Shown: positions 1-64,000 of the stretch, one piece after another | Layout of the letters: each line of letters opens with the position of its first letter | Numbering within the stretch: position 1 is the first letter of the stretch | Source: Rhodocyclus purpureus | GTDB taxonomy: Bacteria > Pseudomonadota > Gammaproteobacteria > Burkholderiales > Rhodocyclaceae | NCBI RefSeq assembly: GCF_016653115.1 | Contig: NZ_NHRX01000018.1 | Coordinates: forward strand, 1-64,000 | Direction: 5' to 3' | Length of the DNA: 64,000 nucleotides | Made by a program: the position numbers and the translations under genes | The notes under the pieces: generated by a model | The model's input: only the letters and a program-made list of their open reading frames with translations | Database searches by the model: none | What the model was told of the DNA's origin: nothing

Positions 1-127
<127 letters not shown>

Positions 128-226
128 GTGGAGGCTGCGCGAGGCGGCTTGGCAGGCATCGGTTGTTCGCGGCTTACGCCGCTCCCACGGGATCCCGCAG
201 GCACCTCGCGAGAGATTGACTGACGC

Positions 227-445
227 TCAGGACGGGTGGCGCGGGGGCGTGTCGGTGGCGACGCCGGGGTCGGCTTCTTCCGCTTCCGGAACGCGGTACG
301 ATTCGGTCGCCCAGGCGCCGAGGTCGATCAGGCGGCAGCGTTCGCTGCAGAACGGGCGCCAGCGGTGGGCGGGCGTCCACGGGGTTTCCTTGCCGCAGGT
401 CGGGCAGCGGACGGTGCGGGCGGCGGAATCGGGTTCTTCGGACAT
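227..445 (-). CDS. yacG: DNA gyrase inhibitor / zinc-binding protein YacG
   Basis: A 72-residue protein with a four-cysteine zinc site: C14-P-T-C17 and C33-S-E-R-C37, followed by RLIDLGAWA, the signature of YacG. In E. coli YacG binds GyrB and inhibits gyrase. The size is usual for the family and the C-terminal tail is acidic and presumably disordered. It is the last gene of a minus-strand group with zapD and coaE, an arrangement common in proteobacteria. It is separated from zapD by 50 bp. Confidence 0.93.
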
Positions 446-495
446 CGGCTCAGACCTTTCGCAAAAGTTCTGACTCGGGGCGGACTAGAGGTTGC

Positions 496-1251
496 TTAGA
501 GGTTGCACAGCGTCATGTCGAACGCGATGTCCGCGCTGCAATGATGCGGCTTGTGCGCGCTGTCGGCGTGTACGAAGCGGATGTTCACCGCGTACTTGTT
601 GGCGCTGATCTCGGGAACGCACACGCCTGCCAGCTTGAGCGAGACGCGCACCATCTGCGTCGAGGTGCCGCCGAGCATCAGCTGGAATGCGCCGCCCTTG
701 GCGACGTGGCCCTCGGGCCTGCCGCTGGAGCGCAGCAGGCGCAGGACGATGAGCAGGCCGTCGCGCAGCGGCAGCAGCGGCTTCAGCCAGCCGAGCAGCG
801 CCTCGCGCCGCGTTTCGGGCGAGTGATGCAGCCAGTAGTGATACGAAGGCAGGTCGAACTCGCACAGTCCGCCGGGGATCGCGGCACGGCTGCGCACGCT
901 CATCAGCCAGTCGTTGTCGCGGAGGTGCTGGCCGATCTTGCCGGTCATCGCCAGCAGCGCGGCCGAGGCCTGCTCGATCTCGTAGAGCGCGCCGGCGAGC
1001 GCGTCCTCGGAGATGGCCGGGTTGTTGCGGTAGGCGAGCAGGATCTGGCGCTGCCGTTCGAGTTCCTGGATGAGGTCCATCTTGAGGTCGGCACGCCCGG
1101 CGACCTCGAGGATTTCGAACAGCGTGGTGATCGCGACGTGATGCTCGTAGGCCCCTTCATACTCGATGAAGTGCCCGGCCTTGTCGAACAAATCCTCAAG
1201 ACGCAGCAGAGTGCGGATGCGTTCGTTGAAGGGATATTCGTAAGTGATCAC
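496..1251 (-). CDS. zapD: Cell division protein ZapD
   Basis: 251 residues beginning MITYEYPFNERIRTLLRLEDLF, the well conserved start of ZapD (formerly YacF, DUF1342). ZapD is a cytoplasmic dimer that bundles FtsZ filaments through the FtsZ C-terminal tail at the Z-ring. The body is helical at the N-terminus (about 1-130) followed by the conserved segment DWLMSVRSRAAIPGG and a beta-rich C-terminal half, matching the known two-domain fold. Length is normal. Located between coaE and yacG as in many beta- and gammaproteobacteria. Confidence 0.95.
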   Translation of the reverse strand: MITYEYPFNERIRTLLRLEDLFDKAGHFIEYEGAYEHHVAITTLFEILEVAGRADLKMDLIQELERQRQILLAYRNNPAISEDALAGALYEIEQASAALLAMTGKIGQHLRDNDWLMSVRSRAAIPGGLCEFDLPSYHYWLHHSPETRREALLGWLKPLLPLRDGLLIVLRLLRSSGRPEGHVAKGGAFQLMLGGTSTQMVRVSLKLAGVCVPEISANKYAVNIRFVHADSAHKPHHCSADIAFDMTLCNL

Positions 1252-1305
1252 GCTGCGCCGCCCGTCGCAAAATTTGCGGAATTCTGAACCGTTTATTGCA
1301 AAACC

Positions 1306-1929
1306 TCAATGCTCTGCAGCAAGTTTCGCGGTGGCGAGCTCGAGATAACGCCGATGCAGCGTCGCGACGCGCGGCGGCAGCTCGGCAAGGTCACCGTCAT
1401 TGTGCAGCATGTCGTCGGCAGCTGCGAAACGCTGACCGCGCGTCGCCTGCGCGGCGATGATCGCGCGCACCTCGTCGGGGCTCATGCCGCTGCGCGCGAC
1501 GACCCGCGCGATCTGCGTTTCCTCGGCGCAATCGACGACCAGGATGCGGTCGACCCGGTCGCGCCAGCCCCCGGCTTCGATCAGCAGCGGGACGGCGAGG
1601 ATGACGTAGGGCGCGTCGGCCACGGCCTCGACCCGGGCCCGGCTCTCGGTGCGGATGCGCGGGTGCAGGATCGACTCCAGGCGGACGCGCGCGCCGAAAT
1701 TGGAGAAGACGATGTTGCGCATCGCGGCGCGGTCGAGCGAGCCGTCGGCGCGCACGACGCCATCGCCGAACGCGCTCCTGATCGCCGGCATGGCCGCGCC
1801 GCCGGGGCCGGTCAGCTCGTGCGCGATCGCGTCGGTGTCGACCAGCGGCACGCCGAGGGCAACGAAACAATCGGCGACGGCGCTCTTGCCGCAACCGATA
1901 CCGCCGGTCAAACCGACCACAAGACTCAT
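1306..1929 (-). CDS. coaE: Dephospho-CoA kinase
   Basis: 207 residues. CoaE phosphorylates dephospho-CoA with ATP, the last step of coenzyme A synthesis. The P-loop GGIGCGKS lies at residues 9-16, followed by the DTDAIAHELT substrate region (about 35-45) and the lid region HPRIR. The start MSLVVGLTGG was chosen over one five codons upstream because it places the P-loop at the usual distance. Its ATG overlaps the TGA of the upstream SPOR-domain gene (ATGA at 1926-1929), so the two are probably translationally coupled. coaX, an earlier CoA-pathway enzyme, is encoded 2.3 kb away on the same strand. Confidence 0.96.
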   Translation of the reverse strand: MSLVVGLTGGIGCGKSAVADCFVALGVPLVDTDAIAHELTGPGGAAMPAIRSAFGDGVVRADGSLDRAAMRNIVFSNFGARVRLESILHPRIRTESRARVEAVADAPYVILAVPLLIEAGGWRDRVDRILVVDCAEETQIARVVARSGMSPDEVRAIIAAQATRGQRFAAADDMLHNDGDLAELPPRVATLHRRYLELATAKLAAEH

Positions 1930-2753
1930 TTTCTGCTCCCGCAAACAGTTGGCTTGATGGATGGCAGCGCGCGCGCGACGGCGTCGCGCAGTGCTGTCAC
2001 CCGATTCTGGGTGCCCCTGACCTCGAAGCTGCCGCCCAGCACGGCGCTTTCGCGTTCGCTCACGCGCGCCTGCGCCACGCCCTGGCGGCGCAGCGAATCG
2101 AGATGCTTCTGCGCCGCCGCCGGGCTGGAAAAAACGCCGAGCGAGATGGCAAAGCGGTTCGGTCCGGGGACCTCGTTGATGAACAATTCATTGACGCCCT
2201 GGCGCCTGAGTTCGCCGACCCGGCGCTCGGCGTCGCTGCGGCTCGCCTGCGGCGGAATATGCACCCACCAGAGCTTCTTGCCGCCGACGCTGCGCGAACG
2301 CTGCAACTCGGGAAAGCGGGCGGCGACGAGCGCTTCGAGACGATCGCCGTCGGCGGCGCCGAGGTCGTGCCAGCGCAGGCAAGCCTGCCGTTCAGCCACA
2401 GCCGGCGCGCGCTCCGCCGGCGCCACTCGCGCGGGCGCCGCTGCGGATGCAGGGGAAGCAGGTGCGTGTGCCGTAACCGCCGTGGCAGGTGCTGCGGGCG
2501 GTGGCGGCGGCTGTACAGGCTGAGCGGGCGAATCTGGCAGCCGGGGCGAGGCAGATGCCTCCCCCTCCCCCGGCTGGCTGGCCGCCTCCGGCGCAGGCGT
2601 GGCCGCTGCCGGCGGCACGATCCTCAGCTTGTCGGCATTGACCTGCTGCTGCAGGCGCACCGCGTCGGCGCTCCCGCTGCGCGCAAACCAGCCCTGCCCC
2701 CAGGCGAACAGGAGCAGATTGGCGGCGACGAGAGCGATCAGCAGCGCGCGCAT
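1926..2753 (-). CDS. SPOR-domain membrane protein
   Basis: 275 residues. A hydrophobic segment at residues 2-19 (LLIALVAANLLLFAWGQ) should anchor it in the inner membrane. A proline- and alanine-rich linker (about 40-120) leads to a C-terminal SPOR-like domain (about 180-260) that includes NRFAISLGVFSSPAAAQKHL. SPOR domains bind denuded septal peptidoglycan, so a role at the division site in the periplasm is likely, which fits the nearby zapD. It is not clearly FtsN or DedD by length or surrounding genes, so no symbol is given. Confidence 0.8.
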   Translation of the reverse strand: MRALLIALVAANLLLFAWGQGWFARSGSADAVRLQQQVNADKLRIVPPAAATPAPEAASQPGEGEASASPRLPDSPAQPVQPPPPPAAPATAVTAHAPASPASAAAPARVAPAERAPAVAERQACLRWHDLGAADGDRLEALVAARFPELQRSRSVGGKKLWWVHIPPQASRSDAERRVGELRRQGVNELFINEVPGPNRFAISLGVFSSPAAAQKHLDSLRRQGVAQARVSERESAVLGGSFEVRGTQNRVTALRDAVARALPSIKPTVCGSRK

Positions 2754-2763
2754 GGGCAGCGGG

Positions 2764-4122
2764 TCACCCCACCTTCGGCAGGTGCGCGAGCGAGGCGGCG
2801 ACCGCCTCGGCCGGGTACTCGTAGTCTTCCAACTGGCCGGCGAAGTAGCGGTCGTAGGAAGCCATGTCGAAGTGGCCGTGGCCGGTCAGGTTGAAGAAGA
2901 TCGTCTTCGCCTCGCCGGTCTCCTTGCAGCGCAGCGCCTCGTCGATCGCGCCGCGGATGGCGTGGTTGGACTCGGGCGCCGGGATGATTCCCTCGGCGCG
3001 CGCGAACATGACGCCGGCCTCGAAGGTGGCGAGCTGCGGCAGCGCCCGCGCCTCGATCAGGCCGTCGCGGTAAAGCTGCGACACGAGCTGCGAAGCGCCG
3101 TGGTAGCGCAGGCCGCCGGCGTGGATGCCGGGCGGCATGAAGTCGTGGCCGAGCGTGTACATCTTCATCAGCGGCGTGAAGCCCGACAGGTCGCCGTAGT
3201 CGTAGGCGTAGGCGCCGCGCGTCAGCGACGGGCACGAGCTCGGCTCGACGGCGATGAGGCGCAAGTCCGGCGTCTTGCCGCAGGCCTTGTCGGCGATGAA
3301 GGGGAAGGCGATGCCGCCGAACGAGGAACCACCACCGCAGGGGCCGACGATGATGTCGGGCCAGTCGCCGGCGCGCTCGAACTGCTTCTTCGCCTCGAGG
3401 CCGATGATCGACTGGTGCAGGATCACGTGGTTCAGGACCGAGCCGAGCGAGTAGTTGGTGTCGGCGCGGCCGGCGGCTTCCTCGACCGCTTCCGAGATCG
3501 CCAGCCCGAGCGAGCCCTGGCTGTCGGGGTTGCGCGCCAGTTCGTCACGGCCGCTCTGCGTCAGTTGCGAGGGGCTGGCGAACACTTCGGCGCCCCAGGT
3601 CTTCATCATCGAGCGGCGGAAAGGCTTCTGGTCGTAGCTGACCTTGACCATGTAGATGCGCACGTCGATGCCGAACATCTGCCCGGCGAAGGCGATCGAC
3701 GAGCCCCACTGCCCGGCGCCGGTCTCGGTGGTCAGGCGGCGGATGCCGGCCTCGCGGTTGTAATAGGCCTGCGGCACCGCCGAGTTCGGCTTGTGCGAAC
3801 CGGCCGGCGAGATGCCTTCGTACTTGTAGTAGATGCGCGCCGGCGTGCCGAGCGCCTCTTCGAGCCTTTTCGCGCGGCACAGCGGCGACGGACGCCAGAG
3901 GCGGTAGATTTCGCGCACCGGCTCGGGGATCGGGATCCAGCGCTCGGATGACATCTCCTGTTCGAGGATGTTCACCGGAAAGATCGCCGACATCTGCTCC
4001 AGGGTGACCGGCTTGCCATCGGCGCCGAGCGGCGGCGGCGGCGGGTTCGGCATGTCGGCGACGACGTTGTACCAGTGCGTCGGGATGTCGGACGCTTCGA
4101 GGTTGATGCGCAGAGATTCCAT
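2764..4122 (-). CDS. TrpB2-type tryptophan synthase beta chain
   Basis: 452 residues from [20 protein letters not shown]. This is the TrpB2 class of PLP enzymes, which condense indole with serine to give tryptophan and usually stand apart from trpA. The PLP lysine is about K111 in GSHKPNSA, followed by TETGAGQWG and the phosphate-binding [11 protein letters not shown] loop. The N-terminal extension with NPPPPPL distinguishes TrpB2 from TrpB1. The start at 4122 has a clear AGGAAG ribosome site; an upstream in-frame start would add 17 atypical residues. No trpA is in the window, consistent with a stand-alone indole-salvaging role. Confidence 0.9.
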
Positions 4123-4221
4123 GGGGGCTTCCTGAACGAAATGAGGCAATGACTTATGCGGCAAGCGGCGCACTGCGCGCCTGCGACGCGGGAAAGGGGA
4201 TGCGCTCGGGCGTGCGCGGGT

Positions 4222-4962
4222 TCATGCGGACTCGGACTGATCGGCGGGTGCGACCTCCGCGGCGAACTCGGCGAGCCCTTCGAGGACGAGATTGTCGACA
4301 CAGCGCAGCGGCAGCGCAAGCCGCTCGGCAAGGAGCGGCGCCGAACCGCCGGTGAGCAGGCAGGGGGCGCCGGCCGGCAGCGTCCGGTGGAGGCGTTCGA
4401 TGGCGCCGGCTTGCGCATGCAGGCAGCCGCTGACGATCGCGTCGTCGGTCGAGCGCGGCAGTTCGCGGAACTCGCCGTTGGCGTAGGGCAGCTGCGCGGT
4501 GGCCGTGGCCAGCGAGCGGCGCATCAGGTCGAGCCCCGGCAGGATCACCCCGCCCTGGAAGACGCCGTCGCCGTCGAGCACGTCGATGGTCGTCGCCGTC
4601 CCGGCGCAGACGACGAGGCAGGCGTCGCCGACCAGCGCGCGGGCGCCGATCAGCGCGGCCCAGCGGTCGGCACCGAGGCGCTGCGGCGGCTGGTAGCGGT
4701 TCTCGACGCCACACTGCGCGGCGCCCGGATGCAGCCAGCGGGCACTCGCGGCACGCGTGCCGAGCGACTGGCGAATGGCCGCGGCGACCGCATCGCCGGC
4801 GACGTTGCAGACGACGATCGTGGCGTCGGCCGGCCAGTCCTCGGCCGCCTCGACCAGCCAGGGGGCGTCGCTGGTCGCCAGCGCGCCCTTCTCCAGCCAC
4901 TCGCCGGCGTGGCGCAGTCCCCACTTGATGCGGGTGTTGCCGGCGTCGATGGCGACGATCAT
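4222..4962 (-). CDS. coaX: Type III pantothenate kinase
   Basis: 246 residues from MIVAIDAGNTRIKWG. CoaX phosphorylates pantothenate, the first committed step of CoA synthesis. The ATP-binding DAGNTRIKWG motif (6-15), GADRWAALIGA (pantothenate site) and VCAGTATTIDVL are all present, placing it in the ASKHA-fold type III class. The start codon overlaps the birA stop (ATGA at 4959-4962), a widespread birA-coaX arrangement implying coupled translation. A 99-bp gap to trpB2 follows downstream, with no feature I can identify. Confidence 0.95.
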   Translation of the reverse strand: MIVAIDAGNTRIKWGLRHAGEWLEKGALATSDAPWLVEAAEDWPADATIVVCNVAGDAVAAAIRQSLGTRAASARWLHPGAAQCGVENRYQPPQRLGADRWAALIGARALVGDACLVVCAGTATTIDVLDGDGVFQGGVILPGLDLMRRSLATATAQLPYANGEFRELPRSTDDAIVSGCLHAQAGAIERLHRTLPAGAPCLLTGGSAPLLAERLALPLRCVDNLVLEGLAEFAAEVAPADQSESA

Positions 4963-5765
4963 GCGGCACGCAGCGACAGGTCGCCGACGAGGAAGCGCTG
5001 GCAGCGGCCGTCGGCGGTGGTGATCAGCAGGGCGCCGTCGGCGTCGGCACCGTCGCAGCGGCCCTCGGCGAGCAGTGTCGGCGCGCCGCCGGCGCCGCTG
5101 TCGAAGAGGCGCACCTGCTGCCCCTGCCAGGCATTCAGTTGCCCCCATTCGTCGCGCAGGGCGGCGAAGCCCGCGACGGCGAAGAGGTCGAGCGTCGCCG
5201 CCAGCGACTCGAGCAGGGCGGCCAAGAGCTGGTGACGCTCGGGCACGGTCCCCATCTGCGCCAGCGCCGCGGGCGGCAGGGAATAGCCCACGCCGGGCGG
5301 CGGCGGCAGCAGGTTGATGCCGATGCCGATGACCGCCGCCATGGCGCCGCGCTCGGCGGCCAGTTCGATCAGTATGCCGCCGAGCTTGCCGCCGTCGAGC
5401 ACGAGGTCGTTCGGCCACTTGAGCGCCGCCCCGCGCAGGCCGCAGGCCGCGAGCGCTCGCGCGACGGCGACGCCGACCGCCAGCGACAGCCCGGCGAGCC
5501 GGCCGGGATCGCCGGCAAAGCGCCACAGCAGCGAGAAGGTGAGCGCGTCGCCAGGCGCCGACTGCCAGGCGCGGCCACGGCGACCGCGGCCGGCAGCTTG
5601 CCGATCGGCGACGACGACGCTGCCCGAGGCAGCACCGCCGGCTGCACGCGCGAGCAGCACGCTGTTGGTCGAATCGCATTCGGCGAGCGCATCGACATCG
5701 AAGCGGACGCGCGCCGGCCCGAGCAGGGTGGCGAGGCGGACGGGGTCGATCAGGCAGGCGGTCAT
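4959..5765 (-). CDS. birA: Biotin--[acetyl-CoA-carboxylase] ligase
   Basis: 268 residues from MTACLIDPVRLATLL. It activates biotin to biotinyl-AMP and attaches it to the biotin carrier protein. The biotin/AMP loop GRGRRGRAWQS, the KWPNDLVLDGGKLGGIL core and the C-terminal SH3-like domain are present. There is no N-terminal helix-turn-helix, so this is the ligase-only form and should not repress biotin genes. Translation of coaX is coupled to it. A 113-bp gap separates it from ntrC upstream. Confidence 0.94.
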   Translation of the reverse strand: MTACLIDPVRLATLLGPARVRFDVDALAECDSTNSVLLARAAGGAASGSVVVADRQAAGRGRRGRAWQSAPGDALTFSLLWRFAGDPGRLAGLSLAVGVAVARALAACGLRGAALKWPNDLVLDGGKLGGILIELAAERGAMAAVIGIGINLLPPPPGVGYSLPPAALAQMGTVPERHQLLAALLESLAATLDLFAVAGFAALRDEWGQLNAWQGQQVRLFDSGAGGAPTLLAEGRCDGADADGALLITTADGRCQRFLVGDLSLRAA

Positions 5766-5878
5766 CGCGGGGAAAGTCAGGTTGGCAGGCGCGGAATCGG
5801 CGCCCAATCCGTCATTATCCCCGGATCCCTGCCCTCGGCAAGCCCGCGCCGGCGCGCTTTCGGCAGCAGCGCCGGCCC

Positions 5879-7291
<1,413 letters not shown>

Positions 7292-7359
7292 TGATTCCCC
7301 ATTCGTCATTGTTGGCGCCGGCATTCCCTAGCAATAATCCTGCCAGCGACCCGGCAAGC

Positions 7360-8439
7360 TCAGCGGGCGCCCTTGGCCGCCAGCGGCAGGCGCAGCGTGA
7401 AACAGGTGTAGCCGGGACGGCTGTCGCAGTCGATCGTCCCCTGGTGCTGCTGGATGAAGCTCTGCACCAGCGCCAGGCCGAGTCCGCTGCCGCCGTCACG
7501 CCCGGACACCAGCGGGAAGAACATGCGGCCGCGGATGTCGTCGGGGATTCCCGGCCCGTCGTCGACGACCTGGACTTCGAGCGCCAGCCGGTGGCGGCGC
7601 TTGGCCAGCGTCACCTGGCGCGCGACGCGCGTGCGCAGGACGATCTCGCCGCGTGCCTCCGGGCCCTGGCTGCAGATCGCCTGCGCGGAGTTGCGCGCCA
7701 GGTTGAGGATGGCCTGGATCAGCTGCTCGCGGTCGCCGACGAGCTCGGGCAGGCTGGTGTCGTAGTCACGGCGGATGCTGATCTGCGGAAATTCGGCGAC
7801 GAGCAGGCTGCGCACGCGTTCGAGGATCTCGTGGATGTTCACCTCGGCCGGACGCATCATCGCGCGGTTCGGCGACAGGAGGCGCTGCATCAGGTTCTGC
7901 AGCCGGTCGGACTCCTGGATGATGACCTGGGTGTATTCGCGCAGTTCGGGCTTGTCGAGCTCGCGTTCGAGCAGCTGCGCGGCGCCGCGGATGCCACCGA
8001 GCGGGTTCTTGATCTCGTGCGCGAGGTTGCGGATCAGCTCGCGGCTGGCCTGCTGCTGCGCGGCGATCTGCTCCTCGCGGCTCGCCTTCAGCTGCTGCTC
8101 GATCGGCCAGAGTTCGAGCAGCAGGCTCGCGCCGGCGACCGAAGTCGGGCTGACGGTGCAGTTGAGTTGCAGGACTTCACCGTCGCCGCGGCGCAGTTCG
8201 ATGTTCTGGACGTTGTGGCTCCAGCCCAGGCGCAGCACACTGGCGAGCGCCTGCCGCAGGGTCGGCGAGGCGGCGATGAAGCCGCCGATCGAGCGGCCGA
8301 GCAGCGACTTGCTACTGCCGGCGAGCAGGTTCTCGGCCGCCGGATTGAGGTGCACGAGCCTCAACTCCGCGTCGAGCATGATCACCGACACCGAGAGCAG
8401 GTCGAGACCGGCGAATGGATTGAACGAGGATTCCGGCAT
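7360..8439 (-). CDS. ntrB: Nitrogen regulation sensor histidine kinase NtrB
   Basis: 359 residues. A PAS-like N-terminal domain (about 10-115, VIMLDAELRLVHLNPAAENLL) precedes the DHp helix with phospho-acceptor H141 in NLAHEIKNPLGG and the HATPase domain (QAILNLARNSAQAI N-box; DDGPGIP; GGSGLGLALVQ). No membrane segments are seen, as expected for the soluble NtrB, which is controlled by PII proteins. It phosphorylates NtrC, encoded directly downstream. Confidence 0.96.
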   Translation of the reverse strand: MPESSFNPFAGLDLLSVSVIMLDAELRLVHLNPAAENLLAGSSKSLLGRSIGGFIAASPTLRQALASVLRLGWSHNVQNIELRRGDGEVLQLNCTVSPTSVAGASLLLELWPIEQQLKASREEQIAAQQQASRELIRNLAHEIKNPLGGIRGAAQLLERELDKPELREYTQVIIQESDRLQNLMQRLLSPNRAMMRPAEVNIHEILERVRSLLVAEFPQISIRRDYDTSLPELVGDREQLIQAILNLARNSAQAICSQGPEARGEIVLRTRVARQVTLAKRRHRLALEVQVVDDGPGIPDDIRGRMFFPLVSGRDGGSGLGLALVQSFIQQHQGTIDCDSRPGYTCFTLRLPLAAKGAR

Positions 8440-8484
8440 GCTTGGCTCGCTGGGCAGGGATTGGAGGGACGACTGCGCCGGCGT

Positions 8485-8937
8485 TCAGCGCAGGTTGGCG
8501 ATTTCCCTGCGGATCGCCGCGACGTTGCGCTCGTGCAACGCGCGCCGCTCGGCGAGCGACTGGCCCGCTTGCCCCTGGGGAGCGCGCAAGGCCGCCTGTT
8601 CGGCCGCTTGCGCCTGCTCCAGCTGCTTCAGTTCGGCGGCGAGTTCGCTTTCCAGGATGCGCCGCCGGTCGCTGTCGCGCGCGCGCTGGGTGGCGGGGTC
8701 GACGCGCGGAAAGTCGGCCGGCGTCGTGCCTGCCGACGACTGCGCTGCCGGACGCGAGGGCGCCCCGGCCGCCGGGCGGCTGGATTCGAGCTTGAGCACC
8801 TTGCAGCCGCGCGCGGCGATGCTGGTGTAGGTGAGGTGACCGTCGCGGCCGACGCACTTGTAGAGTTCGGCCTGCACCGGCGCTGCTACCAGCGCACAAC
8901 CGAGCGGCAGGAGGTGAAGCAGCCGCGTCATTCTCAT
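8485..8937 (-). CDS. DUF4124 domain-containing secreted protein
   Basis: 150 residues from MRMTRLLHLLPLGCALVAAP. A signal peptide ends at about VQA-ELYKC, so the product is probably periplasmic. The mature start ELYKCVGRDGHLTYTS is a DUF4124 motif; the rest is a low-complexity region followed by a charged helical, probably coiled-coil segment (about 95-148). The start at 8937 is preceded by GGAG at good spacing; an ATG two codons in is the alternative. It lies between glnA and ntrB, an arrangement I recall from Rhodocyclales and relatives, but its function is unknown. Confidence 0.8.
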   Translation of the reverse strand: MRMTRLLHLLPLGCALVAAPVQAELYKCVGRDGHLTYTSIAARGCKVLKLESSRPAAGAPSRPAAQSSAGTTPADFPRVDPATQRARDSDRRRILESELAAELKQLEQAQAAEQAALRAPQGQAGQSLAERRALHERNVAAIRREIANLR

Positions 8938-9032
8938 CGTCACTCCGTCGGCGAATGATGGCATGCGCCTATTGGACCACCGTGAACTCGCGCCTGGCAA
9001 CCCGTGCAGGACGGCGACCGCGGACGGTGGAC

Positions 9033-9062
9033 AAAAAAGACGGGCTTGCGCCCGTCTTTTTT
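9033..9062 (-). terminator. Intrinsic terminator of glnA
   Basis: Perfect inverted repeat GACGGGC-TTGC-GCCCGTC flanked by six A on one side and six T on the other, 14 bp after the glnA stop codon. The A and T flanks make it potentially bidirectional. It should separate glnA transcripts from the DUF4124-ntrBC group. Confidence 0.9.
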
Positions 9063-9076
9063 GCTTCGCCGCCGGA

Positions 9077-10489
9077 TCAGCAGCTGTAGTACATGTCGAA
9101 CTCGACCGGATGGGTGGTCATCCGGATGCGCGTGACTTCTTCCATCTTCAGGTCGATGAAGGCATCGATCCAGTCGTTGGAGAAGACGCCGCCGCGGGTC
9201 AGGAACTCGCGATCCTTGTCGAGTGCGTCAAGAGCTTCTTCGAGGCTGGCGCAGACGGTCGGGATCTTTGCATCCTCTTCCGGCGGCAGGTCGTAGAGGT
9301 TCTTGTCGGCCGGGTCACCAGGATGAATCTTGTTCTGGATACCGTCGAGACCGGCCATCATGAGCGCGGCGAAGCACAGGTAGGGGTTGGCGATCGGGTC
9401 CGGGAAACGGGCTTCGATGCGGCGCGCCTTGTCGGAAGCGACGAAGGGAATGCGGATCGAGGCCGAGCGGTTCTTCGCCGAGTAGGCCAGCTTGACCGGC
9501 GCTTCGTAGTGCGGGACGAGACGCTTGTACGAGTTGGTGCCCGGGTTGGTGATCGCGTTCAGCGCCTTGGCGTGCTTGATGATGCCGCCGATGTAGTAGA
9601 GCGCGGTCTCGGACAGGCCGGCGTAGCCGTTGCCCGCGAACAGGTTCTTGCCGTCCTTCCAGATCGACTGGTGCACGTGCATGCCCGAGCCGTTGTCGCC
9701 GACGATCGGCTTCGGCATGAAGGTCGCGGTCTTGCCGTACTGGTGCGCGACGTTGTGCACGATGTACTTCAGGACCTGCGTCTTGTCGGCGCGGCGGACC
9801 AGCGTGTCGAACTTGGTGCCGATTTCGTTCTGGCCGGCGGTCGCGACTTCGTGGTGGTGCACTTCGACTTCGACGCCGCACTGCTCCATCGCCAGACACA
9901 TCGCGGCGCGGATGTCGTTGAACGAGTCGACCGGCGGCACCGGGAAGTAGCCGCCCTTGACCGGCGGACGGTGGCCGATGTTGCCGCCTTCGACCTTCTC
10001 GCCGGAGGTCCATGCCGCTTCTTCGGAGAATATCTTGACGAAGGTGCCCGACATGTCGGTCTTCCATTCGACCGAGTCGAAGATGAAGAACTCGGGTTCG
10101 GGACCGAAGAAGGCGGTGTCGCCGATTCCGGAAGACTTCAGGTAGGCTTCGGCGCGCTTGGCGATCGAGCGCGGGTCGCGGTCGTAGCCGCGGCCGTCGG
10201 CCGGGTCGACGACATCGCAGGAAAGGACCAGGGTCGTCTCGTCGAAGAACGGGTCGATGTAGGCGGTGTTGGGGTCCGGCATCAGGAGCATGTCGGACGC
10301 CTGGATACCCTTCCAGCCGGCGATCGACGAGCCGTCGAAGGCGTGGCCTTCTTCGAACTTGTCTTCATCGACGGTGTGCGCAGGGACGCTGACGTGCTGT
10401 TCCTTGCCGCGGGTATCGGTAAAACGGAAATCGACGAACTTGACGTCGTTTTCCTGCATCATCTTCAGAACGTCTTGGGGGCTTGCCAT
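9077..10489 (-). CDS. glnA: Glutamine synthetase, type I
   Basis: 470 residues from [20 protein letters not shown]. It makes glutamine from glutamate, ammonia and ATP as a cytoplasmic dodecamer. Motifs seen include [14 protein letters not shown], the metal-site [18 protein letters not shown] and NRSASIRIP. The [11 protein letters not shown] segment carries the adenylylation tyrosine (about Y399) of the GSI-beta class, so control by GlnE is expected. The start was chosen for the conserved N-terminus; an upstream in-frame ATG would add 20 unrelated residues. Transcription should be driven by the sigma54 promoter and NtrC boxes upstream. Confidence 0.98.
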
Positions 10490-10570
10490 GTACAAAGTCT
10501 CCTGAGCAGGTGCCGGACGACCCGGCGAATGGACAGAGGCGAAATTCAAAAGCGCAACGCTGGAGTCGTC

Positions 10571-10587
10571 AGCAGAAAGCGTGCCAA
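10571..10587 (-). promoter_or_regulatory. Sigma54 promoter of glnA
   Basis: On the minus strand the sequence reads TTGGCACGCTTTCTGCT, with the -24 GG and -12 GC exactly 10 bases apart and strong agreement with TTGGCACG-N4-TTGCW. It lies 82 bp upstream of the glnA start. Confidence 0.9.
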
Positions 10588-10651
10588 CCTACTTTCAGTC
10601 AGCTGTTCATTGTGCCACAAAGCGTCCGGGCGACGGCGACGGCGAGCGGAC

Positions 10652-10696
10652 GCACCGCCTTGGTGCGAAGGCGCACATACCGCACCATCGCGGTGC
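10652..10696. promoter_or_regulatory. Two NtrC binding sites upstream of glnA
   Basis: Two dyads fit the NtrC box (GCACC-N5-GGTGC): GCACCgccttGGTGC at 10652-10666 and GCACCatcgcGGTGC at 10682-10696. Their centres are 30 bp apart, about three helical turns, and they lie 65-125 bp upstream of the sigma54 promoter, the usual enhancer position. The rest of 10490-10797 holds no gene. Confidence 0.88.
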
Positions 10697-10797
10697 TCGC
10701 GCGCCCCACAGCAGCGCGACAAGCGGGCGGCGATGCGACCGCCGTAAGGTGCAAGCTAGTTTATACTTTCCTGTTTCGCAACAAGAGACTCGTGCAC

Positions 10798-11247
10798 ATG
10801 GGCACCCTCAACGACATCCTGAGACTGGCCGAAACCCGCGGCCGGGATCTCGGCCTCCCCTACGCCGGAGCGCTGACGCCGCGCGAGGCCTTCAGCGTCT
10901 GGCAGCAGGCGCCCGGCGCCCGCCTCGTCGATGTGCGCACGCGCGCCGAGCGCGACTGGGTCGGTCGCATCCCCGGCGCCATCGAGATCGAGTGGCAAGG
11001 CTACCCCGACGGCGAGATCAACCCGCACTTCCTGCAGCAGTTGCGTCACCAGGCCGACGCCGGCGATCTGATCCTCTTCATCTGCCGTAGCGGCGTGCGC
11101 TCGAACCGCGCGGCGCTGCTCGCCACCGAGGCGGGGTTCGGCAACTGTTACAACGTGCTCGAAGGCTTCGAGGGCGAGGTCGATGCCCGTGGCCAGCGCG
11201 GCAAGGTCAGCGGCTGGCGAGTCGCCGGCCTGCCCTGGCTGAGCTGA
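10798..11247 (+). CDS. Rhodanese-like sulfurtransferase domain protein
   Basis: 149 residues from MGTLNDILRLAETRGRDLGL. A single rhodanese domain covers nearly all of it, with DVRTRAERDWVGRIPGAIEIEW and the catalytic-loop cysteine in FICRSGVRSNRAA. Single-domain rhodaneses carry persulfide sulfur, but the acceptor here is unknown. It is cytoplasmic, with no signal peptide. It is divergent from glnA; nadA follows 168 bp downstream and may be co-transcribed. Confidence 0.88.
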   Translation: MGTLNDILRLAETRGRDLGLPYAGALTPREAFSVWQQAPGARLVDVRTRAERDWVGRIPGAIEIEWQGYPDGEINPHFLQQLRHQADAGDLILFICRSGVRSNRAALLATEAGFGNCYNVLEGFEGEVDARGQRGKVSGWRVAGLPWLS

Positions 11248-11415
11248 AGTCTCGGCGGCGGCTGCCACGGACTTGCATTCGCCGCTTCCGTCCCCAAGTA
11301 ACACGGTTCGCTTCCGCCTGAACTGCACGCGCCCTGACTGCGTCTTTCCTCCGCCGTCCTTCCCCCTTTCCGCGCGCGGTGATTGCTCGCCGCCGCGGCC
11401 AACGAATTCAAGATC

Positions 11416-12543
11416 ATGCCGACTGCTTCCGCCACCCCTCTGGCCGCTCAATCCGCCCCTCTCGACTTCGACGAGTTCAACCGTCTCAGCGACGCCGAGT
11501 GTCACGCGCGCATCCGCGCCGCGCGTGCGCGCCTGGGCTCGCGTGCCGCGCTGCTCTGCCACCACTATCAGCGTGCCGACGTCTACCAGTACGCCGACCT
11601 GACCGGTGATTCGCTGAAGCTGTCGCGACTGGCGGCACAGACCGACGCCGAGTACATCGTCTTCTGCGGCGTGCATTTCATGGCCGAGGTCGCCGACATC
11701 ATGTCGCGCTCCGAGCAGATCGCGATCCTGCCCGACCTCGCCGCCGGCTGTTCGATGGCCGACATGGCCAACCTGGCCAAGGTCGAGCGCTGCTGGCGCG
11801 AGCTGGCGAGCGTGATCGACGTCGAGTCCGAAGTGACGCCGGTCACCTACATCAACTCGGCCGCCGACCTCAAGGCCTTCTGCGGCGAACGCGGCGGCAT
11901 CGTGTGCACTTCGTCGAACGCCGGCACGATCGCCAAGTGGGCGTTCGCGCAGCGTCCGAAGGTGCTGTTCTTCCCCGACCAGCACCTCGGTCGCTGGACC
12001 GGGCACCAGCTTGGAATTCCGCTCGACGAAATGCCGGTGTGGGACCCCGACCTCGAACTCGGCGGCCTCACCCCCGAGCAGATCCGCCGCGCCAAGGTGC
12101 TGCTGTGGAAGGGGCACTGCTCGGTGCACCAGATGTTCCAGCCGCAGCACATCGACCGCTGGCGCGAGAAGCACCCCGACGGCATCGTCATCGCGCACCC
12201 GGAGTGCAACTTCGAGGTCTGCCTGCGCGCCGACCACGTCGGCTCGACCGAACACATCGTGAAGACGATCAAGGAAGCACCCGCGGGGACGCGCTGGCTG
12301 GTCGGCACCGAACTCAACCTGGTCAGCCGCCTCGCCGAGGAAGTGAAGGCCGAGGGCAAGATCGTCGAGTTCATGTCGCCGCTGGTGTGCATGTGCTCGA
12401 CCATGCAGCGGATCGACCCGCAGCACCTGGCGTGGACGCTGGAGAACCTCGCCGCCGGGCATGTCGTGAACCACATCCGCGTCGCCGAACGCGACCGTGC
12501 CGGCGCTCGCCTCGCGCTCGACCGCATGCTCGCGGTCTCGTGA
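11416..12543 (+). CDS. nadA: Quinolinate synthase
   Basis: 375 residues from MPTASATPLAAQSAPLDFDE. NadA condenses iminoaspartate with dihydroxyacetone phosphate to give quinolinate for NAD synthesis, using a [4Fe-4S] cluster. Conserved segments include CHHYQ, GDSLKLSRLA, VFCGVHFMAE (first cluster cysteine), CTSSNA, AHPECNFEVC and the C-terminal MCSTMQR. Length fits the longer proteobacterial form. The start at 11416 avoids an 11-codon upstream extension with no conservation signal. Confidence 0.96.
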   Translation: MPTASATPLAAQSAPLDFDEFNRLSDAECHARIRAARARLGSRAALLCHHYQRADVYQYADLTGDSLKLSRLAAQTDAEYIVFCGVHFMAEVADIMSRSEQIAILPDLAAGCSMADMANLAKVERCWRELASVIDVESEVTPVTYINSAADLKAFCGERGGIVCTSSNAGTIAKWAFAQRPKVLFFPDQHLGRWTGHQLGIPLDEMPVWDPDLELGGLTPEQIRRAKVLLWKGHCSVHQMFQPQHIDRWREKHPDGIVIAHPECNFEVCLRADHVGSTEHIVKTIKEAPAGTRWLVGTELNLVSRLAEEVKAEGKIVEFMSPLVCMCSTMQRIDPQHLAWTLENLAAGHVVNHIRVAERDRAGARLALDRMLAVS

Positions 12544-12601
12544 CGCAGCGGGGGTTTGCGGATATCATGAAGTTCGCCAACCCCTCCCGGCAAGGCCGAC
12601 C

Positions 12602-13351
12602 ATGGCGTACGCGCTCACCGTTGCCACCTTCAACATCCACAAGGGTTTCTCGCCGTTCAATGCGCGCCTGACCGTCCATGAACTGCGCGAGCGCCTGCGC
12701 CGGCTCGCTCCCGACATCGTCTTCCTGCAGGAAGTCCAGGGTGCGCATTCCGGGCACGCCGAGCGCCATGCGCACTGGCCGGCGGTGGCGCAGCACGAGT
12801 TCATCGCCGCGGACATGTGGGCAGACGCCGCCTACGGTCGCAACGTGGTCCATCAGCGCGGCCACCACGGCAACGCGATCCTGTCGCGTTTTCCGATCGA
12901 GCACGCGCACAACCAGGATGTGACCCACCTGCGCTTCGAGCGCCGCGGCCTCCTGCACTGCACCTTGCGCCTGCCGGACGGCGAGACGCTGCACTGCGTC
13001 TGCGTGCACCTGTCGCTGTTCGCGCGCTCGCGCCGGCGACAGATGGCGGCGCTGGTCGAGTACCTCGAAGGCGAGATCGCTGCCGACGCACCGCTGATCA
13101 TCGCCGGCGACTTCAACGACTGGAACAACCGCGCGCATTCGCTGCTCGCGCCGAGGCTGGGGCTGACCGAAGTGTTCAGCCGCGACGACGGGCTGCCGGC
13201 GCGGAGTTTCCCGGCGCGACTGCCGATCTTCCGCCTCGACCGCATCTACGTGCGCGGTTTTGCCGTCGAAGTCGCCGACGTCCAGTTCGCCGAACCCGGC
13301 GGTCACCTTTCCGATCACGCCGCCCTGGCCGCCCGTCTGCGGCGCGACTGA
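12602..13351 (+). CDS. Endonuclease/exonuclease/phosphatase family protein
   Basis: 249 residues from MAYALTVATFNIHKGFSPF. The EEP superfamily motifs are in order: NIHKG, FLQEVQG, GNAILSRFP, AGDFNDWN and the C-terminal SDHAAL. These form a metal-dependent phosphodiesterase active site. No signal peptide is evident. It abuts the cardiolipin synthase gene (5 bp gap), and this pairing suggests a lipid-phosphodiester or membrane role, though the substrate cannot be told from sequence. Confidence 0.88.
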   Translation: MAYALTVATFNIHKGFSPFNARLTVHELRERLRRLAPDIVFLQEVQGAHSGHAERHAHWPAVAQHEFIAADMWADAAYGRNVVHQRGHHGNAILSRFPIEHAHNQDVTHLRFERRGLLHCTLRLPDGETLHCVCVHLSLFARSRRRQMAALVEYLEGEIAADAPLIIAGDFNDWNNRAHSLLAPRLGLTEVFSRDDGLPARSFPARLPIFRLDRIYVRGFAVEVADVQFAEPGGHLSDHAALAARLRRD

Positions 13352-13356
13352 CGGCC

Positions 13357-14517
13357 ATGGCGCCCGAATTCGTCGCCGGCAACCGTCTGACGCTGCTGCA
13401 GAGCGGTGGCGAGTACTTCCCGGCCCTGCTCGCGGCGATCGACGCGGCCAGGCACGAGGTGCATCTCGAAACCTACCTCTTCGCCGAGGACACGACCGGA
13501 CGCGCGGTGGCCGCAGCACTGGCGCGCGCAGCCGGGCGCGGCGTGCGCGTCCGCGTGCTGGTCGATGGTTTCGGCGCCGCCAACTTTGCCGCGAGCTTCG
13601 CCCCCGACCTGCTCGCCGCCGGCGTCCAGGCCCTCGTCTACCGCCCGGACATCGCCCTCTTCCCGCCACGCCGTCACCGCCTGCGCCGCATGCATCGCAA
13701 GTTGGCCCTGATCGACGGCAGGGTCGGCTTCGTCGGCGGGATCAACGTCATCGACGACCTGAACACGCCCGAGCAGACGCCACCGCGCTTCGACTACGCG
13801 GTTCGCGTCGAAGGGCCGGTGCTGCTCGCCTTCGAGCGCGCGCTGCGCCGCGTCTGGGAGATCGTCGCCTGGGTGAGCTGGCGCCGGCGCTACCGGTCGT
13901 GGACACCGATGGCAGCGCCTGCCGCCTGCGGCACGCAGACGGCAGCGCTGGTGGTGCGCGACAACCTCCGCCACCGGCGGGCGATCGAGAAGGCCTATCT
14001 GGCCGCCATCGCCGGCGCCAGTGCCGACATCATCATCGCCAGCGCCTACTTCCTGCCGAGCACGCGCTTCCTGCGCGCGCTGCGCGAGGCGGCCGCGCGC
14101 GGCGTCGGCGTCAGTCTGCTGCTGCAGGGGCGCGTCGAGTTCCGCCTCGTGCACTACGCGACGCAGGCGCTCTACGACGACCTGCTCGCCGCCGGCGTGC
14201 GCATCTTCCTCTACGAGAAGAGCTTCCTGCACGCCAAGGTCGCCGTCGTCGATGCCGACTGGGCGACCGTCGGCTCGTCGAACATCGACCCCTACAGCCT
14301 GCTGGCGGCGCGCGAAGCCAACCTCGTCGTACGCGACGCGAACTTCACCGACGAACTGCGCCGGAGCCTGCGCGCGGCCATGGCCGAAGGCGCGCGCGAG
14401 TTGCCACCGGGAGTCTGGCAAAGCCAGTCCTGGCCGCGCCGCTGGCTGCGCCGCGCCGCCTATGCGCTGCTGAGCATCGCCGTCGGCATTTCCGGACTGG
14501 GCCGCCGCCGTTCCTGA
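13357..14517 (+). CDS. clsB: Cardiolipin synthase B-like phospholipase D protein
   Basis: 386 residues from MAPEFVAGNRLTLLQSGGEY. Two phospholipase-D HKD motifs are visible: HRKLALIDGRVGFVGGIN (about residues 112-130) and HAKVAVVDADWATVGSSNID (about 292-311). ClsB-type enzymes make cardiolipin by phosphatidyl transfer and lack the two N-terminal transmembrane helices of ClsA, as here. A basic amphipathic C-terminus could attach it to the membrane. It probably forms an operon with the upstream EEP-family gene. The symbol is by family resemblance. Confidence 0.88.
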   Translation: MAPEFVAGNRLTLLQSGGEYFPALLAAIDAARHEVHLETYLFAEDTTGRAVAAALARAAGRGVRVRVLVDGFGAANFAASFAPDLLAAGVQALVYRPDIALFPPRRHRLRRMHRKLALIDGRVGFVGGINVIDDLNTPEQTPPRFDYAVRVEGPVLLAFERALRRVWEIVAWVSWRRRYRSWTPMAAPAACGTQTAALVVRDNLRHRRAIEKAYLAAIAGASADIIIASAYFLPSTRFLRALREAAARGVGVSLLLQGRVEFRLVHYATQALYDDLLAAGVRIFLYEKSFLHAKVAVVDADWATVGSSNIDPYSLLAAREANLVVRDANFTDELRRSLRAAMAEGARELPPGVWQSQSWPRRWLRRAAYALLSIAVGISGLGRRRS

Positions 14518-14618
14518 GACGTTCGCGCGCCGCGACGATCAACCTGAAAAAAGCAGTTGGCCACGAAATGCACGAAATCGTTCATGGAGTTCGACGCGGA
14601 GTGGAAACGACCCGATGG

Positions 14619-16802
14619 ATTAACGTGAAACGTGGAACAATTTCGTGAAACATCGGCCGACCTGATCTGAGGAAGCAGTCGTGATCAGTGCCCCGTCATC
14701 GCGAGCCCGAAGGGCGTGGCGATTCAGACAACGCGTCATCGCGAGCCCGTAGGGCGTGGCGATCCAGTGCGTAGGGCCTATATCGGGTTGCCCGTGGATG
14801 GCTGGCAAGGGCGACGAGATAGCGGAACGAACTGGATTGCCACGGCGCTACGCGCCTCGCAATGACGGGATAGCGGCGCGTCATCCGAGCCGGTAAAGCG
14901 TGGCGATCCAGACGGCGCGTCGTCGCGAGCCCGAAGGGCGTGGCGATCCAGTGCCAGGGCTGGTATCGCGTCGCCCGTGGATAGCTGCCAAGGGCGAGGA
15001 GACAGAAGAACGAACTGGATTGCCACGGCGCTACGCGCCTCGCAATGACGGGATAGCGGCGCGTCATCCGAGCCGGTAAAGCGTGGCGATCCAGACGGCG
15101 CGTCGTCGCGAGCCCGAAGGGCGTGGCGATCCAGTGCCAGGGCTGGTATCGCGTCGCCCGTGGATAGCTGCCAAGGGCGAGGAGACAGAAGAACGAACTG
15201 GATTGCCACGGCGCTACGCGCCTCGCAATGACGGGATAGCGGCGCGTCATCCGAGCCCGCAGCGCGTGGCAATCCAGATAGCGCGTCATCGCGAGCCCGA
15301 AGGGCGTGGCGATCCAGTGCGTAGGGCCTATATCGGGTTGCCCGTGGATGGCTGGCAAGGGCGACGAGACAGCGGAACGAACTGGATTGCCACGGCGCTA
15401 CGCGCCTCGCAATGACGTGATAGCGGCGCGTCATCCGAGCCGGCAAAGCGTGGCGATCCAGACAACGCGTCATCGCGAGCCCGAAGGGCGTGGCGATCCA
15501 GTGCCAGGGCTGGTATCGCGTCGCCCGTGGATAACTGCCAAGGACGAGGAGACAGAAAAACGAACTGGATTGCCACGGCGCTACGCGCCTCGCAATGACG
15601 TGATAGCGGCGCGTCATCCAAGCCGGCAAAGCGTGGCGATCCAGACGGCGCGTCATCGCGAGCCCGAAGGGCGTGGCGATCCAGTGCCAGGGCTGGTATC
15701 GGGTCGCCCGTGGATAGCTGCCAAGGGCGAGGAGACAGAAGAACGAACTGGATTGCCACGGCGCTACGCGCCTCGCAATGACGGGATAGCGGCGCGTCAT
15801 CCGAGCCGGCAAAGCGTGGCGATCCAGACGACGCGTCATCGCGAGCCCGAAGGGCGTGGCGATCCAGTGCGTAGGGCCTATATCGGGTTGCCCGTGGATG
15901 GCTGCCAAGGGCGACGAGACAGAAGAACGAACTGGACTGCCACGGCGCTACGCGCCTCGCAATGACGGGATAGCGGCGCGTCATCCGAGCCCGCAGCGCG
16001 TGGCAATCCAGACGACGCGTCATCGCGAGCCCGTAGGGCGTGGCGATCCAGTGCGTAGGGCCTATATCGGGTTGCCCGTGGATGGCTGGCAAGGGCGACG
16101 AGACAGTGGAACGAACTGGATTGCTACGGCGCTACGCGCCTCGCAATGACGGGATAGCGGCGCGTCATCCGAGTCGGCAAAGCGTGGCGATCCAGACGGC
16201 GCGTCATCGCGAGCCCGAAGGGCGTGGCGATCCAGTGCCAGGGCTGGTATCGGGTCGCCCGTGGATAGCTGCCAAGGGCGAGGAGACAGAAAAACGAACT
16301 GGATTGCCACGGCGCTACGCGCCTCGCAATGACGGGATAGCGGCCAGTCATCCGAGCCGGCAAAGCGTGGCGATCCAGACGGCGCGTCATCGCGAGCCCG
16401 AAGGGCGTGGCGATCCAGTGCGTAGGGCCTATATCGGGTTGCCCGTGGATGGCTGGCAAGGGCGACGAGACAGAGGAACGAACTGGATTGCCACGGCGCT
16501 ACGCGCCTCGCAATGACGGGATAGCGGCGCGTCATCCGAGCCCGCAGCGCGTGGCAATCCAGATAGCGCGTCATCGCGAGCCCGTAGGGCGTGGCGATCC
16601 AGTGCGTAGGCCCTATATCGGGTTGCCCGTGGATGGCTGGCAAGGGTGAGGGGACGGAGGAACGAACTGGATTGCCACGGCGCTGAGCGCCTCGCAATGA
16701 CGGGATGGCGACGCGTCATCGTGAGCCCGCAATGACGGTAGTGAATGGGCGCGTTTCATGCTCCGGGGCGGCGCAACTCGCCATGACAGTTCTCAGGGCG
16801 GG

Positions 16803-16806
<4 letters not shown>
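14619..16806. repeat. Composite repeat element E1 (11 core copies, 183-184 bp)
   Basis: A tandem array fills the space between clsB and recQ. The anchor GAACTGGATTGCCACGG recurs with GGAT starting at about 14834, 15017, 15200, 15384, 15567, 15750, 15934, 16118, 16301, 16485 and 16669, a period of 183-184 bp. Each unit holds three related palindromic half-motifs (GTCATTGCGAGGCGCGTAGC-like, GTCATCCGAGCCGGC-like and GTCATCGCGAGCCCGAAGG-like). The left end carries cap B (TTAACGTGAAAC at 14622) and the right end cap A (GCGTTTCATGCTCC at 16751 to GGGTTA at 16800), which overlaps the recQ stop codon. Long ORFs across the array on both strands are by-products of a period near a multiple of three. 14518-14618 also contains half of a second repeat family (see the entry at 43690). 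Confidence 0.9.
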
Positions 16807-18653
<1,847 letters not shown>

Positions 18654-18699
18654 GCGGATGCTCGATACGGAATGGGTTGGGCCTGTACGCCGGCTGCGC

Positions 18700-18957
18700 T
18701 CAGCGCAGCGAGGAGCGCGACGAGTGCGCGGAGTGCGAGGACGACGCCGACTCGCGACGGAACTCGCCGTCGAAAATACGCCCCGACGCCGGGCCGTTGT
18801 CAGCTGCGCCGCGCAGCGGACCGCTCGCCGCGCGCGCCGCGGCACGCTGCTCGAAGGCGCGGCGCAGTGCGGCCAGCAACAGCGGCAGCAGCTTCATGCC
18901 CAGGCGCAGCAGTTGCGAGACCAGGAACTGGCGCAGGCGGAGGGTGAGGAAGGACAT
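18700..18957 (-). CDS. Small unknown protein behind a manganese riboswitch
   Basis: 85 residues from [21 protein letters not shown] do not recognise a family. Residues 1-32 are hydrophobic and basic (leucine-rich with regularly spaced arginines), which could form an amphipathic or membrane-associated helix. Residues 33-85 are alanine-, arginine- and serine-rich and probably disordered. A good ribosome site (AAGGAG, 6 bases before the ATG) supports translation. It is the first ORF after the yybP-ykoY riboswitch and its terminator, so it is the direct regulatory client. Coding status rests on this position and the ribosome site. Confidence 0.6.
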
Positions 18958-19016
18958 TGCGACTCCTTGGTGAGTGTCGTGAATCGGTACGGCCCTTCGC
19001 CGGCGCCGGTCGTCAA

Positions 19017-19153
19017 CGAAAAAAGACCTTTGCCGGGGCGGCAAAGGTCTCGCTTGCGAACGCCGGCATGCTGCCGCGCCGTTCGCCCGCAACACCGGGG
19101 AAGCAGGCTTCCCGTATTGACGATGTTGCGATTCAGCTACTCCCCTTTGTGGG
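19017..19153 (-). promoter_or_regulatory. yybP-ykoY manganese riboswitch with intrinsic terminator
   Basis: On the minus strand the aptamer begins CAAAGGGGAGTAGC (19153-19140) and ends GCGAGACCTTTGCC (about 19052-19039), the two most conserved blocks of the yybP-ykoY class, with ATCGTCAATAC and CCCGGTGTTGCG between them as in known members. The 3' aptamer strand GACCTTTGCC can instead pair with GGCAAAGGTC to form a terminator hairpin followed by six T (19019-19024). This is a visible ON-switch: Mn2+ binding to the aptamer would prevent termination. The family normally controls Mn exporters (MntP, TerC, UPF0016). Confidence 0.93.
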
Positions 19154-19165
19154 ACGCGTTGCGCG

Positions 19166-19194
19166 AATCTACCGGAAGCGGCGGCGCGGGTCAA
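19166..19194 (-). promoter_or_regulatory. Sigma70 promoter of the riboswitch transcript
   Basis: Minus-strand -35 TTGACC (19194-19189) and -10 TAGATT (19171-19166) with a 17-bp spacer. Initiation would fall near 19159, a few bases before the aptamer starts, as expected for a riboswitch leader. Confidence 0.75.
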
Positions 19195-19350
19195 TCACTG
19201 CGGGAAATCACCGCGGAAAAGCCGTGGGAACGGCCTGGATGGCGGATGCATGATGTCCGGCTGTTTGCCGGCATATGAATATGCAATCCTCTCTTACTAA
19301 TGACATACCCGAAGTGGTAATCTCCATGCTACGCATGCAAGGGCTCGGGA

Positions 19351-21951
19351 ATGCTTAAGGCGACACAGGCTTTTGGGAAGCTCAGGTTTGACGATCGGGG
19401 GAGGATCACGGAGTGGCATTCCCTGGTCGACCATATGACCGATGTAGCAGCGTGCTTCGCCAGCTTGGCTGGCTGTCGCGCCATTCGGCGTGCGATGGAA
19501 AGAAGCGCGAGACGGGAGCTCGACAAGCAAGATATTGCGCGCTTGTCCGTTCTCGCCTTCCTGCATGATGTCGGCAAAGCCAACAGCGGTTTCCAGGCCA
19601 AGCGCTGGCAAGGGAAAGTAGCGGACGACTGGCCGGTGAACAAGGCAGGACATGGAATCGAGGCGTTCGCTCTGTTTGAAGTGCAGGCAAGCGCCGATGC
19701 CATTCAGCCGCTCGTCGAGCAAATTTGTTCTTGGGGTGACGCCTGCGACTCATTGTTGATCGCCAGCATCAGCCATCATGGACGACCCTTGAAGGCTTCT
19801 CCGCAGGGCAGTTCGGCAATATGGCAGTCTCGAACTGGCAAGTACGACCCGGCTGCCGTATTGAAGGAGATTGCCGAGTCTGCCCTCACCAACTATCCCA
19901 AGGCATTCGAGTCGGGTGGTCGTGAGTTGCCAAGTTCGCAGCCCTTCGGTCATCTTTTCGCTGGACTGGTTCAACTCGCCGACTGGTTGGGCTCGGATGA
20001 CCGATTTTTCGAATATTCGAAGCCGGGGGAGAACAGAGCCGCAACAGCGCCGCTGCTGGCTGCCAAGGCGATCACCGCGCTTGGGCTGGATACTGAAGAT
20101 TGGCGAGACAAGCTGATCGCCATGGCGCCCACATTTGCCGATGTGTTCGGTGGATACGATCCGAGGCCGATCCAGGCTGCCATGGACGATGATGACTTGG
20201 GGCCTTTGCTCATTCTGGAGTCGGAAACCGGCAGCGGGAAAACCGAGGCCGCGCTTTGGCGCTACCTGCATCTGTTCCGGGCAGGATTGGTCGATAGCCT
20301 CTACTTCGCCTTGCCGACGCGGGTAGCGGCCACGCAGATCTATCGACGGGTGCAAGACACCTTGAAACAGTTGTGGCCCGACAACCCGCCCCTCGCCCTG
20401 CGTGCGCTACCCGGCTATGCTGCTGCGGATGGTGAAGAAGCCAAGGCCTTGCCCGATTTCAAGGTGCAGTGGAGCGACAACCCGGATGAGCAGAAGGCGC
20501 ATCAACGCTGGGCTGCCGAGAACTCCAAACGCTTCCTGGCAGCACCCGTAGCCGTTGGCACAGTCGATCAAGCGCTGCTGGGCGCGTTGCAGGTTCGCCA
20601 TGCACACCTGCGTCATGCCACGCTGGCCCGCAGTCTGTTGGTGGTGGACGAGGTGCACGCTTCCGACGCCTACATGACCGTCTTGCTCGAACGCTTACTC
20701 ACAGCGCATCTCAACTGTGGTGGCCATGCCTTACTGCTATCGGCCACTCTCGGGTCGGTCGCGCGCGATCGTTACCTGTCCTTGACACCGAAAAGTCGCT
20801 CATCTTTGTCTGAGGCCATGCCTTTCCACGTTGCCTGCCAAGTGCCCTATCCGTCACTTGCGGATAGCCGGGGCATTCGCGCGATGGAGAGGACAGGCCT
20901 GTCAAAGTCTGTACGTTGGAGCGCCGAAGACATCATCGATGATCCCGAAAGCGTCGCTCGTCTTGCGATCGATGCGGCGGCGCACGGCGCAAAGGTGCTG
21001 ATCGTGCGTAATACGGTACCTGCGGCCGTCGCCACCCTTTCGGCCCTGGAAACGCTGGTGCCGGATTGTTCATGGCTGTTCAACATCGACGGCGTCGCAA
21101 CCCTGCATCACAGTCGCTTCAGCCGTCAGGATCGTCCCGAACTGGATGCTGCCATAGAAAAACGACTTGGCAAAGGCAGGGCAGGGGGGCCCTTGATTGT
21201 CGTCGGCACTCAGACATTGGAGCAAAGTCTGGACATCGACGCCGATTTCCTAATCACCGATCTGTGCCCGATGGACGTGCTGCTACAACGCATCGGCCGC
21301 CTCCATCGCCATGCGAACAAACGTCCGGAGTCGTACGGCAATGCCAGAGCGATCGTACTGACTCCGAGCGGAGATGACCTGACGCCTCTGTTGGCGCAGC
21401 CACGCAACGGCTTGGGACGTTTTCGGAACGGCGGCGGGGTCTATGACAACCTGTGTATTGTCGAAGCCACGCGCAGATTGCTCCTCGAAAAACCCGAAGT
21501 CGTCATCCCGGAAGACAACCGCTATCTGGTGGAGGCAGCAATGCATCCAAGCAAGCTCGACGCATTGCAGGAAGAACTCGGGGACGCGTGGAAGGAACTG
21601 GCTGTGAAGTTGGAAGGCGATATCGGAGCTGAAAAGACGCTCGGGCGTCTCCATGCCTTGGATGTGGAGCAGGTATTCGGCAAGGAGGGATTCCCCGAGG
21701 GTGAGAAACTGGCAACCCGCCTGGGAGCACAAGACTGGTTGGTGAAGTTTCCTGATGATCTATACGGTCCCTTCGGCCTTCCACTCAAGGAATTGCCAAT
21801 TCGCCATCACCTCTTGCCGAAGGACTTACCCCTTGATGCTAGCCCTTTTTGCATCACGCAAAACGACGGATGCACCACGTTCCATCTCGGTGAAGGCGTG
21901 TTTCGCTACAGCCGCCTTGGCCTCGAACGTATTACCAATCAAATTGATTAG
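19351..21951 (+). CDS. cas3: CRISPR-associated helicase/nuclease Cas3 (type I-E)
   Basis: 866 residues. Cas3 is recruited to Cascade-bound target DNA, which it nicks and degrades. An N-terminal HD nuclease domain (about 15-240) has H23 in EWHSLVDHMTD and the H72-D73 pair in LHDVGKAN. The SF2 helicase follows with Walker A ETGSGKTEA (about residue 291), Walker B VVDEVHA, motif III LLLSATLGS and motif VI QRIGRLHRH. Length and domain order are normal and all key residues are present. First gene of the cas operon; promoter not firmly identified. 14-bp palindrome GCATATGAATATGC at 19271-19284 lies upstream. Confidence 0.97.
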   Translation: MLKATQAFGKLRFDDRGRITEWHSLVDHMTDVAACFASLAGCRAIRRAMERSARRELDKQDIARLSVLAFLHDVGKANSGFQAKRWQGKVADDWPVNKAGHGIEAFALFEVQASADAIQPLVEQICSWGDACDSLLIASISHHGRPLKASPQGSSAIWQSRTGKYDPAAVLKEIAESALTNYPKAFESGGRELPSSQPFGHLFAGLVQLADWLGSDDRFFEYSKPGENRAATAPLLAAKAITALGLDTEDWRDKLIAMAPTFADVFGGYDPRPIQAAMDDDDLGPLLILESETGSGKTEAALWRYLHLFRAGLVDSLYFALPTRVAATQIYRRVQDTLKQLWPDNPPLALRALPGYAAADGEEAKALPDFKVQWSDNPDEQKAHQRWAAENSKRFLAAPVAVGTVDQALLGALQVRHAHLRHATLARSLLVVDEVHASDAYMTVLLERLLTAHLNCGGHALLLSATLGSVARDRYLSLTPKSRSSLSEAMPFHVACQVPYPSLADSRGIRAMERTGLSKSVRWSAEDIIDDPESVARLAIDAAAHGAKVLIVRNTVPAAVATLSALETLVPDCSWLFNIDGVATLHHSRFSRQDRPELDAAIEKRLGKGRAGGPLIVVGTQTLEQSLDIDADFLITDLCPMDVLLQRIGRLHRHANKRPESYGNARAIVLTPSGDDLTPLLAQPRNGLGRFRNGGGVYDNLCIVEATRRLLLEKPEVVIPEDNRYLVEAAMHPSKLDALQEELGDAWKELAVKLEGDIGAEKTLGRLHALDVEQVFGKEGFPEGEKLATRLGAQDWLVKFPDDLYGPFGLPLKELPIRHHLLPKDLPLDASPFCITQNDGCTTFHLGEGVFRYSRLGLERITNQID

Positions 21952-22005
21952 CATTATTGAGTGGCTCGCCTGGCAAGCTACCAGGCTCGTTCCCGGAGAT
22001 TCGCC

Positions 22006-23607
22006 GTGACATTGCGCTACAACCTGCTTGAGGAATCACTTATCCGAACCCGCCTGGTGGCTGGCGGTCAGCCCCAGGCGTTCAGCTTGCCCGGTCTGTT
22101 GGTTGCTCTGGGACAGGACGCCGTGCGCGACTTTCCGGCGCTGCGCCCTCATCAGCGCCACCCGTGGCACGCTTTCCTGGTGCAGCTCGCTGCCATCGCC
22201 CTCCACCGTGCAGGAAGAAGCGAGCCCTTCGACAACGAAGCTGCGTGGAAAAACGCACTGCTCGACCTTACCCCTGAGGATCCTGACGGGGCGGCATGGT
22301 GCCTGATTACTCCGCACGACCGGCCGGCCTTCATGCAGGCCCCTGTGCCTGGCGGAAGCCTTGAGGACTGGTCAGATGATCGCCCGACACCTGATAGCCT
22401 CGATATCTTAGTAACGTCCAAGAACCACGATTTGAAGTTAGGGCGTATAAGAAGCGCGGGTAAAGATGATTGGATATTCAGTCTGGTAAGTCTTCAGACC
22501 CAGGCCCCTTTCCCTGGTTCTGGGAATTATGGTGTTTCCCGAATGAATGGTGGTTCTTCCAGTCGCCCAGGATTAGGTATTGATCCAGGCGGAGATATTG
22601 GTAAAAGGTGGCGGAGAGATGTTGGCGTTTCCCTGGATTGTCGTGCGAATATCCTGGCGGAAATTGATTTCAAGGATAAATTTGGGGTGGCGCTACTCTG
22701 GGTTTTGCCTTGGGATGGAGAAAACGGTTTGTCATTTTCTCAGCTTGAACCGTACTATGTCGAGATTTGTCGAAGGGTGCGGCTAGTAGAGAAGAGCAGT
22801 AGAATTTTCGCCTTGCGAACTACAACTAAAGGGCCTCGTGTGGCGAAGGATGAAGCAAAAAGTCGCAAGGGAAATACAGGGGATATTTGGACGCCAGTTC
22901 ATGCTGTGGAAGGTAAGTCCCTAGGGGTTTCGAGCCGTGGCTTCGACTACGAACGCATGGCGATGCTCGCGTTTGGTTCCGAGTACAGGAAGTCTCCTGC
23001 ACAAATCGTTAATCGCACAGATGACGGTGAACGATTGGAGCTTGTTGCCCAAGCCATTGCGGGAGGACAAAGTACAACCGATGGTTATCATGAACGACGA
23101 ATAGTTATATCGCCAAGTGCTCGCAAACTAATTCTTGGTAAGCAGACGAATCGTCTAGCGAAATTGTCCGAAGAGCGTGTGTACGCGGTAGCGCAGATTG
23201 CGTACCTACTCAAGAACTCAATTCTTACACTACTGGATGGTGGGAAGAGAAGAGACAACCCAAGGGATATTCCGGATAGCCTAAGCAAGAAGGCAGTGAA
23301 GTTGGCTACTGCCTTTGAACAGCGAGAAGACGCGAGGTTCTTCGACGCACTCAACGATGAAATAGAATCCGATAAGCCAGAAGAAGTACGGATGCAGTGG
23401 CTGCTGTCGATGGCTGACAGCGCCGAAGCCATTTTGAAGAAGGCGTTTACCGCCGGGCCGCAATGCGGCGAGCAGCGTTACCGAGCTCAGGCTGCTGCAC
23501 TGTCTCGATTCCACGGCGGTTTGCGAAGCCCCAAGACGCTTCCAGACCTGGCCGACCATCTTCGCCAACAATCCATCAACAAGGAACTTTCGCATGATCA
23601 GCAATGA
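22006..23607 (+). CDS. casA: Cascade large subunit CasA (Cse1/Cas8e)
   Basis: 533 residues from a GTG start, chosen because CGGAG lies 8 bases upstream and VTLRYNLLEESLIRTR matches the usual N-terminus. CasA recognises the PAM and recruits Cas3. The N-terminal two thirds is the Cse1 fold (LVALGQD, WHAFLVQLAAIALHR) and the C-terminal helical bundle is at about 380-520. The middle of the gene (about 22380-23330) is visibly richer in A and T than its ends and than the adjacent cas genes, suggesting a recombinant segment. casB starts inside the 3' end (14-bp overlap). Confidence 0.92.
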   Translation: MTLRYNLLEESLIRTRLVAGGQPQAFSLPGLLVALGQDAVRDFPALRPHQRHPWHAFLVQLAAIALHRAGRSEPFDNEAAWKNALLDLTPEDPDGAAWCLITPHDRPAFMQAPVPGGSLEDWSDDRPTPDSLDILVTSKNHDLKLGRIRSAGKDDWIFSLVSLQTQAPFPGSGNYGVSRMNGGSSSRPGLGIDPGGDIGKRWRRDVGVSLDCRANILAEIDFKDKFGVALLWVLPWDGENGLSFSQLEPYYVEICRRVRLVEKSSRIFALRTTTKGPRVAKDEAKSRKGNTGDIWTPVHAVEGKSLGVSSRGFDYERMAMLAFGSEYRKSPAQIVNRTDDGERLELVAQAIAGGQSTTDGYHERRIVISPSARKLILGKQTNRLAKLSEERVYAVAQIAYLLKNSILTLLDGGKRRDNPRDIPDSLSKKAVKLATAFEQREDARFFDALNDEIESDKPEEVRMQWLLSMADSAEAILKKAFTAGPQCGEQRYRAQAAALSRFHGGLRSPKTLPDLADHLRQQSINKELSHDQQ

Positions 23608-24172
23608 TGCCGACACCGAGGGCCAAGCGGACGAACGAATTGCGTCCAGGCAGGAAAGCCCGATTTCCCGATTGGCACGCATCATTACTCAGGCCTCGCG
23701 GTTCGAAGGAGATGCCCATGGCTTGGACAACGGTGAGCGGGCAGCCTTGGCCCGGCTTGATCCAGATGCCGAATTGCGCCCTCATCAAATTGCCGCCTTG
23801 TCCCGTGCATTGGTTTACGCCGATCTTTCGCCCGAGAACTGGCTGCCGGAGACTTGGCAGCGTTGGGCGCTGATCGCCCACGGCATGGCCCTGGCCGGGC
23901 ATGACTCCAGCCGGCGACTGGGGCAGCAACTGAGCGATGCCGGAGTTTCCGAGTCGCGGGTGACGAAATTGCTGACATCCCGCGGCGATGCCTTCCGCCA
24001 ACTGGTTCCCCGTGTTCTACGACTGTTGGCCAGCAAGGCGCAAGCCCCCAACTGGTACGAAATGGGCGACTTGATCATCCACCAGGAACGTAACGAAGAG
24101 GCTGCGGAAGCCGCACGCCTGAAAATCGCAAGCAGCTTTTTCTCAGCCGAAGCAAAGAAACCCAAACACTAA
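23594..24172 (+). CDS. casB: Cascade small subunit CasB (Cse2)
   Basis: 192 residues. Cse2 forms a dimer along the belly of Cascade and helps hold the target strand. The helical segments QRWALIAHGMALAGH and SESRVTKLLTSRGDAFRQLVPRVLRLLASK are typical of the family. Its position between casA and casC is diagnostic. It overlaps casA by 14 bp, implying coupled translation. Confidence 0.92.
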   Translation: MISNDADTEGQADERIASRQESPISRLARIITQASRFEGDAHGLDNGERAALARLDPDAELRPHQIAALSRALVYADLSPENWLPETWQRWALIAHGMALAGHDSSRRLGQQLSDAGVSESRVTKLLTSRGDAFRQLVPRVLRLLASKAQAPNWYEMGDLIIHQERNEEAAEAARLKIASSFFSAEAKKPKH

Positions 24173-24193
24173 TCCAATGACCGGAGCTTGATC

Positions 24194-25390
24194 ATGCCTA
24201 TCCCGCGCTTTATCCAGATTCACACCCTGCACACGTATCCGGCCGCCTTGTTGAATCGCGATGACGCAGGCCTCGCCAAGCGCCTGCCTTTGGGCAACGC
24301 CGTTCGCACCCGCATTTCTTCCCAATGCCTGAAGCGACATTGGCGCGTTACTGAAGATCAGTTTTCGTTGTCCAAGCTCGATGTTCCGATGGCCATCCGG
24401 TCTCGTGGCACCCTGGAACTGATCAGCAAGCGGATTCAGGATGAGGGCATTTCGGAATCGTTGGCGCAGGCAGCAGCCGAAGCTCTTCGGGATGCCGGCT
24501 TGCTCGACAAGGGCGGGAAGGACAAGAAAGGCGAGGACGCACTGAAGACCGGGCAGGCTGTTTTGCTGGGCAAGCCTGAAATCGATTACCTGGTCAAGCG
24601 CTGTGTCGACCTGGCATCCGCTGAAACAGACGTTAAGACTCTCAAGACTGCGATAGCCCAAGCACTGAAGGACGAAAAGAAGAACATCGAAGCCTTGAAA
24701 CACGGCAGTGGATTGGAATCCGCCCTGTTTGGGCGCATGGTGACTTCTGACGTGTTGGCCAGCCGCGAGGCTGCCGTTTACGTCGCCCACGCTTTCACGG
24801 TGCACCAAGCCCAGGTAGAAAACGACTATTTCACGGTTGTCGACGATCTCTTGCAGGATGCAGGAGAGCTTGGTTCCGCCGGCATCTTCGACACTGAACT
24901 CGCCTCTGGTCTGTACTATGGCTACGTGGTGATCGACGTTCCGCAACTGATCCAGAACCTTGAAGGTATCGATTTCAAGGATTGCTTTGCTCCCGACACC
25001 CCTGCCGAACGTCGCGCTCTCGCCGGCCGCGTTGTCCAGCACCTGCTGCATCTGATTGCCACCGTCAGCCCCGGTGCCAAGCGTGGTTCCACTGCGCCCT
25101 TCGATTGGGCGAAGTTCGTATTGGTGGAAGCCGGTGACTGGCAGCCGCGCAGCTTGGCCGGAGCGTTCCACAATGCCTTGCCTCTCGATGACAAGAGCGG
25201 CAACAGTATCCGTTTGCGGACTGTGGAACGGCTGAGCCAGGAAATCGCTGCCATGGACGCTGCCTATGGCGCCCCCTTGTCCCGTCGGTTTCTTGCGCTC
25301 GATCCGGTCACTGTTCCCGGAGCCGAGCGCTTGAATCTTGGCCAACTGGCAGATTGGGCCAAAGAAATCATTGAGCAAGGGGCTTGCTGA
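24194..25390 (+). CDS. casC: Cascade backbone subunit CasC (Cas7e/Cse4)
   Basis: 398 residues from MPIPRFIQIHTLHTYPAALL. Six copies form the backbone that coats the crRNA spacer. The N-terminal LNRDDAGLAKRLPLGNAVRTRISSQCLKRHWR is the conserved Cas7e RNA-binding region. It also has YVVIDVPQLIQNL and the C-terminal SRRFLALDP. The start was chosen for the CGGAG ribosome site 7 bases upstream; a TTG two codons earlier is less likely. casD starts one base after the stop. Confidence 0.96.
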   Translation: MPIPRFIQIHTLHTYPAALLNRDDAGLAKRLPLGNAVRTRISSQCLKRHWRVTEDQFSLSKLDVPMAIRSRGTLELISKRIQDEGISESLAQAAAEALRDAGLLDKGGKDKKGEDALKTGQAVLLGKPEIDYLVKRCVDLASAETDVKTLKTAIAQALKDEKKNIEALKHGSGLESALFGRMVTSDVLASREAAVYVAHAFTVHQAQVENDYFTVVDDLLQDAGELGSAGIFDTELASGLYYGYVVIDVPQLIQNLEGIDFKDCFAPDTPAERRALAGRVVQHLLHLIATVSPGAKRGSTAPFDWAKFVLVEAGDWQPRSLAGAFHNALPLDDKSGNSIRLRTVERLSQEIAAMDAAYGAPLSRRFLALDPVTVPGAERLNLGQLADWAKEIIEQGAC

Positions 25391-25391
25391 C

Positions 25392-26126
25392 ATGCCTCGT
25401 CATCTATTGCTGCGACTGGAAGCGCCCCTGATTGCTTTCGGCGGCGAGACCATCGACAACTATGGCGTAATCCGCGACTTTCCCGCCCTGTCCATGCTCA
25501 CCGGCATGTTTGCCAACGCCTTGGGTTATCGGCGGGAAGATAGCGAATTGCATGATCGCTTGCAGGCACGATTGGTGGCGGGTGCGAGGTTGGATAGCGA
25601 GGTGCAACGCATGCGGGACTATCAGACGGCCCAGCTCTTTGAAAGCGATCAAGGCTGGACTACGTCGGGAGAACCTGAAGGGCGGGCAAAAAGTCCAAGT
25701 TACACGACGCAGCCCGACGGTAGACGGTCGCTGACTTGGCAGCGCTACCGCGACTATCACGCCAGCCTGAATGTGCTGGTTGCCTTGCGCCTTGAACCTG
25801 CAGACGAGTCGCCTTCCCTTGATGATCTGGCCCAAGCCATTGATCATCCTGCCCGCCCGCTGTTCATCGGCCGCAAGAACTGCCTCCCCAGTCGACGGCT
25901 AATCGCTGGCTGGCAGCATGCGGAGAACGTTCTTGACGCCCTGCGGACGGCGCAGTTGCCTGAGGGGGCAGGTCGCTTGCGCATGCAATGGCCGGAGGGC
26001 GAAGGCGTTCTGGCGGGAGACAGGCTTCTGGACTTGTGCGATGAGCGAAATTGGAGCAGCGGCGTCCACGGAGGTTGGCGCCCGGTTCGCGAAGGTAGTT
26101 TCTATCCTGCAGGAGCAAGCGCATGA
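25392..26126 (+). CDS. casD: Cascade subunit CasD (Cas5e)
   Basis: 244 residues from MPRHLLLRLEAPLIAFGGET. Cas5e binds the 5' handle of the crRNA and connects it to CasA. The N-terminus LLLRLEAPLIAFGG and DFPALSMLTGMFANALGY are conserved family segments, as is the later RPLFIGRKNCLPSRRL. It overlaps casE by four bases (ATGA). Confidence 0.95.
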   Translation: MPRHLLLRLEAPLIAFGGETIDNYGVIRDFPALSMLTGMFANALGYRREDSELHDRLQARLVAGARLDSEVQRMRDYQTAQLFESDQGWTTSGEPEGRAKSPSYTTQPDGRRSLTWQRYRDYHASLNVLVALRLEPADESPSLDDLAQAIDHPARPLFIGRKNCLPSRRLIAGWQHAENVLDALRTAQLPEGAGRLRMQWPEGEGVLAGDRLLDLCDERNWSSGVHGGWRPVREGSFYPAGASA

Positions 26127-26860
26127 ATTTTCAACTCTTGCGCCTGGAGCCCGACAGCAAAGCCCTTGCCTACTGGGCTAGCCGCAACGGAGGGCTGTCG
26201 CGGGACGGCGATCACGGCTATGCGCTGCACGCCCTGTTCTGCATCGCCTTTGGCAATCTGGCCCCCAAGCCTTTTCGCTACTTCGGTGGGCGTCAAGGCC
26301 TCCTGGCCTACAGTTCCGTGGAGTTGGACGAACTGCGGTTGAGCGCCAGTCTGGCTCCCCCCGATGTTGCGCGAGCCTTGGGATTGGACACGCTGGATGC
26401 CAGAGCCTTTCCTACGGTCTGGAAAACGGGCCAATGCCTTGGGTTCGAGGTGCGAATTCGGCCGATAGTGCGCTGTAAAGATGGCAGAGAGCAGGATGCC
26501 TTCTTGCATGCGGTGGGTGAAGCAGGCTGTCCTGAAAAAGCCTCCGAACACGGCACCATTTCACGGCGACATGCTGTCTACTCGGAATGGCTGACGAAGC
26601 AATTCGCCGTTGATGGGGCAGCTTCACTGATCGAAGCGCGCATGGATTCCTTCAGTCTCACCCGTGTCTTGCGCAAAGGCGGTATGCGCGAAAACGGCAG
26701 GCGAAAGACCAGCAATACAGCGGGGCCGGATGTCGTTTTCAAGGGGCAATTGGAGGTCGGCGACCCGGATGCGTTCCAGCGCTTGCTTGCGCGCGGGGTA
26801 GGGCGGCACCGCGCCTTTGGTTTTGGCATGTTGCTACTGCGGCCGGCCGGAGCATGCTGA
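26123..26860 (+). CDS. casE: crRNA endonuclease CasE (Cas6e/Cse3)
   Basis: 245 residues. Cas6e cuts the repeat hairpin 8 bases from its 3' end and stays bound to the crRNA 3' stem. A candidate catalytic histidine is H36 in HGYALHALF, at the position of H20 in E. coli. The glycine-rich C-terminal loop GVGRHRAFGFGMLLLRP is intact. The repeat in the adjacent array has the matching stem GTTTCCCCGCGCCAGCGGGG and an ATAGGCCC handle. It overlaps casD by four bases and cas1 by seven bases. Confidence 0.95.
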   Translation: MNFQLLRLEPDSKALAYWASRNGGLSRDGDHGYALHALFCIAFGNLAPKPFRYFGGRQGLLAYSSVELDELRLSASLAPPDVARALGLDTLDARAFPTVWKTGQCLGFEVRIRPIVRCKDGREQDAFLHAVGEAGCPEKASEHGTISRRHAVYSEWLTKQFAVDGAASLIEARMDSFSLTRVLRKGGMRENGRRKTSNTAGPDVVFKGQLEVGDPDAFQRLLARGVGRHRAFGFGMLLLRPAGAC

Positions 26861-27747
26861 AAGGGCGGCTCGGACTGGAGACAGCCCGTGTTCCTCATGC
26901 TGACCGGCATGGCTTGATCTGGCTGGAACGCGGCGAGCTTTGTGTAATCGACGGGTGCCTGCATTTCATGGCGGGCAAGGGTTCGTTGACGCCGCACGTC
27001 CTGCAAGTGCCGCATCAGGCTGTTTCCATGATCCTGCTGGGACCCGGCAGCAGCGTGACCCATGATGCCTTACGCCTTCTTGCGCGGCATGGAACCCTGA
27101 TGGCAGCGGTGGGGCAGGATGGCGTTCGAACCTACACCGCGCCGCCATTGTTGCCGGATCGTTCCGACGTTGCTCGGCGTCAGGCCGAGTTGTGGGGAAG
27201 TCCACGCCGACGGATCAGTGTTGCACGACACATGTACGCACTCCGTCTGGGAGAAATCCTTCCCCACCGCGACCTTGACACGCTGCGAGGCATTGAGGGC
27301 TCACGTGTCAAGGCGATGTACCGGTTGATGGCAGACAAGTACGACATTCCGTGGGAAGGCAGACACTACGACCGGGACAAGCCAGAGTCGTCGGATGTCC
27401 CAAATCAAGCGATCAACCACGCGGCAACGGCAGTGCAGGGTGCGGCGGCGATTGCCGTACAGTCGTTGGCAGCGATCCCACAGCTTGGGTTCATCCACGA
27501 GGATTCTGGTCAGGCGTTTGTGCTCGACATTGCCGACCTCTTTCGCGACACCATCACTCTCCAAATTGCCTTCGCGGCAGCAAAGAAATCCATCAATGGC
27601 GACGAAACCAGCATTGATCGGCTGGTCAGGCGTGAAGCATCCACCGTGTTTCGGAAGCAGGATGTGATCGCCACGATGATCGACAAGATCAAACTGGTGC
27701 TGAGGACAGAGGAGAGCGATGGCGCTAGTAGTGATAGTGACGCGTGA
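26854..27747 (+). CDS. cas1: Cas1e integrase
   Basis: 297 residues. With Cas2 it inserts new spacers at the leader end. The metal ligands of the family are visible: E148 in GIEGSRV, H215 in LGFIHEDSG and D228 in VLDIADLF. Length is close to E. coli Cas1 (305). All key residues are present, so adaptation should be functional. It overlaps casE by 7 bp and cas2 by 29 bp. Confidence 0.97.
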   Translation: MLKGRLGLETARVPHADRHGLIWLERGELCVIDGCLHFMAGKGSLTPHVLQVPHQAVSMILLGPGSSVTHDALRLLARHGTLMAAVGQDGVRTYTAPPLLPDRSDVARRQAELWGSPRRRISVARHMYALRLGEILPHRDLDTLRGIEGSRVKAMYRLMADKYDIPWEGRHYDRDKPESSDVPNQAINHAATAVQGAAAIAVQSLAAIPQLGFIHEDSGQAFVLDIADLFRDTITLQIAFAAAKKSINGDETSIDRLVRREASTVFRKQDVIATMIDKIKLVLRTEESDGASSDSDA

Positions 27748-28015
27748 CGTGACCTACAGATACCGGGGCTTCCTCGCTTCGGTAATGCTTGAGGTTACGC
27801 CGACCGTCTACATCTCGCCGCGAATGAATCCAGGTGTCAGAGCACGGGTCTGGGAAACCGTTTCCGATTGGTATTCTGCCGAGCCGAAGGGCAGTTTGGT
27901 GATGGTCTGGCGAGATTTGAACCAGACTGGCGGGGTCGGTATCGAGACGCTCGGGGAGCCTCCCCGAGAACTCGTCGAGGTCGATGGCCTTTGGCTCGTT
28001 AAACGGATGTTATAA
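27719..28015 (+). CDS. cas2: Cas2e
   Basis: 98 residues from MALVVIVTRDVTYRYRGFLA. It is the structural dimer of the Cas1-Cas2 integrase. The Cas2e pattern LVVIVTRDV, YRGFLASVMLEVTPTVYIS, GSLVMVWRDLNQTGG and the C-terminal ELVEVDGLWLVKR matches family members of 94-100 residues. The leader begins right after the stop. Confidence 0.96.
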   Translation: MALVVIVTRDVTYRYRGFLASVMLEVTPTVYISPRMNPGVRARVWETVSDWYSAEPKGSLVMVWRDLNQTGGVGIETLGEPPRELVEVDGLWLVKRML

Positions 28016-28082
28016 AATGCTCTTTAAAAATTCGTATGACTTTAACGTTTTTCCTTTGTAGATCATATGGCTATCTACAAGA
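28016..28082 (+). promoter_or_regulatory. CRISPR leader
   Basis: A 67-bp AT-rich stretch between cas2 and the first repeat, unlike its GC-rich surroundings. It ends in an inverted repeat TTGTAGAT-N9-ATCTACAA (28056-28080) whose right arm stops two bases before the first repeat. The leader lies on the side where repeat 8-nt handles (ATAGGCCC) and the near-perfect repeats indicate transcription towards higher coordinates. I see no clear IHF site. Confidence 0.75.
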
Positions 28083-31000
28083 GGTTTCCCCGCGCCAGCG
28101 GGGATAGGCCCTATCTTGTCGAGCGCGTCAAGGCCATGGGCGGGGTTTCCCCGCGCCAGCGGGGATAGGCCCCATGCGGGCATAGCCGTCGCGGTCAGGT
28201 AGCGGGTTTCCCCGCGCCAGCGGGGATAGGCCCGACGCCGGGGATTTCTTCACCCGCCTCAACGAGGTTTCCCCGCGCCAGCGGGGATAGGCCCGTGACC
28301 CAGGCCGCAAGCCGCGACGTGCTCGCGGTTTCCCCGCGCCAGCGGGGATAGGCCCCAATCAAGCACGGCCTGCGCGTCAGCCATACTGGTTTCCCCGCGC
28401 CAGCGGGGATAGGCCCGGCCCGCACAGTGACGCGATGACCCCGCGCATGGTTTCCCCGCGCCAGCGGGGATAGGCCCGAGCTGTGGCCGTTGATGGGCTA
28501 CGCGCTGAAGGTTTCCCCGCGCCAGCGGGGATAGGCCCGTCATCAAAGGCATTTTCGACGCCTGCAATGAGGTTTCCCCGCGCCAGCGGGGATAGGCCCC
28601 GCTTCCAGACCTCGTCCGAGTCCAGCACCGGGGTTTCCCCGCGCCAGCGGGGATAGGCCCGTGGTACGGGAAATCTCCGGACTCCAGCGGGTGGTTTCCC
28701 CGCGCCAGCGGGGATAGGCCCCGACCTGACTGCACTCGGCGAGGCCAGAGACCGGTTTCCCCGCGCCAGCGGGGATAGGCCCGCTGCCGGCGCGCGTCAA
28801 GGTCGCCGGCGTCGGGTTTCCCCGCGCCAGCGGGGATAGGCCCTCGCCACCAATCTCCGCGTCGACGGCGCCGAAGGTTTCCCCGCGCCAGCGGGGATAG
28901 GCCCGCTGCCATGTTACGAGCGTGAGCCCGAGCGCAGGTTTCCCCGCGCCAGCGGGGATAGGCCCCCCTGCCGCGCGCTTGCAGCAGCGCCCGCTCCGGT
29001 TTCCCCGCGCCAGCGGGGATAGGCCCTACATCAAGGAAGGCGACACCTTCACCGCCACGGTTTCCCCGCGCCAGCGGGGATAGGCCCCATGCCGATACGC
29101 CCGTCCATGACCGCCTGTTGGTTTCCCCGCGCCAGCGGGGATAGGCCCTGGGGCAAGGACTGGCTGCCGCACGACGCCAAGGTTTCCCCGCGCCAGCGGG
29201 GATAGGCCCCGCCAGATAGCGTAGCGCGTCGGCGCCGTGTGGGTTTCCCCGCGCCAGCGGGGATAGGCCCCGACGTTACGAAACGTCCGGGAAATGATCG
29301 GTGGTTTCCCCGCGCCAGCGGGGATAGGCCCGTCACCGCCAACCCCCTGAGCAGACGAAGCTAGGTTTCCCCGCGCCAGCGGGGATAGGCCCTTGCCTCG
29401 TCTCGTCCCAGGTCGAAGCGAGGAGGTTTCCCCGCGCCAGCGGGGATAGGCCCTCGGAATCTACCGTCTCAGCGGTCGCATTCTCGGTTTCCCCGCGCCA
29501 GCGGGGATAGGCCCTTCGCCGCGCTTCAGGAGGCAGCATGATCGACGGTTTCCCCGCGCCAGCGGGGATAGGCCCAGCAGCTTCTCGGGCAGTTCGATGT
29601 TCATCGTGGTTTCCCCGCGCCAGCGGGGATAGGCCCCGACCGCGGCGTGAGGATCGCTGCGGAAAAAAGGTTTCCCCGCGCCAGCGGGGATAGGCCCTTC
29701 TTGGTCGTCGGCACGCGCGGCAGCACGGCGGTTTCCCCGCGCCAGCGGGGATAGGCCAGTACCTGCGTCGGTCGATCTCGACTTCCATGAGGTTTCCCCG
29801 CGCCAGCGGGGATAGGCCCATGACCGCCGCGACGGTCAAGCAAGACGGCCTGGTTTCCCCGCGCCAGCGGGGATAGGCCCCGCGCAGCAGCGCATCGGTC
29901 AGGCTGCGATTGGGTTTCCCCGCGCCAGCGGGGATAGGCCCGCGTTCGTGACCTCCGCCAGCCCGAACGGCGTGGTTTCCCCGCGCCAGCGGGGATAGGC
30001 CCCGACTCACTGCCGACCCAGAGGGCAATGCCCAGGTTTCCCCGCGCCAGCGGGGATAGGCCCGTGCCACCGCACAGCTTGAGCAGCTCGGCAAGGGTTT
30101 CCCCGCGCCAGCGGGGATAGGCCCCAACCTGCTAGGAGTCTGATCCATGAAGCTCCGGTTTCCCCGCGCCAGCGGGGATAGGCCCCGTGCACACGTCTGC
30201 ACAAACAACGGAGTAAGGGTTTCCCCGCGCCAGCGGGGATAGGCCCCTCGACCGCCTGTCGACCCTGTCCTCGTCGGTGGTTTCCCCGCGCCAGCGGGGA
30301 TAGGCCCTTGGCGCGCTCCGCCGGGTCTTCTTCCTTGCGGGTTTCCCCGCGCCAGCGGGGATAGGCCCCAGATCCTCAGCTTCTTCGCCGGCTTCGGCGA
30401 GGTTTCCCCGCGCCAGCGGGGATAGGCCCTGGTGCGCGTCGCGCAGGCAGAGCAGGAACCCGGTTTCCCCGCGCCAGCGGGGATAGGCCCAGCTGGGGCG
30501 ACGCGCTCGGATTCGACGAGGCGGTTTCCCCGCGCCAGCGGGGATAGGCCCTTATGGGGCGCGTACTGCGACGACGCGGTCCTGGTTTCCCCGCGCCAGC
30601 GGGGATAGGCCCCTCGGATTCGCTCCCCGCGCTGTGGGTTACTGGGTTTCCCCGCGCCAGCGGGGATAGGCCCCGCAAAGACCTCGAAGCAAATGCCGTT
30701 CAAGAGGTTTCCCCGCGCCAGCGGGGATAGGCCCGCCGAGACTGGCGCCGAAAGCACCGAACGTGCGGTTTCCCCGCGCCAGCGGGGATAGGCCCGTTAC
30801 CGCGTCCATCGTCATCGACTCCTCGCCGGTTTCCCCGCGCCAGCGGGGATAGGCCCCATGGCAACCCTCCCCTCCGGCACCATCCTTTGGTTTCCCCGCG
30901 CCAGCGGGGATAGGCCCTGTGCGACGAGTTGCCGGCCGCCGCCGCCGAGGGTTTCCCCGCGCCAGCGGGGATAGGCCCGGGCCGGCGTTTGACGCCGGCC

Positions 31001-32198
31001 TTTTTATGGTGGTTTCCCCGCGCCAGCGGGGATAGGCCCCGCCAGGGCGCCCCCGAGGGGCCGTTCCGCGCGGTTTCCCCGCGCCAGCGGGGATAGGCCG
31101 CAATGGGTGCAAAGGGCGGGCCGGCTGTCGAAGGTTTCCCCGCGCCAGCGGGGATAGGCCCGATTGGGCCGAGCTTCGGAAGCTCGGCTATCCGGTTTCC
31201 CCGCGCCAGCGGGGATAGGCCCCGACGACAGCGAACCGCCGCCTATCTGCGCCCGGTTTCCCCGCGCCAGCGGGGATAGGCCCTCGGGCCAGGTGATCCC
31301 GATCGGCGCCGATGCGGTTTCCCCGCGCCAGCGGGGATAGGCCCGCTGCCCGATCAATCCTTTTTGGAGTCTCTCAGGTTTCCCCGCGCCAGCGGGGATA
31401 GGCCTTGCCCGAATGCGCCCCGGCGGCGCTTCGCGGCGGTTTCCCCGCGCCAGCGGGGATAGGCCCGCAAGGGGCGCGAGTTCGGCGCGTTCGTGAACGG
31501 TTTCCCCGCGCCAGCGGGGATAGGCCCCAGGTCGGCGCACGAGCAGCGTTACGGTAGAAGGTTTCCCCGCGCCAGCGGGGATAGGCCCAACACCGCCGCC
31601 TATGTCGCCTCTGTCGCTGCGGTTTCCCCGCGCCAGCGGGGATAGGCCCCAAGAACGGGGTGGTACGAATTGCTTCCGGCGGGTTTCCCCGCGCCAGCGG
31701 GGATAGGCCCGGTGAATGGCGAGCCGTCGAACGCCGTCATCAGGTTTCCCCGCGCCAGCGGGGATAGGCCCCTGCGGCTCAAGCTCACCAGCCGCCGCCG
31801 CATGGTTTCCCCGCGCCAGCGGGGATAGGCCCGGCGCCGGAAACAGGCGCAGTGCCACGGATAGGGTTTCCCCGCGCCAGCGGGGATAGGCCGTCGGCCA
31901 TTTCGGCCAAATCCTCGTCCGAAATGGTTTCCCCGCGCCAGCGGGGATAGGCCCGGGCGGGCGCCCGGCTTGGTTCCGGTAAAGCCGGTTTCCCCGCGTC
32001 AGCGGGGATAGGCCCTACCAGCTCCCGGACGGCTCGGTGCAGTGCTGGGTTTCCCCGCGCCAGCGGGGATAGGCCCTGCAGCATCTCGGTACCGAGACTG
32101 GCCGGGGTGGTTTCCCCGCGCCAGCGGGGATAGGCCCTGCTCTTCGGTCACTCGCGCATACCACGGCCGGGTTTCCCCGCGCCAGCGGGGACTTTCGG
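28083..32198 (+). CRISPR. Type I-E CRISPR array, 68 repeats and 67 spacers
   Basis: 29-bp repeats (GGTTTCCCCGCGCC then AGCGGGGATAGGCCC) alternate with 32-bp spacers at an exact 61-bp period; 67 periods account for the distance from the first repeat (28083) to the last (32170). The palindromic stem and ATAGGCCC end fit Cas6e processing on the plus strand. Repeats are identical except for their last base in repeats 28 (A), 50 (G), 55 (T) and 63 (G), an internal C-to-T in repeat 65 (31999), and repeat 68, which loses its last 8 bases. I noticed no duplicated spacers. The large size and clean leader end indicate recent activity. Confidence 0.98.
30979..31010 (+). terminator. Spacer 48: a complete intrinsic terminator inside the CRISPR array
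   Basis: The spacer contains GGCCGGCGT (30980-30988), loop TTG, ACGCCGGCC (30992-31000) and then TTTTTAT. The 9-bp perfect GC stem followed by a T run reads in the direction of array transcription. It was presumably captured from the terminator of a phage or plasmid operon. If functional it would reduce transcription of spacers 49-67. Confidence 0.7.
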
Positions 32199-32532
32199 CG
32201 AGCGGCATAGAGGATCTGTGATCGGCATATTGGAGCCACATTCGGATCGGCGTAATGGCGCCAGTGAGGCGTTGAAGTCCGAGTACTGGAAGCGCTCGCT
32301 GTATGACTTGCGGGGCCTGCATGACGCGCCGGCCCCTTGACGCCGCTGGGTGATCGTCCCGCTCTCCATGGTCCCAGCTTCTGCCTGAGGCTCATTTTGG
32401 ACCAGATGGAGCGTGGCATCGGTCCAGCGGCCACTTCCTGCCTGTGTGCCGCATTGGCGCTCTTCGAACGAGCGCCGCCATCATTCCCGGCAGCGCTCGG
32501 GCGCCACACCCTGATCTAGCTGCCGTGGCCGC
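32191..32532. mobile_element. IS21-like insertion relic at the distal end of the CRISPR array
   Basis: The last CRISPR repeat switches to foreign sequence at about 32191. At 32220-32262 two direct copies of GATCGGC(A/G)TA-TGG-GCCA occur (TGATCGGCATATTGGAGCCA and GGATCGGCGTAATGGCGCCA), like the multiple terminal repeats of IS21-family elements. No intact transposase is visible in 32199-32532; the short ORFs there match nothing I recognise. The family assignment is from memory of the terminal-repeat style and is tentative. Confidence 0.4.
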
Positions 32533-33069
32533 TCACCACATCAGGTCATCCGGCACCTGAAACGCGGCATAAGGGTCGTCCGCGTCGGCCTCGGTGCCGG
32601 TTTTCCTGATCTGCACGACGAGCGTGGGTTCGCGCTCGGCGATCTTGTCGGCGATCACCTTGGGGACCAGCTCGATGCTCTCGCCGAGGCAGACGATCGC
32701 CAGTTGCCCGGTGCTGAGGTGCTCGTGCACCTTCGCCGAAACATGGACCCGCTTGATCTTGTTGTCGTGGGTGAAGTTGTAGGCGATGTCGCCGTTGCCC
32801 TTGCTCTGGCGGTTCTGCTGCACCATCTGGACGACTTGCGCCATGATGGCTTTCTGCCTGGCGGCTGCGTCGCGCTGGGCGTTGAGTTCGCGGGCGCGTT
32901 CGGCGTTTCTGCGCTGGGTCTCGAGGGCTGCGAGGCGTGCCTCATCGACGCTCTGGGTGCCCGTCTGGCGCTCGAGCTTCTTCTGCTTGGTCTTTTCCTG
33001 GTGGACCTGTTTGACCTTGTTCTTGTTGACCAGGCCGGCTTTCAAAAACTGTTCCTGCAGGGAGGCCAT
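32533..33069 (-). CDS. DUF2058 family protein (YaiL-like)
   Basis: 178 residues from MASLQEQFLKAGLVNKNKVK. The start matches the family pattern of a basic, lysine- and glutamine-rich coiled region (about 10-100), followed by a conserved domain with YNFTHDNKIKRVHV and GQLAIVCLGESIELVP. The E. coli relative YaiL is called a nucleoprotein, but no biochemical role is established. The start at 33069 drops eight upstream residues that do not fit the family. Confidence 0.85.
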   Translation of the reverse strand: MASLQEQFLKAGLVNKNKVKQVHQEKTKQKKLERQTGTQSVDEARLAALETQRRNAERARELNAQRDAAARQKAIMAQVVQMVQQNRQSKGNGDIAYNFTHDNKIKRVHVSAKVHEHLSTGQLAIVCLGESIELVPKVIADKIAEREPTLVVQIRKTGTEADADDPYAAFQVPDDLMW

Positions 33070-33109
33070 GTGCCACTCCGTAAATGGGTTCATCCAGGCG
33101 GGAATCGCT

Positions 33110-33862
33110 TCAGTCGAGCCGATGCCGCGTCAGCGCCTTGCCGTCCCAGGAAAGATACTCGCCGGTGCTGTCGCTCCAGTCGGCGGCAACCCAGCGTTCG
33201 GCCTTTTGGCCGTCGATCACGTGTTCGTGGCGAGCTGGTCGGTGGGTGTGGCCGTGGATCAGCGTGACCGCGCCGTGGCGGTCGGCGGCGCCGCGCTCGC
33301 GCAACAGACTGTCGGCAGCGTCGCCGGTCACGTCCATCAGTTGCAGCGTCTTGTCGCGTTTGACGTTCTCGCTCTGCCGGCGCAGTCCTTCGGCGATAGC
33401 CTGGCGCTCGGCGAGCGGACGGGCGAGGAAGGCGGCCTGCCAGGCGGGGTCGCGCACCTGGCGGCGGAAGGCCTGGTAGTCGGCGTCGGCGGTGCAGAGC
33501 GCGTCGCCGTGGGAGAGGATCAGCGTGCCGCCGTCGGTGACGAGGACGCTCGGGTCGGCGAGCAGGGTGGCGCCGCTGCGGCGTGCAAACTCGGGGCCGA
33601 GCAGGAAGTCGCGGTTGCCGGGCATGATGGCGAGGCGGCCGCCGTGCTCGCTGAAGGCGCGCAGCGCGCTGACGACTTCGTGGTGACAGGGGTCGGCGTC
33701 GATCGTGTCGTCACCGGGCCACGCTTCGAACAGGTCGCCGAGGATGTAGAGCCCGGCGGCAGCGCGCGCCTCGCCTTCGAGGAAGTCGAGGAAGCGGCGC
33801 GTGATCGCCGGGCTGTGCGCCGACAGGTGCAGGTCGGCGATGAACAGGAGCGGGCTGTTCAA
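33110..33862 (-). CDS. lpxH: UDP-2,3-diacylglucosamine diphosphatase
   Basis: 250 residues. LpxH hydrolyses UDP-2,3-diacylglucosamine to lipid X in lipid A synthesis, at the inner membrane. The calcineurin-like metallophosphatase motifs are present in order: FIADLHLS, GDLFEAWPGDD, MPGNRDFL, LSHGDALCT and IHGHTHRP. No ATG fits the N-terminus. A TTG at 33862 gives LNSPLLFIADLHLS with AGGTGA 7 bases upstream, so a TTG start is proposed. It follows ppiB by 37 bp, a common pairing. Confidence 0.93.
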   Translation of the reverse strand: MNSPLLFIADLHLSAHSPAITRRFLDFLEGEARAAAGLYILGDLFEAWPGDDTIDADPCHHEVVSALRAFSEHGGRLAIMPGNRDFLLGPEFARRSGATLLADPSVLVTDGGTLILSHGDALCTADADYQAFRRQVRDPAWQAAFLARPLAERQAIAEGLRRQSENVKRDKTLQLMDVTGDAADSLLRERGAADRHGAVTLIHGHTHRPARHEHVIDGQKAERWVAADWSDSTGEYLSWDGKALTRHRLD

Positions 33863-33899
33863 CGCGTGTTCACCTGTCGACTGCCGGCGCTGGGGGGCT

Positions 33900-34391
33900 T
33901 CAGACGACTTCGGCGCGTTCGATGACGACGTCTTCCTTCGGCACGTCGTCGTGGAAGCCCGCACGGCCGGTCTTCACCTTGGCGATCTTGTCGACGACTT
34001 CGCTGCCTTCGACGACCTTGCCGAAGACGGCGTAGCCCCAGCCGTTCGGCGTCGGCGACTTGAAGTTGAGGAAGCCGTTGTCGGCGACGTTGATGAAGAA
34101 CTGCGCGCTCGCCGAGTGCGGGTCGTTGGTGCGCGCCATGGCGATCGTGTACTTGTCGTTCTTCAGGCCGTTGTCGGCTTCGTTCTTGATCGGCGCGCGC
34201 GTCGCCTTCTGCTTCATGCCGGCTTCGAAGCCGCCGCCCTGGATCATGAAGCCGTCGATGACGCGGTGGAAGATGGTGCCGTCGTAGTGGCCGGCTTCGA
34301 CGTAGGCGATGAAGTTGGCGACGGTTTCCGGCGCCTTGGCGGCGTCGAGTTCGAGGGCGATGACGCCGAAGTTGGTGTGCAGCTTGATCAT
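33900..34391 (-). CDS. ppiB: Peptidyl-prolyl cis-trans isomerase, cytoplasmic cyclophilin
   Basis: 163 residues from [16 protein letters not shown] without a signal peptide. Cyclophilin active-site segments [25 protein letters not shown] and GYAVFGKV are intact. It catalyses proline isomerisation in protein folding. The next gene upstream encodes a close paralog with a signal peptide, so the pair covers cytoplasm and periplasm. Confidence 0.95.
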
Positions 34392-34401
34392 GAGTGTGTC
34401 C

Positions 34402-34974
34402 TTACTTTTTTTCAGGGAGGATCTTGGCCGAGCGGATCACGACATCTTCCTTCGGCACGTCCTGGTGGAAGCCCGAGCGGCCGGTGGCCACCCTGGCGAT
34501 GCGGTCGACCACCTCGCGGCCTTCGACGACCTTGCCGAAGACGGCGTAGCCCCAGCCCGAGGAGGTCGGCGCGCGGTGGTTGAGGAAAGCGTTGTCGGCG
34601 ACGTTGATGAAGAACTGCGCGCTCGCCGAATGCGGGTCGCTGGTGCGCGCCATGGCGATCGTGTACTTCTCGTTCTTCAGGCCGTTGTCGGCCTCGTTCC
34701 TGATCGGCGCGCGCGTTTCCTTCTCCTTCATGCCGGGCGCAAAGCCGCCGCCCTGGATCATGAAGCCCGCGATGACGCGGTGGAAGATCGTTCCGTCGTA
34801 GAAGCCGGAGCGGGCGTAGCCGACGAAGTTGTCTACGGTCGCCGGCGCGCGCTTGTCGTCGAGTTCGACGACGATGCGGCCTTCGCTGGTCTGCAGTTCG
34901 ACCTGTGGGCCTGCCCAGACGGCGCCGGCGAGCAGCAGTCCGGCGGCGAGGGTGCCGAGTTTGCGTAGCATCAT
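34402..34974 (-). CDS. ppiA: Peptidyl-prolyl cis-trans isomerase, periplasmic cyclophilin
   Basis: 190 residues from [22 protein letters not shown]. The signal peptide is cut at about AVWA-GPQ, so the enzyme is periplasmic. The mature part is closely similar to the adjacent ppiB product ([32 protein letters not shown]), indicating tandem duplication of one ancestor. The ATG overlaps the stop of the upstream YkuD gene (ATGA at 34971-34974). Confidence 0.93.
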
Positions 34975-36188
34975 GCGCTCCCTTCGTAGATGATTTTCCA
35001 GGTGCCGTCCTCGCGGATCCAGTACTGGCGCTTGCGCATCTGGTTGCTCGTGGTGTTGCTGCGGTAGTCTTGGTCGAAACTGACGACGACGAATTCTTCC
35101 TTGCCCGGATTGCGGAACACCGACTGGTTGGACAGCTTGACCTTGATCCATTCCTTGTCGGCAATGACCTGGCGCTTCTGCCGCGCGAACTGCTCGAACT
35201 TCTGGCCGCCGGCCTCGAAATGCTTCGAGTAGTGGCGCAGGAAGCGCTGCAGGTCACGGCTCTCCCAGTCGGCGCGCCATTCCTCGATCTTGCGGTTGAG
35301 CGCGCTGCGCTCAGCCTGCCAGTCGTCGAGCGACAGCCATTCGACCGAGTTGCTGATGATTACCGGCGTCACCCCGATCTGCAGGTTCTTCGACAGCTCG
35401 CTGAGGTCGGCGTTGGCGAGGACGACGCAGCCGTCGGAAGCCCGCGGCGGTCGCGAGTAGGTGTTCGACGGCGTTCCGTGCAGCCAGATGCCGTGGCCGC
35501 CGCGGCCCTGGCGGCGGTCCCATTCGTTCGGGTAGTCGAGCGGATAGGCGCCGTTTCCGTAGAGGTCGCCGAGCTTCTTGGCCGGCAGGCTCGCGGTGAT
35601 GCGATAGACACCGATCGGGGTCTTCTTGTCGCCTTCGCGCAGTTTCTCCGCCCCGAGCTTGCCGTGCGTGACGTAGTAGTCGGCGACGAAACGCGGCCGC
35701 CCGTCGCGGGTGTCGTTCTGGTAGAGGTACAGGCGTGACTTCTGCGTGTCGACGACGATCGCATGGCGCTGGTCGGCCGGCATCTGCAGCAGGTAGCGCG
35801 GCACCGCATTCGGCGACGGTTTGTCGTCGTAGGCGCGCAGCCGGGCGATCGCCTCCGCGCGCAGGTCGGCGATCCTGTCCTCAGGCGCGTTCTCGGCGGC
35901 ACCGAAGGTCCTGATCGGTTTGCCGCGCGCGAGCAGCAGGTCGCCCTTGATCAGGTGTGCCAGACGGAAGTTCGGATACTGGCGCAGTAGCGCCTCGGTC
36001 TTCTGCAGGGCGCTGTCGAGACGGCTCGCTTCGATGTCGCTGAAGACCTGCTTCAGTTGCGCCTCCGGGCCTGCATCGCCCGCCGTCTGCGCGGAGGCAG
36101 TCGCGGTCAGCGTGGACAGGGCCAGTGCGCCGGACAACGCCAAGGCGAGGAAGGGAAGCCGCGGCAGGTGCCGCCCGCTGCGCTGCAT
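34971..36188 (-). CDS. L,D-transpeptidase (YkuD) with C-terminal NTF2-like domain
   Basis: 405 residues from [21 protein letters not shown] signal peptide ends near residue 33 (ASAQ). The YkuD domain (about 140-275) has the catalytic signature HGIWLHGTP (235-240 region) and SDGCVVL with C254. A second domain (about 295-400, [21 protein letters not shown] to [15 protein letters not shown]) looks NTF2-like. L,D-transpeptidases make 3-3 peptidoglycan crosslinks or attach proteins to peptidoglycan in the periplasm. The start overlaps the upstream stop by one base (TGATG), so it is coupled to a TPR protein carrying a similar C-terminal domain. Confidence 0.9.
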
Positions 36189-37360
36189 CAGCCGACGCGT
36201 TCCTGCTGGATCAGCCACGCGCCACCGGAGCGGACGAAGACGAGTGTCTTGCCGGTCGAGGACTTCATCGTGGCCGACTTGTAGGACTGCCGGAAGCGCA
36301 CGGTCGCTTTGTCGCCATTGAGCGAAATCCTGACGTCTTCGACCATGACCTCGATCTTGCCCGGTTTGTCGATGCGCTGCGTGCGCTCGGCCTCCCAGGC
36401 CTTGCGCGAGACACCGCGCGGCGTCTGGAAGTCGGGCGCGTAGCTGGCGAGGTAGGCGCGCACGTCCTTGCGCGACCAGGCGGCAGCCCAGTTGCGCAGC
36501 GCGCGTTCGATGTCGGCTTCGACCTTGCCCGACTTGTCCGCTGCCTTGTCTTCCTTCTTTTCTGCTGCCTTGTCACCGGCCTTCGCCGACTCGGTCCTGG
36601 TCGCTTCGGTCTTCACCGACTCGGTCTTGGCCGGCTCGGCGAGCGGCGCCTTGGCCGCGGGTTTTTCCGCGACCGGCGGCGGGCTCGCGACTTCGCCGGC
36701 CGCGACGCGCACCGGACCGCTGGCGCTGCGACCGGCAACGACCGGCTGCGTGATCGAGCTGGCGGCCGGCGCCTGCGCTGGCTGGGCAGGCTGGGCCGGC
36801 GCAGCGGCCGCCGGCTTTGCCGTGGCGCCGTTCAGATCGCGCAGCATCGCCAGCTGCGACGGCGTGCCGGGGTTCGACGATTCGAGTTGCAGCGCCTTGC
36901 CGTAGGCCTGACTGGCCAGCTTGGCGTAGACGTCGGCGAGGTTCTCGTGCGCGACCGAGTAACTGGGGTTGGTGCGGATCGCCATCTCGAGCGCGGTGCG
37001 TGCCTTCTCGTACTGCTTCTGCTGCGCGTAGAGGACGGCGAGGTTGTTGTACGGCTCGGGCAGTTCCGGGTAGTCCTCGGTCAGGCGCTGGAAGACCGTG
37101 ATCGCATCGGCGCTGCGGCCCATTTCGGTGAGGATCACCCCGCGCGTGAAGCGTCCCTGCGCATCCTTGGGCTTCACCGCCAGGTAGGCGTCGATCTTGG
37201 CCAGCGCCTGCGGCAACTGCTTCTGTCTGACCAGCTTCTGCGCATCCGACAGGTCGTCGGCCTGCGCGATCGGGGCAGCGACGGCGAGGCAGAGACAGAC
37301 GAGGAGGGAGGACAGGGCCAGTGGGCGCGCCGGGCGCGGCTTCGGGGAGGCGGGGTGCAT
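36188..37360 (-). CDS. TPR-repeat periplasmic protein with NTF2-like domain
   Basis: 390 residues. A signal peptide (1-34, ending AQA) is followed by TPR repeats (about 36-165; LPEPYNNLAVLYAQQKQYEKARTALEMAI-type helices), a long Ala/Pro/Lys/Glu-rich linker (about 180-275) and a C-terminal NTF2-like domain (about 282-388, WAAAWSRKDVRAYLASYAPDF). The same C-terminal domain type ends the coupled L,D-transpeptidase, so the two proteins probably act together on the cell wall, one as a TPR scaffold. The exact function is unknown. Confidence 0.82.
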   Translation of the reverse strand: MHPASPKPRPARPLALSSLLVCLCLAVAAPIAQADDLSDAQKLVRQKQLPQALAKIDAYLAVKPKDAQGRFTRGVILTEMGRSADAITVFQRLTEDYPELPEPYNNLAVLYAQQKQYEKARTALEMAIRTNPSYSVAHENLADVYAKLASQAYGKALQLESSNPGTPSQLAMLRDLNGATAKPAAAAPAQPAQPAQAPAASSITQPVVAGRSASGPVRVAAGEVASPPPVAEKPAAKAPLAEPAKTESVKTEATRTESAKAGDKAAEKKEDKAADKSGKVEADIERALRNWAAAWSRKDVRAYLASYAPDFQTPRGVSRKAWEAERTQRIDKPGKIEVMVEDVRISLNGDKATVRFRQSYKSATMKSSTGKTLVFVRSGGAWLIQQERVG

Positions 37361-37623
37361 CGGTATGGTATACTTTGCCTAGAAAACAAGCCGGTAAGCG
37401 GATGGGCTACGGCAAAATCGCGCAAAAATCAGGCACGGGCGGTAAAGAAGCGGCTGCACAAGCTCGTTCCGGGGTCTCTCCGGGCACTGGCGAACGACGC
37501 ATGAGCAGTCGAAAGACATCCGGAGGACGCGCTCAAGGCGCATGATTCTAGCAAGAAGCGCGTCCAATCCCAAGTATTCCCACGCTCCGGGCGGCGTTCC
37601 GGAGTTCTCTCGAGTGTTTCGAA

Positions 37624-39012
37624 ATGCTGAAGATTTACAACTCCCTCACCCGGGAGAAGCAGGAATTTGTCCCGATCGAGCCCGGCGTCGCGCGCATGTA
37701 CGTCTGCGGCATGACCGTCTATGACTACTGCCACCTCGGACACGCGCGCGTCCTCGTCGTCTTCGACGCGGTGCGGCGCTGGCTGAAGGCGAGTGGCTTC
37801 GACGTCAGCTACGTGCGCAACATCACCGACATCGACGACAAGATCATCCGTCGAGCGGCCGAGAACGGCGAGTCGATCGGCGAGCTGACGCAGCGCTTCA
37901 TCGACTTCATGCACGAGGACTCCGCGGCGCTCGGCGTCGAAGCGCCCGACTTCGAGCCGCGCGCCACCGGCTATGTGGACAAGATGATCGCGATGATCGG
38001 CGAACTCGAGCGGCGTGGGCTCGCTTATCAGGCGGCCGACGGCGACGTCAATTTCGCGGTCCGCGATTTCCCGGGCTACGGCAAGCTGTCGGGCAAGTCG
38101 CTCGACGACCTGCGCGCCGGCGAGCGCGTCGAGGTCGATACCGCCAAGCGTGACCCGCTCGACTTCGTCCTCTGGAAGCGCGCCAAGCCGGGCGAGCCGG
38201 CATGGCCTTCGCCCTGGGGCGAGGGGCGTCCCGGCTGGCACATCGAATGCTCGGCGATGAGTTCGGATCTGCTCGGCAAGCACTTCGACATCCACGGCGG
38301 CGGCCAGGACCTGCAGTTCCCGCACCATGAGAACGAGATCGCCCAGTCGGAAGGCGCGCACGGCTGCCAGTTCGTCAATTACTGGATGCACAACGGCTTC
38401 GTGCGCATCGACGAGGAAAAGATGTCGAAGTCGCTCGGCAACTTCCTCACCATCCGCGACCTGCTGCAGAAGTACGACGGCGAAGTCATCCGCTTCTTCA
38501 TCCTGCGCGCGCACTACCGCAGCCCGCTCAACTACGCCGATTCGACGCTGGACGACGCGCGCCAGGGTCTTTCGCGGCTGTACACCGCCCTGCGCGGCTT
38601 GCCGCCGGGCGAGGTCGCCGATCCCGACTGGAACGAGGCACACGCGCAGCGTTTCCGGCAGGCGATGGATGACGACTTCAATACCCCCGCCGCCTGCGCC
38701 GTCCTCTTCGAACTCGCCGCCGAGGTGAACCGCGGCAAGTCGCCTGCTGCGGCCCGGCAACTGCGCTCGCTCGGCGGCGTGCTCGGCCTGCTCGCGCGCG
38801 ACGCCGAAGCCTTCCTGCAGGCGGTACCGGCGGGGGGCGACGAAGCGGAGGCGGGCCTCACGCCGGAGGCGATCGAGGCGATGATCGTCGCGCGCGCCAC
38901 CGCCAAGCGCGAGCGCGACTTTGCTGCAGCCGATCGCATCCGTGCCGACCTGCTCGCTGCCGGCATCGTCCTCGAAGACGGTCCGCAGGGAACGCGCTGG
39001 CGCCGCAACTGA
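37624..39012 (+). CDS. cysS: Cysteinyl-tRNA synthetase
   Basis: 462 residues from [20 protein letters not shown]. It charges tRNA-Cys. The class I signature HLGH lies at 37-40 after zinc ligand C28 ([10 protein letters not shown]). The zinc-site segments GWHIECSAM and [10 protein letters not shown] and the KMSKSLGNF motif (about 267) are intact. Length is standard. The 263-bp divergent region to the TPR gene (37361-37623) contains no other gene. Confidence 0.97.
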
Positions 39013-39212
39013 GGCGGCGTCGCCTTTTTGCGACGCTCGTCCCTCTCTCCCCGAGCCCGGCCTTGCACGCGCCGGGCTTGGCAACGCAAAAATAAATTTG
39101 CTATTCGCGCCGATCACGGGCATAGTGCGTTCAGGCGTTTTTCAAGCACTGCTGTTTTTTGTTGGTTGCGTTGCCGCTCCGCGGCTCAATTCCCCCAGAT
39201 TTACCTCGCCGT

Positions 39213-39240
39213 CTTGACAATCGTCCCACCCAGGGGATAA
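39213..39240 (+). promoter_or_regulatory. Promoter of the cold-shock gene
   Basis: Consensus -35 TTGACA (39213-39218) and -10 GATAAT (39235-39240) with a 16-bp spacer. The predicted start is near 39247, giving a short leader of about 27 bases. There is therefore no long cold-shock 5' UTR of the E. coli cspA type. Confidence 0.8.
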
Positions 39241-39273
39241 TCCCCTTGTCATTTTTTTTCGGAGATTCAAGAC

Positions 39274-39477
39274 ATGGCAGCAGGTACCGTCAAGTGGTTC
39301 AACGACGCTAAAGGTTTCGGTTTCATCACCCCGGATCAAGGCGGCGAAGACCTCTTCGCTCACTTTTCCGCAATCCAGGGCACCGGCTTCAAGAGCCTGG
39401 CCGAAGGCCAGCGTGTGACGTTCGACGTCACCACCGGCCCGAAGGGCAAGCAAGCCAGCAACATCCAGGCTGCCTGA
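39274..39477 (+). CDS. Cold-shock domain protein (CspA family)
   Basis: 67 residues, a single OB-fold cold-shock domain with RNP1 KGFGFITP and RNP2 DLFAHFSAI. Such proteins bind single-stranded RNA and melt structure. GGAG lies upstream of the ATG. The gene is monocistronic, between its own promoter and terminator. Whether it is cold-induced cannot be told; the short leader argues for high constitutive expression. Confidence 0.95.
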
Positions 39478-39535
39478 TCGGCGGCTTGCAAGAGCGAAGC
39501 GGCGAACGCGGTTCCCTCCGCGCTGCCGGTTCCAG

Positions 39536-39570
39536 AAAAACGGTCTGACTCTTGTCAGGCCGTTTTTTTT
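39536..39570 (+). terminator. Terminator of the cold-shock gene
   Basis: ACGGTCTGAC-TCTT-GTCAGGCCGT hairpin with one G-U pair, followed by eight T. It lies about 65 bp after the stop codon. Confidence 0.9.
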
Positions 39571-39611
39571 GTGCGCCCGGCAGGGCGCACTCGCGCGTGG
39601 TTCCGGCCAGC

Positions 39612-40505
39612 TCAGCCCGACAGCATTTCGAAGATGGTCTGTCGCAGCCAGCGATTGCCCTGGTCGTGATGGAAGCGTTGGTGCCAGTGCTGCCTCACCG
39701 AGTATTGGGGTAGCGGGAACGGCACGGGGAAGGTCTTCAGCTCGCCGCGGGTGGCGAGCAGGTCACCGAGCAGCTTGGGAACGGTGAGGATCAGGTCGGT
39801 GTTGGCGGCGATGAAGACCGCGCCGACGAAGGTGGGGATGTGCAGACCGATCTGCCGCCGAATTCCTTGACGGACGATTTCGTGGTCGACCAATGCCGGC
39901 GCAGAACCCGACGAACGGACGACGAGGTGTTTCTCGGACTGGTACTGCGCGATGTCGAGACTGTCGCCGATGCGCGGGTGCTTCGCGCTCACCACACACA
40001 CGAAGGTCTGGTTGAACAGGAGCTGCTGGAAGAATCCGGCTTCCAGTTTGGGCATGTAGCCGAGTGCCAGATCGGCCTCGCCGCTCTCGAGCGCTCGCGG
40101 TGTGTCGGCGGAGATCGGCATGACCTCGATGCGGACGTTCGGCGCCGAAAGACGCAGCAGGTTCCAGAGGCCGGGTAGCACGACCAGTTGGCTGATGTCG
40201 GTCATGCAGACGCGGAAGGCACGTCCCGATGTCGCCGGGTCGAATTCGCTGGTGTGATCGAGAACCGCGGTCACCGCTTCGAGAGCTGTCCGCACCCCGC
40301 CTGCCAGGCCTTCGGCGAAGGGCGTCGGCTCCATGCCGCTCGAGGTACGCACGAAGAGCGGATCGCCGAAATGCTGGCGCAGCTTCGAGAGCGCGACACT
40401 GACTGCGGGCTGCCCGAGTCCGAGCCCTTCGGCGGCGGCCGAGACGCTGCGGGTTCGATAGATTTCATCGAACACCGAGAGGAGGCGGGTGTCGATCGAT
40501 GCCAT
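39612..40505 (-). CDS. LysR-family transcriptional regulator
   Basis: 297 residues from MASIDTRLLSVFDEIYRTRS. The N-terminal winged helix-turn-helix (about 5-65, SVSAAAEGLGLGQPAVSVALSKLR) is followed by a substrate-binding effector domain (about 95-295). It is divergent from the hydrolase/transporter genes at 40766-43469, so it probably controls them, with an aromatic acid or a ring-cleavage product as inducer. The effector is inferred from neighbours only. The 260-bp intergenic region should contain the operator; I did not find a clear T-N11-A dyad. Confidence 0.9.
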   Translation of the reverse strand: MASIDTRLLSVFDEIYRTRSVSAAAEGLGLGQPAVSVALSKLRQHFGDPLFVRTSSGMEPTPFAEGLAGGVRTALEAVTAVLDHTSEFDPATSGRAFRVCMTDISQLVVLPGLWNLLRLSAPNVRIEVMPISADTPRALESGEADLALGYMPKLEAGFFQQLLFNQTFVCVVSAKHPRIGDSLDIAQYQSEKHLVVRSSGSAPALVDHEIVRQGIRRQIGLHIPTFVGAVFIAANTDLILTVPKLLGDLLATRGELKTFPVPFPLPQYSVRQHWHQRFHHDQGNRWLRQTIFEMLSG

Positions 40506-40765
40506 GACGGAAAGTTCTATTCGAATTTCGAATACGGTACATGAAATCCCTTGTCTTTGCAGCAATGCCTGCGCCTCCTAAGATTGCCGTGCGCCGACAA
40601 AGCGCAATTGCCTGACCCGGCCAGTGCAAAACGCTGGCTGGAGATCAGGGAAGTCCAGGGAGAGGAGCCGGCGTTTCACATCGACGCGTTCAGCGCCGGG
40701 CAGATCAGTCGCCGCCGCAGACTCCTCGTCGTCGAAGTTGCGTGCTGATCCGGAAGGAGTCCACC

Positions 40766-41470
40766 GTGACGCGATACGTTTTCGAACCCGCTGCAGTCCG
40801 TTCGCTGCCGATCATCGGCAGTGACGCGCGTTTCCCGGTCGGGCGAATTTTCTGCGTCGGTCGCAACTACCACGCCCTCGCGATCGCCTTGAACAGTCCG
40901 GTGGACAAGGCGACGATGCGCCCCTTCTACTTCATCAAGGACGCTTCGACCGTGGTCGAGTCGGGGGCCACCGTCGGCTATCCGCCGGGGACCAAGGATT
41001 ACCACTACGAGATGGAACTCGTCGTAGCCATCGGCGGCCACGGCTTCCGCGTCGAGGAGGCAGACGCCGAGCAGCTGATCTACGGTTACTGCGCCGGCCT
41101 CGACATGACGCGACGTGACCTGCACTTGATCGCCCGCGATAGCGGACGTCCGTGGGAGCTCGGGAAGAACTTCGAGAACTCGGCGGTGTTTGCGCCGATC
41201 GTTCCACGTGGCGACCTCGGCGTCCTCAAGAGCGGGGCGATCGAGCTGCAGGTGAATGGCATCACCCGGCAGAGTTCCAGGCTCGACAAGATGATCTGGG
41301 AGGTCCCTGAACTGATCGCCGACCTGTCCCGGTTCTATCACCTGCGGCCCGGCGACCTGATCATGACCGGCACTCCCGAAGGTATAGGCTCGCTGAAAGT
41401 CGGCGACCGCATCACCGGGCACATCGAGCGGGTCGGTGAGATCAATCTCGGCATCGGTCCGCCCGAGTAG
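40766..41470 (+). CDS. Fumarylacetoacetate hydrolase family protein (fumarylpyruvate hydrolase-like)
   Basis: 234 residues from a GTG start with GGAAGGAG six bases upstream. The FAH-fold metal site is seen as YHYEMELVVAIG and the active-site GLDMTRRDLH region. FYFIKDASTVV near the N-terminus and GDLIMTGTPEGIGSLKVGD near the C-terminus resemble fumarylpyruvate hydrolases of the gentisate pathway, which release fumarate and pyruvate. The adjacent aromatic-acid transporter supports that reading. Substrate remains inferred. Confidence 0.85.
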   Translation: MTRYVFEPAAVRSLPIIGSDARFPVGRIFCVGRNYHALAIALNSPVDKATMRPFYFIKDASTVVESGATVGYPPGTKDYHYEMELVVAIGGHGFRVEEADAEQLIYGYCAGLDMTRRDLHLIARDSGRPWELGKNFENSAVFAPIVPRGDLGVLKSGAIELQVNGITRQSSRLDKMIWEVPELIADLSRFYHLRPGDLIMTGTPEGIGSLKVGDRITGHIERVGEINLGIGPPE

Positions 41471-41627
41471 GGCTGTGCCGGGTGAGCGGCAAGCGCAACA
41501 AAGTTTTCAACCGGGGAAGCAGTGAAAACAACAAGGGCCGTGCCCATCCCCACCTTTCCACACAATGAACACCGTCAAGGCCGATTCTTCTTGCTGAAGA
41601 GCGGCTCCGGGGACGGAGGAGACAACA

Positions 41628-43469
41628 ATGGCAGCAACAATGACGATGGGTTCGCCGCTAACGAGCGACGCCGCCCGTGAAGCAAAACAGTGGAAGACGG
41701 TCCTGTGGGTCGCCTCGCTTTCGCTGTTCGGCTTGATCTTCGACGGTTACGATCTCGTGGTCTACGGCGCTTGCGTGTCGACCTTCCTGCGTGATCCGAC
41801 CCAACTCGGCGAGGTGACGCCGGCCATCGCCGGCGCGCTCGGCAGTTACGCGCTGTTCGGCGTTCTCGTCGGTGCGTTGCTCGCCGGCAGTGTCGGCGAC
41901 ATCCTCGGCCGGCGCAAGGTCATGCTCACTGCCTACGCCTGGTTCGCCGCCGGCATGGCGATCACGGCGATGACCGAGACGACGACGGCCTTCGGCATCA
42001 TGCGCTTCATCACCGGCCTCGGTGTCGGCGCCTTGGTGGCGACAACTGGTGCGCTGGTCTCCGAGTATGCGCCGAAGGGCAAGAAAAACCTGCTCAACGC
42101 GGTCGTCTACTCGGGGATCATGATCGGTAGCCTGATGGCCGCCCTGCTGGCGATCCTGCTGCTCACGGACATCGGCTGGCGCGGACTGTTCATGATCGGT
42201 GCGCTGCCGCTGGTCACGCTGCTGCCGCTGGCCTACTTCAAGATGCCCGAGTCCGTGTCCTGGCTGGCCGCACGCGGTCGCATGGAGGAGGCACGCCGGG
42301 TTGCCGAGCAGACCGGTTTCGACATTCCCGAGATCGTCCCCGTCGACAAGGCGAAGGAAACTGCCGAAGACAAGGCCGGTTTCGTGGGACTGTTCAAGTC
42401 CTATCCGCTGGCGACCCTGCTGCTTGGCATGATGAGCGCGCTCGGTCTGATGCTGGTCTACTCGCTCAACACCTGGCTGCCCGAACTGATGATGCGTGCC
42501 GGTTTCAACGCCAAGGGATCGCTGTCCTTCCTGATGGTGCTCAACGGCGGTGCGATCATCGGTGCACTGTCGGCGTCGAAGTTCGCCGACCGCTTCGGAG
42601 CCAAGATGGTCGTCGCTGCCTGCTTCGCCATCGGCGCGCTGTCGATCGCGGCGCTGACGCTGAGCCTGCCGCTGGCGGCGCTGCTGGCCATCGTCGCCGT
42701 CGTCGGTCTCGGCACCAGTGGCACGCAGGTGCTGATCTACGGCCTCGTCGCCAACTACTACCGCACCAACGTTCGCGGTGCGGGTGTCGCCTGGTGTGCC
42801 GGCTTCGGTCGCATCGGCGGCGTCGTCGGCCCGATCCTCGGCGGTTTCCTGGCGGGCGGCGGTTTTGCCCTCGAAACCATCTTCTACATCCTCGCTGCCA
42901 TCGCAGTGATCGGTGTGGTGATCACGCTGCTGGTCCCTGCCTCGAAGACGATGGAAGTGAAGACGACGCTGATCGAGCCCGCGCGCCCGGTCGCAGCCGG
43001 AGCCCCCGCGATGTACCGGCGCATCCTGGTCGCACTCGACGCGACGCAGTCCGAGAGCCGCGAGTCGACGCTGCAGCGGATCGAACAGTTCGGCCTGATG
43101 AGCAAGAGCCGGGTGAACGTCCTCTTCGTGCAGCACGGGCACGTCGTCCCCGGGAGCATCATCGCCGGCGCCTCGCTCGGCGTTCCCACCGCCGATGAGG
43201 ACGTCGAAGGCATCGACCGCAGCCTCGTTCAGAACGTCGTCGATCGGCTGGCCGCAGCCGGCGTCGATGCGCACGGCGAACTGGTGAGCGCGACCGAGCA
43301 CGACGTTGCCGACGTGGTCCTGGCGCGGGCGCAGAGCGACGATGTCGACCTGCTGATCCTCGAACACGAATTCCTCGGCAGCCATGGCTTGCGTGCCAGC
43401 GTCGCCGAGCAGGTGATCCGTCATCACCCGAACGTGTCGATCCTGCTCGCCCGGCCGGCGGCGGCTTGA
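41628..43469 (+). CDS. MFS aromatic acid transporter fused to a universal stress protein domain
   Basis: 613 residues. Residues 1 to about 440 form a 12-helix MFS permease of the aromatic acid:H+ symporter type, with the DGYDLVVYG motif in helix 1, GDILGRRKVM in loop 2-3 and a long central loop. Residues 462-613 (from MYRRILVALD) form a UspA-like nucleotide-binding domain ending SVAEQVIRHHPNVSILLARP; its G-rich ATP loop is shortened. AAHS permeases normally end near 450 residues, so this is a fusion. A good GGAGGAG ribosome site precedes the ATG. It probably imports the substrate degraded by the upstream hydrolase pathway. Confidence 0.9.
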   Translation: MAATMTMGSPLTSDAAREAKQWKTVLWVASLSLFGLIFDGYDLVVYGACVSTFLRDPTQLGEVTPAIAGALGSYALFGVLVGALLAGSVGDILGRRKVMLTAYAWFAAGMAITAMTETTTAFGIMRFITGLGVGALVATTGALVSEYAPKGKKNLLNAVVYSGIMIGSLMAALLAILLLTDIGWRGLFMIGALPLVTLLPLAYFKMPESVSWLAARGRMEEARRVAEQTGFDIPEIVPVDKAKETAEDKAGFVGLFKSYPLATLLLGMMSALGLMLVYSLNTWLPELMMRAGFNAKGSLSFLMVLNGGAIIGALSASKFADRFGAKMVVAACFAIGALSIAALTLSLPLAALLAIVAVVGLGTSGTQVLIYGLVANYYRTNVRGAGVAWCAGFGRIGGVVGPILGGFLAGGGFALETIFYILAAIAVIGVVITLLVPASKTMEVKTTLIEPARPVAAGAPAMYRRILVALDATQSESRESTLQRIEQFGLMSKSRVNVLFVQHGHVVPGSIIAGASLGVPTADEDVEGIDRSLVQNVVDRLAAAGVDAHGELVSATEHDVADVVLARAQSDDVDLLILEHEFLGSHGLRASVAEQVIRHHPNVSILLARPAAA

Positions 43470-43521
43470 TCGTCACCCACGCTTCCGGGGAGGGGTTTCT
43501 CCCCGGAGCTCAGCTTGACCC

Positions 43522-43553
43522 GGCAAGGCGTGTTCAGCGCCTTGCCTTTTTTT
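43522..43553 (+). terminator. Terminator of the MFS-Usp transporter gene
   Basis: GGCAAGGCG, 7-base loop, CGCCTTGCC, then seven T. It lies about 50 bp after the stop. Confidence 0.92.
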
Positions 43554-43689
43554 CGTGCGCCCGGCAGAGAACAATTTACCGACCTCCTGCAGGTGCGAGC
43601 GGGAAGTCGCTTGGGCCATACCCGGGATGTCGGCACTGGGCTATAGTCCGGCATGGCAAACTTTCTCGATCGCTTCCTTCCCGTGCTGC

Positions 43690-43860
43690 CCTTGAACCTG
43701 AAAAAAGTAGTTGGCCACGAAATGCACGAAAAAACACGAAATCATTCGTAGTCTTCGCGGCTGAGCACCCATGACCTGTCGGGTTACCCGCCAAACGACT
43801 ATAAGCTCATGTTTTATTTCGTGACTTTCGTGGCTGAAAAGAGGTTTTAAGGTTGAAAGT
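43690..43860. repeat. MITE-like palindromic repeat (CCACGAAA family)
   Basis: The left end AACCTGAAAAAAGTAGTTGG then CCACGAAATGCACGAAA is mirrored on the right by the inverted form of ACCTTAAAACCTCTTTTCAG then CCACGAAAGTCACGAAA. This gives imperfect 30-bp or longer terminal inverted repeats around a 90-bp centre without coding capacity. A half copy with the same left end stands at 14540-14585. A short ORF start at 43653 (MANFLDRFLPVLPLN) runs into it and is probably not a functional gene. 43554-43689 holds nothing else I can identify. Confidence 0.6.
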
Positions 43861-43911
43861 TCCTCACCTGATTCTCCGACGCCCCTGCGCGTTTTCACCG
43901 GCTGAAAAGCG

Positions 43912-44682
43912 ATGATGTCCGACACCAGAGTTCGCGTCGAAGCGCTGGCCGACGAGTTCGCCGAAGACGCGCGGCGCCTCGCCGCCGAATTGTCCCTGCC
44001 GCAGGGCGGGGACGCCGACTTCGCGCTGCAGCTCGGCCCGCTCGGTCTGCAGTGCCAGGACCTTGAGCCGGGGGCCGGCGGCGCAGTGCGTGTCGATTTC
44101 GTCGGCGGTGCGGCGGCGCACCGGCGTCTCTACGGCGGCGGCAGCGGGCAGATGATCGCCAAGGCGGTCGGCATCCAGCCCGGCGTCCGCCCGAGCATCC
44201 TCGACGCGACCGCCGGCCTCGGCCGCGACGCCTTCGTCCTGGCGCAGCTCGGCTGCTCGCTGACCTTGATCGAGCGGCAGCCGCTGATGGCCGCCCTGCT
44301 CGCGGACGGTCTGTGCCGCGGCCTGCTCGACGCCGATGTCGCACTGATCATCGGGCGTATGCGCCTCCTGCCTGGCGATGCAATCGGCCTGATGCGCGCC
44401 TGGCCGGAAGAGCCGCCGCAGGTCATCTATCTCGACCCGATGTTCCCGCACCGCGACAAGTCGGCGCTGGTCAAGAAGGAAATGCGCGTCTTCCGCGCGC
44501 TGGTCGGCGGCGACGACGACGCGCCCGCGCTCCTCGAAGCGGCGCTGGCACTGGCGACGCACCGGGTCGTCGTCAAGCGCCCGCGCAAGGCCCCCTGCGT
44601 CGCCGGCGCGACCCCGGGCTACGCGCTCGAAGGCAAGTCGAGCCGTTTTGACGTCTATCCGAAGAAGTCACTGAAGCCCTGA
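43912..44682 (+). CDS. rsmJ: 16S rRNA (guanine-1516-N2)-methyltransferase RsmJ
   Basis: 256 residues (or 255 from the second ATG). It methylates G1516 of 16S rRNA. The Rossmann SAM-binding motif [19 protein letters not shown] and the catalytic [20 protein letters not shown] are characteristic of RsmJ (YhiQ). The C-terminal [10 protein letters not shown] is also conserved. The gene ends only a few bases before repeat element E2. Confidence 0.95.
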
Positions 44683-44689
44683 ACGCGAT

Positions 44690-45605
44690 CAGCAGCCCGT
44701 CATCGCGAGCCCGAAGGGCGTGGCGATCCAGTGCGTAGGGCTTGCTGTCAGGTCGCTCGAGTTGGAAAGGCCGCGCAACTGGAAGAACGAACTGGATTGC
44801 CACGGCGCTAAGCGCCTCGCAATGACGGGACAGCGACGCGTCATCGCGAGCCCGCAGGGCGTGGCGATCCAGTGCGTAGGGCTTGCTGTTGGCGCGCCCG
44901 AGTTGGAAAGGCCGCGCAACTGGAAGAACGAACTGGATTGCCACGGCGCTAAGCGCCTCGCAATGACGGGACAGCGACGCGTCATCGCGAGCCCGCAGGG
45001 CGTGGCGATCCAGTGCGTAGGGCTTGCTGTTGGGTCGCTCGAGTTGTAAAGGTCGCGAAACTGGAAGAACGAACTGGATTGCCACGGCGCTACGCGCCTC
45101 GCAATGACGGGACAGCGACGCGTCATCGCGAGCCCGAAGGGCGTGGCGATCCAGTGCGTAGGGCTTGCTGTTGGCGCGCCCGAGTTGGAAAGGTCGCGCA
45201 ACTGGAAGAACGAACTGGATTACCACGGCGCTAAGCGCCTCGCAATGACGGGACAGCGACGCGTCATCGCGAGCCCGCAGGGCGTGGCGATCCAGTGCGT
45301 AGGGCTTGCTGTTGGGTCGCCCGAGTTGGAAAGGCTGCGCAACTGGAAGAGCGATCTGGATTGCCACGGCGCTAATCGCCTCGCAATGACGGGACAGCGA
45401 CGCGTCATCGCGAGCCCGAAGGGCGTGGCGATCCAGTGTGTAGGGCTTGCTGTTGGGGCGCCCGAGTTGGAAAGGCTGCGCAACTGGAAGAGCGATCTGG
45501 ATTGCCACGGCGCTACGCGCGTCGCAATGACGGGATAGCGAATGGCTGCGTTTCATGCACAGAGGTGGCACGAGTCGCCATGATATTTGGCGTAGCGTAA
45601 CCCGA
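44690..45605. repeat. Composite repeat element E2 (6 core copies, 141 bp)
   Basis: GTCATCGCGAGCCCG recurs at about 44699, 44840, 44981, 45122, 45263 and 45404, an exact 141-bp period. Each unit has two opposed palindromic half-motifs (GTCATCGCGAGCCCGCAGGG and the inverse of GTCATTGCGAGGCG). Cap A lies at the right end (GCGTTTCATGCACAG to TAACCCGA at 45598-45605). Cap B on the left appears truncated against rsmJ. It fills the convergent space between rsmJ and the gene at 45617. Confidence 0.9.
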
Positions 45606-45616
45606 CGAAATCCGAG

Positions 45617-46885
45617 TCATTCCCGATACAGCGCGCAGGCGGCGATGCGCTGCTCGATCTCGCGCATCATCTCCTCGTAGCGCGGTGCGCCGACGCCGCC
45701 GAAGCGCTGCCTGAATTCGGACTCGGTCATGAACTCCGGCAGGTCGGACACTTCGGGGATGAGATCGTCTTCGCCGATGCCGGCGGCGACGCGGCCGACA
45801 AGCGCGAGCGCGTTGGGGCCGGTTGCGCGTTGCCCGAACAGCGTTCCGGCGCGATCGGCGGCAAGGTCGGCGAAACTGAAGCCGCTACCGGCGTGGGCGT
45901 CTGCGAGTTCCTTGTGCAGGCCGACGGCATCGGCCAGCGGGCTGCCGGCGAAGGCTGCGATCAGCGCCGAGACGCTGAAGTGCTGTGCCAGATCGTGTCG
46001 CCCGCGCAGCGTCAGCTGTCGCGGCACGGCCTGCCGCCAGATCCTGGCCTCGGGGATGAGCTCGCTCCAGTGCCGGCCATTGACGTAGAAGGCGAGTACG
46101 GCGATCAGCGCCCGCTGCTCGGCGATAGCATCGCCACGCGTCGAGCGTTCGCCAGCCAGGGCCATCAGCGGTGGCAGCAGACGGGTCAGCGACACCGTAG
46201 GCGGCAGGGTGACGCTCAGTCGTGCCAGCCGCTCATGGTAGATGCGCAGTCGCTCGCGCTCGGCCGCGCCCAGTGTCAGCGCGCGCAGGCGGTCGGAGAT
46301 GTCTTCGTTCCATGCCCAGGTGATGCGCAGCCCATCCGGCGTGATGGCGACGCTGCGGATGGCATCGACGGCCAGCCGGTATTCGTCGCTGTCCATCATG
46401 GCCAGCTGCGCACGCCTGAGGGCGAGCCTTGCCAGCCAGCCCGGCAGCGGAAGGCGACCGAGCTTGAGCGTCTCGATCTCGGGCAGGCCGGCGCTTTCGC
46501 GCAGCACTGCGCGCAGGTTCGCCACGCGGGCCAGCGGGTTTTCCGGCAGCGTGATGGTGGCCTCGATCCTGATCCTGCCCGCTTCCAGCGCGATGCGAGA
46601 ACTGCCGAGGTCGAGGCGGTTGAGGAAGTAATTGACGAGCAGGTCGAGATCGGAGGCAGACAGGACGAGAGTCCGCAGATCCTCGGCCGGAGCCGTTTCG
46701 CCGGGCGCCAGCCGTGGGTCGTTCTGTTGCAGGATCCGCTTCGCGCGCTCGATATCGGCCGGCGTGAATTGCGCGCTGCGCTGTACCGCGGGCGACTCGT
46801 GCAGCGCGAGGAACAAGGCCGTTCCCAGCGCAAGCGGAACGCCGATGAAGACAAGCACGAGCAGGGCGACGAAGAGGCGCTTCAT
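45617..46885 (-). CDS. Conserved-looking membrane-anchored protein of unknown function
   Basis: 422 residues from MKRLFVALLVLVFIGVPLAL. One N-terminal hydrophobic segment (4-27) should act as an uncleaved anchor or signal; the rest is soluble, probably periplasmic and largely alpha-helical. Segments worth searching with are DLDLLVNYFLNRLDLG, FYVNGRHWSELIP and GSGFSFADLAADRAG. I do not recognise a family. Coding is supported by length, codon pattern and a hydrophobic start. The gene is flanked on both sides by repeat elements E2 and E3, which face it with the same cap (cap A). Confidence 0.8.
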   Translation of the reverse strand: MKRLFVALLVLVFIGVPLALGTALFLALHESPAVQRSAQFTPADIERAKRILQQNDPRLAPGETAPAEDLRTLVLSASDLDLLVNYFLNRLDLGSSRIALEAGRIRIEATITLPENPLARVANLRAVLRESAGLPEIETLKLGRLPLPGWLARLALRRAQLAMMDSDEYRLAVDAIRSVAITPDGLRITWAWNEDISDRLRALTLGAAERERLRIYHERLARLSVTLPPTVSLTRLLPPLMALAGERSTRGDAIAEQRALIAVLAFYVNGRHWSELIPEARIWRQAVPRQLTLRGRHDLAQHFSVSALIAAFAGSPLADAVGLHKELADAHAGSGFSFADLAADRAGTLFGQRATGPNALALVGRVAAGIGEDDLIPEVSDLPEFMTESEFRQRFGGVGAPRYEEMMREIEQRIAACALYRE

Positions 46886-46983
46886 TGGGGCTCCGGGAAG
46901 TGGCGTCGCGCAAGCTCGCTACGCAGCCGTTCCCCTTCATCATAACAGCCCTCCGAAGGGCGCCGCCTCTGCATCCTGCCAGG

Positions 46984-48501
46984 TCGGGTTACGCTGCGCT
47001 GACGATCGTGGCGAGTCGTGTCACCTCTGAGCATGAAACGCAGCCCTTCGCTGCCGTCATTGCAAGGCGCGCAGCGCCGTGGCAATCGAGTTCTTTCTTC
47101 CAGTTTCGCGGCCTCGCCAACTCGGGCGAGCCGATAAGAGCCCTACGCACTGGATCGCCACGCCCTGCGGGCTCGCGATGGCGCATCGCCATTCCGCCAT
47201 TGCGAGGCGCGCAGCGCCGTGGCAATCGAGTTCTTTCTTCCAGTTGCGCGGCCTCGCCAACCCGGGCGACCCGATAAGAGCCCCACGCCCTGGATCGCCA
47301 CGCCCTGCGGGCTCGCGATGACACATCGCCATCCCGTCATTGCGAGGCGCGTAGCGCCGCGGCAATCGAGTTCGTTCTTCCAGTTTCGCGGCCTCGCCAA
47401 CTCGGGCGACCCGATAAGAGCCCCACGCCCTGGATCGCCACGCCCTGCGGGCTCGCGATGACGCATCGCCATCCCGTCATTGCGAGGCGCGCAGCGCCGT
47501 GGCAATCCAGTTCGTTCTTCCAGTTGCGCAGCCTTTCCAACTCGGGCGAGCCGATAAGAGCCCTACGCACTGGATCGCCACGCCCTGCGGGCTCGCGATG
47601 ACGCATCGCTATCCCGTCATTGCGAGGCGCGTAGCGCCGTGGCAATCCAGTTCGTTCTTCCAGTTTCGCGGCCTCGCCAACTCGGGCGACCCGATAAGAG
47701 CCCCACGCCCTGGATCGCCACGCCCTGCGGGCTCGCGATGACGAGTCGCCATCCGTCATTGCGAGGCGCGCAGCGCCGTGGCAATCCAGTTCGTTCTTCC
47801 AGTTGCGCAGCCTTTCCAACTCGGGCGAGCCGATAAGAGCCCTACGCACTGGATCGCCACGCCCTGCGGTCTCGCGATGACGCATCGCCATCCCGTCATT
47901 GCGAGGCGCGTAGCGCCGTGGCAATCCAGTTCGTTCTTCCAGTTTCGCGGCCTCGCCAACTCGGGCGAGCCGATAAGAGCCCCACGCACTGGATCACCAC
48001 GCCCTGCGGGATCGCGATGACGAGTCGCCATCCCGTCATTGCGAGGCGCGTAGCGCCGTGGCAATCCAGTTCGTTCTTCCAGTTTCGCGGCCTCGCCAAC
48101 TCGGGCGAGCCGATAAGAGCCCTACGCACTGGATCGCCACGCCCTGCGGGCTCGCGATGACGCATCGCCATCCCGCCATTGCGAGGCGCGCAGCGCCGTG
48201 GCAATCGAGTTCGTTCTTCCAGTTTCGCGGCCTCGCCAACCCGGGCGACCCGATAAGAGCCCCACGCCCTGGATCGCCACGCCCTGCGGGCTCGCGATGA
48301 CGAGTCGCCATCCCGTCATTGCGAGGCGCGCAGCGCCGTGGCAATCCAGTTCGTTCTTCCAGTTTCGCGGCCTCGCAAACTCGGGCGAGCCGATAAGAGC
48401 CCCACGCACTGGATCACCACGCCCTGCGGGCTCGCGATGACGAGCTGCTGGTCGCGCACGGTGCCTTCCCCTCAGCCCGTTGTAGTTTCACGTTAACCCG
48501 A
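46984..48501. repeat. Composite repeat element E3 (10 core copies, 140 bp)
   Basis: The unit start G(T/C)CATTGC-AGGCGC recurs at about 47056, 47196, 47336, 47476, 47616, 47755, 47895, 48035, 48175 and 48315. Cap A starts the element (TCGGGTTACGCTGCGCTGAC at 46984) and cap B ends it (GTTTCACGTTAACCCGA at 48485-48501). The outermost TCGGGTTA and TAACCCGA form a perfect 8-bp terminal inverted repeat. Middle segments of the units alternate among a few variants, suggesting unequal exchange. It separates the 45617-46885 gene from dnaJ. Confidence 0.9.
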
Positions 48502-48544
48502 CCCACGAAGCTGCGCGGGCGCGACGTGGGCAATGCACAAAGAA

Positions 48545-48571
48545 AATGGCCGCAGATCCCTCTGCGGCCAT
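48545..48571 (-). terminator. Terminator of dnaJ
   Basis: ATGGCCGCAGA and its inverse TCTGCGGCCAT form an 11-bp stem around a short loop, followed on the minus strand by TTTCTTT, 26 bp after the dnaJ stop. Confidence 0.85.
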
Positions 48572-48596
48572 CGCCTGTCGCTGCGTACGGACCAGC

Positions 48597-49721
<1,125 letters not shown>

Positions 49722-49792
49722 TGTGAGCCGTTGGAAATGGTGCAGTCGGGGCGAAGGGCGGGATTATACGTCCCGCCCCGCGCTGGCCGCTC

Positions 49793-51715
<1,923 letters not shown>

Positions 51716-51775
51716 GTTCAGAATCCTTGTGATGTCTTGTGATGTTTGGTCAGCGGTGGCTTACCGTTGTCGGTT

Positions 51776-51803
51776 ATGTGGGGTGGTCGTGGCCGATTTC
51801 AAG
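51776..51803 (-). promoter_or_regulatory. Sigma32 promoter before dnaK
   Basis: Minus strand CTTGAAA (51803-51797), 13-bp spacer, CCCCACAT (51783-51776), one base off the CCCCATNT heat-shock -10. The -35 overlaps the grpE stop codon. Confidence 0.8.
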
Positions 51804-52359
51804 CCTTGGCCTTGGCGACGATGACGAGCGCCGGACGCAGCACGCGATCGCCGATCAGGTAGCCCTTCTGCAGCACGGTGATGACCGTGTTCGGCTCCTG
51901 CTCGGACTCGAGCATGCTGATCGCCTGATGGCGGTGTGGGTCGAACTTCTGGCCGACGGGGTCAAGCTGGTGCAGGCCCGACTTCTCGAACGCGGCAGCG
52001 AGTTGCTTCAGCGTCAGTTCGGTGCCTTCCTTGAGGCTGTCGACGCTCGGCGTCTCGACCGCCAGCGCGGCTTCGAGGCTGTCGCGCACTGCCAGCAGTT
52101 CGCCGGCAAACTTCTCGATCGCGTAGCGCGAGGCCTTGGCGATGTCTTCCTGCGCGCGGCGGCGGACGTTCTCGGTCTCGGCCTTGGCGCGTAGCCAGGC
52201 GTCGTGGTGCTCGGCGGCCTTCTGTTCGGCGAGGCGGATCGATTCCTCGAGGCTCGGCGTGGTTTCCGCCGGCTCGGTCGGTTCAGCCGCGGGCTGGGTC
52301 GGAGTCTCGTCGACGGCAGGGGTGGCGAGCGTGGGGTCCTGGGTGTCGTTTTCTTGCAT
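51799..52359 (-). CDS. grpE: Nucleotide exchange factor GrpE
   Basis: 186 residues from [20 protein letters not shown]. An acidic, disordered N-terminus (1-50) precedes a long coiled coil (about 52-115, [30 protein letters not shown]) and a beta domain with [10 protein letters not shown] and [18 protein letters not shown]. It releases ADP from DnaK. The start at 52359 follows the sigma32 promoter; an upstream in-frame ATG lies inside that promoter and is rejected. Confidence 0.96.
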
Positions 52360-52389
52360 GGTCAGCGGGTCTCCAAAGGAACTTGCGCA

Positions 52390-52417
52390 ATATGGGGGGC
52401 GGCCACCCGCTTTCAAG
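52390..52417 (-). promoter_or_regulatory. Sigma32 promoter before grpE
   Basis: Minus strand CTTGAAA (52417-52411), 13-bp spacer, CCCCATAT (52397-52390): a perfect match to the heat-shock consensus, about 31 bp upstream of the grpE ATG. Confidence 0.9.
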
Positions 52418-52436
52418 GGGCGTGCCGATATTTTTT

Positions 52437-52874
52437 TCAGCGCTGGCTGCGTGCCCAGCGCACGATGCTGGCCGTGTCCAGTGCGCCGGACTGGCGCGCG
52501 ATCTCTCGGCCGCCCCGGAACAGGATCAGCGTCGGGATGCTGCGGATGGCGAAGCGCGCAGCGATCGCGGGCTCCGCTTCGGTGTCGAGCTTCGCCAGGC
52601 GGAACTCAGGTTCGAGCTGCGCCGCTGCGGCGGCGAAGGCCGGCGCCATCGACCGGCAGGGAGCGCACCACGGTGCCCAGAAGTCGACCAGGACGGGCAG
52701 GTCGCTGCGTCCGATGTGGCGTTCGAAGCTCGCAGCGTCGAGTTCGAGCGGTTTGGCGGTGAACAGCGGCTGTCTGCATTTGCCGCAAGTCGGCGTGTCG
52801 GCCAGTCGCGCCGACGGAATACGGTTGACGGCTGCGCAGTGCGGGCAGACGAGGTGCAGCGAATCGTTCGACAT
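52437..52874 (-). CDS. trxC: Thioredoxin 2 (TrxC)
   Basis: 145 residues from [20 protein letters not shown]. An N-terminal zinc site (CPHC and CGKC) precedes a thioredoxin domain with redox centre WCAPC (about residues 67-71) and the cis-proline loop SIPTLILF. TrxC reduces cytoplasmic disulfides under oxidative stress. It precedes grpE by 77 bp containing the sigma32 promoter. Upstream is repeat element E4. Confidence 0.94.
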
Positions 52875-52932
52875 GGCAGGGCTCCGGATGGGGATGGCCC
52901 GCATATCGGGGCATTCGCGCGCGCTTCAAGCG

Positions 52933-53338
52933 TCGGGTCAGGCTGCGCTGACGCTCATGGCGAGTCGTGCCCCCCCTGAGCATGAAACGCAGCCATTCGC
53001 TACCGTCATTGCGAGGCGCGCAGCGCCGTGGCAATCCAGTTCGTTCCTCCGTCTCCTCGCCCTTGGCCGCCTCCACGGCCGACCCGAAACGAGACCTACG
53101 CCCTGGATCGCCACGCCCTGCGGGCTCGCGATGACGCGTCGCCATCCCGTCATTTCGAGGCGCGCAGCGCCGTGGCAATCCAGTTCGTTCTTCTGTCTCC
53201 TTGCCCTTTCCAGCTATCCACGGGCGAGCCGATATCAGCCCTAGGCACTGGATCGCCACGCCCTGCGGGCTCGCGATGACGGGCTGCTGCTCCGGGCCGC
53301 GTCTTTACCTCGTCCCTTCGCAGCTTCACGTTAACCCG
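52933..53338. repeat. Composite repeat element E4 (2 core copies)
   Basis: Cap A (TCGGGTCAGGCTGCGCTGAC at 52933), two core units starting at about 53005 and 53149, and cap B (CAGCTTCACGTTAACCCG ending 53338). Core half-motifs match those of E1-E3 but the unit centres differ. It occupies the 511-bp space between trxC and hemH, which contains no gene. Confidence 0.88.
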
Positions 53339-53385
53339 GGCTGGCCGCTCTCGTGGGAGGGCCGGAGGGCCCGAATGGACGCTCG

Positions 53386-54489
53386 TCAGCGCACCGCGCC
53401 GAGTTCGCGGGCGCGGCGCAGCCGTTCGGCGAGTTCCTCGCTCGACTGGGTGCCCTTGGTCGGCCAGCCCGACAGGTGCCGTGCGGCGATCTCGCCGAGC
53501 GCGTGGATCCAGTCCTCGCTCTCGTTGAGGCAGGAGATGAAGTGGAACTCCTCGCCCCCGGCGCCGATGAAGTCGTCACGGCCCTCGATCGAGATTTCCT
53601 CGAGGGTTTCCAGGCAGTCGGAGACGAAGCCCGGGCAGATCACGTCGACGCGTTTCACGTTCGAATGCGCCAGCGCTTTCAGCGTGTCGGTGGTGTACGG
53701 CTCAAGCCAGGCCGCGCTGCCGAAGCGCGACTGGAAGCAGACTGCGTACTGGTCCTTGCTGAGGCCGAGTGCCTCGGCCAGCAGGCGGCTGGTCTTGTGG
53801 CACTCGCAGAAGGTCGTGTCGCCGACTTCCAGCGTCGAGCGCGGCACGCCGTGGTAGCTCATCACCAGGCGGTAGCCTTTCTCGGGCCGGCCGTGTTTGG
53901 CCCAGTGGCGGCGCACGTTCGCGGCGAGCGCGGCGATGTAGCCGGGGTGATCGGGGTAGCTGCGCACCGTACGCAGTTCGGGCTGGTTGCGGCAGGCCTG
54001 CGCCCAGGAAAACGCGGTGTCGAAGGCGGTCGCGGTCGTGCTCGCCGAGTACTGCGGATAGAGCGGCAGCAGCAGGATCTTGTCGCAGCCCTCGGCCTTC
54101 AGCTTCGACAGCGCGTCGCCGATCGACGGCCGACCGTAGCGCATCGCGTGTTCGACGCGTACGTTCAGTCCCTGTTCCTTGAAGAACTCGCCGAGCAGCC
54201 GGGTCTGTTGCTCGGTATGGACGCGCAGCGGCGATCCCTGTGCGGTCCAGATCGCCTTGTACTTCACGGCTGAACGCGCCGGCCGCAGATTGAGGACGAT
54301 GCCGTTCAGGATCAGTAACCAGAGCGGGCGCGAGGTTTCGACGACGCGCGGGTCGGACAGGAATTCCCGAAGGTAAACGCGCACCGCTTTGGTCGTGGGC
54401 GCTTCCGGCGTGCCAAGGTTGATCAGCAGGACCGCCGTCTTCGACGGTGCGTCATGGCATGCGGGAGGTTCGATCATGTAGCGGGGCAT
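53386..54489 (-). CDS. hemH: Ferrochelatase
   Basis: 367 residues from MPRYMIEPPACHDAPSKTAV. It inserts Fe2+ into protoporphyrin IX, the last step of heme synthesis. Conserved segments are LLINLGTPEAP, LLPLYPQYSASTTA, the active-site histidine in MSYHGVP, CFQSRFG, and VICPGFVSDCLETLEEI with EEFHFISCLN. The start sits 4 bp after the hrcA stop, so the two form an operon. A second in-frame ATG four codons in is possible. Confidence 0.96.
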   Translation of the reverse strand: MPRYMIEPPACHDAPSKTAVLLINLGTPEAPTTKAVRVYLREFLSDPRVVETSRPLWLLILNGIVLNLRPARSAVKYKAIWTAQGSPLRVHTEQQTRLLGEFFKEQGLNVRVEHAMRYGRPSIGDALSKLKAEGCDKILLLPLYPQYSASTTATAFDTAFSWAQACRNQPELRTVRSYPDHPGYIAALAANVRRHWAKHGRPEKGYRLVMSYHGVPRSTLEVGDTTFCECHKTSRLLAEALGLSKDQYAVCFQSRFGSAAWLEPYTTDTLKALAHSNVKRVDVICPGFVSDCLETLEEISIEGRDDFIGAGGEEFHFISCLNESEDWIHALGEIAARHLSGWPTKGTQSSEELAERLRRARELGAVR

Positions 54490-54493
54490 CAGC

Positions 54494-55516
54494 TTAAGCC
54501 TGTTGTGTAAGGGCGGACGACAGCAGCCGCGCCGTGATATCGACGATCGGAATGACACGCTCGTATGCCATTCGGGTTGGCCCGATGACTCCGACCGAGC
54601 CGACGATACGACCGTCAACCTCATAGGGTGCAGTAACGACGCTGCATTCGTCAAGCGGTGCGAGGCCCGACTCGCCGCTGATGAAGATCTGCACGCCGTC
54701 GGCACGGCTCGACAGATCGAGAAGTTGCATCAAGGCCGTGCGCTGTTCGAAGAGGTCGAACAGCTCGCGCAGGCGCTTCATGTTGGAGGTGAATTCCTCG
54801 ACGTCGAGCAGGTTGCGTTCGCCGGAGAGGACGTACTCGCCACCCGGGGCGGCGAGCGCCTCGTCGCCAGCGGCCAGTGCCGCAGCCATCAGTCCCTGCA
54901 GGTCGCCGCGCAGCTGCAGCATCTCGTCCTTGATCTTGCTACGGATCGCGTCGAAGTTCTGGCCGGCGAAATACTGGTTCAGGTAATTGCCGGCGGTGAC
55001 CAGTTCGGCCTGCGAGTAGCTACGGTCGGGGCAAAGGATGCGGTTCTGCACGTCGCCGTCGGCGGTGACGAGGATCAGCAAGATGCGCTTTTCGGACAGG
55101 CTGACGAACTCGATCTGCCGGATGCGCGGCGAGAGGCGCCGTGGCGCGAGGACGATGCCGGCGAAGTGGGTGAGTCCCGAGAGGAGCTGCGAGGCGTTGC
55201 TGATCAGCTGTTGCGGCGGCGAAGGGTGCAGCTTGACCTCGATGGCGTCGATCTTGTGCTGCTCGAGCGGCTGCACGGTGAGCAGGGTGTCGACGAAGAA
55301 GCGGTAACCGCGCGCGGTCGGCACGCGTCCGGCCGAGGTGTGCGGGCTGGCGATGAAGCCGCTCTCCTCGAGGTCGGCCATCACGTTGCGCACCGTCGCC
55401 GCGGAAAGATCGAGCCCGGAGAACTTCGAGAGCGCGCGCGAGCCGACCGGCTGGCCGTCGGCAATGTAGCGCTCGATGAGCGTTTTGAGAAGGATTCGCG
55501 AGCGATCGTCGAGCAT
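54494..55516 (-). CDS. hrcA: Heat-inducible transcription repressor HrcA
   Basis: 340 residues from [20 protein letters not shown]. The N-terminal winged helix ([32 protein letters not shown]) and [18 protein letters not shown] are diagnostic, followed by the GAF-like domain. HrcA binds CIRCE elements, typically before groESL. I found no CIRCE (TTAGCACTC-N9-GAGTGCTAA) in the window; the grpE-dnaK promoters here are sigma32 type. Its target is presumably elsewhere. Divergent from nadK with a 70-bp gap. Confidence 0.96.
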
Positions 55517-55586
55517 AGAGGCCGAATTCTACAAAAAATGTGCCTGCCGCGGGGCCCATGCATGCGTTTGTGGTTTAATTCGGCGC

Positions 55587-56516
55587 ATGGAAACCGGTTC
55601 AGCCCTCGCAGACGCTCCCCAATCGCCGCAGACCATCGCCCTGATCGGCAGGTTTGCAACTCCCGAAGCCTCGGCTTCGCTCGCGGTCCTTGCCCGCTAC
55701 CTCGAAGCGCGCGGGATCAGGATCCTGGTCGAGGCGGGCACCGCGCGCTCGGCAGCCGGCGGCGAGCTTGCCGGCTGGCCGGAACGCGATTTTACCGCGA
55801 TCGGCGCCGAAGCCGACCTCGCGATCGTCCTCGGCGGCGACGGGACGATGCTGCACACCGCGCGCGAGCTCGCGCCCTTCGCGACGCCGCTGGTCGGGGT
55901 GAACCAGGGCCGGCTCGGCTTCATGACCGATATCGCGCGCAGCGAGATGATCGAGCGCATCGACGAACTGCTCGCCGGACGCTTTCTCCCCGAGACGCGC
56001 ATGTTGCTGGAGTGCGAGGTGCTGCGCGACGGCGAGCGCGTCGCCGGCGGTCTCGCGCTCAACGAGGTCGTGGTGGACAAGGGCGAGATCGGACGCATGA
56101 TCGAGTTCGCGTTGTTCATCAACGGTGAGTTCATCTACAACCTGCGCGCCGACGGGCTGATCGTCGCCACGCCGACCGGTTCGACCGCGTATTCGCTGTC
56201 GGCCAACGGTCCGATCCTGCACCCGCAGGTCTCCGGGATCGCACTGGTGCCGCTCTGTCCGCACGCGCTGACCAACCGGCCGGTGATCATCGGCGACAGC
56301 GCCGAGATCACGATCCGCATCGCGCAGGCTTCGTCGGCGCGCGCCCACCTCGACGCCCAGCTGACCGTCGATCTGCGGCCCGACGACCGCGTGCTGATCC
56401 GCCGCTCCGGCCATTCGATCCGTTTCCTGCACCCGCCCGGCTACAGCTATTTCGCGATGCTGCGCGCCAAGCTGCACTGGAGCGAAAGCCCGCAGGGGCG
56501 GGCGCCGAACTCCTGA
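55587..56516 (+). CDS. nadK: NAD kinase
   Basis: 309 residues from [20 protein letters not shown]. It phosphorylates NAD to NADP. The GGDGTML motif, [12 protein letters not shown], the NE-A-type segment [11 protein letters not shown] and [16 protein letters not shown] are all present. The start was chosen for the conserved IALIGR beginning; longer in-frame starts overlap hrcA. recN follows 27 bp downstream. Confidence 0.96.
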
Positions 56517-56543
56517 TCCACCTTCTCATCCTTCGCCGAGATC

Positions 56544-58196
56544 ATGCTGCATCGTCTGACGATTCGAGATTTTGTCCTGGTCGATAGGCTCGACCTTGAA
56601 TTCGACCTGGGCTTCGGGGCGCTCACCGGCGAGACCGGCGCCGGCAAGTCGATCCTGGTCGACGCGCTGGCGTTCACGCTCGGCGAGCGCGTCGACAGCG
56701 GCGTCGTCCGCTCCGGCTGCGAGCGCGCCGAGGTCAGCGCCGAGTTCGACCTCTCGCCGCCAGTCGCCGACTGGCTCGTCGCCAACGACTTCGACGTCGG
56801 CGAGTCGCTGCTCCTGCGCCGCCTGATCGACGCCGGCGGTCGCTCGCGCGGTTACATCAACGGTTCGCCGGCGACGCTGCAGCAACTGCGCGAGGTCGGT
56901 GAATCGCTGGTCGACATCCACGGTCAGCACGCGCACCAGTCGCTGCTGCGCGCCGAGGCGCAGCGCGCGCTGGTCGACGCGCACGGCGGACTCGACGGGC
57001 TGCGTGCCGAGGTCGCTGCCGCGCATCGCGCCTGGCGCGCTGCGGTCACGGCGCGGCAGACCGCGCTCGAAAACGCCGAGGCGCTGATCGCCGAGCGCGA
57101 GCGGCTCGACTGGCAGGTGCGCGAACTCGAACGCCTCGGCTTCGCCGCCGACGAGTGGGAGGCACTGAACCACGAACACCGGCGCCTCGCGCACGCGACC
57201 GGACTGATCGACGGCGTGCGCGGCGCGCTCGCCCTGATCGCCGACGACGACTCGGGCGAAGGAGCGACGCGGCAGATCGACCGCGCCAGCGAGCGCATCG
57301 ACGCGCTGGTCGAGGTCGATCCCGCGCTCGCCGAGATCGCCGGTCTGTTGCGCTCGGCGCAGGCAGAACTGGCCGATGCCTCCTCGCAGCTGCGCCGTTA
57401 CGCCGACCGCATCGACCTCGACCCGCAGCGCCTGGCCGAGATCGAGCGGCGCATCGAGGCGACCCTCGACTGCGCACGCAAGTACCGCGTCGCGCCCGAG
57501 GAACTGCCGGCGCTCCTGGTCGGCGGCCGCGCGCGGCTGGCCGAGATCGGTGACGCTGCCGATCTGGCGGCGCTCGACGCGCGCGTCGCCGCTGGACAGG
57601 CGCACTACCAGGAACTCGCCGACCGCCTCTCCGCGGCGCGGCGCGAGACCGCCGAGCGGCTGGCCAGCGCGGTCAGCCGCGTCATGCAGCAGCTGGCGCT
57701 GGGGGGAGGGCGCTTCGAGATTGCCCTGCTGCCGATCGCCGCGGGCAGCGCCAACGGCAACGAGCAGGTCGAGTTCCGCATCGCCGGGCTCGCCGGCGGC
57801 GAGGCACGCTCGCTGGCCAAGGTCGCTTCCGGCGGCGAGCTGTCGCGCATCAGCCTCGCCATCCAGGTCATCGCCAGCCAGGCGGCGCAGGTGCCGACGC
57901 TGGTCTTCGACGAGGTCGACGTCGGCATCGGCGGCGGCGTCGCCGAAGTCGTCGGCCGCCTGCTGCGCGAACTTGGCGACGGCCGGCAGGTGCTCTGCGT
58001 CACCCACCTGCCGCAGGTCGCCGCGCGTGCCGGCTGGCAGTGGCGCGTGGTCAAGGAGCGCTGCGAAGACGGCATCCGCAGCCGCCTCGTCCAACTCGAC
58101 GCCGACGGCCGCGTCGAGGAAATCGCGCGCATGCTCGGCGGCGTCGAGATCACCGCGATCACCAGGCAGCACGCGCGCGAGATGCTCGGGGACTGA
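56544..58196 (+). CDS. recN: DNA repair protein RecN
   Basis: 550 residues from MLHRLTIRDFVLVDRLDLEF. It is an SMC-like ATPase for double-strand break repair. Walker A GETGAGKSILVDAL (about 28-41), a central coiled coil (about 150-370), signature KVASGGELSRISLAI and Walker B TLVFDEVDVGIGG are intact. nadK-recN order is common in betaproteobacteria. No LexA box is visible in the short intergenic gap. Confidence 0.97.
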   Translation: MLHRLTIRDFVLVDRLDLEFDLGFGALTGETGAGKSILVDALAFTLGERVDSGVVRSGCERAEVSAEFDLSPPVADWLVANDFDVGESLLLRRLIDAGGRSRGYINGSPATLQQLREVGESLVDIHGQHAHQSLLRAEAQRALVDAHGGLDGLRAEVAAAHRAWRAAVTARQTALENAEALIAERERLDWQVRELERLGFAADEWEALNHEHRRLAHATGLIDGVRGALALIADDDSGEGATRQIDRASERIDALVEVDPALAEIAGLLRSAQAELADASSQLRRYADRIDLDPQRLAEIERRIEATLDCARKYRVAPEELPALLVGGRARLAEIGDAADLAALDARVAAGQAHYQELADRLSAARRETAERLASAVSRVMQQLALGGGRFEIALLPIAAGSANGNEQVEFRIAGLAGGEARSLAKVASGGELSRISLAIQVIASQAAQVPTLVFDEVDVGIGGGVAEVVGRLLRELGDGRQVLCVTHLPQVAARAGWQWRVVKERCEDGIRSRLVQLDADGRVEEIARMLGGVEITAITRQHAREMLGD

Positions 58197-58206
58197 GCGA
58201 GCGAGG

Positions 58207-58476
58207 TGTCGGCTTACGCTTCGCTGACGGTCATGGCGAGTTCCGCCGCCCCGGAGCATGACCCGAGCCCGTTCGCCGACATTCAGTCATTGCGAGGCGC
58301 GTAGCGCCGTGGCAATCCAGTTCGTTCATCTGTACTTGCGGCGTTGCAGATAGACGTGGGTGAATCTTGAACTCCCCCACGAACTGGATCGCCACGCCCT
58401 GCGGGCTCGCGATGACGGGCTGCTGCTCCGGGGCAGCGCCTTTGCTTCATCCCTTTGCAGTTTCACCTTGACCCGA
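58207..58476. repeat. Composite repeat element E5 (single core copy)
   Basis: The minimal form of the family: cap A (GTCGGCTTACGCTTCGCTGA at 58207), one core with GTCATTGCGAGGCGC at 58286 and the opposed CTGGATCGCCACGCCCTGC near 58385, then cap B (CAGTTTCACCTTGACCCGA ending 58476). It fills the convergent space between recN and the UPF0016 gene (317 bp, no gene). Confidence 0.85.
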
Positions 58477-58513
58477 TCTACGCGGTGCCACGTGGTGCGC
58501 TTTCGGCGCCGAC

Positions 58514-59077
58514 TCAGCCGCCGGCGAGCAGGGTCCATACCCCTGTCAGCGCGAACACGCCCGCCGCGGTCCAGCGGATGGCGGTCAGCGGCAGCCGTCC
58601 GGCGAGTTTCTCGCCGAGCAGCACCGCCGGCACGTTGGCGGCCATCATGCCGATGGTCGTTCCGGCGACGACCGAGGCCAGCGCGTCGAAGCGCGCCGCC
58701 AGCGCGATGGTCGCGAACTGCGTCTTGTCGCCCATCTCGGCGAGGAAGAAGGCCACCAGCGTGGTCATGAAGGCGCCAGCATGGCCGACTGCCGGCGCTT
58801 CGTCCTCGTCGAGTTCGTCGGGTTTCAGCGTCCATGCGGCAAAGACGATGAAGAGGATGCCGGTGGTCCAGCGCAGTGCTTCCGCGCTGAAGAAGGACGC
58901 GATCCAGGCGCCGAGCGAGCCGGCCAGACCGTGATTGGCGAGGGTGGCGACGAGGATGCCGGCGATGATCGCCGGCGGCCGCCTGAGCCGCGCGGCAAGG
59001 ACGAAGGAGAGTAGCTGCGTCTTGTCGCCGATTTCGGCGAGCGCGACGAGCAGCGTCGAGGTGATGAAGGCTTCCAT
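58514..59077 (-). CDS. TMEM165/UPF0016 family manganese exporter
   Basis: 187 residues from MEAFITSTLLVALAEIGDKT. Two homologous halves of three helices each carry the E-x-G-D-K-T signature (AEIGDKTQL near residue 14 and AEMGDKTQF near 112), separated by an acidic loop (about 85-95). Members export Mn2+ or other divalent cations across the inner membrane. Such genes are often preceded by a yybP-ykoY riboswitch, but none is visible upstream here. Confidence 0.92.
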   Translation of the reverse strand: MEAFITSTLLVALAEIGDKTQLLSFVLAARLRRPPAIIAGILVATLANHGLAGSLGAWIASFFSAEALRWTTGILFIVFAAWTLKPDELDEDEAPAVGHAGAFMTTLVAFFLAEMGDKTQFATIALAARFDALASVVAGTTIGMMAANVPAVLLGEKLAGRLPLTAIRWTAAGVFALTGVWTLLAGG

Positions 59078-59163
59078 GGGGATTGGCGAGGGCGGAGCGC
59101 GCGGTGCGCACCGTGCGGCAGTGCAGGTCGTTGGGAGAGGGGGCGGCGAAGGCCGCCGCGGGT

Positions 59164-59634
59164 TCAGTCGTCAGCGCCCGGCCCGGCGTCCACGGAGCGG
59201 GCGTTACCCGATTCGCGGTGCGGGCAGTCGGGTTTCCGGCACTCGGCGTAGAGGTAGAGTGCGTGCCCCTGGATGGCGAAGCCGCGCTCCTTGGCGATCT
59301 TCGTCTGCCGGCGCTCGATTTCCGCGTCGTAGAATTCCTCGACGCGGCCGCAGTCGACGCAGACCAGGTGGTCGTGGTGTGTGCCCAGGTGCTTCTCGAA
59401 GACCGCCTTGCCCGATTCGAAGTGGTGCCGTTCGAGCAGGCCGGCCTGCTCGAACTGAGTCAATACCCGATAGACCGTCGCCAGGCCGATGTCGACGTTT
59501 TCGGCGACGAGGATGCGATGCACGTCCTCGGCGGCGAGGTGGCGCACGCTCGAGCGTTCGAAGAGTTCAAGGATCTTCAGGCGTGGCGTGGTGGCTTTCA
59601 GTCCCAGGCTCCGGAGCTCTTCTGGCGTGCTCAT
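59164..59634 (-). CDS. fur: Ferric uptake regulator Fur
   Basis: 156 residues from [20 protein letters not shown]. The winged helix ([32 protein letters not shown]) is followed by the dimerisation/metal domain with [29 protein letters not shown] and the C-terminal CRKPDCPH zinc cysteines. It represses iron-uptake genes with Fe2+. Divergent from bamE (214 bp between them), the usual proteobacterial arrangement. Confidence 0.97.
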
Positions 59635-59848
59635 CGTTTTCCTTGTCGGCGGATCGTGGTGGATCGCGGTGGACGAAGCCCGGCGTGCAGGGCTTCCTGC
59701 GCGGGGCGTCGGTCGCGGGTTTTCGGTTATGATATCGGACCGCCGAGCGGGGGAGAACTCTCCAACGGAGAATCTTTCGCAAGACGCCGCCGCGCGCGGC
59801 CGCTTTCCCGACCGATCCCTTGCCCATCACACCTGAGCTCTTCTGCGC

Positions 59849-60325
59849 ATGATTTCAACGCGATTCCTGGGCGCCGCCCTCCTGTTGGCAGCTGTTTCCG
59901 GCTGCTCCTCCGTCCCGAAACTGGTGACCGAGTATCGAATCGACATCCAGCAGGGCAACGTGCTGACCCAGGAGATGGTCTCGCAACTGCGCCCGGGACA
60001 GACCCGTGATCAAGTGCGCTACATCCTCGGGACACCCCTCCTGGTCGACATGTTCCATGCCGATCGCTGGGACTACGTCTACCGGCTGCGCAAGGGCAAG
60101 ACCAACGAGGTCGAGGCGCGGAAATTCACGGTTTATTTTGGTGCCGACGGGCGTCTCGCGCGCGTCGCGGGCGACGTCGATCCGGCCACTGCGCTCGATG
60201 CGCAGGGCGAACCGGCCGAGCGTTCGCGGGTGATCGATCTCGGCTCGCTGGCCGAAGGGGCCACGCTGCCGCCTGCTGAGGAGCGCGGCTTCGTCGGCAA
60301 GATTCTGGAAAAGGTAGGTTTGTGA
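59849..60325 (+). CDS. bamE: Outer membrane assembly lipoprotein BamE
   Basis: 158 residues. The signal peptide ends in lipobox AVSGC with lipidated C19. The BamE/SmpA fold follows with [37 protein letters not shown] and DRWDYVYRL. It is part of the beta-barrel assembly complex at the outer membrane. dapB follows directly. Confidence 0.96.
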
Positions 60326-60335
60326 GGTGAGTGCG

Positions 60336-61133
60336 GTGAAGATTGCGATTGTTGGCGCCTGCGGGCGCATGGGGCGGATGCTGATCGAGGCGACGCTCAA
60401 GGACAGCGAGGCGGTGCTGGTCGCCGCGATCGATCGTGAGGGTACGCCCGGGATCGGCCGTGACGCCGGCGAGGCGATCGGCATGCACGCCGGCGTGGCC
60501 GTCACGAGCGACGTCGAAGCCGGCATCGCCGCAGCCGACTGCCTGATCGATTTCACGCGTCCGGAAGGGACGCTGCAGCACCTGGCGATCTGCCGCCGGC
60601 ACGGCGTCGCTGCGGTGATCGGTACCACCGGTTTCGACGACGCCGGCAAGCAGGCCATCGCCGACGCGGCACAGGAGATTCCGGTCGTCTTCGCGCCGAA
60701 CATGAGCGTCGGCGTGAATGTCGTCTTCAAGCTGCTCGACATGGCGACGCGGATCATGACCGAGGGCTACGACATCGAGGTCTTCGAGGCGCACCACAAG
60801 CGCAAGGTCGATGCGCCCTCGGGCACCGCGCTGCGCATGGGCGAGGTGATCGCGCAGGCGCAGGGGCGCACGCTCAAGGACTGCGCGGTCTATGCGCGCG
60901 AGGGCGTCACCGGCGAGCGCGAGGAAGGAACGATCGGCTTCTCGGTGGTGCGCGGCGGCGACATTGTCGGCGACCACACGGTGATGTACTGCGGTGACGG
61001 CGAACGCGTCGAGATCACGCACAAGTCGGCGAGCCGCATGCCCTACGCGCTCGGCAGCCTGCGCGCCGCGCGTTTCCTCGCCGGTCGCAAGAACGGGCTG
61101 TTCGACATGCAGGACGTGCTGAATTTGCGCTGA
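60336..61133 (+). CDS. dapB: 4-hydroxy-tetrahydrodipicolinate reductase
   Basis: 265 residues from a GTG at 60336 ([15 protein letters not shown]). It is an NAD(P)H-dependent step of lysine and diaminopimelate synthesis. The dinucleotide motif [14 protein letters not shown], the catalytic [16 protein letters not shown] and SFMP-like ending [14 protein letters not shown] are present. The GTG at 60336 is preferred because GAGGTGA lies upstream at good spacing; a GTG at 60327 would add three residues. Confidence 0.95.
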
Positions 61134-61317
61134 ATCCGGCTTGCATCGGTCACCGATTCGGGCCTTCCGCCCCTCCCACGGCGGTTCCGATGCCGCGGGA
61201 GCTTTTCGTGGGAGCGGCGGCAGCCGGGAACGCGTGCGCAGCAGCGGCGTTGCGGCGAATGATCGGGCGTCAAGGGCGCCTGCGCCTCGGCTCGCGCGGG
61301 CCTTGGCGGCGCCCGCG

Positions 61318-61398
61318 TTGCCGTGAGGGGTGCTTTTCGGCTATAATTACCCGGTCCGTTTGGATGTAAGCGGGAGGGCTGCGAGCCCTTCCGCTTTT
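61318..61398 (+). promoter_or_regulatory. carA promoter and attenuator-like leader hairpin
   Basis: -35 TTGCCG (61318-61323), 18-bp spacer and a perfect -10 TATAAT (61342-61347). A 13-bp stem (AAGCGGGAGGGCT at 61368-61380, loop GCG, AGCCCTTCCGCTT) ending in TTTT follows about 15 bases after the predicted start. A start-stop ATGTAA (61364-61369) sits at its base. This looks like an early terminator controlling carAB, presumably by pyrimidines or arginine, though that is inference. The remaining 61134-61317 between dapB and this promoter holds no gene I can support. Confidence 0.65.
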
Positions 61399-61459
61399 GC
61401 GTATCTAAAGCCCGCCATTCTCCGGGCTGCGCGTCCAATCGCATCAACAGGAGTGATTC

Positions 61460-62633
61460 GTGTCGTCGTCCCCCACCCTGCATCCCGATTTCCCACCCGC
61501 GATTCTGGCCCTGGCCGACGGTTCGCTCTTTCGTGGACATGCCATCGGCGCCACCGGCCGTGTCAGCGGCGAGGTGGTTTTCAACACGGCGATGACCGGC
61601 TACCAGGAGATCCTCACCGATCCTTCCTACTGCCGGCAGATCGTCACCCTCACTTATCCGCATATCGGTAACGTCGGCTGCAACGACGAAGACTTCGAGT
61701 CGGCCGCCAACCACGCCGCCGGCCTAGTCATCCGTGACCTGCCTGCCCGCGCGCAGAACTGGCGCAAGCAGGAGGACCTGTCTTCGTACCTCAAGCGCCA
61801 CGGTGTCGTCGCCATCGCCGGCGTCGATACGCGCCGCCTGACCCGTCTCCTGCGCGAGAAGGGTGCCCAGGCCGGTTGCATCCTCACCGGCGAAGACGCG
61901 GAAGCCGCGATCGCCGAGGCGCAGGCCTTCCCCGGTCTGGCCGGCATGGATCTCGCCAAGGTCGTCTCGGTCGATGCGGCCTACGAGTGGAACACCTGCG
62001 CGGCCGCCGGCAAGGGCGCCGGCGAGTGGACGCTGCAGGGCTACCAGGCGGCTCCGGCCTCGTCCTTCCACGTCGTCGCCTTCGACTTCGGCGTCAAGCG
62101 CAACATCCTGCGCATGCTGAGCGACCGCGGCTGTCGCGTCACCGTCGTCCCGGCGCAGACCCCGGCTGCCGACGTGCTGGCGCTGAATCCCGACGGCGTC
62201 TTCCTCTCGAACGGCCCCGGTGACCCCGAGCCCTGCACCTACGCGATCGCGGCGATCCAGGAGCTGCTCGCCAGGAAGATCCCGACCTACGGCATCTGCC
62301 TCGGCCACCAACTGCTGGCACTCGCTTCCGGTGCGCGTACGCTGAAGATGAAGTTCGGCCACCACGGCGCCAACCATCCGGTCAAGGACCTCGGCACCAA
62401 CCAGGTGCTGATCACCAGCCAGAACCACGGCTTCGCGGTCGATGGACAGTCGCTGCCGGCGAACCTGCGCGCGACGCACGTCTCGCTGTTCGACGGCTCG
62501 CTGCAGGGCATCGAGCGTACCGACGTGCCGGCGTTCTCGTTCCAGGGACACCCCGAGGCGAGCCCCGGCCCGCACGACGTGGCCTACCTGTTCGACCGAT
62601 TCATCAAGCTGATGCAAGACAATAGGGCGAAAA

Positions 62634-62641
<8 letters not shown>
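61460..62641 (+). CDS. carA: Carbamoyl-phosphate synthase small subunit
   Basis: 393 residues from a GTG start preceded by CAGGAG. This is the glutaminase subunit that feeds ammonia to CarB for carbamoyl phosphate (arginine and pyrimidines). The N-terminal domain has [18 protein letters not shown], and the class I amidotransferase domain has the nucleophile cysteine in [12 protein letters not shown] and the His/Glu pair in [10 protein letters not shown]. It overlaps carB by 8 bp. Confidence 0.97.

Positions 62642-64000
<1,359 letters not shown>

Follow-up and report, generated by a model that had tools for sequence, protein, structure and literature searches.

CRISPR arrays are long, untranslated and full of foreign DNA, so stop signals will sometimes be taken up with their spacers. 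The leaders of CRISPR arrays reportedly carry boxA elements, a description associated with Stringer et al. 2020 (eLife 9:e58182). The array analysed here has a boxA in its leader in common with the type I-E arrays of that study; there, as the citing literature describes it, the effect is on Rho termination, whereas the obstacle here is an intrinsic terminator borne by a spacer. The general risk of terminators in crRNA transcripts has been foreseen, and in the accessible portion of the same paper a type I-E repeat hairpin followed by eight T terminates robustly in vitro and works in E. coli cells (PMC4499155). Spacer 48 of the present array likewise joins a hairpin to a T-tract that may end I-E crRNA transcription, but the E. 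coli terminator was engineered on the repeat hairpin, and spacer 48 is natural and lies mid-array. Rho-independent terminators also shape which crRNAs arise in type II-C arrays; in the available text on those arrays, the terminators lie upstream, outside the array, and provide useful insulation in a different CRISPR type (PMC12080349), whereas spacer 48 sits within an I-E array. Our literature search, mostly at the level of listings and passages, turned up no description of a natural spacer forming a sense terminator.

The type I-E locus

The window, by which we mean the whole stretch of 64,000 nucleotides of Rhodocyclus purpureus DNA that was analysed, contains the following locus:

19351–28015, + strand: type I-E cas operon, cas3, cse1/cas8e, cse2, cas7, cas5, cas6e, cas1 and cas2 (NCBIfam; Cse2 by Pfam PF09485)
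28083–32198, + strand: CRISPR array, 68 repeats and 67 spacers, the final repeat degenerate

The set of I-E cas genes beside the leader is complete. The cas7, cas5, cas6e, cas1e and cas2e models and the cas3 core and HD domain models passed their NCBIfam cut-offs, and cse1, at 54.2 bits under a cut-off of 70.05, matched model positions 1–502 of 504. The cas genes, leader and array are all read in the + direction. Every spacer is 32 nt long (67/67) and the repeat length is 29 nt (n = 68). The orientation of the array is backed by the PAM: spacers 1, 3 and 4 match best in BPP-1-like viral contigs (31/32, 32/32 and 31/32 positions, respectively), and each of these protospacers has AAC on its leader side. 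AAC precedes the match in 3 of 10 contigs for spacer 1, 2 of 3 for spacer 3 and 12 of 12 for spacer 4, always including the best match. Judged by these matches, the array is a real phage memory. Spacer 7 has a weak phage match (MT838239.1, 90.9% over 33 nt, E 0.1), and a comparison of the whole array with plasmid records gave no match.

A complete terminator within spacer 48

30979–31010, + strand: spacer 48, counted from the leader (array parsing)
30980–31000, + strand: terminator hairpin, perfect GC-rich stem of 9 bp with loop TTG, −17.8 kcal/mol
31001–31007, + strand: T-tract TTTTTAT, directly after the stem on the transcribed strand
31040–32169, + strand: spacers 49–67, the 19 older spacers past spacer 48 (array parsing), with no internal sigma-70-like promoter

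The first-pass annotation had read spacer 48 as an intrinsic terminator, complete and sense-oriented, and by sequence it is one, with its 9-bp stem, 3-nt loop and TTTTTAT on the transcribed strand; parsing of the array also returned exactly the coordinates 30979–31010 and the 19 older spacers (49–67) beyond. The stem arms occupy positions 30980–30988 (GGCCGGCGT) and 30992–31000 (ACGCCGGCC) around the loop at 30989–30991, and an outer G-T pair can extend the stem to 10 bp. Five consecutive T followed by A make the tail a moderate tract. Repeats 48 and 49, which flank the spacer, both equal the consensus exactly.

We scored terminator strength as d, using a d'Aubenton-Carafa type formula that is uncalibrated for this species. 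On this scale spacer 48 reaches 55 in the sense direction and −6.8 in the antisense reading. None of 4,020 dinucleotide-shuffled spacers reached 55, the highest being 37.6, and the score is the top one among 4,469 spacers from 112 arrays. It ranks third of the 8 window sites with d above 20; on paper, spacer 48 matches the strongest terminator-like sites of the window. A simple pattern scan counted about as many terminator-like sites as expected, both in the array (3, with 3.8 expected) and in the region (20, with 18.2 expected); it is therefore the quality of this single site that stands out, not the number of sites. Spacer 48 resembles ordinary intrinsic terminators in its GC-rich 9-bp stem, short loop, adjoining T-tract and a score like that of other strong window sites. 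It differs from them in its place, enclosed by a CRISPR spacer midway through a transcription unit, and its activity is a prediction from sequence.

The hairpin is predicted to form in varied transcript contexts: the mean probability of its pairs was 0.92–0.98 in 6 contexts of 57–362 nt, with 0.76 for the weakest single pair. An upstream antiterminator pairing was considered, given that GCCGGCC in spacer 47 is complementary to the 5´ arm, and was rejected because the terminator hairpin dominated in the 7 contexts folded. Among the 67 guides, that of spacer 48 folds most stably (−19.5; mean −8.0, sd 4.0). Within the array no sigma-70-like promoter was found (0.4 expected), leaving none to restart transcription.

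A boxA-like element in the leader

28018–28029, + strand: boxA-like element TGCTCTTTAAAA of the rRNA-operon kind, about 64 nt before repeat 1 (motif search)
28055–28081, + strand: inverted repeat TTTGTAGAT/ATCTACAAG at the leader end, directly ahead of repeat 1 (covarying stem, 17 leaders)

The boxA-like element is the sole match in the window at up to one mismatch, with 0.17 expected and a match in 15 of 100 shuffles. For comparison we scanned the leaders of 109 of the 112 surveyed arrays (see below), those with 160 nt available. The strict boxA motif occurred in 37 of the 109 and was missing from 72; the other strand gave 0/109, shuffles 7/2,180 and trailers 2/78. In 17 of the 37 leaders it lies at −63 to −65, and in the rest elsewhere, with a second group at −43/−44. 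The covariation of the inverted repeat comes from a biased sample, since the 17 aligned leaders were picked for showing it.

Among rRNA loci from the genus and family, 8 of 9 have the same motif ahead of 16S rRNA, which covers 4 of the 5 genomes compared; the sequence of the ninth locus breaks off 82 nt short of the gene. The organism's own rRNA leader is absent from this comparison, as its assembly of 69 contigs lacks 16S rRNA. Exact TGYTCTTTAANAA occurs in its genome in the leader and at four other sites, and a reversed control pattern gave 1. The four other sites all belong to a single insertion-sequence family that has an rve integrase, and they are uninformative on rRNA. The genome also contains nusB and two genes of the inositol-monophosphatase family. 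We regard the leader boxA as a candidate antitermination element of the rRNA-operon kind.

Searches for the origin of spacer 48

It had been hoped that a protospacer would turn up in phage or plasmid DNA, and none did. Exact 29-, 21- and 24-mers of spacer 48 had 0 matches in IMG/VR, and an exact 31-mer had 0 in genome_contigs, which holds one genome for each of 84,980 species. Blastn against phage and plasmid records gave best E values of 0.7–0.9; several plasmid matches had no gene listed and were taken for look-alike terminators. At up to three mismatches, spacer 48 matched only itself, both in its own genome and across 199 family genomes including its own. An exact 25-mer of the hairpin in spacer 51 also had 0 matches in IMG/VR. 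We infer that the sequence most likely derives from the operon end of a phage or other mobile element.

Terminator-like spacers across related arrays

To place spacer 48 among its peers, we surveyed long stretches around 52 of 58 distinct Cas1e loci outside the organism's own genome, plus three more. From 304 array detections on both strands, 142 remained after choice of orientation and 112 were non-redundant. Orientation was chosen by similarity to two I-E repeat consensuses, and spacers were counted only if 28–40 nt long. Loci with no detected array, for example that of the close relative L118, contributed nothing.

At d of at least 0, 13 of the 4,469 spacers were terminator-like in sense (0.29%) and 10 in antisense (0.22%), a sense share of 0.57 (95% interval 0.34–0.77); no depletion of the sense orientation is visible, at low power. 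The split was 7 and 7 at d of at least 10, and 2 and 0 at d of at least 40. The background rate of terminator-like spacers is 0.2–0.3% in either orientation at this permissive threshold of 0. Phage 32-mers reached it at similar rates, 0.31% of 29,158 AAC-flanked and 0.24% of 120,000 random ones (scored of 293,341), in a null drawn from one phage group (80 contigs, 1.27 Mb, GC 0.605) with overlapping 32-mers. Since the rate among spacers is about that in phage DNA, chance capture is enough to explain spacer 48. At d of at least 20, 2 sense and 3 antisense spacers were found, against about 5.1 expected of each from the AAC-flanked phage rate and 2.6 from the random rate; the shortfall against the former may reflect mild purging of strong terminators in both orientations. 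At d of at least −20 the sense spacers outnumbered the antisense (73 and 41; 56 and 38 once repeat sequence was masked in the tail), so there is no depletion here either, and the surplus at looser thresholds arises partly because the repeat begins with T. Strand-specific counter-selection of T runs, of the kind raised in the available text of PMC4499155, was not seen in the survey, with T5 in 128 and A5 in 121 of the 4,469 spacers.

Repeats behind spacer 48 showed no faster decay than age predicts, in what is a weak test given how slow such decay is: 1 of 19 was mutated, beside an age baseline that runs 3.0, 3.2 and 8.4% over the final three tenths of arrays. Sense terminators were similarly frequent in arrays with the strict boxA (6/1,837 spacers) and in those lacking it (7/2,598). 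The second strong sense case is in the array of locus L174, whose leader has a boxA-like GTTCCTTAAAAA that differs from the strict motif by one letter.

Discussion

Our data establish the anatomy of spacer 48, its strength as a sequence, the boxA in the leader and the background frequency of such spacers. The first-pass annotation had gone further, proposing that adaptation had acquired a spacer that partly silences older memory. A complete sense terminator, strong on paper and with no promoter to restart transcription, agrees with that proposal. Nothing suggests that adaptation singled the spacer out, sense and antisense cases being about equal and near the phage rate; overall, the proposal is partly supported.

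We favor, with a probability of roughly 0.55, the reading that spacer 48 is a terminator acquired by chance that works as a leaky attenuator, with partial read-through aided by boxA and Nus factors. It would be an otherwise normal type I-E spacer with an entire intrinsic terminator, by chance, within its 32 nt, inserted in the orientation set by the PAM, here sense. Transcription started at the leader would reach it after 47 spacers; some polymerases would stop at 31001–31007, and the remainder would read on with the help of a boxA/Nus complex loaded at the leader. The crRNAs of spacers 49–67 would then be made at a lowered but nonzero level, and the hairpin probably also makes spacer 48 itself a poor guide.

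How far the stop signal is obeyed turns on the leader. In the available text of PMC6614801, rRNA-type boxA/Nus/SuhB complexes can make intrinsic termination less efficient in vitro, so the silencing predicted for spacer 48 may be partly or wholly relieved. Were relief complete, through boxA-loaded antitermination or through Cas6e or other proteins on nascent hairpins, the terminator would be real as a sequence and silent in the cell, with all 67 spacers expressed alike. This is a possibility that we take seriously but think unlikely. In its favor are the boxA in this leader, at the same place in 16 others and with the motif of the family's rRNA leaders, the near-match in the L174 leader, and the lack of depletion of sense terminators among spacers; in Legionella, too, where long synthetic dCas9 arrays were tested, boxA eased polarity for most targets, according to the accessible part of PMC7862264. 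Intrinsic termination at lambda tR' was suppressed in vitro when the Nus/SuhB complex was complete, but the effect is known from that one terminator in the available text (PMC6614801), the citing literature, as far as it was accessible, ascribes the boxA effect in CRISPR arrays to protection from Rho, and sense terminators are no more frequent where the strict boxA is present. At the other extreme, polarity could be near-complete and spacers 49–67 effectively dead memory. A strength comparable to the top terminator-like sites of the window and an array with no internal promoter found speak for such polarity, yet the leader has its boxA and the repeats behind spacer 48 have not decayed more quickly, weak as that test is; we judge this outcome improbable.

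Readings that give the terminator a purpose or a host origin fare worse than that. A terminator kept by selection, limiting expression to the 47 youngest spacers and so avoiding dilution of Cascade, could draw on the modelled cost of old spacers (in the accessible text of PMC5749868) and on the top rank of spacer 48 among 4,469; set against this, the frequency fits sampling of phage DNA, strong terminators show no sense excess and there is one case only, which makes selection highly improbable. Just as improbable is self-targeting, in which the spacer was copied from an operon-end terminator of the host or a neighbor. The combination of hairpin and T-tract is typical of an operon end, but at up to three mismatches the spacer itself was the sole match among the 199 family genomes, its own included, although a source might lie in a gap of its own assembly. 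More speculatively, terminator spacers might act as an acquired control of length: an intrinsic terminator, inserted now and then during adaptation, would separate a young, expressed section of the array from a muted archive, and boxA and Nus factors would set how far the archive is read, reopening it under strong antitermination; we consider this very unlikely.

The array offers a natural way to ask whether antitermination of the rRNA type, known for CRISPR leaders, copes with intrinsic terminators as well as with Rho. The survey supplies a background rate for terminator-like spacers, with no sign that those in the sense orientation are weeded out. The case of spacer 48 also touches the question of whether long arrays keep live memory in their trailer half: if spacer 48 terminates transcription, 19 older memories could be muted unless antitermination from the leader overrides the stop signal.

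A predicted sense terminator in spacer 48

The CRISPR array that we followed up lies behind a complete cas operon, and its main features are these:

19351-28015: complete type I-E cas operon, cas3 to cas2
28018-28029: boxA-like TGCTCTTTAAAA in the leader
28055-28081: leader-end inverted repeat TTTGTAGAT/ATCTACAAG, one base ahead of repeat 1
28083-32198, + strand: CRISPR array, 68 repeats separated by 67 spacers of 32 nt each
30979-31010: spacer 48, counted from the leader, GGGCCGGCGTTTGACGCCGGCCTTTTTATGGT

Along the direction of pre-crRNA transcription, spacer 48 presents nine perfect base pairs, the 3-base loop TTG and then TTTTTAT. The first-pass annotation had read it as a complete intrinsic terminator in the sense orientation that, if active, would leave the 19 older spacers beyond it weakly expressed; this description is exact to the base and the count of 19 is correct. 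With a d'Aubenton-Carafa type score (d), spacer 48 reaches 55 in the sense reading and -6.8 in the antisense reading; when the spacers of this array were dinucleotide-shuffled, not one of the 4,020 resulting sequences attained that score. It ranks third among the eight sites in the window with d >20; one comparable site, at 43522, lies 53 nt beyond a 613-aa frame ending at 43469. The hairpin had a mean pair probability of 0.92-0.98 in six transcript contexts of 57 to 362 nt. A plain pattern scan of the array found no excess of terminator-like sites (3 vs 3.8 expected).

Chance capture and the frequency of terminator-like spacers

Type I-E arrays were gathered around Cas1e genes in genome sequences (with long stretches taken for 52 of the 58 distinct Cas1e places outside the own genome, in two of the Cas1e searches) and from further contigs, leaving 112 arrays and 4,469 spacers once redundancy was removed. 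Spacer 48 has the top score of them all. At d>=0, 13 spacers are terminator-like in sense and 10 in antisense (sense share 0.57, 95% interval 0.34-0.77); under stricter cut-offs the sense and antisense counts are 7 and 7 (d>=10), then 2 and 3 (d>=20), then 2 and 0 (d>=40), and runs of five T (128) equal runs of five A (121). The other strong sense terminator is spacer 32 of 43 in a Tepidimonas thermarum array (d=44), which reads CCCGCCGAGGCGGG, then TTTTTT; the leader of that array carries a boxA-like GTTCCTTAAAAA.

As a null we took 32-mers from 80 BPP-1-like viral contigs, 29,158 of them flanked by AAC and 120,000 random. At d>=0 the phage rates are 0.31% (AAC-flanked) and 0.24% (random) vs 0.29% (sense) and 0.22% (antisense) for spacers; at d>=20 they are 0.113% and 0.059% vs 0.045% and 0.067%, so that about 5.1 (AAC) or 2.6 (random) spacers are expected per orientation, with 2 observed in sense and 3 in antisense. 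A score of at least 55 occurs in one AAC-flanked and no random phage 32-mer, vs one surveyed spacer. Thus chance capture from invader DNA accounts well enough for the frequency of terminator-like spacers. A/T-rich spacers have been expected, in PMC4499155, to be counter-selected because they lower downstream crRNAs; the strand-specific form of this expectation finds no support in the survey counts. No purging of sense-oriented terminators is visible among the 4,469 spacers with both orientations compared, and a slight depletion of strong terminators in both orientations would still be compatible with the counts.

Perfect stems of >=6, >=7 and >=8 bp number 178, 58 and 15 in the surveyed spacers and are rarer in five shuffled sets (115-136, 23-40 and 0-6), as expected if spacers sample natural hairpin-bearing DNA. 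The only other perfect 9-bp stem is in spacer 51 (31162-31193), three spacers away and without a T-tract; because shuffled sets also contain 0-2 such stems, the odd part is the proximity of the two.

Origin of the spacers

The proposed search for the spacer 48 protospacer in phage and plasmid DNA came back empty: the own genome, 199 genomes of the family (the own one among them), genome_contigs, IMG/VR, and phage and plasmid records yielded no protospacer. The array itself is a working phage memory. Spacers 1, 3 and 4 (28112-28326) have matches in BPP-1-like (Rauchvirus-related) phage contigs, which points to this group having been met recently. Their best matches are 31/32, 32/32 and 31/32, each preceded by AAC, and spacer 4 matches the Bordetella phage BPP-1 DNA polymerase at 29/32, again after AAC. 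Across all contigs matched, AAC precedes 3 of 10, 2 of 3 and 12 of 12 matches, respectively, the remaining, lower-identity ones having GCG, AGC, GAC or TCC. A PAM of AAC fits C as the last repeat base, and internal repeats 28, 50, 55 and 63, all with a different last base, may reflect other PAMs.

A boxA in the leader

TGCTCTTTAAAA is the sole such site in the window at <=1 mismatch; 0.17 would be expected by chance, and one occurs in 15 of 100 shuffles. The motif G[CT]TCTTTA[AGT] is present in 37 of 109 leaders but on none of the 109 reverse strands; it turns up in 7 of 2,180 shuffles and in 2 of 78 trailers. In 17 of the 37 leaders, this one included, it sits at -63 to -65, with a second group at -43 or -44. 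The 16S gene of the own genome is missing from its assembly. Among relatives in the genus and family, GTTCTTTAAAAA, GCTCTTTAAAAA or GTTCTTTAACAA lies upstream in eight of nine 16S loci (4 of 5 genomes), the ninth being cut by a contig end. By its sequence, the leader motif is the rRNA boxA of the lineage. The own genome has nusB and two inositol-monophosphatase-family genes, one of which is possibly suhB. It also holds four copies of an insertion-sequence family that encodes an rve integrase and carries TGCTCTTTAAAAA near one end. Another contig has a second cas1 of type I-E, accompanied by a separate 80-repeat array of a different repeat type, GCGTTCCCCGCACCCGCGGGGATGAACCG, whose leader has no strict boxA match.

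According to passages in papers citing Stringer et al. (2020), boxA in front of CRISPR arrays is already known and its effect is put down to Rho. In PMC6614801, the complete Nus/SuhB complex also reduced intrinsic termination at lambda tR' in vitro. A sigma-70-like match from the window scan (27991-28018) would start RNA within boxA, and a boxA-bearing transcript would therefore need a start further upstream, for example that of the cas operon.

Among 17 leaders picked for showing the leader-end inverted repeat, its 10-pair stem covaries (28 two-sided changed cells vs a shuffled mean of 10.1) and 88.8% of cells are paired vs 70.6% at best when slid; five pairs have two-sided changes, as many as 72 of 500 shuffles attain. 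The repeat may have a role in leader recognition during adaptation, or in pre-crRNA.

Consequences for spacers 49-67

Polarity by terminator-like spacers is foreseen in print in general terms, and the self-inflicted polarity proposed for spacer 48 is a reasonable prediction that requires no special adaptation. Most likely, a terminator captured by chance would act, after the first 47 spacers, as a leaky attenuator, and boxA-dependent read-through would determine the expression level of spacers 49-67. No promoter-like site able to restart transcription was found within the array. One of the 19 repeats behind spacer 48 is changed outside the last base, vs 0 of 48 before it; changed repeats increase towards the trailer generally (in arrays of >=30 repeats, the last three tenths have 3.0, 3.2 and 8.4%), and the single change fits this rise. 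Thus these 19 repeats, a weak test, give no sign of prolonged disuse. The predicted fold of spacer 48 (-19.5 kcal/mol; mean of the 67 spacers -8.0, sd 4.0) suggests that its own crRNA would also be a poor guide. For CRISPR antitermination, the array with spacer 48 offers a good test case from nature.
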